Source: Pseudodesulfovibrio sp. | GTDB lineage: Bacteria > Desulfobacterota > Desulfovibrionia > Desulfovibrionales > Desulfovibrionaceae | Direction: 5' to 3' | Length of the DNA: 64,000 nucleotides | Assembly: GCA_016744135.1 (NCBI GenBank) | Contig: JADGEX010000001.1 | Location: forward strand, 310,001 to 374,000 | Part shown: positions 1-64,000 of the stretch, piece after piece | Position numbering within the stretch: position 1 is the stretch's first letter | Layout of the letters: the number at the start of each line of letters is the position of its first letter | Program-made: the position numbers and the translations under genes | The notes under the pieces: generated by a model | Told to the model about the DNA's origin: nothing | Databases searched by the model: none | What the model saw: the letters and a program-made list of their open reading frames with translations, nothing else

Positions 1-2
1 AA

Positions 3-1013
3 GCCAAAAAACTGGTTCATGTTTCCAATTTGTTTTATCAGGAGCCGCAACTAGAACTGGCTGAAAAACTTTTGAGCACATGCAATGCCGGAAAAGTCTT
101 TTTCTGTAACTCTGGCGCAGAAGCTAACGAAGGAGCCATCAAGCTCGCTCGCAAGTACATGTGCACGGTCAAGAACGAAAATCGCTACGAAATCATTACC
201 TTGGAAAAGTCCTTTCATGGCAGGACGTTGTCCACCCTGACGGCGACAGGTCAAACAGGTCCAATCAAGGACGGTTTTTCTCCATTGCCTGAAGGATTTA
301 TTACGGTTCCCTTTGGTAATGTAAATGCTTTACGTGGGGCTATTGGCAAGAATACGGCTGCAATAATGATTGAGATGGTCCAGGGAGAAGGCGGCGCTCG
401 TCCTTTGTCGAGCGATTACGTCAATGATATCGTTCAGATATGCAAGGAAAACGGTATCCTTCTTATCGTTGACGAAATTCAGACAGGCGTCTGTCGGACT
501 GGGAGAATGTGGGCGCACCAACATTACAACATCACGCCCGACATTTTTACTTCTGCCAAAGCTTTGGCCAATGGTCTGCCCATAGGTGCCATGCTGTGTA
601 CAGATGAGCTTGCCAAAGGCTTTACGCTAGGTTCTCATGGCACCACCTTTGGTGGCGGAGCTGTCGTGTCTGCTGTAGCAGCCAAAGTTCTGGACATCAT
701 GATCAACGAGAAAATGGCAGAACGCGCATGGGAAATGGGTGAATTTGCCGCAGCAGAAGCACAAAAGCTGAAAGCCAAGTATCCCGATAAAATTGCTGGA
801 ACCCGTGGCCTTGGATTGTTGTTCGGCATTGAACTGACTTTTAATGGTACGAATGTCTGGCAGGCATTGCTTGAGCATAAAATGGTTTGTAACCTCACTC
901 AGGGGACCATTTTGCGTCTAGTGCCTCCCCTGACTATTACAAAAGAAGATATCACGGTTTTCATGAATGTTTTGGACACGATTCTTGAAACCGTTGAGAT
1001 TGAGTCAGCTTGA
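3..1013 (+). CDS. argD: Acetylornithine aminotransferase, 5' end outside window
   Basis: PLP-dependent class III aminotransferase that interconverts N-acetylornithine and N-acetylglutamate semialdehyde in arginine synthesis. The frame is open to the left edge, and the residues encoded there (LVHVSNLFYQEPQ) are a typical internal segment of the family, so the true start is upstream. Visible family features are FCNSGAEANEGAIKLAR, FHGRT, the cofactor aspartate in IVDEIQTGVCRTG, and the PLP lysine in TSAKALANGLP. It stops with TGA at 1011-1013. Other class III aminotransferases (for example ornithine or succinylornithine enzymes) are the alternative, but the match throughout is ArgD-like. Confidence 0.9.
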   Translation, partial: AKKLVHVSNLFYQEPQLELAEKLLSTCNAGKVFFCNSGAEANEGAIKLARKYMCTVKNENRYEIITLEKSFHGRTLSTLTATGQTGPIKDGFSPLPEGFITVPFGNVNALRGAIGKNTAAIMIEMVQGEGGARPLSSDYVNDIVQICKENGILLIVDEIQTGVCRTGRMWAHQHYNITPDIFTSAKALANGLPIGAMLCTDELAKGFTLGSHGTTFGGGAVVSAVAAKVLDIMINEKMAERAWEMGEFAAAEAQKLKAKYPDKIAGTRGLGLLFGIELTFNGTNVWQALLEHKMVCNLTQGTILRLVPPLTITKEDITVFMNVLDTILETVEIESA

Positions 1014-1058
1014 CCACTCATGGCGTAGAGCGTATCTTTTGCAAAGAGGTACAATGTC

Positions 1059-1271
1059 ATGAGTGGCGTCGCCCCCATAGGTTCGGTCAATGAGTATCAG
1101 CCCCTTACCCGAGAGGATGAGCGGGAACGCATTGAGCCGGATAATCAGCCTCCTGTGCATGAAAAATCGACAGAAGCTGTGCAGGGAGCTATTCGTAAGC
1201 AGTCCGAAAATGAAACCATTTATGGATTCAAGTACACGGGCAGAGGCTCATTCATCGACAAGGTATTCTAA
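1059..1271 (+). CDS. Small uncharacterised protein, 70 residues
   Basis: I do not recognise a named family. The product is short, charged and hydrophilic, with no membrane segment or signal peptide, and ends in a GFKYTGRGSFIDKVF tail. An AAGAGG ribosome-binding site at 1044-1049 lies nine bases before the ATG. It sits between argD and prmA on the same strand, and an inverted repeat follows the stop. The strong ribosome-binding site and operon-like position favour a real gene; the lack of any recognised motif keeps confidence moderate. Confidence 0.6.
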   Translation: MSGVAPIGSVNEYQPLTREDERERIEPDNQPPVHEKSTEAVQGAIRKQSENETIYGFKYTGRGSFIDKVF

Positions 1272-1298
1272 TTAATACCAACGAGAAAATACATCATA

Positions 1299-1325
1299 TA
1301 AGGCCGGGACATGGTTCCCGGCCTT
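1299..1325 (+). other. Inverted repeat (hairpin) before prmA
   Basis: A stem of about 11 bp (TAAGGCCGGGA pairing with TCCCGGCCTTA, loop CATGG-like) lies between the 70-residue gene and prmA. There is no T-run after it, so it is not a clear intrinsic terminator. It could be an attenuating or stabilising mRNA structure. Confidence 0.5.
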
Positions 1326-1355
1326 ACCATATGCAACCATTGGAGACACCACGAT

Positions 1356-2219
1356 ATGTCCACCCTTTTGAAGATTGAAATTGTCATTGCCGACGAACAG
1401 GCTGAAGAGGCCGAAGGATTCATATCCACCAGGGTTGCTCACGGGTGGGAAGAAGGCGAAGCTGAAAATGGTCGTCGAATGACAATCTTTCTTGAAGATC
1501 ACCCGTCTGGAAAATTGATTGCACAGGATTTTCAGGCACAGTTTCCAGAAGCATCCGTGACCTTTTCGGAAGAAGAGCCGCAGGATTGGGTCATGGCATG
1601 GAAGGACTTTTTTACCCCTGTCACCTGCGGAGAAACTTTCAAGATTTTCCCACCGTGGCTCAATGAAGATGCAAAAAATGGAACCACACATATTGTTATT
1701 GAACCCAAAATGGCTTTTGGTACCGGCCATCACCCGACCACATCATTGTGTTTGGGGACGATTGGAACATTGGCAAAAGAAAAACACATCCATTCGGGAC
1801 AAACTTTTCTCGATCTTGGAACCGGATCTGGTATCCTCGCCATCGGCTTAGCCAAGGCTGGTTTGACCGGTGTGGGCTTGGATATTGACCCGATTGCCAT
1901 CCCATGCGCCGTTGAAAATGCAGAGATTAATGACGTTGCAGATTCTGTTGAGATGGCAGTTGGAACCATTGATTGCCTTGACGAAGATGTGAAATTTGAT
2001 CTGATTGTTGCCAACATTCTTTCTGGACCGCTTATTGAAATTGCTTCGGACATCCTCGTTCATATTGCTCCCGGTGGTTCTCTTGTTCTCTCTGGAATTT
2101 TGGTCGAAAAGCAATCTGATGCCGTAGCCCAGGCTTATAACAGACGAGGAATAGGCATGCCGCAACGGTTTGTGGAAGGCGAATGGGTCTGCCTTGTCTG
2201 GGAAAACATCAAGAGATAG
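1356..2219 (+). CDS. prmA: Ribosomal protein L11 methyltransferase
   Basis: SAM-dependent methyltransferase that trimethylates ribosomal protein L11. The N-terminal substrate-recognition domain covers about residues 1-95. The Rossmann methyltransferase domain follows with the PrmA-specific segment MAFGTGHHPTT, the SAM motif FLDLGTGSGILAIGLAKAG, and the post-motif VANILSGPL. The ATG at 1356 is preferred over an upstream GTG-type start because GGAG at 1342-1345 is well spaced and the protein then begins at the usual family position. Its stop lies five bases before the next gene. Confidence 0.93.
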   Translation: MSTLLKIEIVIADEQAEEAEGFISTRVAHGWEEGEAENGRRMTIFLEDHPSGKLIAQDFQAQFPEASVTFSEEEPQDWVMAWKDFFTPVTCGETFKIFPPWLNEDAKNGTTHIVIEPKMAFGTGHHPTTSLCLGTIGTLAKEKHIHSGQTFLDLGTGSGILAIGLAKAGLTGVGLDIDPIAIPCAVENAEINDVADSVEMAVGTIDCLDEDVKFDLIVANILSGPLIEIASDILVHIAPGGSLVLSGILVEKQSDAVAQAYNRRGIGMPQRFVEGEWVCLVWENIKR

Positions 2220-2224
2220 CACCC

Positions 2225-2875
2225 ATGTCTCAAGCTGACACGATTTTAGGCATGTATGAAGCCATGCACGCTGCACTTGGCGATAGCGATTGGTGGCCCG
2301 GCGAAACACCTTTCGAAATTTCGATAGGGGCTATCCTGACACAGAATACGAACTGGACGAATGTTGAAAAGGCCATCGACAATCTCAAGAATGCTGACTT
2401 GCTGTCGCCTGAAGCGATGCATGATCTGGATATCCATGAATTGGCAGAATTGATTCGTCCGGCTGGATATTACAATATTAAGGCTCGTCGAATATTTAAT
2501 TTTCTTGAATTTCTGAAAAATGAAGTTTCTTACAATTTACTAGCATTAAAAGAATACTCTTTGGAAAATGTTCGTCCAAAAATACTCGGCGTCAATGGAA
2601 TCGGGCCGGAAACAGCCGATGCTATTCTTTTGTATGCACTTGATTTTCCCACCTTTGTTGTTGATGCGTACACAGCCCGGCTTGCCCACAGGCATGGACT
2701 GGTTTTCGAAGGCATTGATTACCACGAGCTTCAATCTCTTTTCATGGACGTTTTGCCGCAAGATGTGGCAATGTACAATGAATACCACGCCCTTATAGTC
2801 CGTATCGGCAAGGATTGGTGTAAAAAAAAACAAGGGTTGTGTGACACTTGTCCCTTGCAACACTTTCTAGAGTAA
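2225..2875 (+). CDS. Endonuclease III-like DNA glycosylase (MagIII type)
   Basis: HhH-GPD superfamily base-excision glycosylase. WWPGETPFEISIGAILTQNT near the start is characteristic of the MagIII (3-methyladenine) branch. The helix-hairpin-helix reads GVNGIGPETADAILL, and the catalytic aspartate is in VVDAYTAR. The position that holds the lyase lysine in bifunctional EndoIII (GxGxKTA) is glutamate here, implying a monofunctional glycosylase. Three cysteines (C-X6-C-X2-C) remain at the C-terminus, but the fourth cluster ligand is leucine. The ATG at 2225 sits five bases after prmA, so the two are probably co-transcribed. Confidence 0.85.
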   Translation: MSQADTILGMYEAMHAALGDSDWWPGETPFEISIGAILTQNTNWTNVEKAIDNLKNADLLSPEAMHDLDIHELAELIRPAGYYNIKARRIFNFLEFLKNEVSYNLLALKEYSLENVRPKILGVNGIGPETADAILLYALDFPTFVVDAYTARLAHRHGLVFEGIDYHELQSLFMDVLPQDVAMYNEYHALIVRIGKDWCKKKQGLCDTCPLQHFLE

Positions 2876-2883
2876 TAGACTGA

Positions 2884-3990
2884 ATGTATAAGCATTTCCT
2901 ACTGACTATCCTTATGACTTTATTCCTGACTGGCATTGCGTTCGGTCAGGATGAAGGTACTATTTTGCATGAGTCATTGCAGCAGGAACATCAACGCGCT
3001 GATGAAAATGAACAAAAAGTTCGTGATTTAACTCGGAAGGCCGGACGAATTTCAACCCGCCTTTCGGACATTGAACACGATGTGAAGTATTTGCAGGGAA
3101 AGATTCGCAAGCAGGAAAGATTTCTCAGCAAGATTAAAGAGAATGAACGCAAAGCTCGACAGGATCATTTTGCACTGGAAGAGGAAAAGCAACGGATATC
3201 CCTTGAGCTTTCCGGCTTGATGCAAACCTTGTGGCCCGTCCATTTACAAAATGTGCGTGCGCGATTTGAAGGCGTGGACAGTTGGGCCATGTTTGATCGT
3301 CGATTTAACTGGTTGGCTGAAATCTATGGTGCAACCAGTGATAAATTAAACGAAGCACATAAAAATTCTGAACAAATTGCCAAAAATCTTGAACAACAAC
3401 GACTTTTGGAAGTTGAGGCCGAAAAACAACTCGCCAGTATCAACAAAAACAAAGATCGTCTGTTGGGCAACAAATATTCACTTCGAAAAAATCTAAAAAC
3501 GATTCGTAAACAACGACAGGACGTTGAAACAGAGTTGACAGATATTCTTTCGACGATTGAAGATCTCAAGTATCAGTTACAATCACAAAAAACAAAACGG
3601 TTTTCCTTATATAAACGCACCCTTCCCTGGCCTGTTCAAGGTCGGTTGGTGTCTGGTTTCAACCTCCGAGCAAAACCGCCGGTACGAGGATTGGTCATCA
3701 GGACTAAAGATGGTGCCAACGTTCAAGCTGTTTTTTGGGGTAAAGTGGTTCATAACGACACTTTGCGAGGTTTTGGGCATGTGGTGATTCTTTATCATGG
3801 ATATGATTACTACAGTCTTTATGCTTATTTAGCGGATACATTTGTCAGAAATGGACAAGAGGTTGAGAAAGATGAACCCTTGGGTACTGTTGGTTTTTAT
3901 CCCAAGGCCGATGGGCCGGGATTGTATTTTGAATTGCGTTTTCATCAAAAACCAATTAATCCAAGAAATTGGTTAACAGCCTTAAAATGA
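2884..3990 (+). CDS. envC: EnvC-like murein hydrolase activator (M23/LytM family)
   Basis: A signal peptide (about residues 1-21) is followed by a long charged coiled coil (about 25-235) and a C-terminal LytM/M23 domain. The domain keeps its fold markers (GFGHVVILYHGYDYYSLYAYL) but lacks the zinc ligands: the HxxxD and HxH positions read RGLVIRT and YFELRF. That pattern is EnvC-like, with a non-catalytic LytM domain that activates cell-wall amidases at division. Genes for a carboxy-terminal protease and a divergent polysaccharide deacetylase follow, as beside envC elsewhere. The symbol is given by family, not by orthology. Confidence 0.85.
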   Translation: MYKHFLLTILMTLFLTGIAFGQDEGTILHESLQQEHQRADENEQKVRDLTRKAGRISTRLSDIEHDVKYLQGKIRKQERFLSKIKENERKARQDHFALEEEKQRISLELSGLMQTLWPVHLQNVRARFEGVDSWAMFDRRFNWLAEIYGATSDKLNEAHKNSEQIAKNLEQQRLLEVEAEKQLASINKNKDRLLGNKYSLRKNLKTIRKQRQDVETELTDILSTIEDLKYQLQSQKTKRFSLYKRTLPWPVQGRLVSGFNLRAKPPVRGLVIRTKDGANVQAVFWGKVVHNDTLRGFGHVVILYHGYDYYSLYAYLADTFVRNGQEVEKDEPLGTVGFYPKADGPGLYFELRFHQKPINPRNWLTALK

Positions 3991-4041
3991 TAATCGTTAA
4001 CCCTTTATAATACTCAGGACTCCGTTTTTCGGGAGGCTTTC

Positions 4042-5328
4042 ATGCGCGTCACGCTTTGGATAGTTACATTTCTTCTTCTTTTTACCCTTACCATCGCCCC
4101 TGCGCCGTCTATGGCAGGCAGGGAAGATCATTTTGAGGCGCTTAAACGCTTCTCCCAAATTCTCGACCTGGTTGAAGGGCACTACGTAAAGCCGATTTCC
4201 AAAAAGGAACTCATCGACAATTCCATCAAGGGAATGATCGAACAGCTGGACCCCCATTCTGCCTATCTGACTCCGGAAGATTTCAAGGAAATGCAGGTTG
4301 ATACCGCTGGTAAATTTAGTGGCATCGGCATTGAAATCAGTCAGGAACAGGGCCGTATTCTTGTGGTCTCCCCTATTGAAGACACTCCTGCATACAAGGC
4401 AGGCCTGCTTGCTGGCGATCTTATTCTTGAAATCAACGGTGAGTCGACTCAAGGTATGACATTGATGGACGCGGTAAAGCGGATTCGCGGAGAGAAAGGA
4501 ACGACAGTTACCTTGCTCATTCTGCATAAGGAATCCAACAAACCCGTTGAAGTGCCTATCGTTCGTGGCACCATTCCCATCGTCAACGTCAAGAGCCAGT
4601 CTCTTGAAGACGGGTATTTATACCTACGTCTGACTAAGTTCCAAGAATCATCCACACGGAATCTGCGTGAAGAGATCGAAAAGTATCAGAAGAATCACAC
4701 CCTTAAAGGTATTGTTTTCGACTTGAGAAACAACCCTGGCGGTCTTCTTGGTCAGGCGGTTTCCGTCGCGGACACCTTTATTGAAGATGGTACCATTGTT
4801 TACATTCAAGGCAAGGACAAGGCCAACCGTAAGGACTTCTATGCCACCAAGAATTCTAATGAAATCAAGGTGCCTCTTGTCACGCTGATCAACGCCGGTT
4901 CTGCTTCGGCTTCCGAGATCGTGGCTGGTGCGCTGCAAGATCACCACCGTTCTCTTATTGTTGGTGAAGGTTCCTTCGGCAAGGGCTCAGTACAAACCAT
5001 TATTCCCATGTCTGACGGTTCTGGCATCAAGCTGACAACCGCATTGTACTACACTCCTAGCGGACGTTCCATTCAGGCTACAGGGATTGAACCTGATCTT
5101 CGTATTCCTTTCGTGGCACCAAATAAGGATGACGATGCAGGAATGCGCGATAGGTTTACCCTTCGTGAAAAGGACTTGACCAGACATCTTGAGAACGGCT
5201 CTAAGTCGTCCAAGAGCGGCAAGGATGCTGACGCTGAAAAGGCCAAGGATATGCTTGCTCGTGACAACCAGATTCGTATGGCTTTGGAATTGGTAAAAAG
5301 TCTGCCGAAACTGAGAGAAATCAGATAA
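4042..5328 (+). CDS. ctpA: Carboxy-terminal processing protease, S41 family
   Basis: Periplasmic serine protease with an N-terminal signal peptide ending near SMAG, a PDZ domain (about residues 85-170), and the S41 catalytic core. The nucleophile is Ser289 in GSASASE and the general base is Lys314 in SFGKGS, 25 residues apart as in Tsp/Prc. The C-terminal 50 residues are charged and low in complexity. GGAGG at 4032-4036 fixes the ATG. The neighbours (EnvC-like upstream, deacetylase 18 bases downstream) place it in an envelope-remodelling operon. Confidence 0.94.
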   Translation: MRVTLWIVTFLLLFTLTIAPAPSMAGREDHFEALKRFSQILDLVEGHYVKPISKKELIDNSIKGMIEQLDPHSAYLTPEDFKEMQVDTAGKFSGIGIEISQEQGRILVVSPIEDTPAYKAGLLAGDLILEINGESTQGMTLMDAVKRIRGEKGTTVTLLILHKESNKPVEVPIVRGTIPIVNVKSQSLEDGYLYLRLTKFQESSTRNLREEIEKYQKNHTLKGIVFDLRNNPGGLLGQAVSVADTFIEDGTIVYIQGKDKANRKDFYATKNSNEIKVPLVTLINAGSASASEIVAGALQDHHRSLIVGEGSFGKGSVQTIIPMSDGSGIKLTTALYYTPSGRSIQATGIEPDLRIPFVAPNKDDDAGMRDRFTLREKDLTRHLENGSKSSKSGKDADAEKAKDMLARDNQIRMALELVKSLPKLREIR

Positions 5329-5346
5329 ATAAGGAAGACCGTTCCC

Positions 5347-6597
5347 ATGGACGATAGCTCTTCTGAACAGACCGATAACAAGACCGGGCTCGATGGATTC
5401 TTGCAAAGGATCTATCGGCCCGGTCCTCTCGTTTTTCTTTTCACCGTCGCTTTTCTGGGACTTATTTCCTTTGGGTACTTCCTTGTGACAGAAGAGACTC
5501 CTCCGCCAGCGGTTTTGGCGTCAGCTCCGACTTCTGAAGTGCAACCAACAATCATTCCGGTCAAGCGGACTCCTGTGGTCAAGGAATACGAAGAAGAGAC
5601 CGCCGAGATGGAAGATTTCGTCAAGCAGACAGATTTCGCTATCCTTGAAACATTGCGAGAACTTGCCGTTGCCATGAGTGACCTTGATTTGGTGGACGTG
5701 GTGCTTCGTCAGCATGAAGGGCACAGCTATCATTATCAAGTGTTGCAACTCCCTAGAGTAAAAGACAGAAATAAATTTCTTGTAACCTTGAGAAGACATA
5801 TTTTTGAGCGTTTGCCTGACGCAATTCTTCTCGATAACGGGGATAACGAAGCCATTATTCGAATTAATGACCTCCCCACGCACCGGTTATTGTTGGAAGC
5901 GAAACCTGAAATTATTGTTCGCCCAGAAGCAAAAAAACCAAAATTGGCTATTGTTATAGATGACATTGGCGAGAATCACGCCGTCCTTAAAGGATTGCTT
6001 GACCTTGATCTGCCTTTGACTTTTGCGGTCTGGCCTCATGCAAGCCATACAGAGGATTCCATTTCTCTCATCGGCTTAAAAAATCGTGATTTAATTATCC
6101 ATTTCCCCATGGAACCTAAAGGATATCCCAAAGTTAAACCGGGTGAAGACGCCCTTTTTGTTAATATGACCACAGTTCAAATTCAGCAGCAGATTGTCGA
6201 AAATTTGAGCAGAGTTCCGCAGGCTATAGGGGTCAACAATCACATGGGATCTCGTTTCACGGCTTTCTCTCCCGGAATGACGACCGCCTTGACAGAGTTC
6301 AAGCGACGTGGGTTATTCTTTTTGGACAGCATGACATCTGCCCAAAGCGTTGGTCGGCAGACCGCTCAAGACGTTGGAATACCCTTCTACAAACGTGACA
6401 TCTTTTTGGATAACGTCAAGGACGTAAACGCCATTGTTCATCAACTCAAAAAAACTGAACGAGTAGCAGCCCGTCAAGGAACTGCCATTGCTATCGGACA
6501 TCCATATAAAGAGACCTTGGCAGCTCTGAAACAATGGCAAGCAGATAGAAAACCATCGGTTCAAATCATTTCTCTTTCACAAATTTCACCGAAATAA
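5347..6597 (+). CDS. Divergent polysaccharide deacetylase family protein (YibQ-like)
   Basis: A cytoplasmic tail and a single membrane anchor (about residues 28-48) precede a periplasmic region. From about residue 200 comes a divergent NodB-like deacetylase domain with KLAIVIDDIG, LTFAVWPH, IHFPMEPKGYP and IGVNNHMGSRFTA. This family (COG2861) often neighbours envC. Catalysis and substrate are not established for the family. Start and stop are clear, and the gene follows ctpA closely, so it is probably the last gene of that transcript. Confidence 0.87.
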   Translation: MDDSSSEQTDNKTGLDGFLQRIYRPGPLVFLFTVAFLGLISFGYFLVTEETPPPAVLASAPTSEVQPTIIPVKRTPVVKEYEEETAEMEDFVKQTDFAILETLRELAVAMSDLDLVDVVLRQHEGHSYHYQVLQLPRVKDRNKFLVTLRRHIFERLPDAILLDNGDNEAIIRINDLPTHRLLLEAKPEIIVRPEAKKPKLAIVIDDIGENHAVLKGLLDLDLPLTFAVWPHASHTEDSISLIGLKNRDLIIHFPMEPKGYPKVKPGEDALFVNMTTVQIQQQIVENLSRVPQAIGVNNHMGSRFTAFSPGMTTALTEFKRRGLFFLDSMTSAQSVGRQTAQDVGIPFYKRDIFLDNVKDVNAIVHQLKKTERVAARQGTAIAIGHPYKETLAALKQWQADRKPSVQIISLSQISPK

Positions 6598-6967
6598 GTC
6601 ACTTTCCTAGCCTGCCTGCTTTTTTCAACAGGGAATATCTGTACGATGTTCCCTGTTAGCTTAATAGAAATATGTATTTTGTTTGATTGCTTTGAATCCG
6701 CTGTTTTTATTGTTATATGTAGTGATGTTGATATTGATATTTGAAAAAATCATGTAATTCTCTAGAAAATTTCGACTGAATTTACGCCTTTTTATTGCCT
6801 AATTTGGGACTCCCGTGTAAAAATGTATTTAAGCAATTATCCGTTTTGGTCGATAAGAGAGCATTGAACCCGGCCCGCTTTTTGCTAACGTATTAAAGGT
6901 ATTCAAATTTCCGGCATAGCCGGTGAAAAACGGGCCGAATATTCGGCAAAAATGAGGCTTTCTCCCA
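6598..6967 (+). other. Gene-free stretch before fliM
   Basis: About 370 AT-rich bases without a credible gene. An inverted repeat (AACAGGGAA at 6627-6635 with TTCCCTGTT at 6649-6657) lacks a T-run and may be a weak terminator of the preceding operon. A possible sigma-54 promoter lies at 6871-6886. A second small dyad (CCGGCATAGCCGG) is near 6911-6923 in the presumed fliM leader. Confidence 0.5.
6871..6886 (+). promoter_or_regulatory. Possible sigma-54 promoter of fliM
   Basis: CGGCCCG, four bases, then TTGCT: the invariant GG (-24) and GC (-12) are spaced exactly as in the TGGCACG-N4-TTGCW consensus. The predicted start point is near 6896, about 70 bases before fliM. Sigma-54 control of flagellar genes is common, and rpoN is present in this window. 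This is prediction by eye only. Confidence 0.45.
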
Positions 6968-7945
6968 ATGAGCAAAATCCTCGAACAAGATGAAGTTGAT
7001 GCCCTGCTCCGAGGTTTATCCGGTGGGGACGTCGAAACGGAAACCGAGATACCGGAGGACGATACCGGTGTTGTCGCATTTGATCTGGCCAATCAGGACA
7101 GAATCATTCGCGGTCGCATGCCCGTCCTTGAGATTGTCAACGATCGTTTCGCACGTCTGTGCACCAATGCGCTGGCTAATACCATGCGTAAACGTGTGGA
7201 CATCAATCCCATCTCTATCGATATGTCCAAGTTCGGTGACTTCATGCGTTCTTTGCCGGTCCCGACGTCCATTTCCATTTTTAAGATGGACCCACTTCGA
7301 GGAAATGCCCTGCTAGTGGTCGATTCCAGGCTTGTTTTTGCCTTAGTCGAAAACTTTTTTGGTGGTGCCGGTAGCCAACCTAAGGTTGAGGGCCGTGATT
7401 TTACGCCCATCGAACAGGCTATTGTCGAGCGTGTGGTGAAGATTGCTTTGGCAAATATGGAAGAATCGTGGAAGCCCGTGCATGAAGTCCATGTGGAAAT
7501 GGTTCGTACCGAGGTTAATCCACAGTTCGCAGCCATTGTCCCCCCATCAGATGTTGTTATTGTCGTCACGTTTGAAGTTGAGTTGGAAAACGCCATTGGT
7601 TCTCTCATTGTCTGTCTTCCTTATGCGACAATGGAACCTATCCGTTCGAAGTTGCATGCATCTTTCCAATCTGAGCGTCTTGAAGTCGATCACGTTTGGA
7701 TTAATCGTTTCAAAGAACGTCTCATGGAAACACCTGTCGAAATGGTCATTCGCATGGGACGGACTTCCATTAGTGGTCGTCAGTTGCTCTATCTTCAGGA
7801 AGGCGACATTATTCTTCTCGATACAGATGAAGATGAACTGTTGGAGGCTGAAGTCGAAGGAATTCGTAAGTTTCACGGCTTGCCCGGTCGCGTAAAGGGT
7901 AACAAGTCTTTTCAGGTGATCAAGGAAGAAGAAATCCGTTTCTAA
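6968..7945 (+). CDS. fliM: Flagellar motor switch protein FliM
   Basis: C-ring protein that binds CheY-P and sets rotation direction. The N-terminus MSKILEQDEVDALLRG is the conserved CheY-binding motif. The CheC-like middle domain contains the GGxG-type segment FFGGAGSQPKVEGRDFTPIE, and the C-terminal SpoA domain ends PGRVKGNKSFQVI. The length of 325 residues is normal. A GAGG site at 6954-6957 precedes the ATG. It is alone: no fliN or other flagellar gene lies beside it in this window. Confidence 0.95.
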   Translation: MSKILEQDEVDALLRGLSGGDVETETEIPEDDTGVVAFDLANQDRIIRGRMPVLEIVNDRFARLCTNALANTMRKRVDINPISIDMSKFGDFMRSLPVPTSISIFKMDPLRGNALLVVDSRLVFALVENFFGGAGSQPKVEGRDFTPIEQAIVERVVKIALANMEESWKPVHEVHVEMVRTEVNPQFAAIVPPSDVVIVVTFEVELENAIGSLIVCLPYATMEPIRSKLHASFQSERLEVDHVWINRFKERLMETPVEMVIRMGRTSISGRQLLYLQEGDIILLDTDEDELLEAEVEGIRKFHGLPGRVKGNKSFQVIKEEEIRF

Positions 7946-7968
7946 TTTTCTACAAGAAGCTATTTATC

Positions 7969-7994
7969 GAGCCGCTCCATGCGGCTCTTTTTTT
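7969..7994 (+). terminator. Intrinsic terminator after fliM
   Basis: Seven-bp stem GAGCCGC / GCGGCTC with loop TCCAT, followed directly by seven T. Confidence 0.9.
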
Positions 7995-8015
7995 ATGATC
8001 AAAGACCGAAACACC

Positions 8016-8045
8016 TTGACTTTGCACCTTTCAATTGGTCAAAAT
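8016..8045 (+). promoter_or_regulatory. Possible sigma-70 promoter of the ABC importer
   Basis: TTGACT, 18 bases, CAAAAT, about 30 bases before the binding-protein start at 8077. Only a consensus match by eye. Confidence 0.35.
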
Positions 8046-8076
8046 TTGTCCTAATTTGAGAGAAGGAGCCTGTTTC

Positions 8077-9027
8077 ATGAAAAAGATTTTGTTGATTTTG
8101 GCTGTGAGTCTATTGCTTGCCGCCACCGCATTCGCTGGTAAATCCTATGTTGTTTCCGTGACCCAGATTGTTGAACATCCGGCCTTGGATGCCATGCGTA
8201 ATGGTGTTGCTGATCGACTTAAAGAGAAAGGCATTGATGTCACATTCAATGTTCATATCGCCCAAGGTAATTCCGCCACCAACGTTCAAATCATTGGACA
8301 AATTATGGGCGAACAGCCTGATGTCGTCTTGGCCATCGCCACTCCCGGCGCACAGGCAGCTGCACAAAAAATTCATGATCGTCCTATAGTTTTTACTGGT
8401 GTAACTGATCCGGTAGATGCAGGACTGGTCAAAGATCTGCAAAACAGTGATGGCAAAAATGTGACAGGCATGTCCGATTTTAGCCCCATGGACAAACATG
8501 TGGCTTTAATTCAGGAAATTGTGCCTTCCACAAAGACTATCGGTGTCATTTATAACGCTGGCGAGCCTAATTCTGTGGCTCTCGTCAGTGCGCTCCGTGA
8601 AAATGTAGCCAAGGCTGGATTGAGCCTTGAAGAGGCCACTATTGCAAATTCAAGCGGCGTGTATCAGGCTGCCAAAAGCCTGATCGGGCGCTGTGATGTA
8701 GTGTATATCCCGACTGACAATACGGCTATTTCTGCTTTGGAATCAGCCATCAAAGTCTGTACACAAAGTCAAGTTCCCCTGATTGTTGGAGATGTCGATT
8801 CCGTTGCTCGTGGTGCAATTGCTGCCGTGGCTGTCGACTATTATAAAATGGGATTGCAAACCGGTGATATGGTTGCCAAAATACTTGTGGACGGTGTGAA
8901 GCCTTCCGACATGCCAATCGAGTTCCTCAATGATCTCAAATTGCATGTGAACAAAAAGGCCGCAATTTCCATGGGCGTTACCCTGCCAGAATCTACTATA
9001 AGCCGTGCAGCCAAGATTATTGAGTAG
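8077..9027 (+). CDS. ABC transporter substrate-binding protein (PF04392 type)
   Basis: Periplasmic binding protein of the ABC_sub_bind family. The signal peptide is cut after about residue 20 (TAFA|GKS) with no lipobox cysteine. Family segments are VTQIVEHPALDAMRNG at the mature N-terminus, VLAIATPGAQAA, PIVFTGVTDPV, and VYIPTDNTA. The ATG at 8077 has AAGGAG at 8063-8068. Permease and ATPase genes follow on the same strand. Ligands proposed for related systems include tryptophan, other amino acids or nucleoside-like compounds; nothing in the sequence settles this. Confidence 0.9.
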   Translation: MKKILLILAVSLLLAATAFAGKSYVVSVTQIVEHPALDAMRNGVADRLKEKGIDVTFNVHIAQGNSATNVQIIGQIMGEQPDVVLAIATPGAQAAAQKIHDRPIVFTGVTDPVDAGLVKDLQNSDGKNVTGMSDFSPMDKHVALIQEIVPSTKTIGVIYNAGEPNSVALVSALRENVAKAGLSLEEATIANSSGVYQAAKSLIGRCDVVYIPTDNTAISALESAIKVCTQSQVPLIVGDVDSVARGAIAAVAVDYYKMGLQTGDMVAKILVDGVKPSDMPIEFLNDLKLHVNKKAAISMGVTLPESTISRAAKIIE

Positions 9028-9060
9028 CCTCGCATTTGCTTATTCTGTCTAATAAGTATA

Positions 9061-9090
9061 AAAGGCGCGTTGCTTTAACGCGCCTTTTTC
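9061..9090 (+). terminator. Hairpin/terminator between binding protein and permease
   Basis: Eleven-bp stem AAAGGCGCGTT / AACGCGCCTTT with a 5-base loop and trailing T residues. Since permease and ATPase follow, it may attenuate their expression so that the binding protein is made in excess. Confidence 0.8.
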
Positions 9091-9146
9091 ATTGTTTCGT
9101 CGAGGAAGTGTTTTCGCTTGATTCTCGACTAATTTAGGAAGCAAAT

Positions 9147-10046
9147 ATGACCAGTTATGCTTTTTTCGGTGCTTTGGAACAGGGATTCGCCTATGGCCTT
9201 ATGGTCATTGGTGTCTATCTGACATTCCGAGTACTGGACTTTCCGGATCTCACGGTTGACGGTAGTCTTCCTCTTGGAGCCGCAGTTTCAGCCGTGGCTG
9301 TCACCTCAGGGTATTCCCCGTTTTTTGCTATTATGATGGCAGCCGGAGCGGGATTTCTTGCAGGAATGGTGACCGGTATACTCAATACAAAATTCAAAAT
9401 TCTGCATCTGCTCGCCTCCATTCTAACCATGATCGCTCTTTATTCTGTTAATTTACGAATTATGGGTCGACCCAATATGGCCCTACTTGGACAAGACACA
9501 GTGGTCGATTGGTTCATGGAGTTAACCGGATTACTTCCTTATTATTCTACCCCATTACTATTCTTCATCATTTGTTTGGTCGTCGTAATCATACTCATTT
9601 GGTTTTTGCATACAGAACAAGGCCTCACTTTTCTGGCTACTGGCAACAATATGCAGATGATTACGAGCCAGGGTGTCAACACTGATACCGTAATTATCTT
9701 CGGTGTAGGCCTGTCCAACGCACTGGTCGCCACGTCCGGCGCATTAGTCGCTCAAAACCAGGGGGCAGCTGACGTTAATATGGGGGTGGGGACCATCGTT
9801 GCCGGTTTGGCTTCGGTCATACTTGGTGAAACCATTTTCGGCGACAAGACCATTGGACGTGCTATCATTGCCGCCCTGCTCGGGTCCGCTTTGTATCGTA
9901 TAGCGATTGGTTTAGCCCTTGGTCTCAAACTTGGTTCTTTTTCCATTACTCCGAGCGATTTGAATTTAATCACAGCCCTTCTTGTTGTCGTGGCATTGAT
10001 CGCACCCAGAATGAAACGTAAAATTCTCGCCGGGAGGTCCAAATGA
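9147..10046 (+). CDS. ABC transporter permease (BPD_transp_2 family)
   Basis: Integral membrane permease with about eight hydrophobic segments. The N-terminus GLMVIGVYLTFRVLDFPDLTVDG is typical of the COG4120 permeases that partner PF04392 binding proteins. It contains the loop NTKFKILHLLASILTMIALYSVNLRIMG and GLSNALVATSGALVAQNQGAADV. Its TGA overlaps the ATG of the ATPase gene (ATGA), implying coupled translation. Confidence 0.9.
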   Translation: MTSYAFFGALEQGFAYGLMVIGVYLTFRVLDFPDLTVDGSLPLGAAVSAVAVTSGYSPFFAIMMAAGAGFLAGMVTGILNTKFKILHLLASILTMIALYSVNLRIMGRPNMALLGQDTVVDWFMELTGLLPYYSTPLLFFIICLVVVIILIWFLHTEQGLTFLATGNNMQMITSQGVNTDTVIIFGVGLSNALVATSGALVAQNQGAADVNMGVGTIVAGLASVILGETIFGDKTIGRAIIAALLGSALYRIAIGLALGLKLGSFSITPSDLNLITALLVVVALIAPRMKRKILAGRSK

Positions 10047-10837
10047 TATCCATATCCGGCGTGAGCAAAGCCTTTAATAAAGGCGACGTTAATGAAGTGA
10101 CAGCACTCAACGGTGTGAACCTTGAAGTGAAAGATGGTGACTTTATTACCATTATCGGTTCCAACGGTGCAGGAAAATCCACCTTCCTCAACGCTTTGGC
10201 TGGTTCATTTTTCATTGATTCCGGCAAGCTAATTCTCGATGACACAGATATTACTAAATGGCCTGAATACAAACGGGCTGGGCTTATAGGCAGAGTCTTT
10301 CAGGATCCACTGCTTGGCACCTGTGCAGAGGCGACGATTGAACAAAATCTCGCCATGGCCAACAAACGAGGATTATCTCGTGGATTGTCCAGAGGTGTCA
10401 AAAACAAGGATCGTGAATTCTTTAAGGAAAAGCTGGCTGTGCTTAGCTTGGGGCTTGAAGATCGTCTCAAAACGCACACAGGTTTACTGTCCGGTGGTCA
10501 AAGACAAGCCTTAACCATGCTTATGGCGACATTGGTCCGCCCTCGCCTGTTATTGTTGGATGAACATACAGCCGCCCTTGACCCCAAAACCGGCAGTATG
10601 GTTCTCGGTCTTACCGAAGAAATCGTTAGTTCACAAGGACTGACAACATTGATGGTGACACACAACATGAATCAGGCCATTGCCATGGGCAATCGGCTTA
10701 TCATGTTTCATCGAGGTAAAATCATTTTGGATATCAGTGGGGAAGAAAAAACAAATCTCAAGGTCGAAGATCTGCTTCAGCGTTTCTCGAAGTTACGCGG
10801 AGAAGAAGGCGTCTCCGACCGGATGCTGCTGAGCTAG
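10043..10837 (+). CDS. ABC transporter ATP-binding protein
   Basis: ATPase of the importer, COG1101-like. Walker A is GSNGAGKST, the Q-loop is in VFQDP, the signature is LSGGQRQ, Walker B and D-loop are [13 protein letters not shown], and the H-loop is VTHN. The histidine-containing DEHTAALDP is usual for this subgroup. It overlaps the permease by four bases. Confidence 0.92.
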
Positions 10838-10925
10838 GGGTGTTCAGTACTGTCCTTTGGCAAGAACTGGCATTATTATGCCAACCCGTATAAAAAAAAT
10901 AACAACTGACAAGACGGAGGCTATT

Positions 10926-11348
10926 ATGGCTATCGAACAAACCTTTTCCATCATCAAGCCCGATGCAGTGGGTCGCGGTCTCATCGCTGAAATTCTGAAA
11001 ATGATCACCGATTCCGGTCTGAAGATCAAAGGCATGAAAATGATGCACATGGATCGTGCCAAGGCTGAGGGCTTTTACGCCGTTCACAAGGAACGTCCTT
11101 TCTTCGGTGAACTGGTGGATTACATGATTTCCGGTCCCGTGGTTGTTACCTGTTTGGAAGGCGAAAATGCTATTGAAACATACCGTAACCTGATGGGCGC
11201 CACCAATCCGGCTGACGCTGCAGAAGGCACCATTCGTGCTGCTTACGGCGAAAACATCCAGAACAACTCCTGCCACGGTTCCGACGGTCCTGACACCGCC
11301 AAGACCGAGGTGGCATACTTCTTTAACAACGACGAGCTGGTGGGATAA
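10926..11348 (+). CDS. ndk: Nucleoside diphosphate kinase
   Basis: Transfers phosphate from ATP to nucleoside diphosphates through a phospho-histidine. The catalytic His is in the NSCHGSDGP motif, and the N-terminus [18 protein letters not shown] is canonical. At 140 residues it is full length. CGGAGG at 10915-10920 selects the ATG at 10926 over a longer upstream reading. Its TAA overlaps the proC ATG by one base. Confidence 0.97.
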
Positions 11349-12151
11349 TGACTCATACTATCGGGTTCATAGGCGTTGGCAATATGGGGACAGCCATTCT
11401 CAAAGGGCTGACCTCGCGTGATGACATCAAACTGCATGGATTCGACCTGCACACGGATAATCTCGTCCGGGCTGGTAAAGAATATGGTCTTGTGGCGCAA
11501 AAAAGCGCTCTGGACCTCGCCAAGGCATGCGACTACATCATTGTGGCCGTCAAGCCGCAACACGCTGAACCCGTGATCAAGGAAATTGCGGCATCATTGG
11601 ATAGGTCCAAATGCCTTATTTCCATCTGTGCTGGGCTTTCTCTTGGAAAGTTCGAAGAATGGACTGAAAACCGATGTGCCGTGGTGCGGGTCATGCCCAA
11701 CACCCCAGCACTGGTCAATGAAGGCGTGTCCGCCATTTGTTTGGACAATGCCAATCTGTCTGATGAGATGAGGGAATTCGTCCCGGCCATGTTCAAAGGA
11801 ATCGGTCAGGCTCACATTTTACCGGAAAAACAATTTGATGCCTTTACCGGCGTCATTGGCTCCGGTCCGGCCTATGTCTTCTATTTTATGGAAGCAATGA
11901 TTGAATCTGGTGTTGCTCTCGGCCTGACAAGGCCACAAGCTACACAGATGGTCGAAGGACTTTTCCTTGGTTCATCAAAACTGGCAGCAGAAAGTGATCT
12001 TTCCGTTACCCAGTTGCGTGAGATGGTTACATCACCTGCCGGCACAACGATTCGTGCGCTTATGCACTTTGATCGTCAGGCCGTTAAGGGAGACATCATT
12101 GACGGTGTTTTCGAGTCATACTTTCGAAGTATCGAACTCGGCAAAAAATAA
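11348..12151 (+). CDS. proC: Pyrroline-5-carboxylate reductase
   Basis: NAD(P)H-dependent last step of proline synthesis. The nucleotide-binding motif is GFIGVGNMGTAILKGL at the N-terminus. Further conserved segments are VAVKPQ, VRVMPNTPALVNEGVSAI, GSGPAYVFYFMEA and the C-terminal TSPAGTTIRAL. It is 267 residues long. Its start overlaps the ndk stop (TAATG), so the two are translationally coupled. Confidence 0.96.
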   Translation: MTHTIGFIGVGNMGTAILKGLTSRDDIKLHGFDLHTDNLVRAGKEYGLVAQKSALDLAKACDYIIVAVKPQHAEPVIKEIAASLDRSKCLISICAGLSLGKFEEWTENRCAVVRVMPNTPALVNEGVSAICLDNANLSDEMREFVPAMFKGIGQAHILPEKQFDAFTGVIGSGPAYVFYFMEAMIESGVALGLTRPQATQMVEGLFLGSSKLAAESDLSVTQLREMVTSPAGTTIRALMHFDRQAVKGDIIDGVFESYFRSIELGKK

Positions 12152-12184
12152 AAAAAGGGGCTTCATATGAAGCCCCTTTTTTTA
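12151..12184. terminator. Bidirectional terminator between proC and cbiB
   Basis: Perfect palindrome AAAAGGGGCTTCAT / ATGAAGCCCCTTTT with A-rich and T-rich flanks. It can end transcripts arriving from both converging genes. Confidence 0.9.
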
Positions 12185-12199
12185 TTTAAATTCATAGAG

Positions 12200-13150
12200 T
12201 TAAAACGCTAGCGATAACATTCCAAGGACTGGAATGAATACCCAAGCCGCTATGGTTCCGGTCTTGTCGCACAGCCCGATTAAAGCACGAATCATGGTTT
12301 TGTCCCACGGCTTATCGATAGGACCAAGTACAGGTTTGTCTTTGACTGTACCGAAATACACGGTTGGTCCACCCATTTGACCACCAATAAGCCAGGCAGC
12401 GGTAGCCATGGGCCATCCAGCATTAGGGCTTTCCATTTTTCTGGCATCTTTTTTGAAATGCTTTTTTGTCTCTTTTATATTCAAGCCGCGCAATTTACCC
12501 GCAATGATCATTAAATACGCTGTAATTCGTGCAGGCAACCACGCCAAAAGATCGTCTGTTTTGGCAGCGCCACGTCCAAGATCATTAAATCTCTCCGTGC
12601 GATATCCCCACATGGAATCCATGGTACTGACTGTCTTGTAAGCCCACAGTCCGCCGGGCCCAAACAGGCAGAGATAAAACAATGGAGCGACAAAACCATC
12701 GTTGAGATTCTCGCTGACTGTTTCTGCGAGAGTGCGACGAATACCATTGGCGTCAAGTTCGCTTGTATCTCGACTTACCAACATGGCTATGGCTTTACGT
12801 GCTCCGACAATGTCACCGGATTCTAATACATGAAGAACTTTGCTGGATTCTTTGATCAAACAACCGAGAGCCAGTCCTGCGTATGAAAGGTACAAGCTTA
12901 TAAGAACGCCGAGATATGGTATCGCCGTGACTAATGCGACGATCCCCCAAGAGACTGAGGCGAAGAGAAGGACTGCGATCCAACCGGCTATACCAAGGTT
13001 GATTTTGACCTTACGGGCTGCATTTTCATAGAGATCAAGCCATTTCCCGATAAAACGTACGGGGTGTGGCAGTTTTTTGGGATCACCAAGTATGCTGTCT
13101 AGCATGACAGCCAAAGTGGGGATAATAAAAGCGGATGGGAATGTAGTCAT
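12200..13150 (-). CDS. cbiB: Adenosylcobinamide-phosphate synthase
   Basis: Membrane enzyme of cobalamin synthesis that attaches the aminopropanol arm to adenosylcobyric acid. It has the family hallmark LDSILGDPKKLPHPVRFIGK near the N-terminus, several hydrophobic helices, and a long central region with ETVSENLNDGFVAPLFY and DSMWGYRTERF. I chose the ATG at 13150. The frame is open to a GTG at 13177, but that codon lies in the loop of the rpoD terminator. No good ribosome-binding site precedes 13150, so the start is uncertain. No other cobalamin gene or B12 riboswitch is seen nearby. Confidence 0.88.
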   Translation of the reverse strand: MTTFPSAFIIPTLAVMLDSILGDPKKLPHPVRFIGKWLDLYENAARKVKINLGIAGWIAVLLFASVSWGIVALVTAIPYLGVLISLYLSYAGLALGCLIKESSKVLHVLESGDIVGARKAIAMLVSRDTSELDANGIRRTLAETVSENLNDGFVAPLFYLCLFGPGGLWAYKTVSTMDSMWGYRTERFNDLGRGAAKTDDLLAWLPARITAYLMIIAGKLRGLNIKETKKHFKKDARKMESPNAGWPMATAAWLIGGQMGGPTVYFGTVKDKPVLGPIDKPWDKTMIRALIGLCDKTGTIAAWVFIPVLGMLSLAF

Positions 13151-13154
13151 GATA

Positions 13155-13190
13155 ATAAAAAAGACCGGGAAGAGCACTCACTCTCCCCGG
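13155..13190 (-). terminator. Terminator of the rpsU-rpoD operon
   Basis: On the minus strand, CCGGGGAGAG pairs with CTCTTCCCGG (one G-U pair, 6-base loop) and is followed by TCTTTTTATT. It ends just before the preferred cbiB start. Confidence 0.85.
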
Positions 13191-13201
13191 CCTGTAGTAG
13201 T

Positions 13202-14944
13202 TTAGTTTTCGAAGTAGGATCGTAGCAAAGCGCTTCGCACAGGATGGCGTAATTTGCGTAAAGCCTTGGCTTCGATCTGACGGATACGTTCACGGGTAAC
13301 GTTGAAGAGCTTACCAACTTCCTCAAGGGTGTGGTCAGACTTTTCGCCAATACCGAAACGTTTTCTGAGCACCTGCTCCTCTCTCGGAGTCAGGTCGGAT
13401 AAAACAGAGGCGATTTGCTCACCAAGCTTGGTGGAAACCACTTCTTCGGCAGGCGCAGTGGCCTTCTTGTCTTCAATGAAATCGCCCAGACTCGAATCTT
13501 CCTCGTCTCCAATTGGAGTCTCAAGGGAAATGGGTTCCTTGGCAATCTTGAGAACTTTCTTAACCTTTTCAAGCGGATAATCCATACGCTCGGCGATTTC
13601 TTCAGGGGAAGGATCGCGACCCAATTCCTGTACAAGGTAACGGGAGGTACGGATAAGCTTGTTGATGGTTTCAATCATATGCACCGGAATACGGATGGTT
13701 CTGGCCTGATCCGCGATAGCGCGGGTAATGGCCTGACGAATCCACCATGTTGCATATGTGGAGAATTTGTAACCACGCTGGTATTCGAACTTGTCCACAG
13801 CCTTCATCAAACCAATGTTGCCTTCCTGAATGAGATCCAGGAACTGCAAACCACGGTTAGTGTATTTTTTGGCAATGGATACGACCAGACGCAGGTTGGC
13901 ACGAATAAGTTCCTGCTTGGCCTGCAAGGCTGTACGGTTGCCGCTCTTGATACGCCACAGGACTTCTTCCAGGTCATGTACAGAATGACAGCACTTATCC
14001 TGAAGACGCTTCATGATCTCCAGTTTACCTGCCAACATTTCCTTAAAGGAAAAGAATTCTTCAACAGTCATGCCCAATCGGTCTGCAGCGACCACGGGAT
14101 TGACTTCGCGATCATCTACTTGCTTGAACAATTCTTCGATTTCGCTCTTGGTCATACCAACAGAAAGAATATAGGCGGAAAAGTCACGCTGACAGTTGTG
14201 CATCTGGCGAACATAATCGTTGACCGTTTCAATAATGCGATCAATGAGCGTCTTTTCCAGCTTGATATCGCGCAGTCGGGTGACGACCTCTTCCTTATAT
14301 TTAAGAATATCTTTTTGAACGCCGTAAACACGCTTGTCCAAGCAGGCGCAATAGTCGAGCTTTTCGTAAATCTTGTGTTTCTTGTTGTAGAGCTCTTTGA
14401 CCTCAGCGAGCAGGAAGATAACTCTTTGACGCTGGTTCATTTCATCTTCGGAAGGATCATCTTCCTCGATGGTTTTGACCACGTCTTTCAGCTTGATACG
14501 TCCATCTTCAAGGTCTTCACCCACTGCGATGAGTTCTTCAACGGCAACAGGAACCTCAATCAGAGAGTACAGGACGTCCAGTTCGCCGTTTTCAATCTTC
14601 TTGGCGATAACAACTTCGCCTTCACGATCCAAAAGGCCTACAGCGCCCATTTCGCGCAAATACATGCGCACAGGGTCTGTGCTTCGAGAGGCGTATTCCG
14701 CAGAATCTTCCTCTTTTTCGTTTAAGGCCAGTTCCTTGTCAGGATTCATTTTTTTGTGAGTCTCTTCCGAGTCCACAATAGCAATGTCCATCTGTTCAAA
14801 GATGGCATGAATTTCTTCCAGCTGTTCCGGGGAGTTGTAGTCAGAAGGCAACGCCTTGCTTAACTCCTCGTATGTCAGGAATCCTTTTTTCTTACCTGCT
14901 GCGATCAAAGATTTGATCTGTTGGATTTCCTTAATGTTGCTCAT
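13202..14944 (-). CDS. rpoD: RNA polymerase primary sigma factor (sigma-70)
   Basis: Housekeeping sigma factor of 580 residues. Region 1.1 lies at about residues 1-80 ([19 protein letters not shown]) and region 1.2 includes [22 protein letters not shown] non-conserved region follows, then region 2 with [20 protein letters not shown] and the -10 recognition helix [10 protein letters not shown], region 3, and region 4 with [15 protein letters not shown] and [14 protein letters not shown]. Two ATGs are adjacent; the second (14944) is properly spaced from AGGAGG at 14949-14954. The start overlaps the end of dnaG. Confidence 0.97.
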
Positions 14945-16685
14945 CATCCCTCCTGCGAGATTCTTTCAAGGCCAAGAGTTCCATTGCCCGATGGGTGTCG
15001 CCGTTCTGCTGCGCCTGGCGTATGGCCTCTGTGAGCTGCCGTTTGTTCATTTTGTCTTGCCCAAACGTAATTTTATTACAAATATGATTCCATTCGTCCA
15101 GTAAATCCCGGCCGGAAAGAATGTTGCTCCGCATTTCTTCGCGACACCTGTAGTAGAAGCCTTTTTCTTGTTCGTTCAGCAGGCTCGTTATATGGCCTGG
15201 CTGCGTATTTACAAGCTTCTCCCAAAGTGCTTTCGCCCAATCGGTGCGAAGAATACGGTCAAATCCTCTTTCTGCCAGATGGGACACGTAGTCCGGATAC
15301 TGGATTGGAAACCGCAAAAAATACCGATCATCCGTATCATCTTTGCCGACTGCTATGCCTGCCTGCTGTCGCTGTTTGACTGGTTGACGTCGTTGAGGCT
15401 GCTGTTGCGTGTTGCGCGACGGTGACATTGCACCGGCATCGCGTCTGAAGTCAGCTTCCGACAAACCAAGCCCGCCAGCTAAACGGGGCAGGTAATATGC
15501 CTTCAATGATGCGTCGGACAAATCCGACAAAAAACTTTTGGCCCACGCTATGATTTCCCTTGGGGCGAACTTATCCCTCAGGGTTGTCATGCAAAAATCA
15601 AGTCCGTCCGGGGCAGCCGACATGCACGCCTCGAAACCTTCGGCTCCCTTCGCCTGAAGCAGGCTGTCCACATCCTCCCCGTCAGGCATGAGAACTACTT
15701 TACAGGCTACGCCTTGTAAGAGAATCATCCTGCTTGACTTAAGTGCGGCCTTACGTCCTGCTCCGTCGCCGTCGAACACAAGGTCAACTCGTGAACAAAA
15801 ACCAGTCAGTCGCTTCACTTGATCCGGTGTCAGGGCAGTGCCCAAAACGCCGCATGAATCGGTGTACCCGAACTGATGAAGCGATATTACATCCATGTAC
15901 CCTTCGGTCAAAATGGCCCGCTTGGAGCGGGTCATGGTGGACCGTGCCAAACTCAACCCGTACAAGTGATCGCCCTTCTTGTAGATAGGCGTATCCGAGC
16001 TATTTAAGTACTTGGGTTCTCCATCTGTAATTATTCTACCGCCAAAGGCAATAACCCGCCCTGATAAATTTTGAATAGGAAAGATCAATCTTCCACGAAA
16101 CCTATCGTAAATATTACCTTTATCGTTTTTTGATAAAAGTCCGGCTTCAACGCCTTCTTCGGAGGTTCTTCCTTTTGTCTTGAGAAAATGGTCCAAACCA
16201 TGCCAATCATCAGGACTGTAACCAAGACCGAATTTTTCGATCATTTCCTGAGTCATGCCCCGATTCGTCAGGTATTTCATGGCGTGATTTCCGGCCGCCA
16301 TGCGTAGGTTCCTTTGAAACCACTCACTGGACTCGAGATGCATATCAATGAGCTTCTGTTTACGTGCTTTACGTTCCGCAGCATGCGGATCGCGAGGCAC
16401 ATTGGAAAGTTCAATCCCGGCTTCAGCGGCCAATTGTTCCAAAGATTCACGGAATTCAAGGCCATTGATACGCCCATAAAAATCAATAACGTCGCCCGAG
16501 GCCTGACATCCAAAACAATAGAAGAATCCTTCTTCGTCATTGACTGACATGGAAGGTTTAGTCTCCTGATGAAAAGGACAAGCCCCCATCCACCGGCCAG
16601 ATACCGGTTTCAGGTCTACGTAACGGCGCACTATGTCCGAAATGTTGATACGGGCTTTAACAGCCTCAACACCGCTTCTGTCCAC
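14931..16685 (-). CDS. dnaG: DNA primase
   Basis: Synthesises RNA primers at the replication fork. The N-terminal CHC2 zinc finger runs from [11 protein letters not shown] to [11 protein letters not shown]. The catalytic TOPRIM core carries [13 protein letters not shown] and [19 protein letters not shown]. The C-terminal helicase-interaction region is less conserved. The start is GTG at 16685, supported by GGAGG a few bases upstream. Length 584 is normal. It lies between mutS2 and rpoD in a macromolecular-synthesis operon and overlaps rpoD by 14 bases. Confidence 0.96.
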
Positions 16686-16708
16686 CAGATGCCTCCAAAC
16701 TCGAGCTA

Positions 16709-19006
16709 TTACTTGAGTTTCACTTCGGTCATACCGTCCCCGCCCCGATCTTCGGGTGCAAGGGAAAATTTTTCTACCGCAGGATAATATTTTAAAAATT
16801 CGTGGACTTCGCGTCGCAACGCTCCAGTTCCACGACCATGAACAATTTCAAGTTTTCCAGCGCCTTTGAGCAAAGCCCTGTCAATAGCTCGCTCCAATTC
16901 ACTGATAGCTACATCTGATCGATTACCTCTGAGATCCACTTCAACAACGAGATCATCCGGAGTCGAGGCTGTCGCTTTTAACCCTTTGGATGTGGTCTTC
17001 TGTGTCTTGCCCGCCGGCCCAAGGTGTTCTGCCTTGACCCACATGGCGACACCATTGATATCGACTTTGGCTTGTTTTTTCTTTGCGTTAATCTCAAGCA
17101 CGGTGCCAGTCTTGTTCCAAGCCAGATACGATACTTTTTTGCCCGGGACAATGTCTGCAAAGGAAAAGGCAGGAGCTTTTTTACGTTCAGTCCCTATTTC
17201 TTCAATTTGCATACGAACTTGTGCGAGTTTTTTTCGTGTCTCTTTTCGGCCTATTTTATTGGCTTGCCATTGCTTAACCACATCCTGGGCACTATTTTGG
17301 ATGTCGGCAAGCAATTTGGTGCGCTTCTTTTCGAAATTTGCTTCCAGTTTGACCCGTTTTTGTTCAATTTTGCCCCGTTCTTTCTCGATGGCATCCAGTT
17401 CATCTTCTTTTTTGACCGCCATTGCATTAAGACGATCCAGCACTGATGTGGTATCAGAGCCGTCCAAAAGGAGATACTTTTCTGCACGAGATAAAATTTC
17501 GAGAGGCAATCCGTGTTCTTTGGCCACATCCAGAGCAATGGATGCACCAACCTGATCATAGGCCAATTTGAATAATGGCCTTTTGGTACCGGGATCAAAC
17601 AGCACGCTTGCGGCGCGAACGGATTCTTTAGACATGGCATAGGCTTTCAAGGCCGGAAAATGAGTGGCCGTAAAGGTCGTTGTTTCTCGTTCGACCAAAG
17701 AATCAATGACAGCCTGAGCCAAAGCTGCCCCCTGTGTAGGGTCGGTGCCAGCGCCAAATTCATCAAGGATGAAAAGAGATTGGCTTCCTACCTGATCCCA
17801 TACTCGTTTCAAATATTGAATCTGTGCGGTAAAAGTGGACACGTTTTCTTCAAGGCTCTGTTCATCGCCCATGATGACAAAAATTTCAGACCAAAATGGC
17901 AGTCGGCTGCCTTCTGCTGCAGGAACCGGCAATCCGGCAAAGGTCATTAATCCTATAAGACCGACTGTCTTTAAACAAACAGTTTTACCACCAGCATTAC
18001 CACCACTGACGATCATCGCCTTTTGCCCTTCCAGCAATTCGATGCTGAGAGGCTGTACGGAGTCGTCTGTCAGGGCTAAAAGAGGGTGCCGAGCCTTGAT
18101 CAGTTTGGGCGTCCCGTTTTCAACGACTTGAATTGTGCGTCCATTATATGACTGAGCAAGTTCAACCTTGGCCATGAGGACATCAAGAGACACAAGTCCT
18201 TGATAAGCCCCATAAACCTCTTGAAATTCGCTGCGAATAAGCCCGGTCAGGTACAGGAGGACTTTATATTCCTCTTCCCGTTCTTCCCGCTTCAATTCCT
18301 GGAGTCTGTTATTGGTCTCAACAAGAAACATTGGTTCAAAATAGCAAGTTTCACCAGTCTGCGAATAATCGTGAATGATGCCCTTGGTTTTGTTCTTGTA
18401 GTTCGCTTTGATGGGCAGGACATATCGATCTGAGGAGACCGTCATGAATTCGTCCTGCATAGCCGAACTCATATTTTGCTGAATAATGAAATCTTTGACC
18501 CGCTTAGTACATCGCTGATGGATAGAACGAATTTCCTGACGGACTGCTAACAAATCAGGTGAACTTTCGTCCTTGATCTGCCCTTCCACATCAAGACATC
18601 TGCCTATACCGGAAACGGTTTTCTGAGGCCACGCATATGCGAATAAAGTTTCGGTGAGAGTATCCCACTCCCTTTCCTCAAATCGTTCAAGAGATTCTCG
18701 AGCGGTTTTGGCCATTTCCAATATTACTTTAAGAGCAAAAAGCGCGTCTTGGTCGAGAACGGCTTTGTCACTTTCAAGGTGCGGAAATATGGCATCCATT
18801 TCAGGAAAAGGACGAAGTTTAAAACCGGATTCTCCAACCCAGGCCGCAGCCTGTTCAAAAAGGACTCCGGCAGTGCAAACCTCTTTAAAGGTAGTAAGTG
18901 GCCGGATTTCCAAACACGACGAAGCGCCGGGTTCGGAAACAGCGAAACCGGACAGCGCCCCGAGAATCTTGGGGAACTCCAATACGTGGAATGTTCTGGA
19001 TTCCAT
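16709..19006 (-). CDS. mutS2: Endonuclease MutS2
   Basis: MutS-family ATPase with a C-terminal Smr nuclease domain. In other bacteria MutS2 suppresses recombination or splits collided ribosomes. Walker A is GGNAGGKT, Walker B FILDEFGAGTDPTQGAAL, the switch TATHFPALKAYA. A coiled coil occupies about residues 510-620. The Smr domain at the end has VDLRG and GKLEIVHGRGTGALR. Length 765 is typical. The ATG at 19006 has only a weak ribosome-binding site, so expression may rely on readthrough from yqeY. Confidence 0.94.
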   Translation of the reverse strand: MESRTFHVLEFPKILGALSGFAVSEPGASSCLEIRPLTTFKEVCTAGVLFEQAAAWVGESGFKLRPFPEMDAIFPHLESDKAVLDQDALFALKVILEMAKTARESLERFEEREWDTLTETLFAYAWPQKTVSGIGRCLDVEGQIKDESSPDLLAVRQEIRSIHQRCTKRVKDFIIQQNMSSAMQDEFMTVSSDRYVLPIKANYKNKTKGIIHDYSQTGETCYFEPMFLVETNNRLQELKREEREEEYKVLLYLTGLIRSEFQEVYGAYQGLVSLDVLMAKVELAQSYNGRTIQVVENGTPKLIKARHPLLALTDDSVQPLSIELLEGQKAMIVSGGNAGGKTVCLKTVGLIGLMTFAGLPVPAAEGSRLPFWSEIFVIMGDEQSLEENVSTFTAQIQYLKRVWDQVGSQSLFILDEFGAGTDPTQGAALAQAVIDSLVERETTTFTATHFPALKAYAMSKESVRAASVLFDPGTKRPLFKLAYDQVGASIALDVAKEHGLPLEILSRAEKYLLLDGSDTTSVLDRLNAMAVKKEDELDAIEKERGKIEQKRVKLEANFEKKRTKLLADIQNSAQDVVKQWQANKIGRKETRKKLAQVRMQIEEIGTERKKAPAFSFADIVPGKKVSYLAWNKTGTVLEINAKKKQAKVDINGVAMWVKAEHLGPAGKTQKTTSKGLKATASTPDDLVVEVDLRGNRSDVAISELERAIDRALLKGAGKLEIVHGRGTGALRREVHEFLKYYPAVEKFSLAPEDRGGDGMTEVKLK

Positions 19007-19029
19007 CTGTGAGCCGTTTGGTTGGGAAG

Positions 19030-19476
19030 TTAGGAAAGCTTGGATTTGACCAGTCCGCTAGCTTTTTTGCCGTCAACCTGCCCCTTGTGCGCGCCGAGAA
19101 CAGCTTGCATCACCTTGCCCATATCGGCCATGGAAGAGGCTCCGAGATCGGCAATGGCCTTCTCAATAGCTACTTCCAACTCTTCATCGGACAATGATTG
19201 GGGGAGATACGAATCCAGGGCGACAAGTTCTTCGGCCTCAATCTTAGCCAAATCATCTCTGCCAGCCTTAGTGTATTGCTCAAAGGAATCCTTGCGTTGC
19301 TTGACCTGCTTAGCAATGAGATCAAGAACGACATCGTCGGGAAGACCATCGGACCTTTCTTCGACCATGCGGTTTTTAATGGCCGTCTTGAGGTGTCTCA
19401 AGACGGCCACTTTTACCGTCGATTTAGCCTTGTAGGCCTCGATGTAGTCTTTGTCTATTTGTTGTGACAGACTCAT
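19030..19476 (-). CDS. yqeY: GatB/YqeY domain-containing protein
   Basis: Small helical protein of 148 residues, homologous to the tail domain of amidotransferase subunit GatB. The family signature is visible: VLRHLKTAIKN, RKDSFEQYTKAGRDDLAKIEAEEL, SYLPQSLSDEEL and MGKVMQAV. Free-standing YqeY is commonly encoded between rpsU and dnaG. Its exact role is unsettled. It starts two bases after rpsU. Confidence 0.92.
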   Translation of the reverse strand: MSLSQQIDKDYIEAYKAKSTVKVAVLRHLKTAIKNRMVEERSDGLPDDVVLDLIAKQVKQRKDSFEQYTKAGRDDLAKIEAEELVALDSYLPQSLSDEELEVAIEKAIADLGASSMADMGKVMQAVLGAHKGQVDGKKASGLVKSKLS

Positions 19477-19478
19477 AA

Positions 19479-19679
19479 CTACATATTACGCATTTTGCGC
19501 ATTTTTTTTGCAAGCCTTTTCTTAGCGGCAGCTTTCTTTTTCTTCTTCTGCACGCTGGGCTTTTCGTAGTGCTGACGTTTTTTCAGCTCGGACAAGATCC
19601 CGGCCTTCTCTACCTGCTTCTTGAAGCGACGCAGAGAGATGTCGAAATTGTCATTATCGTCAAAGTAAACACCCGGCAA
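19479..19679 (-). CDS. rpsU: 30S ribosomal protein S21
   Basis: Small basic ribosomal protein of 66 residues with [16 protein letters not shown] and the lysine-rich tail [19 protein letters not shown]. The start codon is TTG at 19679. It is preceded by GAGGAGGTGAT at nine-base spacing, and the same frame carries a TGA inside that ribosome-binding site, so no upstream start is possible. It is the first gene of the rpsU-yqeY-mutS2-dnaG-rpoD group, the usual head of this operon. Confidence 0.96.
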
Positions 19680-19740
19680 AGTAAATCACCTCCTCGGTGA
19701 ACTGCCCGCGCCTTTGGCGGGCGAGCGAAATAAGAGATAC

Positions 19741-19769
19741 TACATATACGTATCAAAATTGGATTGCAA
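19741..19769 (-). promoter_or_regulatory. Possible sigma-70 promoter of rpsU operon
   Basis: On the minus strand, TTGCAA, 17 bases, TATGTA, about 60 bases before the rpsU start. The leader between them holds a GC-rich hairpin (GCCCGC / GCGGGC, near 19703-19721). Confidence 0.45.
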
Positions 19770-19809
19770 TAGATAAATATAAAAATATCTCGCATACTCC
19801 GCAAAGACA

Positions 19810-19841
19810 AAGGCCTATCGATTTTTCTCGACAGGCCTAAT
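19810..19841 (-). terminator. Terminator of the HU operon
   Basis: Minus-strand stem AGGCCTGTCGA / TCGATAGGCCT with one G-U pair, loop GAAAAA, then a T-rich TTGTCTTT. It follows the 57-residue membrane protein gene. Confidence 0.8.
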
Positions 19842-19861
19842 TTGTCTAATAAAATCAAATT

Positions 19862-20035
19862 TTAATGTTCAGCGTTTTTTGCATCTCGCATGGACTGCAG
19901 GACTGTGACGGCCAGCGCAACACCAAGGACGCCGAGAACGACATAGAGGACGCCGAAAAATACGAAATGGTCGGGCATCCACCAGGGAAGGTCCTGAAAA
20001 AGCGGGCTATGAACGGTTTCACCATGAATCATCAT
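19862..20035 (-). CDS. Small single-pass membrane protein, 57 residues
   Basis: The reading is ATG-ATG at 20035/20032 to TAA at 19864-19862. The product starts MMIHGETVHSPLFQDLPWW, has one strong hydrophobic helix (about residues 24-47, FVFFGVLYVVLGVLGVALAV), and ends in a short charged tail SMRDAKNAEH. A GGAG site precedes the ATG at good spacing. It lies 15 bases after the HU gene and before the operon terminator, so it is co-transcribed. I do not recognise the family. The predicted topology is N-out or N-in with one pass; the function is unknown. Confidence 0.75.
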   Translation of the reverse strand: MMIHGETVHSPLFQDLPWWMPDHFVFFGVLYVVLGVLGVALAVTVLQSMRDAKNAEH

Positions 20036-20050
20036 AGGATTGTCTCCAAA

Positions 20051-20323
20051 TTATTTAACGGCGTCCTTGAGGATCTTACCGGGACGGAATTTGACGACCT
20101 TGGTGGCCGGGATCTTGATTTCAGCGCCAGTGCGGGGATTACGGCCAACACGAGCTTTACGTTCTTCCACAACGAAAGTGCCGAAACCAGTCAGTGTCAG
20201 CTTGCCATCTTTGACCAAGGTACCTTCGACGGTATCCAGAAAAGCATTCAGAGCGCGCTCTGCATTCGCTTTGGTCAGGTTCGCCTTCTCCGCGATTTTG
20301 ACAACCAATTCAGCCTTTGTCAT
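20051..20323 (-). CDS. hup: HU family DNA-binding protein
   Basis: Nucleoid protein of 90 residues that binds and bends DNA as a dimer. The N-terminus MTKAELVVKIAEKANLTKA and the arm region GFGTFVVEERKARVGRNPRTG are canonical HU. GAGGAGG before the ATG is strong. It lies downstream of rsmA with 275 bases between, so it probably has its own promoter, and upstream of the 57-residue membrane protein. A second, more IHF-like copy is at 33160. Confidence 0.95.
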   Translation of the reverse strand: MTKAELVVKIAEKANLTKANAERALNAFLDTVEGTLVKDGKLTLTGFGTFVVEERKARVGRNPRTGAEIKIPATKVVKFRPGKILKDAVK

Positions 20324-20598
20324 CAGTCCTTCCTCCTCAATGAAATAATTCCTTTACGTATCTGGGTAAAAATGCGGACAGAGATGAAACTGTACTCGCA
20401 TCTTGTTTCCTTCAACAACTCACCCCTCCGGCTTTAAATGAACTTTCGGGCTGTGTCCAGTCCGGTCGCTCAAATACTACGAAAAAACCTATGTCCTATC
20501 AAGGTTTCGGGGTTTTTTAAACTCAGTGAATTTAATCAGAAACAGTATTTTCCCTCTCAAGTCAATAGGGAACGGCCTTTTTGTTGTGAAAAAATGAA

Positions 20599-21381
20599 CT
20601 AAAGTCGTTCTGATAGGCTGGAAAACTGTTTTGGAGTCAAATTTTCAGGACGAACCTTTGGACTGACACCTTCTAATTCAAACCACTCTTCGATTGAATC
20701 ATTCCATCGTTTTTTCAAAATGGTTGAAATTTGTTTTCTGCGTTGTTGGAAAAGGAGTTTAATCAACTCGGATAATTTTTTGGGATCAGCAGGCCATTCC
20801 TCAACAGGAAGCGGGGCGAATCGAACGACAGCTGAATCAATTTTAGGTTGAGGTCGGAACACGGTGGGCGGTACTTTAAACAAATAAGTGGTAGTACAAT
20901 AATTCTTCACCCATGCAGTCAGCCCCCCAAACGCTTTGGTTCCCGGTTGTGCCGTCAAGCGATTTGCAACTTCATGCTGCACCATGAATACAGCCATTTG
21001 TAGCGTATTCACCTTGCTGACAATATCCCAAATTAATTTTGAGCCGACATTGTATGGCAAGTTGCCAATGATTTTACACGGCCTTTCATTGAGCGATTCC
21101 CAAGGGAATTTCAGAGCATCCATTTTGATGACTTCCAAATTTGGCCATCTCTCATCAAGGCGCAGCGCCAGTTCATCGTCCATTTCAAGAGCGACAAGCT
21201 TGCTTGCATCCGTTTCCACGAGAAATTCCGTCAAGGCGCCCCGCCCTGGTCCAATTTCTATAATATAGTCATTTTCTGTCGGAACAATAGCATCCACAAT
21301 TTTACGGCAGATGTTTTGATCCTTGAGAAAGTTCTGGCCTAGACTTTTCTTGGCCCTGTGTTTTGGTCGTTCGTCAGACAT
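20599..21381 (-). CDS. rsmA: 16S rRNA dimethyladenosine transferase
   Basis: Also called KsgA. It dimethylates two adjacent adenines near the 3' end of 16S rRNA with SAM. KKSLGQNFLKD at the N-terminus, the SAM motif IIEIGPGRGALTEFL, and the catalytic NLPYNVGSKL are all present. The C-terminal domain carries FRPQPKIDSAVVRF. Length 260 is normal. It is divergent from apt, with about 110 bases between them. Confidence 0.96.
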   Translation of the reverse strand: MSDERPKHRAKKSLGQNFLKDQNICRKIVDAIVPTENDYIIEIGPGRGALTEFLVETDASKLVALEMDDELALRLDERWPNLEVIKMDALKFPWESLNERPCKIIGNLPYNVGSKLIWDIVSKVNTLQMAVFMVQHEVANRLTAQPGTKAFGGLTAWVKNYCTTTYLFKVPPTVFRPQPKIDSAVVRFAPLPVEEWPADPKKLSELIKLLFQQRRKQISTILKKRWNDSIEEWFELEGVSPKVRPENLTPKQFSSLSERL

Positions 21382-21434
21382 TTATTTTCTCCGTGTGTCA
21401 TGGATAGCGGAACACCATTTATCTGGCAACATCA

Positions 21435-21464
21435 TTGACACCATATAAATTCAAAACGTATGAG
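21435..21464 (+). promoter_or_regulatory. Possible sigma-70 promoter of apt operon
   Basis: Perfect TTGACA, 18 bases, TATGAG, 31 bases before the apt ATG. Confidence 0.5.
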
Positions 21465-21494
21465 TCTTCGTTATCTATTTTTTAGGAGGATTTT

Positions 21495-22013
21495 ATGAAT
21501 TTACGCCATTATGTGAGAGACATTCCCGATTACCCCAAAAAAGGTATCACCTTTTACGATATAACTCCGATTCTCAGCAGTCCCGAAGCATTTCAATATG
21601 TCATGGACCAACTTTATGAAAAGTACAAGAATTGCGGGGCAGATAAGATAGTGGCAGCCGATGCTCGTGGTTTTATATTCGGCGCACCATTGGCCTTGAG
21701 AATGGGTGTTCCGTTTATTCCTGTTCGTAAGCCCGGCAAGCTTCCTTTCAAGAACCGTTGCGTCACTTATGACCTTGAATACGGTTCAGACACTCTGTGC
21801 ATGCACGTCGATGCCGTTGATCCGGGCGACAAAATTCTGATGATTGACGACCTGCTGGCGACCGGCGGTACAGCGGAAGGCATGGTACAACTTGTCAAAG
21901 AGGCAGGCGGAGAAATCGTCGGCTGTGGTTTTGTCATTCAACTCGGATTTCTTGATGGCGACAAGGTCATGAAAGCTGCTGGGGTTGATCACGATTTTCT
22001 CATTGAAGTATAG
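21495..22013 (+). CDS. apt: Adenine phosphoribosyltransferase
   Basis: Makes AMP from adenine and PRPP. The PRPP loop ILMIDDLLATGGTAEG and the adenine-specific ADARGFIFGAPLALRMGVPF are visible. Length 172 is normal. AGGAGG at 21484-21489 marks the start. With mtnP and mtaD immediately downstream it forms a salvage operon in which adenine from methylthioadenosine cleavage is recovered. Confidence 0.96.
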   Translation: MNLRHYVRDIPDYPKKGITFYDITPILSSPEAFQYVMDQLYEKYKNCGADKIVAADARGFIFGAPLALRMGVPFIPVRKPGKLPFKNRCVTYDLEYGSDTLCMHVDAVDPGDKILMIDDLLATGGTAEGMVQLVKEAGGEIVGCGFVIQLGFLDGDKVMKAAGVDHDFLIEV

Positions 22014-22027
22014 TATAAGGACACGTC

Positions 22028-22777
22028 ATGACCAAAATAGGCATCATCGGCGGGAGCGGACTGGATAACCCGGACCTCATGCAGGATGCACACGATGTTG
22101 AAGTGGAGACTTCCTATGGTAGCCCCTCTGCCCCGCTCAAAATGGGAACCATTGCAGGAAAAAATGTCGTTCTGCTTGCACGACATGGTCGTGAGCACAC
22201 GATTCCACCTACTTTCGTTAACTATCGCGCCAACATTCAAGCGTTAAAGGATGCTGGTTGCACTTTAATTCTTGCGACAACTGCCTGTGGATCCTTGCGT
22301 GCAGAGATTGACCGTGGACATCTTGTCATTCTTGATCAGTTCATTGATTTCACTCGCCGCCGCCCCGTTTCTTTTTACGAAGAATTCGAACCGCATGGCG
22401 CTGTTCATACCGGTATGGCGGATCCTTTTGATAAGACATTGCGTGGTGTATTCAATCAGGCGTGCGATTCACTTGATCTCACACATCACAAGGCTGGCAC
22501 TGTTATTACTATCGAAGGTTCCCGATTTTCCACTCGGGCTGAATCCAATATGTTTCGCATGTGGGGTGCCGATGTGATCAACATGTCTGTCGCACCTGAA
22601 TGTATACTCGCCAATGAGGCCGGTATTCCTTATGCCGCAGTAGCTATGTCCACTGATTACGATTGCTGGAAAACCGATGAAGCCCCCGTGACCTGGGAAG
22701 AAATTCTTGAAGTCTTTCAAGGAAATGTGGAAAAAGTTACCTCCCTGCTTGTCGAAGCCATTAAAAATATCGATTGA
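22028..22777 (+). CDS. mtnP: S-methyl-5'-thioadenosine phosphorylase
   Basis: Phosphorolysis of methylthioadenosine to adenine and methylthioribose-1-phosphate. The phosphate-binding IIGGSGLDNP, RHGREHTIPP and TACGSLR motifs are present. The base-recognition loop reads INMSVAPECILANE, which favours MTAP over guanosine/inosine phosphorylases; TDYDCWK is also typical. It follows apt by 14 bases, which fits adenine re-use. Confidence 0.94.
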   Translation: MTKIGIIGGSGLDNPDLMQDAHDVEVETSYGSPSAPLKMGTIAGKNVVLLARHGREHTIPPTFVNYRANIQALKDAGCTLILATTACGSLRAEIDRGHLVILDQFIDFTRRRPVSFYEEFEPHGAVHTGMADPFDKTLRGVFNQACDSLDLTHHKAGTVITIEGSRFSTRAESNMFRMWGADVINMSVAPECILANEAGIPYAAVAMSTDYDCWKTDEAPVTWEEILEVFQGNVEKVTSLLVEAIKNID

Positions 22778-22782
22778 TTTTA

Positions 22783-24132
22783 ATGAATACCAATCAAATC
22801 ACTGCATCCGTTCCGACAAAATGCGACCTGCTTGTTCGGGCGGATGTTGTTGTTACACAGGATACGGACCGTCGGGTCATTACCAGTGCCGGCGTGGCTA
22901 TCACTGATGGCCTTATCGTGGAAGTCGCCGGATATAATGAATTGGAAGCTAAATTTCAACCGACTCAACGGTTGGATATGGCTGGCAAGATGCTTTTGCC
23001 CGGACTTGTCAACGGACATACGCATTTACCCATGACGCTTTTCCGCGGCTATGCCGACGATCTTCCGCTCATGGAATGGCTCGAAGACCATATCTGGCCC
23101 GTGGAATTTCAATTAACTAATGAAATTCTTTCCATTGGTGCGGACATTGGGTGCTGTGAATTGATTAGGACTGGCTGCACAGCGTTCCTTAATGGTTATT
23201 TCCACGAGTATATCACAGGTGACGCGGCCAATGCAGCCGGGTTGCGAGCGGTTTTAGGCGAAGGTTTTTTTCATTTTCCTTCACCGCATTTCCCCACGGC
23301 CAATGACTGTTGGGATACAATACGCACACTGGATGCCCGATATGACAAAAATTCACGAATTCGGACGGCTGTTACCCCCCACGCTGCGTTCACGGTAAAT
23401 CCAGATGAATTGCAGGCCAGCTTTCAATTAGCTACCGATCTGGACATCCCGTGGCAAGTACATTTAGCGGAATCCCCTGTTGAAACAGCTGTCTGTCTCG
23501 AAAAGCATGGCAAGCGTCCTGTGGAACTCCTCCGTTCTCTCAACTTGTTGACGCCACGAACCACCCTTCATCATTGTGTTGACGTAACAGATGATGAAAT
23601 CACGGCCCTCGCAGAAAACGGCGTGAATGTTGTCCACAACCCGGCTTCCAATCTCAAGTTGTGTTCAGGTCTTTCACCAGTGCAAAAAATGGTGGATGCT
23701 GGTGTAACGGTCGGCTTGGGAACAGATGGCGCTTCGAGCAACAATCAACTTAATATGTTTCGAGATATGGCTTTGGCAGCTTTGATCGGCAAAGTTCGTC
23801 ATGAGGACGCCTCGGCAGTAAACGCACAAACCGCTCTTGATATGGCGACTGTCAACTCAGCCCGCTGTCTCGGTTGGCCTGAACTTGGACGTATCGAAAA
23901 GGGGTGCCCTGCGGACATGATAGCACTTGATTTAGGCAGTCCAAATCTTATGCCAATGTTCTCGCCGGTTTCACATGCCGTGTATGCTGCAACAGGCATG
24001 GAAGTGTGCATGACCATGGTCGCTGGAGAAATTCTCTATCTTTATGGAGATTTCAGAACTATCGACGTGCAAGCCTTGCGAGACAACGCTTTTAGTGCGG
24101 TTGAGTGGGTTCGAACTAAGGCGAAAAAATAA
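22783..24132 (+). CDS. mtaD: Amidohydrolase, MTA/SAH deaminase type
   Basis: Metal-dependent deaminase of methylthioadenosine and/or S-adenosylhomocysteine. Metal ligands are all visible: HTH in VNGHTHLPMTLFRG, His in WQVHLAES, His in TTLHHCVD, and Asp in GLGTDGASS. Length is about 449. The preferred ATG at 22783 lies just after the mtnP stop; a TTG at 22774 overlaps that stop, and neither has a good ribosome-binding site, so translation is probably coupled. Substrate is inferred from its neighbours; other adenosine-like substrates are possible. Confidence 0.88.
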   Translation: MNTNQITASVPTKCDLLVRADVVVTQDTDRRVITSAGVAITDGLIVEVAGYNELEAKFQPTQRLDMAGKMLLPGLVNGHTHLPMTLFRGYADDLPLMEWLEDHIWPVEFQLTNEILSIGADIGCCELIRTGCTAFLNGYFHEYITGDAANAAGLRAVLGEGFFHFPSPHFPTANDCWDTIRTLDARYDKNSRIRTAVTPHAAFTVNPDELQASFQLATDLDIPWQVHLAESPVETAVCLEKHGKRPVELLRSLNLLTPRTTLHHCVDVTDDEITALAENGVNVVHNPASNLKLCSGLSPVQKMVDAGVTVGLGTDGASSNNQLNMFRDMALAALIGKVRHEDASAVNAQTALDMATVNSARCLGWPELGRIEKGCPADMIALDLGSPNLMPMFSPVSHAVYAATGMEVCMTMVAGEILYLYGDFRTIDVQALRDNAFSAVEWVRTKAKK

Positions 24133-24151
24133 AAAAAATGTCGTAAAAAAC

Positions 24152-24179
24152 TTGACAACACCCACTCTGGGTGCATATC
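24152..24179 (+). promoter_or_regulatory. Possible sigma-70 promoter of PxxKW gene
   Basis: Perfect TTGACA, 16 bases, CATATC. The spacer contains a short dyad (CACCC / GGGTG) that might be an operator. Confidence 0.4.
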
Positions 24180-24261
24180 GAATTCTGCTCTTGCATTAAT
24201 ATGAAATTTTTATGCCGCTGGCATCCCGTGAGCCGCATTATTTTTAGGAGGAAGGCACCAA

Positions 24262-24549
24262 ATGGCTAAAAAGAAAGTTACCGTTTCCCTGGAAGGCGCT
24301 GTCATGACCGATGCAGGTCTGACCTACAAGGGCGTTATTATGGAAACCATTGATGAGAAATGTGAAGGTTGTGAACGTATTGTCTCCTTTGAAGACAAAA
24401 AGTACTGCCCGACCTACGCACAGCCCGCAACCAAGTGGAGCAAAGGCGTCTGCAACTTCGCCACTCACGCCCGCGCAGATGTTGACAAGGCCGGTAAGGT
24501 CAAGGTCAACCCGTTGAAGGCTTCCAAGCGCGCTGCTCGCGGCCGCTAG
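24262..24549 (+). CDS. PxxKW family cysteine-rich protein
   Basis: Small protein of 95 residues, rich in Lys and Ala at the end, with cysteines in EKCEGCERIV, KYCPTY and KGVCNF and the family hallmark PATKWSKG. Four cysteines spaced as C-X2-C...C...C suggest a metal site. The family is seen mainly in sulfate-reducing deltaproteobacteria and has no established function. AGGAGGA at 24246-24252 gives a strong start. It is monocistronic, with its own terminator. Confidence 0.88.
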   Translation: MAKKKVTVSLEGAVMTDAGLTYKGVIMETIDEKCEGCERIVSFEDKKYCPTYAQPATKWSKGVCNFATHARADVDKAGKVKVNPLKASKRAARGR

Positions 24550-24561
24550 GCTAAAGTTTTT

Positions 24562-24593
24562 AAAAAAGGCGGGGCAAGTCCCCGCCTTTTTTT
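24562..24593 (+). terminator. Intrinsic terminator after PxxKW gene
   Basis: Thirteen-bp stem AAAAAAGGCGGGG / CCCCGCCTTTTTT, loop CAAGT, followed by T residues. Confidence 0.93.
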
Positions 24594-24649
24594 TGTTTGT
24601 ATGAATTGTTTTTTGGGTTATTTTATTGAAAATAAACCGGAGGCCCCAC

Positions 24650-25873
24650 ATGGATGCTCTCTTTTCCGAACTGGACAAACAGTCTGAAGTAGTTGTCGAA
24701 CTGCAAACCAAGCTTACTGCTATTCCCGCCCTTGGACCGATGAATGGTGGTGACGGTGAAAAAGACAAAGCTGACTTTCTGATCGCTCATCTTAAATCCA
24801 TGGGTATTGAAGATATTCGCGAGTATAATGCCCCAGCCAAGGACGTTTCCTGCGGTTACCGTCCAAACGTTGCGGCAATCATCCCCGGTAAAAATACGGA
24901 AAAGACCTTGTGGGTCATCTCGCATATCGACATCGTCCCTCCGGGCGACTTGGCTCTGTGGGATACTGATCCCTACACGTTAGTTCGTGATGGAGATAAA
25001 ATCATTGGGCGAGGCGTTGAAGACAATCAGCAGGGTATTGTTTCTTCGCTCCTGACGGCTCAAGCTTTGCTTGATCTAAAAGTTACCCCGGAAGTTAACT
25101 ACGGTATTATCTTCGTGGCAGACGAAGAAACCGGCAGCGGCTTTGGTTTGGAATATCTGGTTAAGGAACATGAAGAAATATTCGCCAAAGATGATCTTTT
25201 CCTGGTTCCCGACTTTGGTGAACCGACTTCCGAAATGGTTGAAGTCGCAGAAAAGTCCATGTTTTGGCTCAAGGTTATTGTTGAGGGCAAGCAGTGCCAC
25301 GCATCTACCCCATATCAGGGTGTGAACTCTTTGGTTGCCGCTTCAGACTTTATTCTTCGTATTAAGGAACTTGAAAGCATCTATGATGCCGAGAACCCTA
25401 TTTACGACCCGCCCTGCTCCACGTTCCAGCCCACAATGAAAGAGGCAAACGTGGCCAATATCAATACTCTTCCAGGCCGTGATGTTTTTTACATTGATAG
25501 CCGCGTCATGCCTGAATATGACGTCGAAGAAATCCTGAAGACTATCCGTGACTTTGGTTCTGAAGTGGAAAAAACACATGGCGTGATCATTTCCTATGAG
25601 ACCGTTCAGGCCGAACAGGCAGCTCCTGCCACACCAGTCGACAGCGAAATTGCGGTCAAGACTATTAAATCCATCAAAAAGATTTATAACAACAATCCTC
25701 GTACTGTTGGCGTCGGCGGTGGTACTGTTGCTGCATTCCTGCGCCGTAAAGAATATCAGGCCGTTGTCTGGGCTACTTTGAACCATTGCGCACACCAGCC
25801 CAATGAGTGGGCTTCTATAAAAAATACTATCAATGACGCCAAAGTCATTGGTGATATCCTCTTGTCTAAATAG
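24650..25873 (+). CDS. M20 family metallo-hydrolase
   Basis: Zinc-dependent peptidase or deacylase. Metal and catalytic positions are visible: [10 protein letters not shown] (His and catalytic Asp), [10 protein letters not shown] (bridging Asp), ADEETGSG (catalytic Glu and ligand), and a late ligand in [11 protein letters not shown]. The dimerisation domain sits between about residues 180 and 300. The ATG at 24650 is chosen because the protein then begins [11 protein letters not shown] behind an AGG site; an in-frame TTG at 24626 is less likely. Substrate is unknown. Confidence 0.88.
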
Positions 25874-25890
25874 ACGGATGCAAAAAGCAA

Positions 25891-27774
25891 ATGCAGCGTA
25901 AAGCCCCATTTCCGAATCAATTCGATCTCATTGTCGTGGGAGCGGGTCATGCTGGCTGTGAAGCCGCCATGGCCGCTGCCCGACTTGGACTTAAAACGCT
26001 CCTTTTGACTATCAATGCCGACCGCATTGGTCATTTGTCCTGCAATCCTGCCATCGGAGGGTTGGCCAAAGGACATATGGTCAAAGAAATTGATGCCCTT
26101 GGTGGTATGATAGGGTTATGGGCAGATGCCGCCGGTATCCAGTTCCGCATCTTGAATACCCGCAAGGGGCCTGCCGTTCGGTCCAGCCGTGCACAGATTG
26201 ACCGCGTTGAATATATGCGTGTGGTCCAAAAATCCATTTTTGCTCAGGATAATCTGTGGGTGTTTCAGGACATCGGTGCTGCTGTGCTCACTAAAGACGG
26301 CCACGCTTGTGGAGTCCGCACAGAATTAGGTGAAGTATTACCTTCCCGTTCCGTGCTTCTCACGACCGGAACATTCCTGCGTGGCCTTATGCACATTGGT
26401 TTGGAAAACATCAAAGGCGGTCGCATGGGCGATCCGGCCTCGAATCAGTTGTCAGACAACCTGCGTGAACTTGGCTTCGAATTGGGACGCCTTAAGACCG
26501 GCACCACGCCAAGACTCTTGAAAGATTCTATTAATTTCGATGTCATGCAGATACAGCCGGGCGATGATCCGCCGGTTCCATTCAGCTTCCGCAATAAGAC
26601 TGTGCCTATGCCACAGGTTCCGTGCTACCTGACCTACACTAATGAAAAGGCGCACGAAGCGATTCGTTCCGGTTTTGACCGCTCCCCGATGTTCACCGGT
26701 ATTATCGAAGGCACTGGCGCACGCTATTGTCCATCCATTGAAGATAAGGTTGCCCGTTTTCCAGAAAAGGATCGTCATCAAATTTTTGTAGAGCCAGAAG
26801 GACTGGACAGTCCCGAAATGTATCCAAGCGGCATCCCCACCAGTCTGCCTTTTGATGTGCAGAAAAAAATGGTTGCCGCTATTGTCGGGTTGGAAAATGC
26901 GCAAATTGTTCGCCCTGGCTATGCCATTGAGTATGATTTTTTACCGCCTACGCAGCTTAAGCCAACGCTTGAAACGAAGAATATTTCAGGTTTGTATTTC
27001 GCTGGACAGATCAACGGCACTTCCGGGTATGAAGAAGCCGCTGCGCAAGGTTTTTGGGCCGCGGTTAACGCTGCCAATAAACTTCTTGGCCGTGATCCCT
27101 TCCTGCTTTCTCGCGATCAGGCCTACATGGCTGTACTTGTGGATGACCTTGTCACCAAAGGTACAGAAGAGCCGTATCGCATGTTTACCTCCCGCGCCGA
27201 ACATAGACTTTTACTTCGGGAAGGCAATGCGGATGAACGATTAACCTCCATTGGTCGTGATCTTGGTCTTGTTGACGACGATCATTGGGCAATCTATTCT
27301 GCCAAGCAGGAACAACTTCAATCCACATTGGAAGCTTTGCGGTCCATCCGTATTCGTCCTGACGCACCGACTCGTGCAATCATGCAGGATATCGGCGCCT
27401 CGGTTCCAGGAAAAGCTGTCGAGTTGGCAGCTCTGTTGCGTCAACCACAAATGACCATTGAACAGTTGGAAGTATTTTATCCGGCCATTGCCGATTTGGA
27501 TGAAGTGGTCCTGCGTGAAGCAGAGACTCAGGTTCGCTATGAGGGATATCTTGTTAAACAGGCAGACCTTGTTGCCAAGTTCAAGACTATGGAAAATGTT
27601 TCTCTGCCGTCTGATCTTGATTATACTGTCGTTTCAGGTTTGACACGTGAAGTAGTGGAAAAATTGTCTTCAGTTCAGCCAGTGACCTTGGGGCAGGCCG
27701 GTCGTATATCCGGCATCACACCCGCCGCCCTGACCTGTCTTGAAGTCCATCTCAAAAAAATCGGCCTCTTGTAA
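25891..27774 (+). CDS. mnmG: tRNA uridine-5-carboxymethylaminomethyl(34) enzyme MnmG
   Basis: FAD protein that with MnmE modifies the wobble uridine of several tRNAs. The dinucleotide motif [33 protein letters not shown], and the second signature [16 protein letters not shown] are conserved, as is the C-terminal GISPAAL-like [16 protein letters not shown]. Length 627 is normal. mnmE is not in the window. Confidence 0.96.
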
Positions 27775-27906
27775 CCAAAGCGTTGGTTCGTTGTATTGAC
27801 AGTGAGTGACTCTCTGTCTAAATATAAAGAATACGATGAACTGACGCAGTTGCGTAATTTCATCAACAATTTAACGAATTGCCAACCCACCTCAAGGAGT
27901 CTGATC

Positions 27907-28728
27907 TTGGACGAAGGATCTGACAGTCGGTTTTTTACTATTTTTAAAAAACTATTCGGCACAAACGGCCAGCAGCTTGAAGAGCACATCCTCGAAGCCA
28001 AAGCGGACGGAGAGCTTGAAAGCGATGAAGTTTCCATGCTGCTCAACGTTTTGGAACTTGATGAAAAGCAAGTCAAAGAAATCATGGTTCCACGCACGGA
28101 CATGGTTTGTGCCGAAATCGGCAGTACGGTAAAAGACGTCGCCGACCTCATTGCCAATCAAGGCGCTCATTCCCGTATCCCCATATTTCGAGAAACAAAA
28201 GACCATATTTTTGGACTGGTCCATGCTAAAGATCTTTTAGAGCCACTTTTGCAAGGATTGGACAATACGTCTGTGGACGGCCTTATGCGTCCAGCTTTCT
28301 TTGTCCATGAAGAAAAGCCTTTGGATGAAGTCCTCGCTATTCTTAAACAGGAAAAGCTCCACATGGCTATCGTGCAGGATGAGTACGGTGGAACATCTGG
28401 CATGGTCACCATGGAAGATGTGCTCGAAGAAATTGTCGGCGAAATTGCTGATGAATATGATCAGGAACGTCCCATAGAAATCCAGGAACTTCCTGATGGA
28501 GCGTACATTGTCTCTGGCCGTGTTCCTCTGGATGAAATCAGTGAACGGTGCTCTCTGGATCTTGAAAGCGAAGAAGTGGATTCTATCGGTGGATATATTG
28601 CCGACATGGCAGGTCGTATCCCCGAGCAAGGAGAGTTCTACACTTTCGACAATCGACGGTTTACGGTCCTTGAAGCCGATGAACGACAAATCTGGTCTAT
28701 TAGAATCGAACCTCTCGTACAAGAGTAA
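27907..28728 (+). CDS. CBS-domain hemolysin/CorC-type protein
   Basis: Cytoplasmic protein with an acidic N-terminal stretch, two CBS domains (about residues 65-185, starting at VKEIMVPRTDMV and including VQDEYGGTSGMVTMEDVLEEIVGEI), and a CorC_HlyC C-terminal domain. It resembles CorC of Gram-negative bacteria, encoded beside lnt as here. The start is called at TTG 27907, seven bases after AAGGAG at 27894-27899, giving MDEGSDSRFF; the frame is open further upstream, but that part does not look like the family. Role in divalent-ion handling is inferred. Confidence 0.88.
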   Translation: MDEGSDSRFFTIFKKLFGTNGQQLEEHILEAKADGELESDEVSMLLNVLELDEKQVKEIMVPRTDMVCAEIGSTVKDVADLIANQGAHSRIPIFRETKDHIFGLVHAKDLLEPLLQGLDNTSVDGLMRPAFFVHEEKPLDEVLAILKQEKLHMAIVQDEYGGTSGMVTMEDVLEEIVGEIADEYDQERPIEIQELPDGAYIVSGRVPLDEISERCSLDLESEEVDSIGGYIADMAGRIPEQGEFYTFDNRRFTVLEADERQIWSIRIEPLVQE

Positions 28729-28731
28729 GCT

Positions 28732-30249
28732 GTGTTAACACTGGTCCTTATCGCTACTGTCGGGGCGTGGATAGGCTTTGCCAACCCCGTGTTTCATTTT
28801 CCCCTGGCCGCATTGGCCTTTCCTCTCGGGCTTGCCTGGATTGGTTTTCGCGCTACATCTTGGAAAAAAGCCCTTAAATACGGTTGGTTCGCTGGGACAT
28901 TGGCTGCCACAGGTTGTTATTACTGGATGGTTATTCCTGTCCAGATCTACGGAGGGTTGCCATGGTTCATCGCCCTACCCTGTCCGATTTTGCTCGCCGC
29001 ATCCATAAGTCTCTACTTTGGCTTATTTTCAGTGGGCATGTATTACGCGGGCAAACAGATTGACGGCATCCCCCTGTGTTTGTTGGCTGGTTTCTCTTGG
29101 GCATCCATGGAAATGCTTATGGGAACGTTGTTTTCCGGCTTCCCCTGGATTAATTTATCTTCCGCATTCGCCTCGTGGCCATTTGCCATTCAAAGCGCGT
29201 CTGTGCTTGGAGCATATGGGCTTTCCGGGGTTTTCGCGATGCTGGCCGTGGCATTATTGCTCTACAGCACATACAAAAGTACTCTATGGCTTGCTGTAGG
29301 CTTGACCCTTTGTCTGACAGTATTTGGTGTCTACAGAGTAACAACTTTTGATACCGGCACACCGGATTTCCCAATTTCACTGATTCAAGGGAATGTTGAC
29401 CAGGGAAAAAAATGGGCGCCCTCGTATCAAGCCGCTACTGTAAAGAAATACAGTAAGTTGACTTTGGAGGCGATGCGAGATCATAAGTCTGTTTTGGCCA
29501 TCTGGCCTGAAACGGCCATGCCTTTTTATTTGCAAAACATGACCCCGCTGCGCAAAGGCGTCGAAATATTGGCCAGAGAAGCTAAAATCAACATAATTAC
29601 AGGGTCCCCGGCGTATTATGTCACCAACATGAAAAAAAATAATTACGTGCTCTATAACCGGGCATGGCTTATGGATACGACAGGGAGAACAACGCAGCAT
29701 TATGATAAGGAACATCTTGTCCCGTTTGGCGAATATATGCCCTTCGAAGAATGGATGCCCTTTGAAAAATTAGTTCAAGCCGCCGGCAACTTTCTTCCTG
29801 GTACAGATAACCATCCACTCAAAGTGAATGGCGTTGCTCTTGGAGTACTCATTTGTTATGAAGCCATATTCCCTGATTTGGCACAGAAACAGGTGGAACG
29901 GGGTGCAACCATTCTGGTTAACATCAGTAATGACGCTTGGTTTGGAAACACTTCGGCTCCACAACAACACCTCAATTTATCAATTATGCGCGCTGTTGAA
30001 CAAGGCCGTTGGCTAGCGAGAAGCACCAATACCGGCATTTCTGCATTTGTTGATCCTGTCGGACGAATCGTTGCCAGGGGAAATCAATTTCAAGCTGAAA
30101 GTTTGAGCTTGGGCATCGCTCCTTTGCATAAAACAACGCTCTATCACCGAATAGTTGGTTGGCTAACCTTCTTTATTTACACCATGACCATTGCCGCATT
30201 CGGATTTATCGGCTACACAGCCATTCGATATAAAGGAAAAATAGAATAA
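28732..30249 (+). CDS. lnt: Apolipoprotein N-acyltransferase
   Basis: Inner-membrane enzyme that adds the third acyl chain to lipoproteins. Several membrane helices in about residues 1-200 precede a nitrilase-like periplasmic domain. The triad is visible: Glu260 in IWPETA, Lys326 in YDKEHLVPFGEY, Cys375 in LICYEAIFP. A final helix follows. The start is GTG at 28732, four bases after the CorC-like stop, and its TAA overlaps the prfB ATG by one base. Confidence 0.95.
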   Translation: MLTLVLIATVGAWIGFANPVFHFPLAALAFPLGLAWIGFRATSWKKALKYGWFAGTLAATGCYYWMVIPVQIYGGLPWFIALPCPILLAASISLYFGLFSVGMYYAGKQIDGIPLCLLAGFSWASMEMLMGTLFSGFPWINLSSAFASWPFAIQSASVLGAYGLSGVFAMLAVALLLYSTYKSTLWLAVGLTLCLTVFGVYRVTTFDTGTPDFPISLIQGNVDQGKKWAPSYQAATVKKYSKLTLEAMRDHKSVLAIWPETAMPFYLQNMTPLRKGVEILAREAKINIITGSPAYYVTNMKKNNYVLYNRAWLMDTTGRTTQHYDKEHLVPFGEYMPFEEWMPFEKLVQAAGNFLPGTDNHPLKVNGVALGVLICYEAIFPDLAQKQVERGATILVNISNDAWFGNTSAPQQHLNLSIMRAVEQGRWLARSTNTGISAFVDPVGRIVARGNQFQAESLSLGIAPLHKTTLYHRIVGWLTFFIYTMTIAAFGFIGYTAIRYKGKIE

Positions 30250-31368
30250 TGTTTGAATATCCTGAACTTAAAGGTGCTTCCCAGAATCTTCTGGACCAAT
30301 TTGAGACCCTCTGGGGGCGTCTTTGACTACGCCCAAACTAAAGAACGACTCGACGCTATAGAAATCGAACTCTCCAAACCTGGCGCATGGGATAAACCCG
30401 AAGCTCTTACCCCTGTTCTTAAAGAAAAAAGTCAGCTTTCTACCAAACTCAACATGTATGAGGGGCTATCCGAAGCCAAGGAAGACCTTGAGGCATGGCT
30501 GGAATTGGCTCAAGAATCTCCGGACGATGAATCTTTGACCGCTTTGGATGGGCAGGTAGCCTTACTCAAAGAACGGTTGGCAGGGACGGAATTGGCAACC
30601 ATGTTTGCTTTCGAGCATGATAAAAGTAATGCCATTCTTGAAATCCATCCTGGTGCCGGTGGTGTTGAATCTCAAGATTGGGCGGAAATGCTGCTTCGCA
30701 TGTACAATCGCTATGCTGAACGCAAAGGATTCAAAGTCTCTCAACTTGATTTTCAGGCCGGAGATGAAGCAGGGATTAAATCAGTCACCCTTCAAATCGA
30801 AGGACTATTCGCCTATGGTCTGCTCAAAGGCGAGGCCGGAGTCCATCGCCTGATCCGTATTTCTCCTTTCGATTCATCAGGCCGACGTCATACCTCTTTC
30901 GCATCCGTAGATGTTTATCCCGATATGGACGATGACATCGAAATTGAGGTCAAGGATGAAGATTTACGAATAGATACCTTTCGATCCAGTGGTCCCGGTG
31001 GTCAATCTGTCAACAAGACCAGTTCCGCTGTTCGTATCACACATATTCCCACTGGCATTGTCGCCCAATGTCAGAATGAAAAATCACAACACAGAAATAA
31101 GGCAACAGCCTTGCGTTTGTTGAAAGCTCGACTCTATGAGCAGGAGTTGAAAAAGATTGAAGAAAGCCGCAGGCAAGATTATCAGGCCAAAGAGGCCATA
31201 GCTTGGGGAAGTCAGATACGCACCTATACGCTCCAACCCTATCGTTTGGTCAAAGATCACCGGTCCAATAGTGAAAGCGGCAATGTTGACGCATTTTTGG
31301 ACGGAGATCTGGACGAAATGATTCGAAACCACCTACTCTACATCCATGCCCAAGGAAAAAAAAATTAA
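30249..31368 (+). CDS. prfB: Peptide chain release factor 2, with programmed +1 frameshift
   Basis: Terminates translation at UGA and UAA. Read from ATG 30249, the first 25 codons end at CTT (30321-30323) followed by in-frame TGA (30324-30326); the conserved body continues in the +1 frame from GAC at 30325. The slip site CTTTGAC and the purine-rich GGGGG before it match the autoregulatory site of E. coli prfB, so the coding region is 30249-30323 joined to 30325-31368 (372 residues). The stop-recognition motif SPF is in RISPFDSSG, and the GGQ motif is at residues 250-252. Overlaps lnt by one base. Confidence 0.96.
30315..30327 (+). promoter_or_regulatory. prfB frameshift (recoding) site
   Basis: GGGGGCGTCTTTGAC region: an internal Shine-Dalgarno-like G-run three bases before the CTT-TGA slip codon pair. 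Low RF2 lets the ribosome pause at TGA and slip +1, restoring RF2 synthesis. Confidence 0.93.
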
Positions 31369-32200
31369 TTTCCCTGAACAGAAACTCGCCACTGAACTTT
31401 CTGAGCTCCAGAAGGAACTGTGTGGTCTTTCCCAGGCATGTCTGGGAAAGCTCGATACAGATGCTGTCTGGGTCTTTCGACTTTTTGAAGGAATTACCCC
31501 GGAAGAATGGAACGATCTGTCGACAAAGCACGATTTGCAACAGTGGTTGACCATGTCCATCGACGGTGATGCTTTTCCTCAGCTCAGAAAATTACAGAAA
31601 ACGCTAGAAAACCTATCGTATCAGACCGATCATGATGCTTTGACAGGCTTGGCGAACAGACGAGCTTTCGATCGTATTCTTGACATTGAAATAGAACGGT
31701 CAAAACGAGCCAAAACGCCTTTATCGCTCGCAATTTTTGATCTTGATAATTTTAAATCCGTCAATGACACCTATGGTCACACAAAAGGTGATGAAGTATT
31801 GGCGCGTTTTGCTGAACATCTGCAAGCTTCAACCAGACGATATGATCTAGCTTCTCGTTTTGGTGGAGAGGAGTTTGCCTTGATTATGGCAGGTTCCGGC
31901 GTGGTCAAGGCAACGCAACTTTTGAATCGCTTGCTTAAGGAATTTAAGGAAATAGAATTTTATTCTTCAGATGGAAAAACTTCCTTCAATGTGACATGTT
32001 CCGCAGGGTTAACCTGTTTCAAAGGCACAATAAACATGACAGAGAAGCAACTCATCAACCTGGCTGACGAAGCGCTTTACGAAGCGAAATCGTCCGGTAA
32101 AGATCAGGTGAAGGTATCCAGATTGCCCTTTGTGGACAATGTGTCAAACGCAACCCTTGTCCAGGCAAATGAAAAGAAATTCCTGTTCGGCGGGAAATAA
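31346..32200 (+). CDS. GGDEF-domain diguanylate cyclase
   Basis: Makes cyclic di-GMP. An N-terminal helical region (about 1-100) without a recognisable sensor precedes the GGDEF domain. The active site is SRFGGEEFALI; substrate residues lie in DHDALTGLANRRAFD and FDLDNFKSVNDTYGH. An inhibitory I-site RRYD sits five residues before GGEEF. There is no membrane segment. Its ATG lies 23 bases inside the end of prfB and lacks a clear ribosome-binding site, so translation is probably coupled. Confidence 0.92.
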   Translation: MPKEKKINFPEQKLATELSELQKELCGLSQACLGKLDTDAVWVFRLFEGITPEEWNDLSTKHDLQQWLTMSIDGDAFPQLRKLQKTLENLSYQTDHDALTGLANRRAFDRILDIEIERSKRAKTPLSLAIFDLDNFKSVNDTYGHTKGDEVLARFAEHLQASTRRYDLASRFGGEEFALIMAGSGVVKATQLLNRLLKEFKEIEFYSSDGKTSFNVTCSAGLTCFKGTINMTEKQLINLADEALYEAKSSGKDQVKVSRLPFVDNVSNATLVQANEKKFLFGGK

Positions 32201-32212
32201 CGGAGACAGGCC

Positions 32213-33019
32213 ATGAACAAAAACAAGACACTCAGCCTTGCCATAATGAGCGGTAAAGGCGGCGTGGGTAAAACCAATATAGTTCTCAATCTAGGATACG
32301 CTTTGCAGCAGGCTGAAGCAAAATCCATACTCATGGATTGTGACCTCGGGCTGGCAAACCTTGATGTACTGCTCGGCATTTCACCAGAAAAGAATTTGCA
32401 CGACCTTTTGCAGACAGGAGTAGCAGCTGAAGATGTCCTTGTCTCGATCGAGCCAGGTTTTGATATGCTTCCGGCCACAAGCGGCGTGCCTGAATTGGTC
32501 GAAATGGACGAAGATATTCAGGATATTCTCTTTAAAAAGCTTATTACTATCGCCGGGCAGTATGATTACCTCATGCTCGACCTCGGAGCTGGCATCAGTC
32601 CGACGGTTCTCTCTTTGGCTGCCCTGTCCCAGCTTCGGGTTGTCGTTGTCACTCCAGAACCAACGTCGTTGACTGACAGCTATGCCGTGATCAAGGTCTT
32701 GACCACACAGTATGGAATTAAGGATTATCTGGTGGTCGTGAACCAGGCCCTCAGTGCACAAGAAGCGAATCAAACATTCGACAGATTATCTGCTGCATGC
32801 AAAAATTTTCTGAATATTGAATTACGAAATCTTGGATTTGTTCATCAAGACTCGACACTTGTTGAATCGGTACGTCGTCAAACGCCACTCATGAAATATG
32901 CCCCAAAAGCCACGGCCAGCAAGGATATTAGAGCGCTTGCACGGAAAATAATGCGGTACCGAGAGGACAATATTGAGCGGATTGCCGGACGTCCAATTTT
33001 GAAAAATTTTCCATCCTGA
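32213..33019 (+). CDS. MinD/ParA-family ATPase, FlhG-like
   Basis: Deviant Walker A MSGKGGVGKTNIVLNLG near the N-terminus, with LMDCDLGLANLDVLLGI and LMLDLGAGIS. The YhjB/FlhG/MinD2 subgroup has this LANLDVLLGI segment and often controls flagellar number or placement. The C-terminus RREDNIERIAGRPILKNF-like tail is not a clear MinD amphipathic helix. It follows the diguanylate cyclase by 12 bases. FlhG is the best guess, but no flhF or flagellar gene is adjacent. Confidence 0.85.
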   Translation: MNKNKTLSLAIMSGKGGVGKTNIVLNLGYALQQAEAKSILMDCDLGLANLDVLLGISPEKNLHDLLQTGVAAEDVLVSIEPGFDMLPATSGVPELVEMDEDIQDILFKKLITIAGQYDYLMLDLGAGISPTVLSLAALSQLRVVVVTPEPTSLTDSYAVIKVLTTQYGIKDYLVVVNQALSAQEANQTFDRLSAACKNFLNIELRNLGFVHQDSTLVESVRRQTPLMKYAPKATASKDIRALARKIMRYREDNIERIAGRPILKNFPS

Positions 33020-33038
33020 TGAAAATAGAAATAAAGGG

Positions 33039-33068
33039 TTGACGAAAAGAGCCATTTTTCGGCATAGT
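33039..33068 (+). promoter_or_regulatory. Possible sigma-70 promoter of HU2-selenoprotein operon
   Basis: TTGACG, 18 bases, CATAGT. A small hairpin (GTAG-GCCAT / ATGGC-CTAC, 33109-33131) lies in the presumed leader. Confidence 0.5.
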
Positions 33069-33159
33069 TAGTGAGAATTTTGGAGAATGACTTCATTTCC
33101 ATTTCTTCGTAGAGCCATTTGATGGCGCTACGATTCAAGCAATGTTTCAGGGGGAAACC

Positions 33160-33435
33160 ATGAATAAAAGCGAATTGATCAAGGCTCTGTCCGAACAAAA
33201 GAAAATGCACGTTGACGAGGCCACCAAAGTGGTCGGAGCTTTCGTCGATTCCGTCAAGGAAGCCCTTCGTCGCGGCGACCGTGTCGAAATCAGAGGTTTT
33301 GGCAGCTTTAAAATCAAAGACTACGAAGGTTACACCGGACGCAATCCCAAGACTGGGACAGTTGTTCAGGTTAAACCCAAAAAACTTCCCTTCTTCCGTC
33401 CTGGTAAAGAATTGAAAGAATTCATCAACCAGTAG
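33160..33435 (+). CDS. HU/IHF family DNA-binding protein
   Basis: Second histone-like protein of the window, 91 residues. It begins MNKSELIKALSEQKKMHVDEA and carries the DNA-binding arm GFGSFKIKDYEGYTGRNPKTG and FFRPGKELKEFIN. The ATG at 33160 follows a GGGGG-containing site; an upstream in-frame start at 33142 is less likely. One base separates its stop from the UshA-like selenoprotein start, so the two are coupled. Whether it acts as HU or as an IHF subunit cannot be told from sequence alone. Confidence 0.93.
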   Translation: MNKSELIKALSEQKKMHVDEATKVVGAFVDSVKEALRRGDRVEIRGFGSFKIKDYEGYTGRNPKTGTVVQVKPKKLPFFRPGKELKEFINQ

Positions 33436-33436
33436 G

Positions 33437-34297
33437 ATGAAACGGTTTTCATACTGCCTTTTTTTGGCGGTCTGGCTATTCGCCTGCACTAACGCGTGGG
33501 CGAAAGAGCCGGTCCTGACTCTTCTTTATTCGGCAAATACGTATGGCACGGTGCGTCCATGTCCATCATGAGGTGGTAAAACCCTTGGTGGCGTGGCCCG
33601 GCGGGCCACGTATTTTTTTGACGTCCATAAAACATCGGCACCACGACTTGTGGTTTCCGGTGGGTGGGAATTTATGCGTCCACAAAGCAAACTTCCTGCC
33701 CCAGACGTGCTGCAATCTTTAATCAAGGCATATAACCTTATGGGCTATGATCTTGGCTTCATCCCCAAGGAAGAAGCCAAGGCTTTAAAACAAGCTCAAG
33801 CAGTTGTAGGGTCGTGGCAAAAAACTTCTGAAGAAGTTCCGATCACAATTTTAACAACCCAAAATGGTGATAAAATAGGATTTGTTCGATTTCCTTCCTT
33901 AGACCAAGGTAACGATATACCAGAGCCTGAACTGATTTCACGCATTGGACGACAGATCAAATTATTACGGAATAAAGTTCGTCTTGTTGTCGGACTGTCA
34001 GGATGGGGTTGGCTTGGTGAAAATGAATACTTGATGAAAAATCCCAAAACCGTTCCTGATCTTCTTTTAGGAAGCGGACGAGGGTCTGGGCTGAATGGTC
34101 GGGTTTTGGCCGATGATCGTTGTATCTGGGTTCGTTCTTATGACAAAGGACGGAGTATTTGCGAGATACAAATATACGAATGGCCTGATCGAAAGAATTC
34201 GTTTGCCTGGACAGTCTCGAAGAATTATAACACGTCTTCAATAGGATTGAACGATACCTATAAGGACAACCCGGAGGTGGCCGCTGTATTACAATAG
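33437..34297 (+). CDS. UshA-like selenoprotein (in-frame UGA read as Sec45)
   Basis: ATG 33437 opens a frame with a signal peptide (FSYCLFLAVWLFACTNAWA|KE; the LFAC might be a weak lipobox), reaches TGA at 33569-33571, then continues without break to TAG at 34295-34297. The total is 286 residues with Sec45 in RPCPSUGGKTLGGVARRA. Both sides of the UGA belong to one UshA-like domain, and LYSANTYGTVRP...GGVARRAT resembles the UshA N-terminus. Metallophosphoesterase ligands are mostly lost (SANTYG, SGGWEF, MGYDLGF), so nucleotidase activity is doubtful. Cys42 and Sec45 form a CxxU redox motif. A SECIS-like hairpin follows the UGA. Exported redox role inferred. Confidence 0.85.
33591..33611 (+). 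promoter_or_regulatory. Candidate bacterial SECIS element
   Basis: Eight-bp perfect stem CGTGGCCC / GGGCCACG (33592-33599 with 33603-33610) plus an outer G-U pair, apical loop GGC. The loop begins 28 bases after the UGA, inside the range known for bacterial SECIS, and starts with two G. A T-run follows at 33613-33619, so it also looks like an intrinsic terminator, but it lies inside the reading frame. Confidence 0.75.
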
Positions 34298-34338
34298 TGG
34301 CTTGCATCCGTTTTCATAGAAACTAGAAGGAGATGACT

Positions 34339-35220
34339 ATGGAATTTAGAGGAGCCTATACCGCCCTCTCAACCCCGTTTGCAAACGGGGAAATTGATGA
34401 AACCGCATATCGTGATTTTATCGAGTGGCAAATTGAACAGGGAATTGACGGGCTGGTACCATGTGGTACCACTGGCGAAGCCGCAACATTGACTCATGAA
34501 GAACAGGGACGGGTCATCAAAATTTGTGTGGAGCAGGCTAAAGGCCGTGTACAGGTAGTAGCCGGTGCCGGTTCCAACTCCACAAAAGAAGCCATCGCAT
34601 TGACCCAGATGGCCAAAGACGCCGGAGCAGATGCAGCTCTACAAATAACTCCATATTACAACAAACCCACGCCTGGCGGATTGGTAGAACACTTCAAAGC
34701 CATTGCTGCAGAAGTCTCCATGCCTTTCGTTATTTACAACGTGCCTGGACGAACCGGTTTGAATTTGCTTCCTGCTCACCTCAAGATGATTGTGGATGCA
34801 GTTCCTGAGACTGTTGCTGTCAAAGAAGCAACCGGGGACCTGAATCAAGCCGCTCAAGTCATCGAGCAATGTGGTAAAAATTTCAATCTGCTGTCTGGTG
34901 ACGACTTCACAGTCCTCCCCTTACTTGCAGTCGGCGGTGTAGGTGTAATATCCGTTGTTTCCAACATCATGCCCAAAGCGATGAGCGACATGTGCAAGGC
35001 ATTTTTTAACAAGGATCATGAAACCGCTTTGGATTTGAGTTTGAAAATGGCTCCGGTCAACCGTGCCATGTTCATGGAAACCAATCCTATTCCTGTCAAA
35101 ACGTCCCTGTCCATGATGGGTATTTTTAAAGATGCACAGTTCCGTCTGCCTATCGTTCCCCTGCAGGATGAGAACAAACCCAAATTGAAATCCGTGCTTA
35201 AAACCGCCGGTATATTGTAA
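34339..35220 (+). CDS. dapA: 4-hydroxy-tetrahydrodipicolinate synthase
   Basis: Condenses pyruvate and aspartate semialdehyde in lysine and diaminopimelate synthesis. CGTTGEAATL, the tyrosine in IYNVPGRTGLN, and the Schiff-base lysine in VAVKEATGD are present. The ATG at 34339 is six bases after AAGGAG; the ATG at 34333 is too close to it. About 293 residues. Confidence 0.96.
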   Translation: MEFRGAYTALSTPFANGEIDETAYRDFIEWQIEQGIDGLVPCGTTGEAATLTHEEQGRVIKICVEQAKGRVQVVAGAGSNSTKEAIALTQMAKDAGADAALQITPYYNKPTPGGLVEHFKAIAAEVSMPFVIYNVPGRTGLNLLPAHLKMIVDAVPETVAVKEATGDLNQAAQVIEQCGKNFNLLSGDDFTVLPLLAVGGVGVISVVSNIMPKAMSDMCKAFFNKDHETALDLSLKMAPVNRAMFMETNPIPVKTSLSMMGIFKDAQFRLPIVPLQDENKPKLKSVLKTAGIL

Positions 35221-35225
35221 TTTTG

Positions 35226-35256
35226 AAAGCCCCTGCTGTTTAGCCGGGGCTTTTTT
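35226..35256 (+). terminator. Terminator after dapA
   Basis: Stem AAAGCCCC / GGGGCTTT with an internal GC extension and a following T-run. Confidence 0.85.
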
Positions 35257-35268
35257 CGTCATCTCCTG

Positions 35269-35298
35269 AAAAGGGCGACCATTTGGTCGCCCTTTTTT
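35269..35298. terminator. Second, bidirectional terminator
   Basis: Near-perfect palindrome AAAAGGGCGACC / GGTCGCCCTTTT followed by T on the plus strand and preceded by A on the same strand. It serves dapA and the converging binding-protein gene. Confidence 0.88.
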
Positions 35299-35313
35299 TA
35301 TTCATTAAAAATA

Positions 35314-36114
35314 TTATTTTTTAGGAGATCGCCATTTGGCAACGATTGAATCTATAGTGCCTTCTTGTTTCAATTTTTGTAAAGAAATCTCTATTTGTTT
35401 GAGCAACTTTGTATTCCCTTTGGCAACAGCAATGCCTACAGGAGATCCTGGATCTAAATTATCGAGTATTTTAATTTTCACATGATGCTTTTGGGCTAAA
35501 TACAAACCTACTTCAAGAGGCGCAATAACAGCCACAATCGTCTTTTGCTGCAATAACAGCATAGAAGTCTCTTTGCTGTCAGTCTGATATAAACGAATCT
35601 GACTTCTTAGACCTATCTGATTAAAATACTCCTCCACGAAAGAATGCCTATCGCCAGCAACAACTTGCCATCGTAAATCATGAATCGTTTGAATGTTGGT
35701 GTTATCCTCTCGAACGAAAACCACCACTTTCCTCATATAATATGGAGTAGTAAAATCAAAAAATGTTTCTCGTTTTTTATTAATCTCTATTCCGGCAATA
35801 CAATCAATTCTCCCCAACCGTAAGCTCGTTATGACTTTATCCCATGGTAACTGTTGAAAAACGATAGTCTTTCCCATGCGAGTAGCAACATTCCGTATAA
35901 TCTCCACATCCAATCCAGTCGGTGCTAAGTTTTCGGCTTGGTATTGATACGGAGGGAAACCTTTAGCTACACCACAGAGAATTGTTTTTTTGCTCGTATC
36001 AGCCACAGCATAGAGAACTGGTGACGCAATGCAAAAGGCTACGATGTAAAGAAAACATCGCATCAGGCACAATGCAACCCTGCTGCCTTCTCTTTTCCTC
36101 AAACAATTCTGCAT
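35314..36114 (-). CDS. Periplasmic solute-binding protein, family 3
   Basis: SBP_bac_3 protein of 266 residues. A signal peptide region (FLYIVAFCIASPVLYAVA) lies after a basic N-terminus. Family segments are GLDVEIIRNVATRMGK, LRLGRIDCIAGIEINKKRE, FDFTTPYYMRKVVVFVR and GIAVAKGNTKLL. No permease or ATPase gene is adjacent, so it may serve a remote amino-acid importer or act as a sensor partner. An alternative ATG at 36063 would shorten the n-region. The gene looks richer in A and T than its neighbours. Confidence 0.85.
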   Translation of the reverse strand: MQNCLRKREGSRVALCLMRCFLYIVAFCIASPVLYAVADTSKKTILCGVAKGFPPYQYQAENLAPTGLDVEIIRNVATRMGKTIVFQQLPWDKVITSLRLGRIDCIAGIEINKKRETFFDFTTPYYMRKVVVFVREDNTNIQTIHDLRWQVVAGDRHSFVEEYFNQIGLRSQIRLYQTDSKETSMLLLQQKTIVAVIAPLEVGLYLAQKHHVKIKILDNLDPGSPVGIAVAKGNTKLLKQIEISLQKLKQEGTIDSIVAKWRSPKK

Positions 36115-36204
36115 ATAAATTTAATACACCCTTCGTTGAAACAAGTATATATGGGGGAACTACCCACCAATGTGAATTATTGCACAATCAATCCATTAGA
36201 CATG

Positions 36205-36237
36205 AAAAAGGCCCGTCAGCACAACGCTGACGGGCCC
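36205..36237 (-). terminator. Terminator of ppaC
   Basis: On the minus strand an 11-bp stem GGCCCGTCAGC / GCTGACGGGCC with a 5-base loop and TTTTT after it. Confidence 0.92.
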
Positions 36238-36267
36238 ATACTTTGCGCTTCAATCAGATCGCTTCAA

Positions 36268-37188
36268 CTAGCCTTCGAAGGCCTTAATGAAGTTGGGGGC
36301 AACCTGTTTCTTACGGCTCATCACGCCGTCGAGATATACAGAGGAACCTTCAGGAGCAATGCCAAAGGCTTTCTCGACTACAGAAATGTCGTCGGAAGCG
36401 ATGAGCATCTCGGAACCTTCTTTCATGATATCAGTCAAGAGCAGGAAGACAGAGTGACGACCGTCTGCTTTGACTTTTTCGATTTCAGCCTGAAGAGCTT
36501 CCTTGTGAGCATCCAACATGGACAGATCAACAACTTCCAGCTGGCCAATGCCAACCTTGTTGCCATTCATATCGAAATCTTTGTAGTCACGGAAAACCAA
36601 CTCGCTCGGGCTTGCGCCGTCGACAGCGGATTTGACCTTGAACATTTCCATGCCCAGAGCCATGACATCGTCAACACCAGCGATTTTGGCCAGAGCTGCG
36701 ACAGCTTCCTTGTCAGCATCGGTGCAGGTGACGGACTTGAACATGACAGTGTCGCTCAAGATGGCACACAGCAGGATACCAGCGATGTTCGCAGGCATTT
36801 CTACATTGTAGAAATCATACATGTTCTTCAGAACAGTACCGGTACAGCCCACGGGCCAAACCCACATTTCCAGCGGACCGGAAGTGGTGATGTCACCCAG
36901 CTTGTGATGGTCGACGACGGCAAGGAGTTCACCCTTATCCAGATTGTCGATGGTCTGAGAAATGTCAGTGTGGTCAACCAGAATAATCTGCTGATCAGTA
37001 GCATCGGTAACGATCTCGGGAGCGGCAACGCCGAACTTTTCGAGAACGAAAACAGACTCAGGAGCGATTTCGCCCTGGGTGATAGCTTTGGCTTCCATGC
37101 CACGTTTTGAGTACAGATCAGCGGCAGCAATCGCGGAAGCGACAGTGTCGGTATCGGGGTTTTTGTGTCCAACAACCAAAATAGCCAT
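36268..37188 (-). CDS. ppaC: Manganese-dependent inorganic pyrophosphatase
   Basis: Family II (DHH) pyrophosphatase of 306 residues. Metal-binding motifs are GHKNPDTDT, ILVDHTD, and the DHH motif VVDHHKLGD. The C-terminal DHHA2 domain ends with SRKKQVAP, which carries the substrate-binding basic residues. AGGAGG precedes the ATG. In sulfate reducers it removes pyrophosphate from sulfate activation; that link is general knowledge, not seen here. Confidence 0.96.
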   Translation of the reverse strand: MAILVVGHKNPDTDTVASAIAAADLYSKRGMEAKAITQGEIAPESVFVLEKFGVAAPEIVTDATDQQIILVDHTDISQTIDNLDKGELLAVVDHHKLGDITTSGPLEMWVWPVGCTGTVLKNMYDFYNVEMPANIAGILLCAILSDTVMFKSVTCTDADKEAVAALAKIAGVDDVMALGMEMFKVKSAVDGASPSELVFRDYKDFDMNGNKVGIGQLEVVDLSMLDAHKEALQAEIEKVKADGRHSVFLLLTDIMKEGSEMLIASDDISVVEKAFGIAPEGSSVYLDGVMSRKKQVAPNFIKAFEG

Positions 37189-37280
37189 ATCAAGTCCTCC
37201 TAATTGAATTGTCCTTTAATAAGGAAATTTGCCTCGAAAATAGAATGTGACGAATATCACAACCTACCCGGACTGCCAAG

Positions 37281-37978
37281 CTAAAAACGGCTCCAAACTA
37301 AGAAAAGGACAAAAAGACTTATTCCAGTAGTCAAGACGGCATACGCCCGTTTCACTCGAAGAGCCATTAATCCACCAAGAGTGGCTGCAACCCACAAGTG
37401 TGCCCATGTGATATCAATGGATGTGAGAAAACCTGGATATACAGAAAAAATAAGTTGCATACATTGTTTGATGACAAGAATGGCGATAAAAAAGGACAAA
37501 CCAGACATGACAAAAGTACGTGCCATGGATTTCATAATCAATGTTGCAGGTAGATTGTGTGTTTCAGGATTACGTGCCCAATTCAACAATCGATTATAAC
37601 TCCCCTGCTCCTGATCACGAATCATCATTTCAACCCTGGCACCAAGCCATGCGAGTGGCATACTGGCAAAAAGGACGCCCATTATCCGAGCTGGATGCTC
37701 CAGACCAAAAAATGTTGTCAAAGAAAGTGCTGAAAAAGTAGCAGCTGTCAAATGTGGCGGGATGAATGTTCCGACAGGTATGAGATCGAGCCACAGGAGC
37801 TCAAAAAAGATTGCGATGTAAAGGCTGGTTGTATAATCGCCACTAAAGGCCCCCCAAAAAAGGCCTATGACGAGTGGACGTTCAAGAAGTCCTATACTGA
37901 TTGAATACCTAAACAGAGAAAACAGGGCAAAAAAAAAGCGACCATGGCAAACCATACAAATGGGTTGTGAACAATCAT
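37281..37978 (-). CDS. PTS mannose-family IIC component, frame broken at a T9 tract
   Basis: Membrane component of a mannose/sorbose-type PTS. From FALFSLFRYSISIGLLERPLV onward the frame is intact to the end, with several hydrophobic helices and LDLIPVGTFIPPH. The ATG at 37978 (ATGA overlap with the IIB stop) begins MIVHNPFVWFAMVAFF, an apt membrane N-terminus, but in another frame. The two frames meet at nine T on the coding strand (37929-37937), and one more T would join them. The only start in the main frame (37985) gives a non-hydrophobic MSHDCSQPIC. Either a base is missing, or slippage makes the full product. No IID gene follows. Confidence 0.75.
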
Positions 37979-38439
37979 GACTCAAACCTCACCTGAACCG
38001 GGTCATTGGGAACACACCTGAAATCAAGTTTTACACCTTTTCGATTGAGAAGTTTGAGACATGTCTCGTCCTCATCTGATAATGCGACACTTGGAGAAAT
38101 TTGTTTTTTACCAGGGCTATAATGGACGTTGCCTATATTCAGCATGTCAAAATCAAATCCGGCTTCATAAGCTCTTTTTGCATCTGCACAATTAGAGAAA
38201 AGAACAATAATATGTTCTCCGTTGGATCCAATTTGATTGATGGCATCGTGGAGAGCATCCACACTGACAAAAGAACTGTCCACAGTTTGCGGAATGGCTA
38301 GCGACATTATTTCTTGCTGTAGAATATCGTGTGATAATTCATCATTGGCGACAATGATCTGATTCGCACTCGTATAGGGAAGCCATGTCTCAATAATCTG
38401 GCCGTGAATCAAGCGGTTGTCAATACGAACAAGAATCAC
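37975..38439 (-). CDS. PTS mannose-family IIB component
   Basis: Cytoplasmic phosphotransfer protein of 154 residues. The phosphorylated histidine is in VRIDNRLIHGQIIETW, the family hallmark. GTG start at 38439, ten bases after the IIA gene. Its TGA overlaps the presumed IIC ATG. A role in sugar uptake or in regulation is open, because no IID or sugar-metabolism gene is adjacent. Confidence 0.9.
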   Translation of the reverse strand: MILVRIDNRLIHGQIIETWLPYTSANQIIVANDELSHDILQQEIMSLAIPQTVDSSFVSVDALHDAINQIGSNGEHIIVLFSNCADAKRAYEAGFDFDMLNIGNVHYSPGKKQISPSVALSDEDETCLKLLNRKGVKLDFRCVPNDPVQVRFES

Positions 38440-38448
38440 GGCATCACC

Positions 38449-38886
38449 CTATTTCTTCGTTTTTTTTCGAAGCATTGCGCCCGCGACCTTGATGCCCTGC
38501 CGTCCTGCAGTTTTCGCCTTTTCGGCCAGAGCATTCAAATTCATTTTGCGCGATTGCAGGGTTGCTACCAACATTGGCAGATTGACGCCTGTAATGACTT
38601 CAAGATTCTCAGATTTCATAAGAGAAAGACTCATAGTAGTGGGTGAACCGCCAAACAGATCCGTAAGAGCGACAACGCCCTTTCCGTTTTCCACGGTCTG
38701 TATAGCCTTTCTGACGGCCTCCATGGTTTCATCCACACTTTTATCGACATCAATCCCCACAGCCAAACAATTCTCTTGTTTGCCCATGACCATTTTTGCC
38801 GCATCAAGCAAAGTATCCCCGAACGTACCGTGGGTTACCAAGACGATGCCAACCATTGCATCTTTTTTATCAGACTTTAAAGCCAT
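38449..38886 (-). CDS. PTS mannose-family IIA component
   Basis: Phosphocarrier of 145 residues (EIIA-Man fold). The active histidine is in IVLVTHGTFGDTLL, and the partner loop is ALTDLFGGSPTT. The N-terminal ten residues are an extension before MVGIVLVTHG, so an ATG at 38856 is an alternative start. It follows rapZ by three bases. Confidence 0.9.
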   Translation of the reverse strand: MALKSDKKDAMVGIVLVTHGTFGDTLLDAAKMVMGKQENCLAVGIDVDKSVDETMEAVRKAIQTVENGKGVVALTDLFGGSPTTMSLSLMKSENLEVITGVNLPMLVATLQSRKMNLNALAEKAKTAGRQGIKVAGAMLRKKTKK

Positions 38887-38889
38887 TCT

Positions 38890-39771
38890 TTATCCAAGTT
38901 CCATATGTCGATGTTCAATCGAAACAGTATACCCTTTTTTCTTCAGGGTCGCCAGTACGGACTCTCCCACTGAAACCGACCGATGCCGGCCACCAGTACA
39001 CCCAAGTGCCAAGGTAATCCGGTATCGCCCTTCATCGGCGTACAAAGGGAGCATGTAGCTCAAAAAGTCGAGGAAACGTCTTTCAAATTCATTGCCAACA
39101 CCACTGCCAAGAACATACTGGGCAATGGATTCATCCATACCGGAAAGTGACCTGAGTTTTTCGTCAAAATAAGGATTAGGCAAAAATCGTAGATCAAAAA
39201 CCAAATCAGCTTCTGACGGGACACCGTATTTGAAGCCAAACGAAATGAGATGTACTCGCATGCCACGGCCTACTTCTTCAATGGCAGACCATTTGGTCTG
39301 AATTACGCGTCGAAGATCGTGGATAGAATAATTTGTTGTATCAAGCACCAAAGCGGCACCGTTTCGGACAGGATCTAGGAGTTCCTTTTCCTGTTCAAGC
39401 GCCTGTTCCAGGCCAAGGTTCTTGCTTTCCAGAGGATGTGGCCGACGAGTTGTGGCATAACGCCGGACAAGTTCATTCATCCGTGCTTCAAGAAATAAAA
39501 CCTGAGGGGTAATTCCTAATTCATGAAAATCCCGTAAAGCCTGCCCCCAACCATCCACAAATTCGAGTTGCCGCAAATCCATGCCAAGGGCCAGCCCTCG
39601 ATATTGGGAATCAAATTTTAAAATAAGGTCCGCAATTTTAGGCGACATCTCAGAAGGCAAGCCATCAATACAGAAAAAACCCAGATCCTCAAAAACATTG
39701 AGGGCTGTGCTTTTTCCAGAGCCGGAAAGCCCGGTCACAATGACTACGGGAAAAGAATTGGAAGGCGTCAC
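38890..39771 (-). CDS. rapZ: RNase adapter/nucleotide-binding protein RapZ
   Basis: P-loop protein with Walker [21 protein letters not shown], the internal FSFGFKYG-like [25 protein letters not shown], and the C-terminal RNA-binding domain ending [14 protein letters not shown]. In E. coli it presents the GlmZ small RNA to RNase E. It sits in an rpoN-hpf-ptsN-rapZ order shared with many Gram-negatives. Here it is followed by PTS genes. Confidence 0.95.
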
Positions 39772-39789
39772 AGAAATATCCTCAAATTA

Positions 39790-40239
39790 TTATACACTTT
39801 TGAGAAGCCCCCACAACTCCTCGGAACCGTTAGCTTCAAGTAAGGATTGACGAAAGGTTTTATCTTTCAACAATCGGGAAATTTGGGCCAATATACGCAA
39901 ATGCAACCCAGCCGCCTGCTCCGGTGCCAGCACGAGAAAAAAAATGAAGCAAGGCTTTTGGTCAAGGGCATCAAATTCGATCCCCTTAAAACTTCGACCC
40001 ACGAGAACAATAACCTTTTCCAGGTTCTCCAATTTACCGTGAGGGATAGCTATGCCGTCACCAATTCCGGTGGTTCCCAGTTGTTCACGGTCGAGAAGGA
40101 CACGGACCGCGAGGTCCGTGTCCATCTCTGGATATTTAACCCCTAACGGGGCGATAAGTTCTTTCAGTGTGTCCGATTTGTTTTCGGACAGAAGTTCGGG
40201 AAGGACAAAGTCCTTCGCCAGGTAATCACCAAGTTTCAT
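39790..40239 (-). CDS. ptsN: PTS IIA-Ntr family regulatory protein
   Basis: EIIA-fructose/Ntr fold, 149 residues. The phosphorylated histidine is in GIAIPHGKLENL. The first residues, MKLGDYLAKDFVLPEL, are typical of PtsN. Encoded between hpf and rapZ, as in many proteobacteria, it likely regulates through phosphorylation state. The start is two bases past the hpf stop. Confidence 0.93.
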   Translation of the reverse strand: MKLGDYLAKDFVLPELLSENKSDTLKELIAPLGVKYPEMDTDLAVRVLLDREQLGTTGIGDGIAIPHGKLENLEKVIVLVGRSFKGIEFDALDQKPCFIFFLVLAPEQAAGLHLRILAQISRLLKDKTFRQSLLEANGSEELWGLLKSV

Positions 40240-40241
40240 TT

Positions 40242-40784
40242 TTAGTATCCAGGATCAATCAGGCCGTAATCGCCATTTTTTCTTTTATAGATAACATTAA
40301 CGCCTTCGGTTTCGGCGTTACGGAACACCAAGAATTCATTCTCAAGAGAATCAAGCTGCATGGCAGCTTCATCAACGGACATTGGTTTCGGTACATACTC
40401 ATCAGTGCCAACTATAGTGGGCTCAGATTCACTGGGCAGATCTTCATAGGATAATACATTCATCTGTACCATCTTGTTGCCACGCCCCTGCTTTGAACGG
40501 CTCTTCATTTTCTCACGCATTTTGCGCAACTGGGCTTCCAGCTTGTCCAGCACCATATCAATGGTGGAATACATGTCTTCAGAAGCCTCATAGGCCGATA
40601 TGTGAATGCGATCCGAATTCAAAAGAACGTCCGCCTTATGGCGAAATTTGTCGACCAACAGATTTACCTGGAGATCGGCTTCCGAATCGGAAACGTATCT
40701 TGCTACTTTTTCAAAACGCTTCTTAGCGTATCCCTTGAGATGATCGGACGGCTCAAAGTTCTTGAAAGTGAAGCTAATGTTCAT
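40242..40784 (-). CDS. hpf: Ribosome hibernation-promoting factor, long form
   Basis: The N-terminal sigma-54 modulation / S30AE domain (about residues 1-100) is followed by a linker and the C-terminal dimerisation domain (VDEAAMQLDSLENEFLVFRNAETEGVNVIYKRKNGDYGLIDPG). Having both domains makes it the long form that dimerises 70S ribosomes. It lies 35 bases after rpoN. Confidence 0.95.
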   Translation of the reverse strand: MNISFTFKNFEPSDHLKGYAKKRFEKVARYVSDSEADLQVNLLVDKFRHKADVLLNSDRIHISAYEASEDMYSTIDMVLDKLEAQLRKMREKMKSRSKQGRGNKMVQMNVLSYEDLPSESEPTIVGTDEYVPKPMSVDEAAMQLDSLENEFLVFRNAETEGVNVIYKRKNGDYGLIDPGY

Positions 40785-40819
40785 ACGTTGCCTCCTGGTT
40801 GTGAGTGCGGCAAACAGGA

Positions 40820-42229
40820 TTAAAAATACTGCTTGCGTTTTGATGAAGACGGGATACCCATGGCGGAACGGTATTTTGCGACAGTACGTCGAGCGATATT
40901 CACATCAAGTTCATCTTGAAGTATTTCGCCTATCCGTTCATCACTGAGCGGTTTTTTCGTGTCTTCATCTGCAATCATTCTCTTGATGAGCGCTTTGACG
41001 CTCTCTGAACCCACCTGCGAACCATCGTTCAAATCCAAGGCTGAGTTGAAGAAAAACTTCAATTCAAAAATACCATGTGGAGTTGAGACATATTTACTGG
41101 TTGTAATACGGCTCACCGTGGATTCATGCATCTCAATGTCCTCGGCTACCTCCTTGAGGATCAGGGGTTTGAGCTTTGTCACACCTTCTTCAAAAAAGTT
41201 TCTCTGAAAGCCGACAATACTCTCAACTACTTTATACAATGTTCTCTGACGCTGGTACAGACTTTTCATAAGCCATGCGGCAGATCGCATCTTTTCCTGA
41301 AAATATTCTTTTTCCTTATTGGCAGCACCTTTCATGGAGTCCATATAAAAAGCATTCATCTGCAAACGAGGTAACCCATCTTCATTAAGGATGATGACAA
41401 AATCTTCACCATATTTATAAACGAAGACATCCGGACTGACGTAATGAGGCTCAGTACTTGAAAAATTTGTCCCGGGCATGGGATCAAGAGTCTGCATCAT
41501 GTCCAGATATTCTTTGAGCTCTTCCATAGAAATCTTAAACTTGCGGGCCAATGGCTTGTACCGATTCTTTTCCAGATCTTCCAGATGATCGGTAACTAAT
41601 GAAACAAGAATAGGATCATCATAGCCAAGAACGTCCATCTGAACGAGCAAACATTCTTGTGGATCTCGTGCGGCGATTCCTACCGGATCGAGGCGCTGAA
41701 TACGCTTAATAGTGGATTCAATTTCTGCATCCGAAGCCTGAACCATTGATTGAAGCTCTTCGATAGAAGCTTGCAAATACCCATTTGAATCAACATTTCC
41801 GAGAACTATTTCACCAATAGCAATTTCGAGTTCGGAAAAATTGGAAAGACGCATCTGCCAATTGATGTGCCCTTCAAGGGATGGCTTGGAAGCAAGGCGG
41901 GCCTCAAAGGACATACCCTCTTCCGGGATTTCTGAATCTCGTCCGGTCGCCTGCTTTGAAGTGCTTGAAAATTCGCCGAGATAATTTTCCCAATCGGCAT
42001 TGCGGACCAGTTCTTCCTCAGCTTGAGATTCAGTAAGGACTTCGGCAGGTTCAGAAACATCTGCTTCTGTTTCCTTTTCTTCAAGAAAAGGATTTTCCAT
42101 AAGCTCTTGCTGAACAGTTTCAAGCAACTCAAGACGTGAAAGTTGCAGCAGTTTTATTGCCTGCTGCAACTGTGGAGTCATAACCAGTTGTTGAGAAAGC
42201 TTGAGTTGTTGTCTGAGTTCCAATCCCAT
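40820..42229 (-). CDS. rpoN: RNA polymerase sigma-54 factor
   Basis: 469 residues. Glutamine-rich region I is at the N-terminus (LRQQLKLSQQLVMTPQLQQ), followed by an acidic linker, the core-binding domain and the DNA-binding domain. The RpoN box reads ARRTVAKYRSAMGIP. It directs transcription with enhancer-binding activators. It heads the rpoN-hpf-ptsN-rapZ-PTS group; 238 bases separate it from lptB. Confidence 0.96.
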   Translation of the reverse strand: MGLELRQQLKLSQQLVMTPQLQQAIKLLQLSRLELLETVQQELMENPFLEEKETEADVSEPAEVLTESQAEEELVRNADWENYLGEFSSTSKQATGRDSEIPEEGMSFEARLASKPSLEGHINWQMRLSNFSELEIAIGEIVLGNVDSNGYLQASIEELQSMVQASDAEIESTIKRIQRLDPVGIAARDPQECLLVQMDVLGYDDPILVSLVTDHLEDLEKNRYKPLARKFKISMEELKEYLDMMQTLDPMPGTNFSSTEPHYVSPDVFVYKYGEDFVIILNEDGLPRLQMNAFYMDSMKGAANKEKEYFQEKMRSAAWLMKSLYQRQRTLYKVVESIVGFQRNFFEEGVTKLKPLILKEVAEDIEMHESTVSRITTSKYVSTPHGIFELKFFFNSALDLNDGSQVGSESVKALIKRMIADEDTKKPLSDERIGEILQDELDVNIARRTVAKYRSAMGIPSSSKRKQYF

Positions 42230-42467
42230 AATGTATATCTCGAAAGGCTAATATGATCTCGTTCACACTACCGGTTTGAATTCTTTTCCGGCCATACCTT
42301 TATAATTCTGTTTTGAGTATGTCACACCTGCGATAACGAAGCAAGGACATTGTTATAACATGCCGTTACTATTAACGATATAGCACAGTGAAAGTCGCAT
42401 GAAAAAAGTGTACCAACCTTTAGGAACCCTGTAAATCGCGAATGCATGAAAGTTAAGTAATTAGTAC

Positions 42468-43193
42468 TTACAGTCGGAAATCTTCACCCAGATAAATTTG
42501 ACGGGCACGACTGTTCTGAACGATTTCTTCGGGGGAACCCTCAAGAATGACATTGCCTTCGTAAACGAGGTACGCTCTGTCACAAATATTGAGTGTTTCT
42601 CGAACATTATGGTCTGAAATCAAAATACCAATCCCCATGCTTTTCAGCACGGAAATGATCTCCTGAATGTCGATAACAGCAATAGGATCAATACCGGCAA
42701 AGGGTTCATCCAAAAGAATAAATTGAGGATCAAGTATAAGCGCACGGGCTATTTCAAGACGCCGTCGTTCTCCACCAGACAGATACATGGCAGCCTGATC
42801 TGCGAGCTTGGTAATGGTGAACATTTCCATCAATTCATCAGCACGAGCATTCTGCTGTTTTGTAGACATGGACGTTTGCTCAAGAATGATTTCAAGATTC
42901 TGGCGTACTGTCAGCTTTCGGAAAATGGAACTCTCTTGCGGCAAATAGCTGACTCCCATGCGAGCTCGTTCATGAAGCGGTTTTTCTGTCAAATCTACTC
43001 CATCCAAAGCCACATTCCCAGTATTTGGCTCGACAATGCCGACGAGCATATAGAAGGTTGTGGTCTTGCCCGCACCGTTAGGGCCAAGCAGCCCGACAAC
43101 TTCCTTGGGATTTAATTCCAGACTGATGCCATGCACGACCTCTTTCTGGCCGTATCGTTTGGAAAGGTTTGCTGCTCGCAGTCCTTCTGCCAT
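42468..43193 (-). CDS. lptB: LPS export ABC transporter ATP-binding protein LptB
   Basis: Drives extraction of lipopolysaccharide from the inner membrane. Walker A is GPNGAGKTT, the Q-loop YLPQE, the signature YLSGGERRR, Walker B FILLDEPFAGIDP, and the switch His is in ISDHNVRET. 241 residues. Its ATG directly follows the lptA stop. lptF and lptG are not in the window. Confidence 0.95.
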   Translation of the reverse strand: MAEGLRAANLSKRYGQKEVVHGISLELNPKEVVGLLGPNGAGKTTTFYMLVGIVEPNTGNVALDGVDLTEKPLHERARMGVSYLPQESSIFRKLTVRQNLEIILEQTSMSTKQQNARADELMEMFTITKLADQAAMYLSGGERRRLEIARALILDPQFILLDEPFAGIDPIAVIDIQEIISVLKSMGIGILISDHNVRETLNICDRAYLVYEGNVILEGSPEEIVQNSRARQIYLGEDFRL

Positions 43194-44063
43194 TTATTGC
43201 ACCTTCATGTTGCCGGGAGTCATAAAAATCGCTTTGACACGTTGGCCTTTTCCGCCCACCACTTCGGAACGATTGTCCTTGATGTTGAACTTGATAATTT
43301 CTCCGGTCAAACTATTGGGGCCATCTTGCAGCAATGGATTCTGTTCCATTTGTAACAACTGATCATTCACAAAATATGTCAGTTTGCCACAGGTGCCTTC
43401 TGCTGTCCCCTTTTGGGCTTTGACATCCCCTTCCGCAATGATGCGGTCAACGCTGTCTGCCGTAAACTTTTTACCGCTCTTGGAAGAAAGATACGCTGAC
43501 AAGTTGTTGGCCCACAAAGTTAACTGACCGTGTTCGGCGACAACATTCCCAACAAAGGAAACAACCTTGCCGGATTCATCATATGTCATACGATCAGACG
43601 AAATTTTTACTGGCATTCGGCTCGGATCTATGCCGATTTTGGCAGGATCATCCTTAGGAGCAACAGCCGCTGACGCTTTGACTTCACCATCGCCACTTTT
43701 GGCGTTCGCAACAGCCTCAGGCTGAACCGAAGTCTTTTCAGGAGGGACTAAAACAGGTTCAGGAGTGGGAACGACAACCAACTCGAGATACTTCACATTG
43801 GCATAGCCTATAGCCTTGCTCTGGTCTCGATCGGCTTCTGTCAGATTAAAAATTGTTGCCCACCCATTCTTGATAAAATCAACCTTGACCCGCTGGCCTT
43901 TTGCCAGGGTGAGAATATGTTCGCTCTCTTTGTCAGGACGCTCTCGAACATTGAGATTAACGGTGGCCTCACGAATTTCACCCCATTCCTCGGCCATAAC
44001 CACGGAAGGGAGAGTTAACACGACCAACAGAAGCAAGGTCGTCAGCGCATATATATTCTTCAT
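43194..44063 (-). CDS. lptA: LptA/OstA-family protein with an N-terminal SH3 domain
   Basis: A signal peptide (MKNIYALTTLLLLVVLTLPSVVMA) is followed by an SH3b-like domain (about residues 28-95; EATVNLNVRERPDKESEHILTLAKGQRV), a Pro/Ala/Val linker, and the OstA jelly-roll domain (about 145-285; ISSDRMTYDESGKVVSFVGNV). LptA bridges LPS across the periplasm. The SH3b module is not part of E. coli LptA and may bind cell wall. The ATG at 44063 has a GAGGAG site; a start at 44087 would overlap lptC further. Confidence 0.88.
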   Translation of the reverse strand: MKNIYALTTLLLLVVLTLPSVVMAEEWGEIREATVNLNVRERPDKESEHILTLAKGQRVKVDFIKNGWATIFNLTEADRDQSKAIGYANVKYLELVVVPTPEPVLVPPEKTSVQPEAVANAKSGDGEVKASAAVAPKDDPAKIGIDPSRMPVKISSDRMTYDESGKVVSFVGNVVAEHGQLTLWANNLSAYLSSKSGKKFTADSVDRIIAEGDVKAQKGTAEGTCGKLTYFVNDQLLQMEQNPLLQDGPNSLTGEIIKFNIKDNRSEVVGGKGQRVKAIFMTPGNMKVQ

Positions 44064-44070
44064 GAAAGAC

Positions 44071-44691
44071 TCACTCCTCGTCTTCATTCAATGGATTCTT
44101 TTTAAGTCCCTCGGGGGCCAGCAATGCTGTTACACCTCCGGCAGCCACGAGTTGACGGGTCACAAGATCAATCTCTATCGCTTTGGCCTGTATGGTCATA
44201 TCAGAACGACGTACAGTCACACCGCCCTTGAGATATACTTTATCAATCGCCCCAACATAATCAAGTTGTTGGGCATCAAGGGCAAGGTCGCCAAATCGAC
44301 CAGATACGCCGTCGTACATTGTCAGGTTATCATTGGCCTGATCAACCTCGCCACGGTCTGCCCGGACATACACTTCCTTACGATCTTCACCGAAATAAGC
44401 CGTCAATTGAGGGCGTTCAACACCAATAAGCCCTTGTTCTTGATTGTATTTTGCTGTTTTTGCAAGTAATTTCCATGACAGGTTACCCTGTTTGCCCTGT
44501 ACGAGCTCAATATCCTCGGCTGTAACATCAGCTTCTTCAAGCAAACGTTTTCGCGATTTGGAACTACTCTTTTGTGTTGAATCCGGTTCAATGATCGGAT
44601 CAGCAAAGAACACAGAATTGACCGTAATCCCGACAACGAGACCTATGGCAAATATGAGAACAAGTATCAGCGCCGGACGCCTTTTCATCAT
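44071..44691 (-). CDS. lptC: LPS export protein LptC
   Basis: Membrane-anchored bitopic protein: one N-terminal helix (about residues 6-28, PALILVLIFAIGLVVGITVN) and a periplasmic jelly-roll domain with the repeats VYVRADRGEVDQANDNLTMYDG and VTVRRSDMTIQAKAIEID. It hands LPS to LptA. The ATG at 44691 overlaps the kdsC stop (ATGATGA). Low family identity is normal; gene order kdsC-lptC-lptA-lptB supports the call. Confidence 0.9.
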   Translation of the reverse strand: MMKRRPALILVLIFAIGLVVGITVNSVFFADPIIEPDSTQKSSSKSRKRLLEEADVTAEDIELVQGKQGNLSWKLLAKTAKYNQEQGLIGVERPQLTAYFGEDRKEVYVRADRGEVDQANDNLTMYDGVSGRFGDLALDAQQLDYVGAIDKVYLKGGVTVRRSDMTIQAKAIEIDLVTRQLVAAGGVTALLAPEGLKKNPLNEDEE

Positions 44692-45215
44692 TCTGCCCAC
44701 TGCTTTAAAGCTTTATCTTTGAGCCCACGAGCTTCAAGGATAAACGCGATGGCTTCTCTGACGGCTCCGTCCCCACCCTTGCGAGTGGAAATCCAGTCTG
44801 CTGCCTCTATGACTTCGGGCACACCATTGGGGACACTCATGGCTAATCCGGCCACATTCATAACACCAAGATCAATCCAATCGTCGCCCATAAACGCGGC
44901 TTCAGACAAAGATACACCAACGTTTTTGCATATCTCTTCAAAAAGCGGTGCTTTGTCGTGCTTTCCAGCATAATAATGGGCAATACCCAATTCTCGGATA
45001 CGCTTTTCGACAGGCTTCTGGTTTAATCCTGTGATGACACCTATTTCGAGGCCTACTGCTTGTGCCAATTTTATACCGAGACCATCTTGAACATGAAAAC
45101 GTTTCATGACAATCCCGTCGTCACCATAATACAGACCGCCGTCAGTAAGGACGCCGTCCACGTCGAGAACAAGCAGCTTGATGTTTTGTGCGAGCTTCGT
45201 CGCGTTATCAGGCAC
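44688..45215 (-). CDS. kdsC: 3-deoxy-D-manno-octulosonate 8-phosphate phosphatase
   Basis: HAD phosphatase of 175 residues. The nucleophile motif is [17 protein letters not shown], motif II lies in VITGLNQ, and motif IV in [14 protein letters not shown]. It removes phosphate from Kdo-8-P. The start is GTG at 45215, overlapping the end of kdsA by eight bases. Confidence 0.94.
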
Positions 45216-46011
45216 GATTCAACTCCCACAGCGCCTTCAGACGAATAAGCAATGGCTCCACTTTATCCAGTGGGAGACTATTCGGGCCATCACAAAGTGC
45301 TTTGTCAGGATCGGGATGTACTTCCATGAATACACCGTTGACCCCCGCTGCGACTGCGGCAGAAGCGAGTACGGGAACATATTCACGTTGACCGTCGGAC
45401 ATACCACCAAGCCCACCTGGTAACTGAACTGAATGAGTAGCATCCATGACTACGGGGACATCGAAGCCCTGCATTTGCGGGATGGAACGCATGTCCACGA
45501 CGAGATTATTGTATCCGTAAGTGGAACCGCGTTCGGTCAACCAGACCTGCTCGTTGCCGGAGGCTCGGACCTTTTCCACAGCGTTTTTCATGTCCCAGGG
45601 GGCCAGAAACTGGCCTTTTTTGATATTGATAACCCTACCGGTTTTAGCGGCAGCGACAAGCAAATCAGTCTGGCGACACAAGAAAGCCGGAATCTGAAGC
45701 ACATCCGCCACTTCGCCAACCGGAGCAGCCTGCTCCGGGTGGTGAATATCGGTGACCACGGGCAAGCCCGTAGTTCTCTTTACTTCAGCAAGTATTTCCA
45801 ACCCCTTTTCCATGCCGGGACCACGAAAGCTCGTCACAGAAGTCCGATTTGCCTTATCAAAAGAACTTTTGAAGACAAGCGGAATATCCAGCTTTGCAGC
45901 CAGTTCGGCCAGAGTGCCAGCCGTCTGGAGTACTATTTCCCGACTTTCAATGGCGCAGGGACCGGCCAGAATAAACGGACCGGACCTGCTTGCTTGATAA
46001 AGGTCTGCCAT
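45208..46011 (-). CDS. kdsA: 2-dehydro-3-deoxyphosphooctonate aldolase
   Basis: Kdo-8-P synthase. Segments seen are [54 protein letters not shown] and [12 protein letters not shown]. Together with kdsC it feeds LPS core synthesis. 267 residues. Three bases separate it from pyrG. Confidence 0.96.
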
Positions 46012-46014
46012 AGG

Positions 46015-47682
<1,668 letters not shown>

Positions 47683-47826
47683 TTATATGAATATATTATG
47701 ATCGACCTTCTATGTCGACCATGTTGACTGTCATGCATCGGACACGTATGTTCCTTGCCCAACACGGCACTGCTTTGCAAAGTATGCAAGGTAGTACGAC
47801 AAAGTCAATACGAAGAGGAGAATTTC

Positions 47827-48642
47827 ATGGCGCGCGTCAATGCACTTGTCATCACAGGATACGGTACCAACTGCGAAAAGGAATCCGCTTATGCACTTAA
47901 GCAGGCGGGAGCAGAGAATGCCGATATCGCCTACTTTTCCGACCTTGCCGCAGGCCATGTGCGCATGGATAAATATAATTATTTGCTCTGTCCCGGCGGA
48001 TTTCTCGACGGCGACGACCTTGGAGCCGCTCAGGCCGCAGCACTGCGCTGGCGTTGGTCAAACGATGCCGAAGGCAAACCGGTTCTGGATCAGCTCAAAG
48101 TTTTTTTTGATAACGGCGGTATTATTCTTGGTATCTGCAACGGCTTTCAACTTTTATGCAAACTTGGTTTGCTTCCGGCTATCGGTGGCAAATATTTTGA
48201 ACGTCAGGTTTCATTGTCCTATAATGACTCTGGCCGTTTCGAAGATCGTTGGGTCCGCCTTAAAACCAACCCGGCTTCTCCGTGCGTGTTCACCAAAGGC
48301 ATCGACATGATCGATGTTCCCATTCGTCACGGTGAAGGCAAAATCATTCCCATGGACGACGACACATTCAAGGCCATTCAGGACAACAACCTGATTGCTG
48401 TTCAATATGTACACCCTGAAACCGGCGAACCGACTTTGGAATATCCGTATAATCCAAATGGTTCTCCTCTGGGTATCGCTGGTCTGACCGATCCGTCCGG
48501 CCGTATTCTGGGACTCATGCCCCACCCCGAGGCTTACAATCATGTCACCAACCATCCGTCATGGACGCGCGGCACTGATCCCAACATGCCGCTCGGTTTG
48601 GCTATGCTCGAAGCCGGTGTAAAATATCTGGCCGACCAATAA
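47827..48642 (+). CDS. purQ: Phosphoribosylformylglycinamidine synthase, glutaminase subunit
   Basis: Class I glutamine amidotransferase of purine synthesis, 271 residues. GYGTNCEKESAYALKQAGA at the N-terminus, the nucleophile in ILGICNGFQLLCKLGLLP, and the catalytic dyad in GLMPHPEAY. The length matches the longer PurQ-like glutaminase domains. AGGAG at 47817-47821 selects the ATG at 47827 over an upstream frame opening at 47755. purL and purS are not in the window. Confidence 0.93.
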   Translation: MARVNALVITGYGTNCEKESAYALKQAGAENADIAYFSDLAAGHVRMDKYNYLLCPGGFLDGDDLGAAQAAALRWRWSNDAEGKPVLDQLKVFFDNGGIILGICNGFQLLCKLGLLPAIGGKYFERQVSLSYNDSGRFEDRWVRLKTNPASPCVFTKGIDMIDVPIRHGEGKIIPMDDDTFKAIQDNNLIAVQYVHPETGEPTLEYPYNPNGSPLGIAGLTDPSGRILGLMPHPEAYNHVTNHPSWTRGTDPNMPLGLAMLEAGVKYLADQ

Positions 48643-48656
48643 TCGCCGGAACTTTC

Positions 48657-49145
48657 ATGTCTATTCGTATTCCTCCTGAACCGCCTGAAGGCGCAAGCTG
48701 GCGTTCATTTATGGACGTGGCGTTTCAGGAGGCGTGCAAGGCCGCTAAAGTGGGGGAATCTCCTATTGGTGCGGCCTTGTTTGACATGGACGGCACGCTT
48801 ATCGCCAGCGCGCATAACCAGCCTATTTCTCTCAATGACCCAACAGGTCACGCCGAAGTCCTTTGTCTGCGCAAAGCTGCGGATAGATTGAAAAACTATC
48901 GTTTAACAAACACTATCATGGCTGTCACTCTGGAGCCGTGTCTTATGTGTACCGGCGCGCTTATTCATGCCCGTGTACAAGGTGTGATTTTTGCCGCACG
49001 AGACACACGGGCCGGAGCACTGGTCTCCAATCTCGACGGCCACGCCCTGCCCTTCACGAATCACAAGATATGGACCATCGAGGGTGTCATGGGCGATGAA
49101 TGCAGCGGCCTGCTCAAACGGTTCTTTCTGGAACGTAGAAAATAA
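48657..49145 (+). CDS. tadA: tRNA-specific adenosine deaminase-like protein
   Basis: Cytidine/deoxycytidylate deaminase fold with zinc ligands and catalytic Glu in TGHAEVLCL and EPCLMCTGAL. AGALVSNLDGH and the 162-residue length fit TadA, which makes inosine-34 in tRNA-Arg. Other nucleoside deaminases are possible. It follows purQ by 14 bases. Confidence 0.87.
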   Translation: MSIRIPPEPPEGASWRSFMDVAFQEACKAAKVGESPIGAALFDMDGTLIASAHNQPISLNDPTGHAEVLCLRKAADRLKNYRLTNTIMAVTLEPCLMCTGALIHARVQGVIFAARDTRAGALVSNLDGHALPFTNHKIWTIEGVMGDECSGLLKRFFLERRK

Positions 49146-49218
49146 ACTCCCCACTTTACAAGTCTGATTTCTGTCTTATTCTCCGTACTCCACCAAACAT
49201 TTTTAGGAGTATTCGAGT

Positions 49219-49575
49219 ATGAAAATAGCTCTCCCCACCCGTGACGGTAATATCGACGACCATTTTGGCCATTGCGACCATTACACTATAATCACGCTGG
49301 ATGATGATCAGAACATTGTCAGCAAAGAACGCATGGACTCCCCGGAAGGCTGCGGTTGCAAATCCGACATTGCCCCGATTCTGGCCTCCAAGGGCGTAAA
49401 AGTCATGCTCGCCGGCAACATGGGCCAAGGCGCGGTCAATATTCTTCAGGCCAACAAGATTCAGGTCGTACGCGGCTGCTCCGGTCCGATCGACGAAGTC
49501 GCCGCCAAATGGTTGGCCGGTGAAATCAAGGATGAACTCATTGTCTGCAACCATCACGACTGCGGCAATCACTAG
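49219..49575 (+). CDS. NifX/NifB-type dinitrogenase cofactor-like protein
   Basis: A 118-residue NifX-like (MTH1175 type) protein: MKIALPTRDGNIDDHFGHCDHYTII at the start, cysteine-rich EGCGCKSDI, and a C-terminal CNHHDCGNH tail. Related small proteins bind metals or iron-molybdenum clusters. Outside nif clusters the function is unsettled. AGGAG-like site before the ATG. It is alone between tadA and tRNA-Ser. Confidence 0.85.
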   Translation: MKIALPTRDGNIDDHFGHCDHYTIITLDDDQNIVSKERMDSPEGCGCKSDIAPILASKGVKVMLAGNMGQGAVNILQANKIQVVRGCSGPIDEVAAKWLAGEIKDELIVCNHHDCGNH

Positions 49576-49601
49576 TCATCTTCCTTTTTCAACAAAACAT
49601 T

Positions 49602-49639
49602 TCGGCGCGATCGGCAAAATGTCTTGCCAGTCGCGCCGA
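49602..49639 (+). terminator. Two-step hairpin after the NifX-like gene
   Basis: TCGGCGCGA pairs with TCGCGCCGA and, inside it, GGCAA with TTGCC. A weak T-rich stretch (GTCTGTTTATA) follows. Probably a terminator, though the T-run is poor. Confidence 0.6.
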
Positions 49640-49744
49640 GTCTGTTTATATACCCTTTCCACATCGGCGTTAGCCGACTGTTGATTAAAAGCGCATTGTC
49701 CTCGATGCACCCACACAATAATAAAAATGGCTTTGGCTGTTTAA

Positions 49745-49848
49745 AAATGTGCGAGTGCTAGGCGCAAGAAAAAAGCAGGACCGAAGCGTATCTTAATACG
49801 CAAAGGTCTGATTTTTTCGCAACAACGACGCAATCGTGCTTTTTTCAA
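49745..49848 (+). repeat. Long imperfect palindrome upstream of tRNA-Ser
   Basis: About 100 bases fold back on themselves: AGCGTAT / ATACGC at the tip, then GGACC / GGTC, AAAAAA / TTTTTT, GCGC / GCG, and outer arms ending AAAAA / TTTTTT. It ends nine bases before the tRNA. It has the form of an extragenic palindromic element. Whether it recurs in the genome cannot be seen here. Confidence 0.6.
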
Positions 49849-49856
49849 CAACCAAA

Positions 49857-49949
49857 GGAGAGGTAGCGAAGTCCGGCCGTAACGCGCTCGACTCGAAATC
49901 GAGTTATGGGTCAAACCATACGTGGGTTCGAATCCCACCCTCTCCGCCA
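49857..49949 (+). tRNA. tRNA-Ser (anticodon CGA)
   Basis: Acceptor stem GGAGAGG / CCTCTCC, D-arm TAGCGAAGTCCGG, anticodon stem-loop with CTCGAAA (anticodon CGA, reads UCG), a long variable arm as in class II tRNAs, T-arm GTGGGTTCGAATCCCAC, discriminator G and encoded CCA. Its 3' end is repeated at 51282-51312. Confidence 0.96.
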
Positions 49950-49963
49950 TGAAAGTAAAAAGC
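49933..49963 (+). repeat. Left attachment-like repeat (tRNA 3' end)
   Basis: TCCCACCCTCTCCGCCA followed by TGAAAGTAAAAAGC; 30 of 31 bases match 51282-51312. It overlaps the T-arm and CCA of tRNA-Ser. Confidence 0.8.
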
Positions 49964-49993
49964 CTTTGGGTCTATGACCCAAAGGCTTTTTTG
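49957..49993 (+). terminator. Terminator downstream of tRNA-Ser
   Basis: Sixteen-bp perfect stem AAAAAGCCTTTGGGTC / GACCCAAAGGCTTTTT with loop TAT, ending in T. Confidence 0.93.
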
Positions 49994-50183
49994 TAATTAA
50001 TTTCTGTATAATTCATTAATTTAAGAATTGGAAAGCCCCTCCTAATTCTGTGGTGTTCTGTGATCATTCCACCTGACAACACTTCTAGGTGGGCTTTGTC
50101 TTTGCGTGTTTTTGTCTTGGGGTGTATCTGTTTTTTTGGAGATAGCACTAAACTTATAACAGCAACCAGAGAGACATGGAGAA

Positions 50184-51188
50184 ATGGACCTAAAAAAAAA
50201 TTCTACACCTTATGTTTTGCCTCCGTCCGTTATCGACCTGTGCAATACGTTTTCGCGAATCACTCTCCCATCTCAACCGCTGCTTGACTCTATGGCAGTA
50301 TTCAATCGCTCACTTCAGCCTGTGATGGAATCTGTGGCCATGATGAACCGCTCACTTACACCACTCGGACAGGTTGCCGCTGAAATGAGCCGTTCAGTCC
50401 ATAAAGCGACTTTTCCGGCTACTCAGGCATTAGGGGCTGCCCTTCGGTCAAGCGCATTCGTTGGTGCTGTTGAGGCAATGCGTTCTCCTACGATGCTTCA
50501 GTTCGGCGAGACTATACGAGAAATGGCTGCTGTCGGGACTGCTTTTAATGGTGTTATTGATGATTCTGTCGGGAAGGAGTTCCTCGCTGTCGTTGAAACC
50601 TTACGGAAGGTGGATTGGACGGCGGCCATTGAGGAGTCGCTTGAAGAAACCGAAGATCATCAAGACGACGAACTCAAGAACGAAGCAGAGGCGGCTGGCA
50701 GCTTTATCAACACGGAGTTTCAAAGCATACTGGATGAAGTGGAACAAACGCCGCAGGGGATGATAGCTGCGCTAACCGTGCTTCGTGAGAGAGTCATAGA
50801 GTCTCCGCTGGGCAAGGCTACAAAAAGTATCGTCCTGTGGATGTTAAGCGTCATACTTGGCAACCTCTTTTGGGCTTATATTTGCGTTCCTGTTGGGAAG
50901 AATATCAACCAACACTTCACCCACAGAGAAGCATTAAAAGCCACCAAGCAACACATTTTGAAAGAGGTCGGACACCACCCGCAGATACGCATCGTGTCGG
51001 TAGAAAGCCGCTTGAATATTCGCATGAAGACGAACAGGAAATCGCATGTCGTCGGAAAGTTGTACCCGTATACAGTCGTTACCGTGATAGGCCATGCAGG
51101 AAAGTGGGCAAAAGTGGGCTTTGCCAACGGGCAGGCTGAGAGCGTTGAGGGGTGGGTGTTCAACAAGTACCTATCGAGACTAAAATAG
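50184..51188 (+). CDS. Membrane-anchored SH3-domain protein of unknown function
   Basis: 334 residues in the tRNA-Ser mini-island. The N-terminal about 110 residues are helical with repeated short units (MAVFNRSLQPVMESVAMMNRSLTPLGQV). Next come an acidic stretch (EESLEETEDHQDDELKNEAE), a single hydrophobic segment (about 218-240, IVLWMLSVILGNLFWAYICV), and a C-terminal bacterial SH3 domain (about 272-330, IVSVESRLNIRMKTNRKSHVV...GWVFNKYL). There is no signal peptide. A GGAG-type site precedes the ATG. I do not recognise the family. The setting, one cargo gene at a tRNA hotspot, is common for phage-defence genes, but no known effector domain is visible. Confidence 0.82.
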   Translation: MDLKKNSTPYVLPPSVIDLCNTFSRITLPSQPLLDSMAVFNRSLQPVMESVAMMNRSLTPLGQVAAEMSRSVHKATFPATQALGAALRSSAFVGAVEAMRSPTMLQFGETIREMAAVGTAFNGVIDDSVGKEFLAVVETLRKVDWTAAIEESLEETEDHQDDELKNEAEAAGSFINTEFQSILDEVEQTPQGMIAALTVLRERVIESPLGKATKSIVLWMLSVILGNLFWAYICVPVGKNINQHFTHREALKATKQHILKEVGHHPQIRIVSVESRLNIRMKTNRKSHVVGKLYPYTVVTVIGHAGKWAKVGFANGQAESVEGWVFNKYLSRLK

Positions 51189-51281
51189 GTGTCCTAGTAG
51201 CTCTTAAAACTGCTACATTAGCTATTAATGAATGTTGACAATATTCAATGATTACGGGATTTGATAGGATACCTGATGGTT

Positions 51282-51312
51282 TCCCACCCTCTCCGCCACG
51301 AAAGTAAAAAGC
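51282..51312 (+). repeat. Right attachment-like repeat
   Basis: Copy of the tRNA-Ser 3' segment (49933-49963), differing only at 51299 (C for T). Confidence 0.8.
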
Positions 51313-51340
51313 TCTGAACATCGATTCAGAGCTTTTTTTT
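51306..51340 (+). terminator. Terminator beyond the right repeat
   Basis: Stem AAAAAGCTCTGAA / TTCAGAGCTTTTT, loop CATCGA, then T-run. Probably the original terminator of tRNA-Ser before the insertion. Confidence 0.9.
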
Positions 51341-51740
51341 ATTTAAAACGGGTTTTATTCTTTGAATTTTTCGCCTCATATTTTTATTTCCTGAAAGATT
51401 GCATCTAAAAAAGGACACTTTACTTTACAGGGGCTTTAATCTGACCTTAATTTTAAACAAAACTTCAACTAAAAAACCACCCCAACATACCAATTAGTCA
51501 AGACAAAACCACCATTTTTAATATCCCTTTACTTTCCTCCCTTAATAGGACAAGTAGTACCTGCTCAGCGTAACTGGACGCACGATTACTTCTTTGTCCC
51601 ATTTGGACAGCATGCGTTTCGGTTTATCGAAACAAGATTTATTCCACGTACCAGAGCCATCCCTTAATATATATCCGGTAATCCGGACACGACCGCTGTT
51701 GCGCGCCGTCGTCATTAATACCTTTTCACACAAGGATCGT
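51341..51740 (+). promoter_or_regulatory. Long leader region of the DEAD-box gene
   Basis: About 400 bases without a clear plus-strand gene. The left half is AT-rich; the right half contains a short dyad GTTTCG / CGAAAC near 51619-51636 and another, TCCGG / CCGGA, near 51675-51689. Cold-induced DEAD-box RNA helicase genes often have long structured leaders, so regulation at the RNA level is possible but not shown. A possible small minus-strand gene (51542-51715) lies inside. Confidence 0.3.
51542..51715 (-). CDS. Possible small gene, 57 residues, divergent from helicase
   Basis: ATG at 51715 follows AAAGG at six-base spacing and opens a basic 57-residue frame: MTTARNSGRVRITGYILRDG, then GTWNKSCFDKPKRMLSKWDKE and a tyrosine-rich end. 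It occupies the long leader of the helicase gene. No family recognised. The frame is open upstream to 51790, inside the helicase gene, so chance is not excluded. Confidence 0.3.
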   Translation of the reverse strand: MTTARNSGRVRITGYILRDGSGTWNKSCFDKPKRMLSKWDKEVIVRPVTLSRYYLSY

Positions 51741-52976
51741 ATGGCTTTTTCCTCTTTTTCTTTTGATAACCGTCTTAATGCGGGCATCAAATCATGCGGC
51801 TATGAAACCCCGACCCCTATTCAGACTCAGGCAATCCCTCACGTACTCAAAGGGTACGATGTCATGGGATTGGCCCAAACCGGCACAGGTAAGACCGCTG
51901 CGTTTGCCCTGCCTACTCTGCAACGTTTGCTGGACGAAAGGCTGCCCGCCAAAGGTGCACCCAGAATTCTGGTTCTCGCTCCAACTCGTGAGCTGGCATT
52001 GCAGATTCACGAAAGCTTCATCGCTCTGGGTAAACAAACCGGTATTCGCAGTGCTGCCGTCATAGGTGGCGTGGGCATGAGTCCTCAGGTCAAGGCCTTC
52101 GCCCATTCACGGATCATCGTGGCTTGTCCGGGGCGATTGGTACGTCTCATGAAAATGAACGCTATCAGCCTTAATCAAATCAATACATTGGTTCTCGACG
52201 AAGCAGACCGGATGCTCGATATGGGGTTCATGCCCGACATCAAACGCATCTTGGCCAAACTGCCTGTCAAACGGCAGAATCTGCTCTTTTCCGCCACGAT
52301 GCCCGCCGATATCAGAAAGCTCGCAGAGAAAATTCTCAACCAGCCCAAAACCGTTCAGGTCGCCAACACGGTCTCGGTAAAAAGCGTTGGACATATTCAG
52401 TACAAGGCGCCCAACCATCTCAAACTTTCCCTGTTGGGAAAAGTTCTCGCTGCAACTGACCATAAAAGCGTACTCATCTTTACCCGCACAAAGCACAAGG
52501 CAAAGAATCTGGCGCGCAAGCTCAGTAACGGTGGAGAAAACTGCACTTTCCTTCAAGGCAATATGAGCCAGGGACAACGCCAAAGAGCTTTGGACGGATT
52601 TCGCAACGGGCAGTTCAACATTATGGTAGCCACCGACATCGCCGCGCGCGGTATCGATTGCGACCGCATTTCCCATGTCATCAATTTTGACATGCCGGAC
52701 ACCGTTGAAAACTATACTCACCGTATTGGACGGACCGGTCGAGCCGGTCGATCCGGCACTGCCGTCAGTTTTGTAACCCCGGAAGAACGCTCTCAGATCA
52801 AAGACATTGAGCGGGTCATGCGTATCAAAATCGAACAAGATACCATTGACGGATTCGATCACAACGCCGTCAGTACCAAAATAGACACTCGCAAACCCAG
52901 CCGCCGTCCTCCCAAGAATCGCTTTTCCAATTCAAGAAAGCGTAGTTCCAACCGAGGTCGTCGCTCCGCAGCGTAG
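51741..52976 (+). CDS. DEAD-box ATP-dependent RNA helicase
   Basis: RhlE-like helicase, 411 residues. Q-motif GYETPTPIQTQAIP, motif I AQTGTGKT, Ia PTRELALQI, motif II VLDEADRMLDMGF, motif III SATMP, motif V ATDIAARGID, and motif VI HRIGRTGRAGR. The tail is basic (RRPPKNRFSNSRKRSSNRGRR), suiting RNA binding. The ATG at 51741 with AAGGA upstream starts the protein at the usual place; the longer in-frame reading from 51594 is not family-like. Confidence 0.93.
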   Translation: MAFSSFSFDNRLNAGIKSCGYETPTPIQTQAIPHVLKGYDVMGLAQTGTGKTAAFALPTLQRLLDERLPAKGAPRILVLAPTRELALQIHESFIALGKQTGIRSAAVIGGVGMSPQVKAFAHSRIIVACPGRLVRLMKMNAISLNQINTLVLDEADRMLDMGFMPDIKRILAKLPVKRQNLLFSATMPADIRKLAEKILNQPKTVQVANTVSVKSVGHIQYKAPNHLKLSLLGKVLAATDHKSVLIFTRTKHKAKNLARKLSNGGENCTFLQGNMSQGQRQRALDGFRNGQFNIMVATDIAARGIDCDRISHVINFDMPDTVENYTHRIGRTGRAGRSGTAVSFVTPEERSQIKDIERVMRIKIEQDTIDGFDHNAVSTKIDTRKPSRRPPKNRFSNSRKRSSNRGRRSAA

Positions 52977-52997
52977 TCTTCCTTTCGTTACGAGAAC

Positions 52998-53041
52998 AAA
53001 GCCCTGTCCTTCGGCAATTAAACCGAAGCACAGGGCTTTCC
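52998..53041. terminator. Bidirectional terminator between helicase and Hdr operon
   Basis: Stem AAAGCCCTGT and CTTCGG pairing with CCGAAG and ACAGGGCTTT, one internal mismatch, 8-base loop. It lies between two converging transcription units. Confidence 0.75.
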
Positions 53042-53061
53042 CTTGTCTATCCCTTTCCTGT

Positions 53062-54357
53062 CTACAACCCTACATTCTTCAAATCATCTCCGAGATATTC
53101 ACGTTCGTTTTCGCCAAGCATACCGAGCGAAAGACAAATGAGTGTCCAGAGGTGAACCACCGGGAAGTGTGCGCCGGAGTATTCACTGAGATCATGAATC
53201 TGTGAATGGCAGTTATGACATGGCGCGATGCAATAGTCCGCCTTGGTGCGAAGAATCTGATCGAGTTTGATCTGACCATACTTGCGCCGTTCGTCTGCAA
53301 AACCTGACTGGAGGAATCCGCCGCCGCCACCGCAACAGTAGTTGTTGGATTTATTCGGCCACATATCGATGAAATTTTCTTCACCGACTACGGATTTGAC
53401 CACAAAACGAAGGTCCTCGGCCACCGGATCACCCAGTGACTTCCGTACAAGCTGACACGGGTCCTGAACCGTGAAGGTCACGCCCAAGTCCTTGTTCCAA
53501 TCGGAGTTGACTGGCAGCTTGCCCTCACGAATCCACTGGGCATACAGCCGAATAATGCTTTCCATCTCGAAGTCGTGTTCGACATTAAACTTTTGCAATC
53601 CGGCCCGGACTGCATAAAATTCGTGTCCTCACTCCGTGTTGAGCCAAACCTTGCACCCCAGCTCTTCTACGGCTCCGGCCTTGTTGCGCACCACATTTTC
53701 CCATGCGTCATCATCGGCCAGAAACATGCAGTAATTTTCTGCAGCCCATCCTTTGGTGCTATATGTCCAGTCCGCGCCGACCAGATTAAGTATCTTCCAG
53801 AGCGGAACCATTTCGTCCGGCTCGGTCACTGGTTCGCGTGAATTCTGATTCAGGAAATAATACGCGCCCTTTCTGTCGACAGAGACTTGAATATTCTCCT
53901 GACCAGGCTGCATTTCACGCACTTCCTCGGCCACATCCTCAACCACGAATTTGAAGTCTTCGCTGGATGCACCCATTGCGCTGTTGCCGGGGGTGTTCAA
54001 GGCCTGTTCGCAGGAACCAAGTATTCCTTTGGGACGATCTTCCCTCGGCCACGATTGACGGCATTGATAAATTAGTTGTGGGATATCCACTTCCATGGGA
54101 CATGCATGAACACACCGTCGACACATGGTGCACAACCACACCCAGGATGTGGACCGGATAGTTTCTTCCTGTCCCATAAGCGCCAAACGCACGAATTTGC
54201 GAGGGTCCATGTCTTCCATACCCGTGGCAGGGCATCCTGCAGAACAGGCTCCACACGTGAGACACATATTCAAATTACCGCCCTCGGGCAGCAGTTCCCG
54301 GACCTTGTCCACCAGTTCCGATTGCTTCGGCTCAAGAAGAAGCGCTGCTTCACCCAT
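53062..54357 (-). CDS. CCG-domain Fe-S protein, selenoprotein (in-frame UGA as Sec243)
   Basis: Heterodisulfide-reductase-related protein. ATG 54357 (AAGGAG upstream) runs to TGA at 53631-53629; the same frame then continues GHEFYAVRAGLQ to the stop at 53062, giving 431 residues. The N-terminal part has two [4Fe-4S] motifs, CLTCGACSAGCP and CTMCRRCVHACP (HdrC-like). The C-terminal part is HdrB/HdrD-like, with CCG elements DPCQLV, NYCCGGGGG and CIAPCHNC. The UGA replaces the Cys expected in LNTE-C-GHE. A SECIS-like hairpin lies 14 bases past the UGA. Last gene of the operon; probably a thiol/disulfide or electron-transfer partner of the Hdr complex. Partner inferred. Confidence 0.85.
53594..53614 (-). 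promoter_or_regulatory. Candidate bacterial SECIS element
   Basis: On the minus strand TGCAGTCCG pairs with CGGATTGCA (nine bp, one G-U), apical loop GGC. The loop starts 23 bases after the UGA. The same GGC loop occurs in the SECIS candidate at 33591-33611. Confidence 0.75.
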
Positions 54358-54394
54358 GGCTAACTCCTTTCGCGGACTTATGCCGCCGGATTCC

Positions 54395-54416
54395 CGGGAG
54401 CGGTCGCCCGCTCCCG
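54395..54416 (-). other. Strong GC hairpin between usp and selenoprotein genes
   Basis: Nine-bp stem CGGGAGCGG / CCGCTCCCG with a four-base loop and no T-run on the minus strand. It probably marks an mRNA processing or stability site inside the operon. Confidence 0.6.
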
Positions 54417-54465
54417 AAAACCGTTTATCGTGAGGTTCAACTTTTATTCACACTGAATTTTCGAT

Positions 54466-55368
54466 CTAGGCCAAGGCCTCCGTCTGAACAGCCGCGCCTG
54501 TCTGGTCGTACATAAGGCCGCAACGCAAATCGAAGTGACGGTTGACGCTCATGGTCGGACACGGTGCGTTCAATGCCACCTGAGTGACCGTCGAACCAAG
54601 GAAAGCCTTTTCCGGGTCACGTTCCTTGGAATGGTGAGCCATGATGATCAGGTCTGCATCGGCCTGATTCCCCATGCGCAGAATTTCCATAGAAGGCTTG
54701 CCGCGACAGGCCTCGAAACCGCATTCACCGATACCATCAAGACGAGGACCATATTCATCTTCCAGTCGTCCGATGACATCAGAGCGACTGTTTCCATTTT
54801 CCACGACATGCATGATCTTGAGATTGGCCTTGTACTGACGGGCCATCTGGCCGCCGTAACTTACGGCGCATTCAGCTTGATCAGAGAAATCGGTTGCCAC
54901 AAGGATATTACTATACAGCGGTTCCTTACAAACAACGTCCTTGTGAACAATCATGACCGGACAGCGGGCCTTCTGACTCACGCGTTCAAGCGTACTGCCT
55001 GTCATGCCCCACATCTTGGAACGAGTTTCCTCGTATTCCTTGGTGTGCGGTCCCATGACGATAAGGTCGGTGTTCTTCTTTCGTGCCAGACGCAGGATCT
55101 CGTTGTGCGGGATACCCGGTACGACAATAATCTGTGATTCCTGGATTCCCTCAAGCATTTCCGCATACGTTTCAGAGATCTGTTCCTTGAGCCGTGAAGT
55201 TTCACCCGAAGGTTCCAGAGTTTCGATAGAACCCCAGCCCTGAGCCATGCCCGCCACATGAACGAGGTAAAGCTTTGACTCGAACTTACGAGCGAATTCC
55301 ATTGCTGCCTGAACCGCGCAGTTGTCGATTCCGGTAGGAGTGACTCCTACGATGATGTCCTTAAACAT
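54466..55368 (-). CDS. Tandem universal stress protein
   Basis: Two UspA domains (about residues 1-142 and 150-285). The first has VGVTPTGIDNCAVQ, TDLIVMGPHTK and the ATP-type GMTGSTLERVSQKARCPVMIVH; the second has ILVATDFSDQAECAV, ADLIIMAHHSK and FLGSTVTQVALNAPCP. A nucleotide-binding role for the first domain is likely. It overlaps the end of hdrB by eight bases, so it belongs to the Hdr operon, where it could sense nucleotide or energy state. Confidence 0.92.
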   Translation of the reverse strand: MFKDIIVGVTPTGIDNCAVQAAMEFARKFESKLYLVHVAGMAQGWGSIETLEPSGETSRLKEQISETYAEMLEGIQESQIIVVPGIPHNEILRLARKKNTDLIVMGPHTKEYEETRSKMWGMTGSTLERVSQKARCPVMIVHKDVVCKEPLYSNILVATDFSDQAECAVSYGGQMARQYKANLKIMHVVENGNSRSDVIGRLEDEYGPRLDGIGECGFEACRGKPSMEILRMGNQADADLIIMAHHSKERDPEKAFLGSTVTQVALNAPCPTMSVNRHFDLRCGLMYDQTGAAVQTEALA

Positions 55369-56314
55369 GATTTGCCCCCTTGCTGAGGTTATCCGCCTTT
55401 GCTTCCGCCATATCGTCGCCGCTTTCGACCTGGTTCGGCTGGCTCCAGACCTTGTTGGCGATATCCCTCCTGACCCCAGCCGATATGGTCAGGTTTTTCT
55501 CGAATTGAATGGCCCCATCCTCCAGCCCGAAGGCTTCGCCCATCAATTGTGTCAGATAGAGAATGGGGATAGGTTTGGCTCCAAGTTTCTGCGCCTGCGA
55601 CTGATATGCCTCAAGATTCATCTGACATAATGGACAGACCGTGGCGATGGCATCCGCGCCCTCTGCATCAGCGAGTATTGCCGCCACCGATTGAAGTGCC
55701 ACATCTCTATGCCCCACCATGAGCGAAGCACCACAACATTTGTTGCCGTGATTCCACTCATGCATTTCTGCACCCAATGCTGTAAGAACACGATGCATGG
55801 ATGTAGGGTTCTTGGGATCATCAAACACCGGGTATGGTCGTAAGATCTGACACCCGTAATATGGGGCGATCTTCATGCCCTCAAGGTTGTTTGTCACCTT
55901 CTGTTCAATAATTTTTGCCCCGACATCATTGATGAGAACATCGAGAATATGTCGCACCTCCACCTTGCCGGAATAGGTCAAACCGGACGCAGCCAGCACT
56001 TCATTCACCTTGCCATGCAGACTCCTGTCTCCAATTACTTCCTTGTTCACCTTGAGCAGGTTGAGATAGCAGGCGGAACACGGCGCGATCACATCAATGC
56101 CGTCGAGTTCTTTTTCAGTGAGGGCAAGATTACGTGCCGGAAGCGCATAGTTCATAAGCTTGCTCACCGGCTCAGCCGCACTCGCGCCGCAACAGGTCCA
56201 GTCTGGAATTTCAATCAATTCGGCACCAAGATACTCCATGACTGCACGCGTAGAGATATCAAACTCCGTCGCACTTTCAGTCAAAGAACAACCTGGGTAG
56301 TATGCGTATTTCAT
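55361..56314 (-). CDS. hdrB: Heterodisulfide reductase subunit B-like protein
   Basis: 317 residues with two CCG domains: YPGCSLTESA, DWTCCGASAAEP, IAPCSACYLNLL, then YYGCQILRPY, NKCCGASLMVG and TVCPLCQMNLEAY. These cysteine sets hold the noncubane Fe-S clusters that reduce disulfides in HdrB. The ATG overlaps the hdrC stop (ATGA), and GGAGGG lies upstream. The natural disulfide in sulfate reducers is not settled (DsrC is a proposed partner). Confidence 0.94.
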   Translation of the reverse strand: MKYAYYPGCSLTESATEFDISTRAVMEYLGAELIEIPDWTCCGASAAEPVSKLMNYALPARNLALTEKELDGIDVIAPCSACYLNLLKVNKEVIGDRSLHGKVNEVLAASGLTYSGKVEVRHILDVLINDVGAKIIEQKVTNNLEGMKIAPYYGCQILRPYPVFDDPKNPTSMHRVLTALGAEMHEWNHGNKCCGASLMVGHRDVALQSVAAILADAEGADAIATVCPLCQMNLEAYQSQAQKLGAKPIPILYLTQLMGEAFGLEDGAIQFEKNLTISAGVRRDIANKVWSQPNQVESGDDMAEAKADNLSKGANHV

Positions 56315-56877
56315 GACAATCCCTCCATCTCTCGCGCCTTGGCGAACATAGGCTTCAGCACTCCGCCCTGACCGCCACCCGGCATATGTACCTTGCCCTT
56401 GGCCATCATCTTCATACCCAGCGGTACAAACTTGAGCGGTAGCGTCGGGTTATCCATGCGTTTGAAAAAATAATTGCTCATCATGCCCATTTCCTGCACT
56501 CGACCATGTGACTCGACATTTTCCATGAACGCTCTATAGAACGCACTGTTCTTACGTCCTTTGCCACTGAGCATGGCCAGTCTCTTCAGAGAAGCCATGA
56601 CCGAAGTGAGTTTGAGACCTCGTGGACATCGCAGTGTGCAGGTGTAACAAGATGAACACATCCAGAAGGTCTGGCTTTCAAGGATCTCGTCGAGCATGCC
56701 GAACTGGATCATCCGCCACATGGCCCGTGGAGTGATATCCATTGCGAACCCGTTGGGACAGGACGCCGTACAAGTACCGCACTGCATACAGGCCCCGACT
56801 TCTTCCTTTAATTGGGCGAGCACGAACTCGATTTCATCTCCGGCCGGGCTCCATGTTTTTCTTACTGCTTCGCTCAT
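56311..56877 (-). CDS. hdrC: Heterodisulfide reductase subunit C-like protein
   Basis: Iron-sulfur electron carrier of 188 residues with two [4Fe-4S] motifs, CMQCGTCTASCP and CSSCYTCTLRCP. It links HdrA to HdrB. The ATG at 56877 is chosen for its GGAGG site; the frame is open further upstream. It lies 25 bases after the HdrA-like gene. Confidence 0.94.
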   Translation of the reverse strand: MSEAVRKTWSPAGDEIEFVLAQLKEEVGACMQCGTCTASCPNGFAMDITPRAMWRMIQFGMLDEILESQTFWMCSSCYTCTLRCPRGLKLTSVMASLKRLAMLSGKGRKNSAFYRAFMENVESHGRVQEMGMMSNYFFKRMDNPTLPLKFVPLGMKMMAKGKVHMPGGGQGGVLKPMFAKAREMEGLS

Positions 56878-56902
56878 GGCGTTATTCCTCCATATTTCCG
56901 AA

Positions 56903-59900
56903 TTACGCCGGTTCTTCGAGTGCCGCGTCAATGACAGACATCATCGGCCCATCGTGGAATCCCTTGAGGACCGTGGCACTGTTAGGACAAACTGCCGCAC
57001 AGGAGCCACACCCCTGACACAGGATTTCGTCCACCTGAATCTGACCGAGTTCCATATCCAACACACGAGCACCATACGGGCAGGCCGCGATACACGCCTG
57101 ACACAATGAACACAATGAGTGTCGGACAGAGGCCACCACAGTTTCACGGGCAATAGTTTCTGCATTGAGAATTCGTAATGCGCGTTGAGCAGCAGCCTTT
57201 GCAGAAGCAACAGATTCTCCCATTCGACGAGGAGCCAAACCGGTTCCGCACGCGTAAACACCCTGCTTGAGGAAATCTACGGGCCGCCACTTGAAATCCG
57301 CTTCTTGATAAAAGCCGTCTTCGTTAATCTCCACGCCAAAGACTTCCTGGATATCATCCATGTCATTGGGTTCCATGCCACTCGAAAGTGACAGAATATC
57401 TGGCCTGAGGATTATGTTTTCCCTAAGAATGGGGTCGTAGGCCGTAATGACCGGCTTACCTTCCTCAAACTTCACCTGAGGGGGGGCGTCCTGTTCATAT
57501 CGAATGAAGATGGCTCCGGCCTTCCGTGCCTGCGTGTAGTAGGTCTCAAGGAAACCAGGCATCATAATATCACGATAGAACACGTATATCGGCAGATCAG
57601 GATTGCGCTCCTTGAGAGCGAGCACGTTCTTGACCATTTCCGGACAACACACCTTGCTGCAATAGGTACGGTCCTCACCGGGCTTGCGCCAACACTGAAT
57701 CATGGCAACCGAAGAAAGTATGCCTGCGTCAAGCTGACCTGTGGCAAGCTGTTCTTCCAATGTGAAATGAGTCATCACCGACTTATGCACACACAGGCCG
57801 CTTTCATAGACCTTGGCCTCGTGTGCACCGGTAGCAAGAATGGAGACACCATGCTCAAGAGGGAATACTCCTTCCGGACTGGCAATGGCGGAACGGAACC
57901 GTCCTGCACTGCCTCGAGACAGCACGACACGTGAATCCTTGAGCACCCTGATATTCGGATGCTTTTCCACCTGTGCGATGAGTTCTTCCATGTACTTGTG
58001 TGGATCGGAACCATCGAGTTGTGTATGCAACCGCATAGCCATGCCGCCAAGTTCTTCTTCGGATTCCACCAAACAGACTCCATAGCCTTGATCCGCAATA
58101 GCCATAGCCGCTGTCATACCCGCCAATCCACCACCGACAACCAAGGCCGACCGTTCTACGTCAACCATATTAGGTGGCGGTGTTGGGTCGACTCCTTGCA
58201 ACCGTGCTACAGCCGTGGACAAAGATGCGTAAATCTCCTTCTCCGCTGTTCGTGCATCTGTTTCCGGGCCAAAGGTCGGTGTATAGATATCCACCACATC
58301 CATAAGTGCGGGATTCAGACCAATGGTCTTGCCCAATTCCTTGAGACGGGGAATGTAGGCGTAAGGCATACACGCACCGATGATAATACGGTTCGGCTTG
58401 AACTCTATGGCCGCCTGTTCAATATCGCCCCACCCTTCTACCGTGCAGGCACTTCCTACACTTACAACCTTGCAAACCGAGTGAACATTGGCCATACGCA
58501 GACTCAACGCTTCGATATCAACGGATTGCTCCAAAGTAGGACAGGATGCACAGACTGCCACCAATGTACGAGGTGGTTCACGCGAAACGTCTGGGAAATC
58601 GGGTTCAGGTTCGTCCTCAATACCCGCCAGCACGTCATATGCCTTGATGATACGGGACGCGGCTTGCGCTGCTGCGCCTGCATGAATCACGGATTCGGAG
58701 ATGTCCTTGGGTTCACCAAACGCCCCGGCTGCGAATATACCGACAGCGCTTGTGCGTTCCGGTGAATACGGCTGCGTATCTGCGAAACCCCACTGATTGA
58801 GATCAATACCGATTGTCTGCGCAAATGTGTCCGAATTCTTTGGCGGACGTGCTCCCACGGCCAGAACAACCATGTCATAGATTTCGGTGACCATTGTTCC
58901 GTCTTCGGCAAAGTATTCGAGTTTGATGTCTTGCCCGTCATCCGTCGGCAGGAGCGAATGAGGACGGCTGCGCACAAAACGAACGCCCTGTTCTTTTTCA
59001 GCATTGATACGATATCGTTGATATCCCTTCCCCGCCGTACGCATATCCATGTAAAAAATGGAAGTCTCCACTTCACCATTGGTCACCTTTTTAGCGAGCA
59101 ACGATTCCTTGATGGAAAACATGCAGCATATCCCAGAACAGAAATCCGCATTCCTTTGCACATCGCGCGAGCCAACGCACTGAATCCATGCAATCTTTTT
59201 GATCGGCTTGTCATCACCGGGACGCAACAGCTTGCCGCCTGTGGGACCAGTCCCGCTCAAAAGGCGTTCGAATTCGACCGCTGTAAGTACGCCGGGGTGT
59301 TCATAATTCCAGATTTCCGATGAAACCTCAGGATCTGTTTTTGGATCGTAGCACTCAAATCCACCGGCCAGAACGATGGCTCCGACTTCCAGTTCCTCGA
59401 CAGTGTCTGAAAGAATACGCACGAACAACTTATCGAGCCACGGCACAAACTTCTTTGCCGTCAACGGCTTGGTCAGATATTCGCGTGCACCTTGCAAAAC
59501 AAGTTCGGTAGCGGTTTCATCCTGACTTTCATCTGCCAGAATAACCACCGGCATATCCGGGTGAAGTTCCTGACAACGTGTCAAGACACGTTCGGCATCC
59601 ATGTCATTAATATTTAATCCAAGTAGGACAAGCCTGAATTGATCGGTTTCGGCGAGCTGATCCACTGCCTCACGCCCACTTGCGGTAAAATGAAGTGGGA
59701 AATTCTGTTCATCAAGACTTCCTTGCATCATTTCCTGTACCGTTTCATCTCGATCTACCACGAGGATATGAAAGTCCTTGCGCTCTTCGAACTTGAAATC
59801 AATGGCCCCGGTAGGACATACTTCATGACATTTCCAACAACGCAAACAGTTGTCCAAATCCAGTACATACTGATTGGGAATGGCATGCGGAACCGGCAGA

Positions 59901-60337
59901 TAAATAGCTGCCCGTTGCGTCAATCCAGCGTTGAATTCACTGTCCACTCGAACCGGGCACACCTCGGAACACTTGCCGCAACTAACACATTTGGTCGGGT
60001 CCACCAAAGGCGATGTTCGGTTTAACGAGACAAAGAACTTGCCCGGTTCACCTTCTACTTCCGCCACTTCGGTAGAGAGCATAATATCAATATTATCGTG
60101 AAACAGCCCCTTGCGCAGGCAATACTGGCTGGATGAATCCCGTGACATAAGCGGCAGCATCTTACACATGCCGCAATGATCGGACGGAAATTGGTGGTCA
60201 AGTTGACTCAAAATTCCACCGTGGTTCGGACGGCGGTCGATAAGAGCGACCTTGTGACCAGTAACGGCCAGGTCGAGAGCGGCGCGTATACCACCGATTC
60301 CTGCGCCTACCACCATTGCTCCGTATTGCTTCCTCAT
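56903..60337 (-). CDS. HdrA-like flavoprotein with inserted receiver domain
   Basis: 1144 residues from ATG 60337 (GGAGG upstream). FAD motif VVGAGIGGIRAALDL (about 8-30); two 4Fe-4S motifs CVSCGKCSEVCP (117-127) and CLRCWKCHEVCP (164-174); a response-regulator receiver fold (about 189-306); HdrA core with CVGSRDVQRNADFCSGICC; a second FAD motif VVGGGLAGMTAAMAI (about 770); terminal 4Fe-4S motifs CSLCQACIAACP and CQGCGSCAAVCP. The receiver keeps acidic Asp195/Asp197 and Lys290, but Gly240 replaces the phosphoacceptor Asp and Ala268 the Thr, so phosphorylation is unlikely. It looks like two HdrA-like units fused; probable electron-bifurcating or relay subunit. Confidence 0.88.
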   Translation of the reverse strand: MRKQYGAMVVGAGIGGIRAALDLAVTGHKVALIDRRPNHGGILSQLDHQFPSDHCGMCKMLPLMSRDSSSQYCLRKGLFHDNIDIMLSTEVAEVEGEPGKFFVSLNRTSPLVDPTKCVSCGKCSEVCPVRVDSEFNAGLTQRAAIYLPVPHAIPNQYVLDLDNCLRCWKCHEVCPTGAIDFKFEERKDFHILVVDRDETVQEMMQGSLDEQNFPLHFTASGREAVDQLAETDQFRLVLLGLNINDMDAERVLTRCQELHPDMPVVILADESQDETATELVLQGAREYLTKPLTAKKFVPWLDKLFVRILSDTVEELEVGAIVLAGGFECYDPKTDPEVSSEIWNYEHPGVLTAVEFERLLSGTGPTGGKLLRPGDDKPIKKIAWIQCVGSRDVQRNADFCSGICCMFSIKESLLAKKVTNGEVETSIFYMDMRTAGKGYQRYRINAEKEQGVRFVRSRPHSLLPTDDGQDIKLEYFAEDGTMVTEIYDMVVLAVGARPPKNSDTFAQTIGIDLNQWGFADTQPYSPERTSAVGIFAAGAFGEPKDISESVIHAGAAAQAASRIIKAYDVLAGIEDEPEPDFPDVSREPPRTLVAVCASCPTLEQSVDIEALSLRMANVHSVCKVVSVGSACTVEGWGDIEQAAIEFKPNRIIIGACMPYAYIPRLKELGKTIGLNPALMDVVDIYTPTFGPETDARTAEKEIYASLSTAVARLQGVDPTPPPNMVDVERSALVVGGGLAGMTAAMAIADQGYGVCLVESEEELGGMAMRLHTQLDGSDPHKYMEELIAQVEKHPNIRVLKDSRVVLSRGSAGRFRSAIASPEGVFPLEHGVSILATGAHEAKVYESGLCVHKSVMTHFTLEEQLATGQLDAGILSSVAMIQCWRKPGEDRTYCSKVCCPEMVKNVLALKERNPDLPIYVFYRDIMMPGFLETYYTQARKAGAIFIRYEQDAPPQVKFEEGKPVITAYDPILRENIILRPDILSLSSGMEPNDMDDIQEVFGVEINEDGFYQEADFKWRPVDFLKQGVYACGTGLAPRRMGESVASAKAAAQRALRILNAETIARETVVASVRHSLCSLCQACIAACPYGARVLDMELGQIQVDEILCQGCGSCAAVCPNSATVLKGFHDGPMMSVIDAALEEPA

Positions 60338-60365
60338 AACGTCCTCCCGAAACTGGGACCTGTCA

Positions 60366-61511
60366 TTAGGCCATGTGCGACACTGTGTCCTGGAACTCGT
60401 CTTCCTTGAAAACCGAAAGCGGCGGCGACTCTTCCAGACTTCTGCCCGGCTCGTAGTCAAAGCTCTTCTGTGTCCGAGCTGCGACTGTACGGAACAACTC
60501 CATTACGGGGATGCCGTTAGGACAAGCATTAGAACACTGTCCACATCCCACACAGGCCATGGACATATGCGCCATACGGGTCAGATGATAGAAGATAGTA
60601 TCCGTGGGCAGCTTGAGACTTCCCTTACGCTTGGCCCAGCCCATGTACTGCCACGGCTTATGTTCGAACACGTCAGTATTAAAAACGCATTCCTTGCAGT
60701 AACAAACCGGACAAGCCACTCGGCAATTATAACAATTCACGCAACTCGACAGATATTCTGACAAATCGGTCAATGTACCAGTGGCGGCCTTGGTCGCCTC
60801 AATCATGGCATCACGATTTTTAGTGCGCACCTTAATAAGCGATTCAAGCACTGCGTCTCGTCCAGTGGTTTCCATATTGGGCAACCCAAGGCTATTGAGC
60901 AGAGCCTCGCCTCGAGCACTATCTGCCATGACCGGAATAGCATCGTGCAGATCTGCACCGGCGATCCCAATAACAATATCCGCATTGGTCGGAGCCGGGA
61001 ATTCACAGGACTTGCAGGCCGGAGCTATATCCACACCGTTCACAGCTGTCTCATTTGCTCCACCGTGCTGTCCTTGAAATGCAAGTGTTGCCTCAAATGA
61101 CTCCCGGTCACCGACGAACGTCGTATAGCCAGTGTTGTCATAGGCCCCCATACAATCCATCCCCACGATAATTACATCATCAAGGCTGCCCTGATTGAGC
61201 TTCACTAATTCCACGAATGCCCTAATTTCACAGGGGCGCATAACAACAGCTATACGTTCGCCGGACTGACCACGCGTCAATCGCGACAGAAGTTTTGCAC
61301 TGTTCAGGGGAAATGCCGGAGCCAAAGGGTCCGCACCTGAAAACTGATCAGGGTCAGTCACCAACGTCGGCATGGGGAGTCCCTTGTCAAACAGATGAAC
61401 CGGCACCACGACTCCGCCTAATGACTCGTCTTCCAACAAGCCACGCAAAAAGCCTTGTATCGCCACAACCGGGTTGTTATTTTCAACCTGTATTTTCACA
61501 GTGGTCGCCAT
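60366..61511 (-). CDS. FrhB/FdhB-type iron-sulfur flavoprotein subunit
   Basis: 381 residues, coenzyme F420 hydrogenase/dehydrogenase beta-subunit family (COG1035-like), with an N-terminal FrhB domain (VVVPVHLFDKG, VVMRPCEIRAFVEL, VIIVGMDCMGAY) and C-terminal cysteine motifs CVNCYNCRVACPVCYC and CVGCGQCSNACP. In methanogens such subunits pass electrons from F420 or formate to HdrA. Here it probably feeds or drains the Hdr complex; the actual electron donor (NADH, ferredoxin, formate) is not shown by sequence. It lies between mvhD and the HdrA-like gene. Confidence 0.9.
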   Translation of the reverse strand: MATTVKIQVENNNPVVAIQGFLRGLLEDESLGGVVVPVHLFDKGLPMPTLVTDPDQFSGADPLAPAFPLNSAKLLSRLTRGQSGERIAVVMRPCEIRAFVELVKLNQGSLDDVIIVGMDCMGAYDNTGYTTFVGDRESFEATLAFQGQHGGANETAVNGVDIAPACKSCEFPAPTNADIVIGIAGADLHDAIPVMADSARGEALLNSLGLPNMETTGRDAVLESLIKVRTKNRDAMIEATKAATGTLTDLSEYLSSCVNCYNCRVACPVCYCKECVFNTDVFEHKPWQYMGWAKRKGSLKLPTDTIFYHLTRMAHMSMACVGCGQCSNACPNGIPVMELFRTVAARTQKSFDYEPGRSLEESPPLSVFKEDEFQDTVSHMA

Positions 61512-61529
61512 GTCGCCACCTCCCAGTGT

Positions 61530-61955
61530 CTAAACCACGGCCATGGAACGCGCTTCCATGGGACCGAGTTCTCTGATTTCGTTAATGAAAGAATTTACCG
61601 TTTCCGCAAATTCATTCCCTTCACTCGCTCCTACCCAAGTCAGCTTGACGCGCTCCCTTTCAACTCCAAACTGAGGCAGGATTTCGTTGAGGAGCTTAAC
61701 CCGACGTCGGGCCTTGTAATTGCCATTGATATAATGGCAATCACCGGGATGACACCCACTGACAAGCACTCCGTCAGCTCCGGAAAGGAGCGACTTTACG
61801 ATGTACTTGGGGTCCACCATGCCGGTACACATAACGCGTACCAATCGAAGATTCGGCTGTTGCACCATTCTCGACGTTCCAGCGAGATCTGCTGCGGTGT
61901 AGGTGCACCAGTTGCAGACAAAAGCTAGAATGGTCGGTTCGAATTCACTACTCAT
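61530..61955 (-). CDS. mvhD: Hydrogenase iron-sulfur subunit MvhD
   Basis: About 141 residues with the MvhD cysteines in VCNWCTYTAADLAG, VRVMCTGMVDP and VSGCHPGDCHYINGN. A [2Fe-2S] protein that delivers electrons to HdrA. ATG at 61955 with GGAGG (61961-61965). No MvhAG hydrogenase genes are adjacent. Confidence 0.95.
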   Translation of the reverse strand: MSSEFEPTILAFVCNWCTYTAADLAGTSRMVQQPNLRLVRVMCTGMVDPKYIVKSLLSGADGVLVSGCHPGDCHYINGNYKARRRVKLLNEILPQFGVERERVKLTWVGASEGNEFAETVNSFINEIRELGPMEARSMAVV

Positions 61956-61964
61956 CACTGCCTC

Positions 61965-63989
61965 CTAGGCTTCGCCTGGTTGATTGTCGCTGACGGCCTC
62001 AGCTATTTGTCCCTCGCCCTCAGGAGGCACAAGGTCAAACATCATGCCAAGCATTCCATCGATTTCATTGAATATCTGTGTCTGATTAAAGTGCTTGATC
62101 TGTGCGGCTCCACTCGGACAATAACCGGCACAGCTGCCACACCCCTTACACATGGCTTCATTGATGACCGAAATTTGTCGTCGTTCATCAAATTCAATGG
62201 CCGAGTATGGGCACAAGTCGATACACACCTTGCATCCGATGCACACGTCCGGGTCGATCCACGAGGTTGTAGGAGAGATGGAGACCGTTCCCTTAGCCGC
62301 AAGCGCAAGGGCCTGCGCTGCACCACCTGAAGCATGGGCAACGGCATCAGGGATATCCTTTGGTCCCTGACAGGCTCCGGCAAGGAACACACCATCTGTT
62401 GCGGTAGAAACCGGACCAAGCTTAGGATGCTCTTCGAGGAAGAAACCATCCTGCCCCTGGGCCACACCGAAGATACGTGCCACTTCATTTGTATCACTCC
62501 GTGCTTCCATGGCGGTACAAAGAATGACCATGTCCACAGGCACCCGCACGTTCATTCCGAGCAAGGTATCCTCGCCGACGATGACCAGCGAATCGTCTTC
62601 CTGCACAACTTCAGCCGGACGGCCTCGAATAAAGGTCACGCCTTCTTCCTGCACACGCTTGAAGAATTCTTCGTACCCTTTACCGAAACACCGCATATCA
62701 ATATAAAAATTATACACTTTGGTGTCATGTCCGACCTTGTCTTTAATAAGATGATCAAACTTGAGGGCGTACATGCAACAGGTGCGCGAACAGTATTCGT
62801 GATAATTCTTATCGCGGCTGCCCACACAATGAATTATACCGACACTCTTGGGCGCCTCGCCATTCTTCAAGACGATCTTTCCCTCGGTGGGACCAACTGC
62901 ATTGTTAAGCCGTTCGAATTGTAGCGCGGTGTACACATTGTCAAAACGACCAAAACCGTATTCGTACAACGGTGTCGGGTCCATGGCATCGTATCCGGTA
63001 GCCAGTACGATGGAACCAACATTAAAGACTTCATGAGTCTCCTTCATTGTATAATCAATGGCCCCGGTAGGACATATAGTCTGACAAATTCCGCACTTGT
63101 CCTTGGTGATCTTTTTGCAAATTGAACCATCAATGACCGGCGTACTCGGCACAGCCTGTGGCGAATTCCGATAAATGGCCTTTCGCATGGAAAGCCCTTC
63201 GTTAAACTCATTCAAGGCCTTGGTTGGACACTTTTCAAGACAGGCACCGCATCCAGTACAAATAGCTTCGTTGACGTAGCGAGGCTTGTGCTTCACGGTC
63301 ACGGTATAATTCCCGACAAAACCGGAAACGTCCTCGACTTCACTCCACGTCATAAGATTGATATTCGGTTCCTGCGACACTGCCACCATCTTGGGGGTAG
63401 AGATGCAGGCCGCACAATCCAACGTCGGAAACGTCTTGTCGAACTGGGCCATATGTCCACCAATTGATGGACTTTTTTCAACCAGATGAACCTTGTGTCC
63501 CGATTTTGCGATATCAAGAGAGGCCTGAATACCGGCGATGCCAGCACCAACGACCATGACATCCGGCAGGACATCCACTTCGCGAGAAAAGAGCTTCTCA
63601 TGATCACCCACTCTATCAACAGCCGCTTCGACAATGTGCTTGGCCTTGGCTGTCGCTTCATCCGGGTCAGCGGTTGTCCATGAACAATGTTCACGAATAC
63701 ATGCGTGTTGCATGAGATAAGGATTCAGCCCAGCTCTTGCACAAGCCTTCTGAAACGTCTTTTCATGCAGACGCGGCGAACAGGATGCCACGACGACCCG
63801 ATTGAGGCCGTATTCGCGAATATCCTTGATAACCATTTCTTGTCCCGGGTCCGAACACATGAATTGGTAGTCTCGAGAGACCGCCACGTCTTTGAGTTTT
63901 CCGGCATACCTGGCCACGTCTTCGCAATCGACCTTTCCCGCGATGTTCGAACCGCAGTGACAGATGTATACTCCGATTTTGTTGCCCAT
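61965..63989 (-). CDS. hdrA: Heterodisulfide reductase subunit A-like flavoprotein
   Basis: 674 residues. N-terminal domain VYICHCGSNIAGKVD and CSPRLHEKTF; FAD motif VVGAGIAGIQASLDIAKSG; cysteines LDCAACIST; [4Fe-4S] motifs CTGCGACLEKCP and CGICQTICP; HdrA signature CVGSRDKNYHEYCSRTCC; terminal pair CIGCKVCIDLCP and CKGCGSCAGYCP. HdrA holds the FAD that bifurcates electrons in Hdr complexes. GGAGGA precedes the ATG at 63989. It is the first operon gene inside the window; earlier genes may lie beyond the edge. Confidence 0.95.
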   Translation of the reverse strand: MGNKIGVYICHCGSNIAGKVDCEDVARYAGKLKDVAVSRDYQFMCSDPGQEMVIKDIREYGLNRVVVASCSPRLHEKTFQKACARAGLNPYLMQHACIREHCSWTTADPDEATAKAKHIVEAAVDRVGDHEKLFSREVDVLPDVMVVGAGIAGIQASLDIAKSGHKVHLVEKSPSIGGHMAQFDKTFPTLDCAACISTPKMVAVSQEPNINLMTWSEVEDVSGFVGNYTVTVKHKPRYVNEAICTGCGACLEKCPTKALNEFNEGLSMRKAIYRNSPQAVPSTPVIDGSICKKITKDKCGICQTICPTGAIDYTMKETHEVFNVGSIVLATGYDAMDPTPLYEYGFGRFDNVYTALQFERLNNAVGPTEGKIVLKNGEAPKSVGIIHCVGSRDKNYHEYCSRTCCMYALKFDHLIKDKVGHDTKVYNFYIDMRCFGKGYEEFFKRVQEEGVTFIRGRPAEVVQEDDSLVIVGEDTLLGMNVRVPVDMVILCTAMEARSDTNEVARIFGVAQGQDGFFLEEHPKLGPVSTATDGVFLAGACQGPKDIPDAVAHASGGAAQALALAAKGTVSISPTTSWIDPDVCIGCKVCIDLCPYSAIEFDERRQISVINEAMCKGCGSCAGYCPSGAAQIKHFNQTQIFNEIDGMLGMMFDLVPPEGEGQIAEAVSDNQPGEA

Positions 63990-64000
63990 GGTTCCTCCAT

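Follow-up and report, generated by a model that had tools for sequence, protein, structure and literature searches.

Selenocysteine-containing Fe-S proteins related to heterodisulfide reductase have been described before in Deltaproteobacteria. A table row in PMC13188914 names an "Fe-S oxidoreductase-like protein, PTHR43551, UGH", accompanied by a passage on its operon, and an entry in PMC9312934 gives the Fe-S oxidoreductase-like protein as COG0247 GlpC. An Fe-S oxidoreductase (GlpC) also appears in a table of PMC1794560, where a glpC-hdrA-frhD-frhG-frhA operon is described, and PMC5029168 gives the values 31 and 47 for an Fe-S oxidoreductase in columns without heads. The accession listed for the published UGH family is WP_174406253.1. 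Furthermore, a passage of PMC2702500 reports HdrD4 of Desulfobacterium autotrophicum HRM2, a soluble HdrD composed of HdrC and HdrB domains, with selenocysteine.

The window analyzed here, a stretch of 64,000 nucleotides from Pseudodesulfovibrio sp., carries a gene of this kind on its minus strand. Under a plain table-11 reading the gene is split in two. The initial annotation had taken the two adjacent pieces (54357-53629 and 53598-53062) for one protein broken by a TGA at 53631-53629, and both the coordinates and the frame are exactly as it claimed: the pieces form a single frame of 431 aa with one in-frame TGA. Ten linking codons (GHEFYAVRAG, 53628-53599) bridge them gap-free, again as annotated. 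The computed mass is 48.6 kDa with Sec, and 27.1 kDa if translation stopped at the TGA. The closest named loci belong to Pseudodesulfovibrio and Desulfovibrionaceae MAGs with 87-90% identity. The features of the gene are:

53062..54357, minus strand: whole selenoprotein gene, 431 aa, with dicluster ferredoxin, degenerate N-terminal CCG and C-terminal CCG, HdrD/DsrK-like
53629..53631, minus strand: in-frame TGA, Sec243, UGH motif
53595..53613, minus strand: SECIS-like hairpin GCAGUCC-GGGCC-GGAUUGC, 15 nt after the TGA, from folding, stem pairing and codon constraint
54088..54273, minus strand: dicluster ferredoxin part, Cys32,35,38,42 and 76,79,82,86 (Pfam Fer4_8 at residues 29-90; the eight Cys in 139/139 rows)
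53728..53730, minus strand: Cys210 (134/134 ingroup rows, 0/5 outgroup rows)
53197..53472, minus strand: C-terminal CCG, Cys301...Cys341-Cys342...Cys380-x-x-Cys383 (PF02754 at residues 296-387; the five Cys in 139/139 rows)

An in-frame UGA within U-G-H, Cys homologues, a downstream SECIS-like hairpin and the Sec machinery were all found. Matched by description, the protein is like the published GlpC/UGH family in the UGH motif, in COG0247 and in its occurrence in Deltaproteobacteria, so far as the entries cited above describe that family. The gene is thus a member of a selenoprotein kind already in print. HdrD4 is likewise a selenocysteine-containing protein of the HdrD type, a likeness drawn from its description only.

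The TGA recurs in relatives. In the close sample of 60 genomes (the genome itself and 59 relatives), exactly one in-frame TGA was present in 38 of the 40 rows listed with at least 60% identity; the two exceptions were a Cys-type paralogue (G042:C162) and a fragment (query 9-151) which ends before the TGA site. Among 110 homologous loci (L001-L110) the TGA stood at residue 243 in every one, although this set includes the same species from two collections and holds 99 distinct local sequences. Of the rows with at least 50% identity in the 345-genome phylum sample, 44 had one TGA and 12 had none. All 16 non-TGA rows, three of which were genes fetched twice (13 distinct genes), had TGC or TGT at the Sec codon, and the alignment with Cys-containing homologues which the initial annotation had proposed as a check therefore came out in its favour. 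TGA also occupied the aligned position in more remote homologues from L092 and L073 (30-34% identity).

For the distribution of both forms a tree was drawn with a quick method for 139 rows, 123 with Sec and 16 with Cys, after identical and duplicate rows had been dropped. Residue 243 was Sec or Cys in 139/139 rows, and residue 245 was His in 137/139. The Sec/Cys label required seven changes, six of them forced by starred branches, and the 13 ingroup Cys rows fell in five separate places among the Sec rows. If the drawn root is right, this reads as repeated change from Sec to Cys on a tree whose sampling is uneven, since Cys rows were selected for having no stop in the search table. In locus L046 a Cys and a Sec copy adjoin each other (6594-7877 and 7961-9253, with 60% and 72% identity to the protein of the window). 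A Cys form with at least 60% identity occurred in 11 genomes of the phylum sample (345), 8 of which also have the Sec form. The presence of both forms in one genome suggests a selenium-free stand-in, as is mentioned in a passage of PMC2702500 for methanogen hydrogenases.

The 19-nt hairpin at 53613-53595 has a short, G-rich apical loop. Its folding gave a z of -3.7, and 2 of 200 shuffled sequences were equally stable. All seven stem pairs were formed in 104 of 119 distinct Sec sequences and six in the other 15, compared with only 2-5 in the 13 distinct Cys sequences. When the codons of 115 Sec sequences with more than 60% identity were shuffled synonymously (50 shuffles each), a mean of 4.2 pairs remained and 7/7 was reached in 2%; the stem pairing is therefore not explained by constraint on the protein. 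Moreover, when 406 windows of seven codons were ranked by codon constraint, the top 11 all began within residues 243-253. In the 99 distinct Sec sequences the next six pairs after the outermost were kept in 96-99; the two pairs adjoining the loop were kept in 92 and 89, respectively. The outermost pair was present in only 68 of the 99, which we count against our preferred explanation. At columns 21/33 double changes were observed (n=99: G-C 87, A-U 4, U-A 2, G-U 3, unpaired 3). A search of the whole window with Rfam at gathering thresholds returned a tRNA as its only match and no SECIS-type family. Taken from its sequence, the hairpin fits a bacterial SECIS that is specific to the Sec copies.

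The genome has matches above the curated cut-offs for SelA, SelB and SelD, and a tRNA-Sec with the anticodon TCA was found. The selD match (genome G000 C51:2324234-2325163, L128) itself carries one in-frame TGA, so that selenophosphate synthetase, too, is probably a selenoprotein in this genome. The co-occurrence of SelB was uninformative as a test, because selB is present in 307 of the 345 sampled genomes (36/38 genomes with the TGA form and 271/307 others, p 0.41). Two genomes with the TGA form, G092 (in 290 contigs) and G334 (in 740 contigs), had no SelB match at the cut-off used.

The conserved TGA, the Cys codons of the relatives, the stem-loop specific to Sec copies and the presence of SelA, SelB, SelD and tRNA-Sec are the grounds on which we read the locus as one iron-sulfur protein whose UGA is very probably translated as selenocysteine. 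Read instead as a real stop, the TGA would leave a ferredoxin-like protein of 27 kDa and, as a product of its own, a C-terminal CCG protein, for which a TTG start is available after the TGA (53598). The same TGA in 110/110 loci from many assemblies speaks against such a stop, as do the coding sequence that continues between the pieces, the Cys codons in relatives and the SECIS constraint, and we consider a true stop, a pseudogene or a sequencing error extremely improbable. All three were rejected on TGA conservation, the relatives' Cys codons and the SECIS constraint. All of these data agree with the initial annotation, which placed selenocysteine where a CCG-type Fe-S protein has the Cys of its Cys-Gly-His motif.

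The placing of this motif in a CCG domain needed refinement. The motif does lie in a CCG region, but this is a degenerate N-terminal CCG that scored no match with Pfam, and the C-terminal CCG alone was recognized. Two complete CCG motifs were not found: PF02754 matched at residues 296-387 only, and the N-terminal motif is without its other Cys. From its five Cys, the C-terminal CCG is predicted to bind a cluster of the noncubane [4Fe-4S] type. The C-terminal CCG motif is shared with methanogen HdrB and HdrD, while the window protein, having one intact CCG, would not hold a pair of noncubane clusters.

An AlphaFold2 model computed on alignment A1 (54 rows) had a mean pLDDT of 88. With Foldseek its best solved match was EtfD of M. 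smegmatis (PDB 9ojn, TMq 0.69), followed by HdrC and HdrB chains. The match to EtfD is remote, with 17% identical residues when the structures are aligned, and this also counts against our explanation. According to PMC13083937, EtfD binds a linear [3Fe-4S] cluster through Cys503, Cys538, Cys581 and Cys584, and the noncubane cluster next to it is completed by His583 instead of the bridging Cys of HdrB; the same paper calls this noncubane cluster non-catalytic. With a profile derived from A1, U243-G-H245-E246 fell on C581-P-H583-C584 of EtfD, with the numbering of 581-584 counted along the printed chain. EtfD, the closest solved fold, is therefore like the window protein in that the His of its CPHC aligns with His245, and unlike it, going by the same published description, in having clusters in both CCG domains and in being membrane-bound. 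In this profile alignment the ligand positions Cys503, Cys538 and Cys584 correspond to non-Cys residues, and residue 246 varies among E, V, A, I and M in the 121 Sec rows. A profile comparison with the HdrB of the operon aligned the C-terminal CCG alone and did not fix the N-terminal equivalences, which likewise counts against our explanation.

Since the other ligand positions are non-Cys and the five C-terminal Cys are invariant, the N-terminal CCG cluster has probably been lost and the C-terminal one kept, which would make Sec243 an orphan ligand beside the kept cluster. Sec243 thus probably marks the site where a lost iron-sulfur cluster used to bind. Of the two roles offered by the initial annotation, that of a cluster ligand looks less likely than attack on a disulfide, because three of the four N-terminal ligand positions are not Cys in the profile alignment to EtfD. 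Direct coordination by Sec243 of an Fe-S cluster, be it a modified N-terminal CCG cluster or the C-terminal noncubane one, would tune the potential of that cluster. Such a role is suggested by the aligned Cys581, a ligand of the linear [3Fe-4S] cluster of EtfD in the account of PMC13083937, and by Cys210, which with 134/134 ingroup rows and an aligned Cys in TmcB would leave two possible ligands. The non-Cys residues at the remaining EtfD positions, including the variable residue 246, and the absence of Cys210 from all five outgroup rows, two of which have the TGA, argue against it, and we regard it as rather unlikely.

The same column was compared in other CCG proteins of the genome. There is one match over the curated cut-off each for DsrK, HmcF and TmcB. 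The window protein itself reached 152.8 bits with HmcF, 139.8 bits with TmcB and 114.7 bits with DsrK, its best NCBIfam matches, and stayed far below the respective cut-offs of 750, 735 and 400. Aligned with it, DsrK, HmcF and TmcB of the same genome all have E-C-G-H at the Sec column and also share the C-terminal CCG-type motif; they are separate genes here, all with Cys. Sec therefore replaces a Cys that is common to the CCG proteins of sulfate respiration in this genome. A fourth paralogue has D-C-G-G at this column. In the DsrK of the genome (G000 C51:1836081-1837505, L174) the last Cys of the C-terminal CCG is lost (CAID vs CHNC).

At the Cys210 column a Cys was found in TmcB and none in DsrK, HmcF and the fourth paralogue. 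Cys210 is a possible partner of Sec243. In ferredoxin:thioredoxin reductase a [4Fe-4S] cluster reduces an adjacent disulfide, and by analogy a redox-active selenenylsulfide might link Sec243 and Cys210 next to the noncubane cluster. The secondary structure prediction puts the two residues at or close to helix starts within one domain, and Cys210 is invariant within the ingroup; the outgroup UGH proteins, DsrK and HmcF are without it, so that such a bond cannot be the general role of the residue at position 243. We judge the selenenylsulfide to be unlikely.

The dsrA gene was found in 35 of the 38 genomes with the TGA form and in 128 of the 307 others of the phylum sample; among the 38, G116, G153 and G369 were without a match. 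A sulfur substrate, for example DsrC, would fit this association, which is however confounded by phylogeny. Conversely, only 35 of the 163 genomes with dsrA carry the TGA form and 128 are without it, which makes the TGA form accessory.

The selenoprotein gene follows a set of hdr genes on the minus strand, in the order HdrA, MvhD/FlpD, FrhB/FdhB-C ferredoxin protein, receiver-bearing HdrA, HdrC, HdrB, tandem Usp and selenoprotein gene:

61965..63989, minus strand: HdrA, open frame without in-frame TGA
61530..61958, minus strand: MvhD/FlpD (PF02662), open frame without in-frame TGA
60366..61511, minus strand: FrhB/FdhB-C plus dicluster ferredoxin protein (PF04432, PF13183)
56903..60337, minus strand: HdrA with an inserted response-regulator receiver domain at residues 191-297 (PF00072, 52.5 bits)
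56311..56883, minus strand: HdrC, from family profile matches
55361..56314, minus strand: HdrB with two CCG domains (PF02754, two stretches)
54466..55368, minus strand: tandem universal stress protein (PF00582, two stretches)
52998..53039, minus strand: hairpin after the selenoprotein gene, possible terminator (z -6.6)

Within the operon an in-frame TGA occurs in the selenoprotein gene only. Between hdrB and the selenoprotein gene lie the Usp gene (54466-55368) and a gap of 108 nt. The scan for promoter patterns returned none in this gap, and its sole minus-strand promoter-like match lies inside the selenoprotein gene. The gene had initially been annotated as the last one of the Hdr operon. 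A strong hairpin 3' of it and a convergent next gene, which we take from its motifs to be a DEAD-box-type helicase, are in keeping with this; the hairpin at 53039-52998 was not among the matches listed by the terminator pattern scan. An operon end at this gene would be reasonable. In the receiver of the HdrA at 56903-60337 the position of the phospho-acceptor Asp is occupied by Gly (LVLLGLN), and the same position is Gly in 3 and Asp in 5 of 8 relatives. Judged by this residue, receiver phosphorylation may have been lost in Pseudodesulfovibrio.

The gene neighbourhood varies among the 80 named loci. By an automatic rule (Usp at most 400 nt upstream) a Usp gene adjoins the selenoprotein gene in 6 of them; L037 and L040 have a Usp upstream too, but farther off. 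Same-strand HdrA or MvhD homologues with no Usp close by were found in 37 loci, including L037, and another 37, including L040, fit neither rule within the DNA covered, with many loci ending at contig ends. A [NiFe]-hydrogenase-like frame was detected by motif search in the same locus in 7 of the 80, which recalls the glpC-hdrA-frhD-frhG-frhA operon as described in PMC1794560. In contrast to that description, with its frhD-frhG-frhA, no hydrogenase gene was present among the genes examined in the window operon, where hdrA and mvhD are linked. In several relatives, and not in the window, a second HdrD-like paralogue (Cys, DCGG, 28-30% identity) lies directly 3' of the Sec gene:

L031, 10422-11645: HdrD-like DCGG paralogue
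L032, 10418-11611: HdrD-like DCGG paralogue
L037, 10441-11601: HdrD-like DCGG paralogue

The alignments directly contain the conserved TGA, the SECIS-like element, the conserved site and the non-Cys residues at the other ligand positions. From these we infer insertion of Sec in the cell, the cluster type, a free selenol, its substrate and the direction, as follows. The SelB/tRNA-Sec system would decode the UGA as selenocysteine, and the hairpin at 53613-53595 would serve as its SECIS. The product would be a soluble HdrC-HdrB fusion of the HdrD/DsrK type which exchanges electrons with the HdrA/MvhD module of the operon, along a path that runs over two ferredoxin clusters and a single noncubane [4Fe-4S] cluster held by the C-terminal CCG. 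The N-terminal CCG would be without its cluster and retain a single ligand position, Sec243; two residues further on, His245 would probably be the His ligand of the cluster that remains.

Where selenocysteine takes the place of one invariant Cys, that residue is usually the one that carries out the chemistry, and a free selenol would be the simplest reading of Sec243. This selenol could make and break a bond with a thiol or disulfide substrate while the cluster gives or takes the electrons. The most plausible substrate in sulfate reducers would be a disulfide or trisulfide of a DsrC-type protein. As a whole, the explanation by a soluble HdrC-HdrB fusion, with a free catalytic Sec243 selenol beside a noncubane cluster and Sec inserted via SelB and SECIS, seems to us about evenly poised between right and wrong. 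A more far-reaching proposal is tentative and, in our view, somewhat doubtful: a hybrid active site of selenium and a noncubane cluster, in which the last ligand of a clusterless CCG would have become a catalytic Sec that faces the [4Fe-4S] cluster of its partner domain, with the His ligand two residues off. The corresponding Cys of DsrK, TmcB and HmcF would then be a hidden catalytic thiol acting on DsrC.

In the literature search, the matches listed (titles and abstract openings) contained nothing on the mechanism of UGH proteins. Among them there was also no operon with a receiver-bearing HdrA and a Usp, no orphan-ligand reading and no paper on the substrate of these Hdr-like proteins. The analysis adds an operon variant, comprising HdrA, MvhD, FrhB-like protein, receiver-bearing HdrA, HdrC, HdrB, Usp and the UGH gene, and a structural reading of Sec243.

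For sulfate-reducing bacteria the value of the protein lies in the position of its selenium. Sec marks a residue whose column is Cys in the DsrK, HmcF and TmcB of the same genome. The selenoprotein would therefore offer a labelled handle, accessible to 75Se and Se spectroscopy, on a central problem of sulfate respiration: the identity of the residue that, next to the noncubane cluster, acts on the sulfur substrate.
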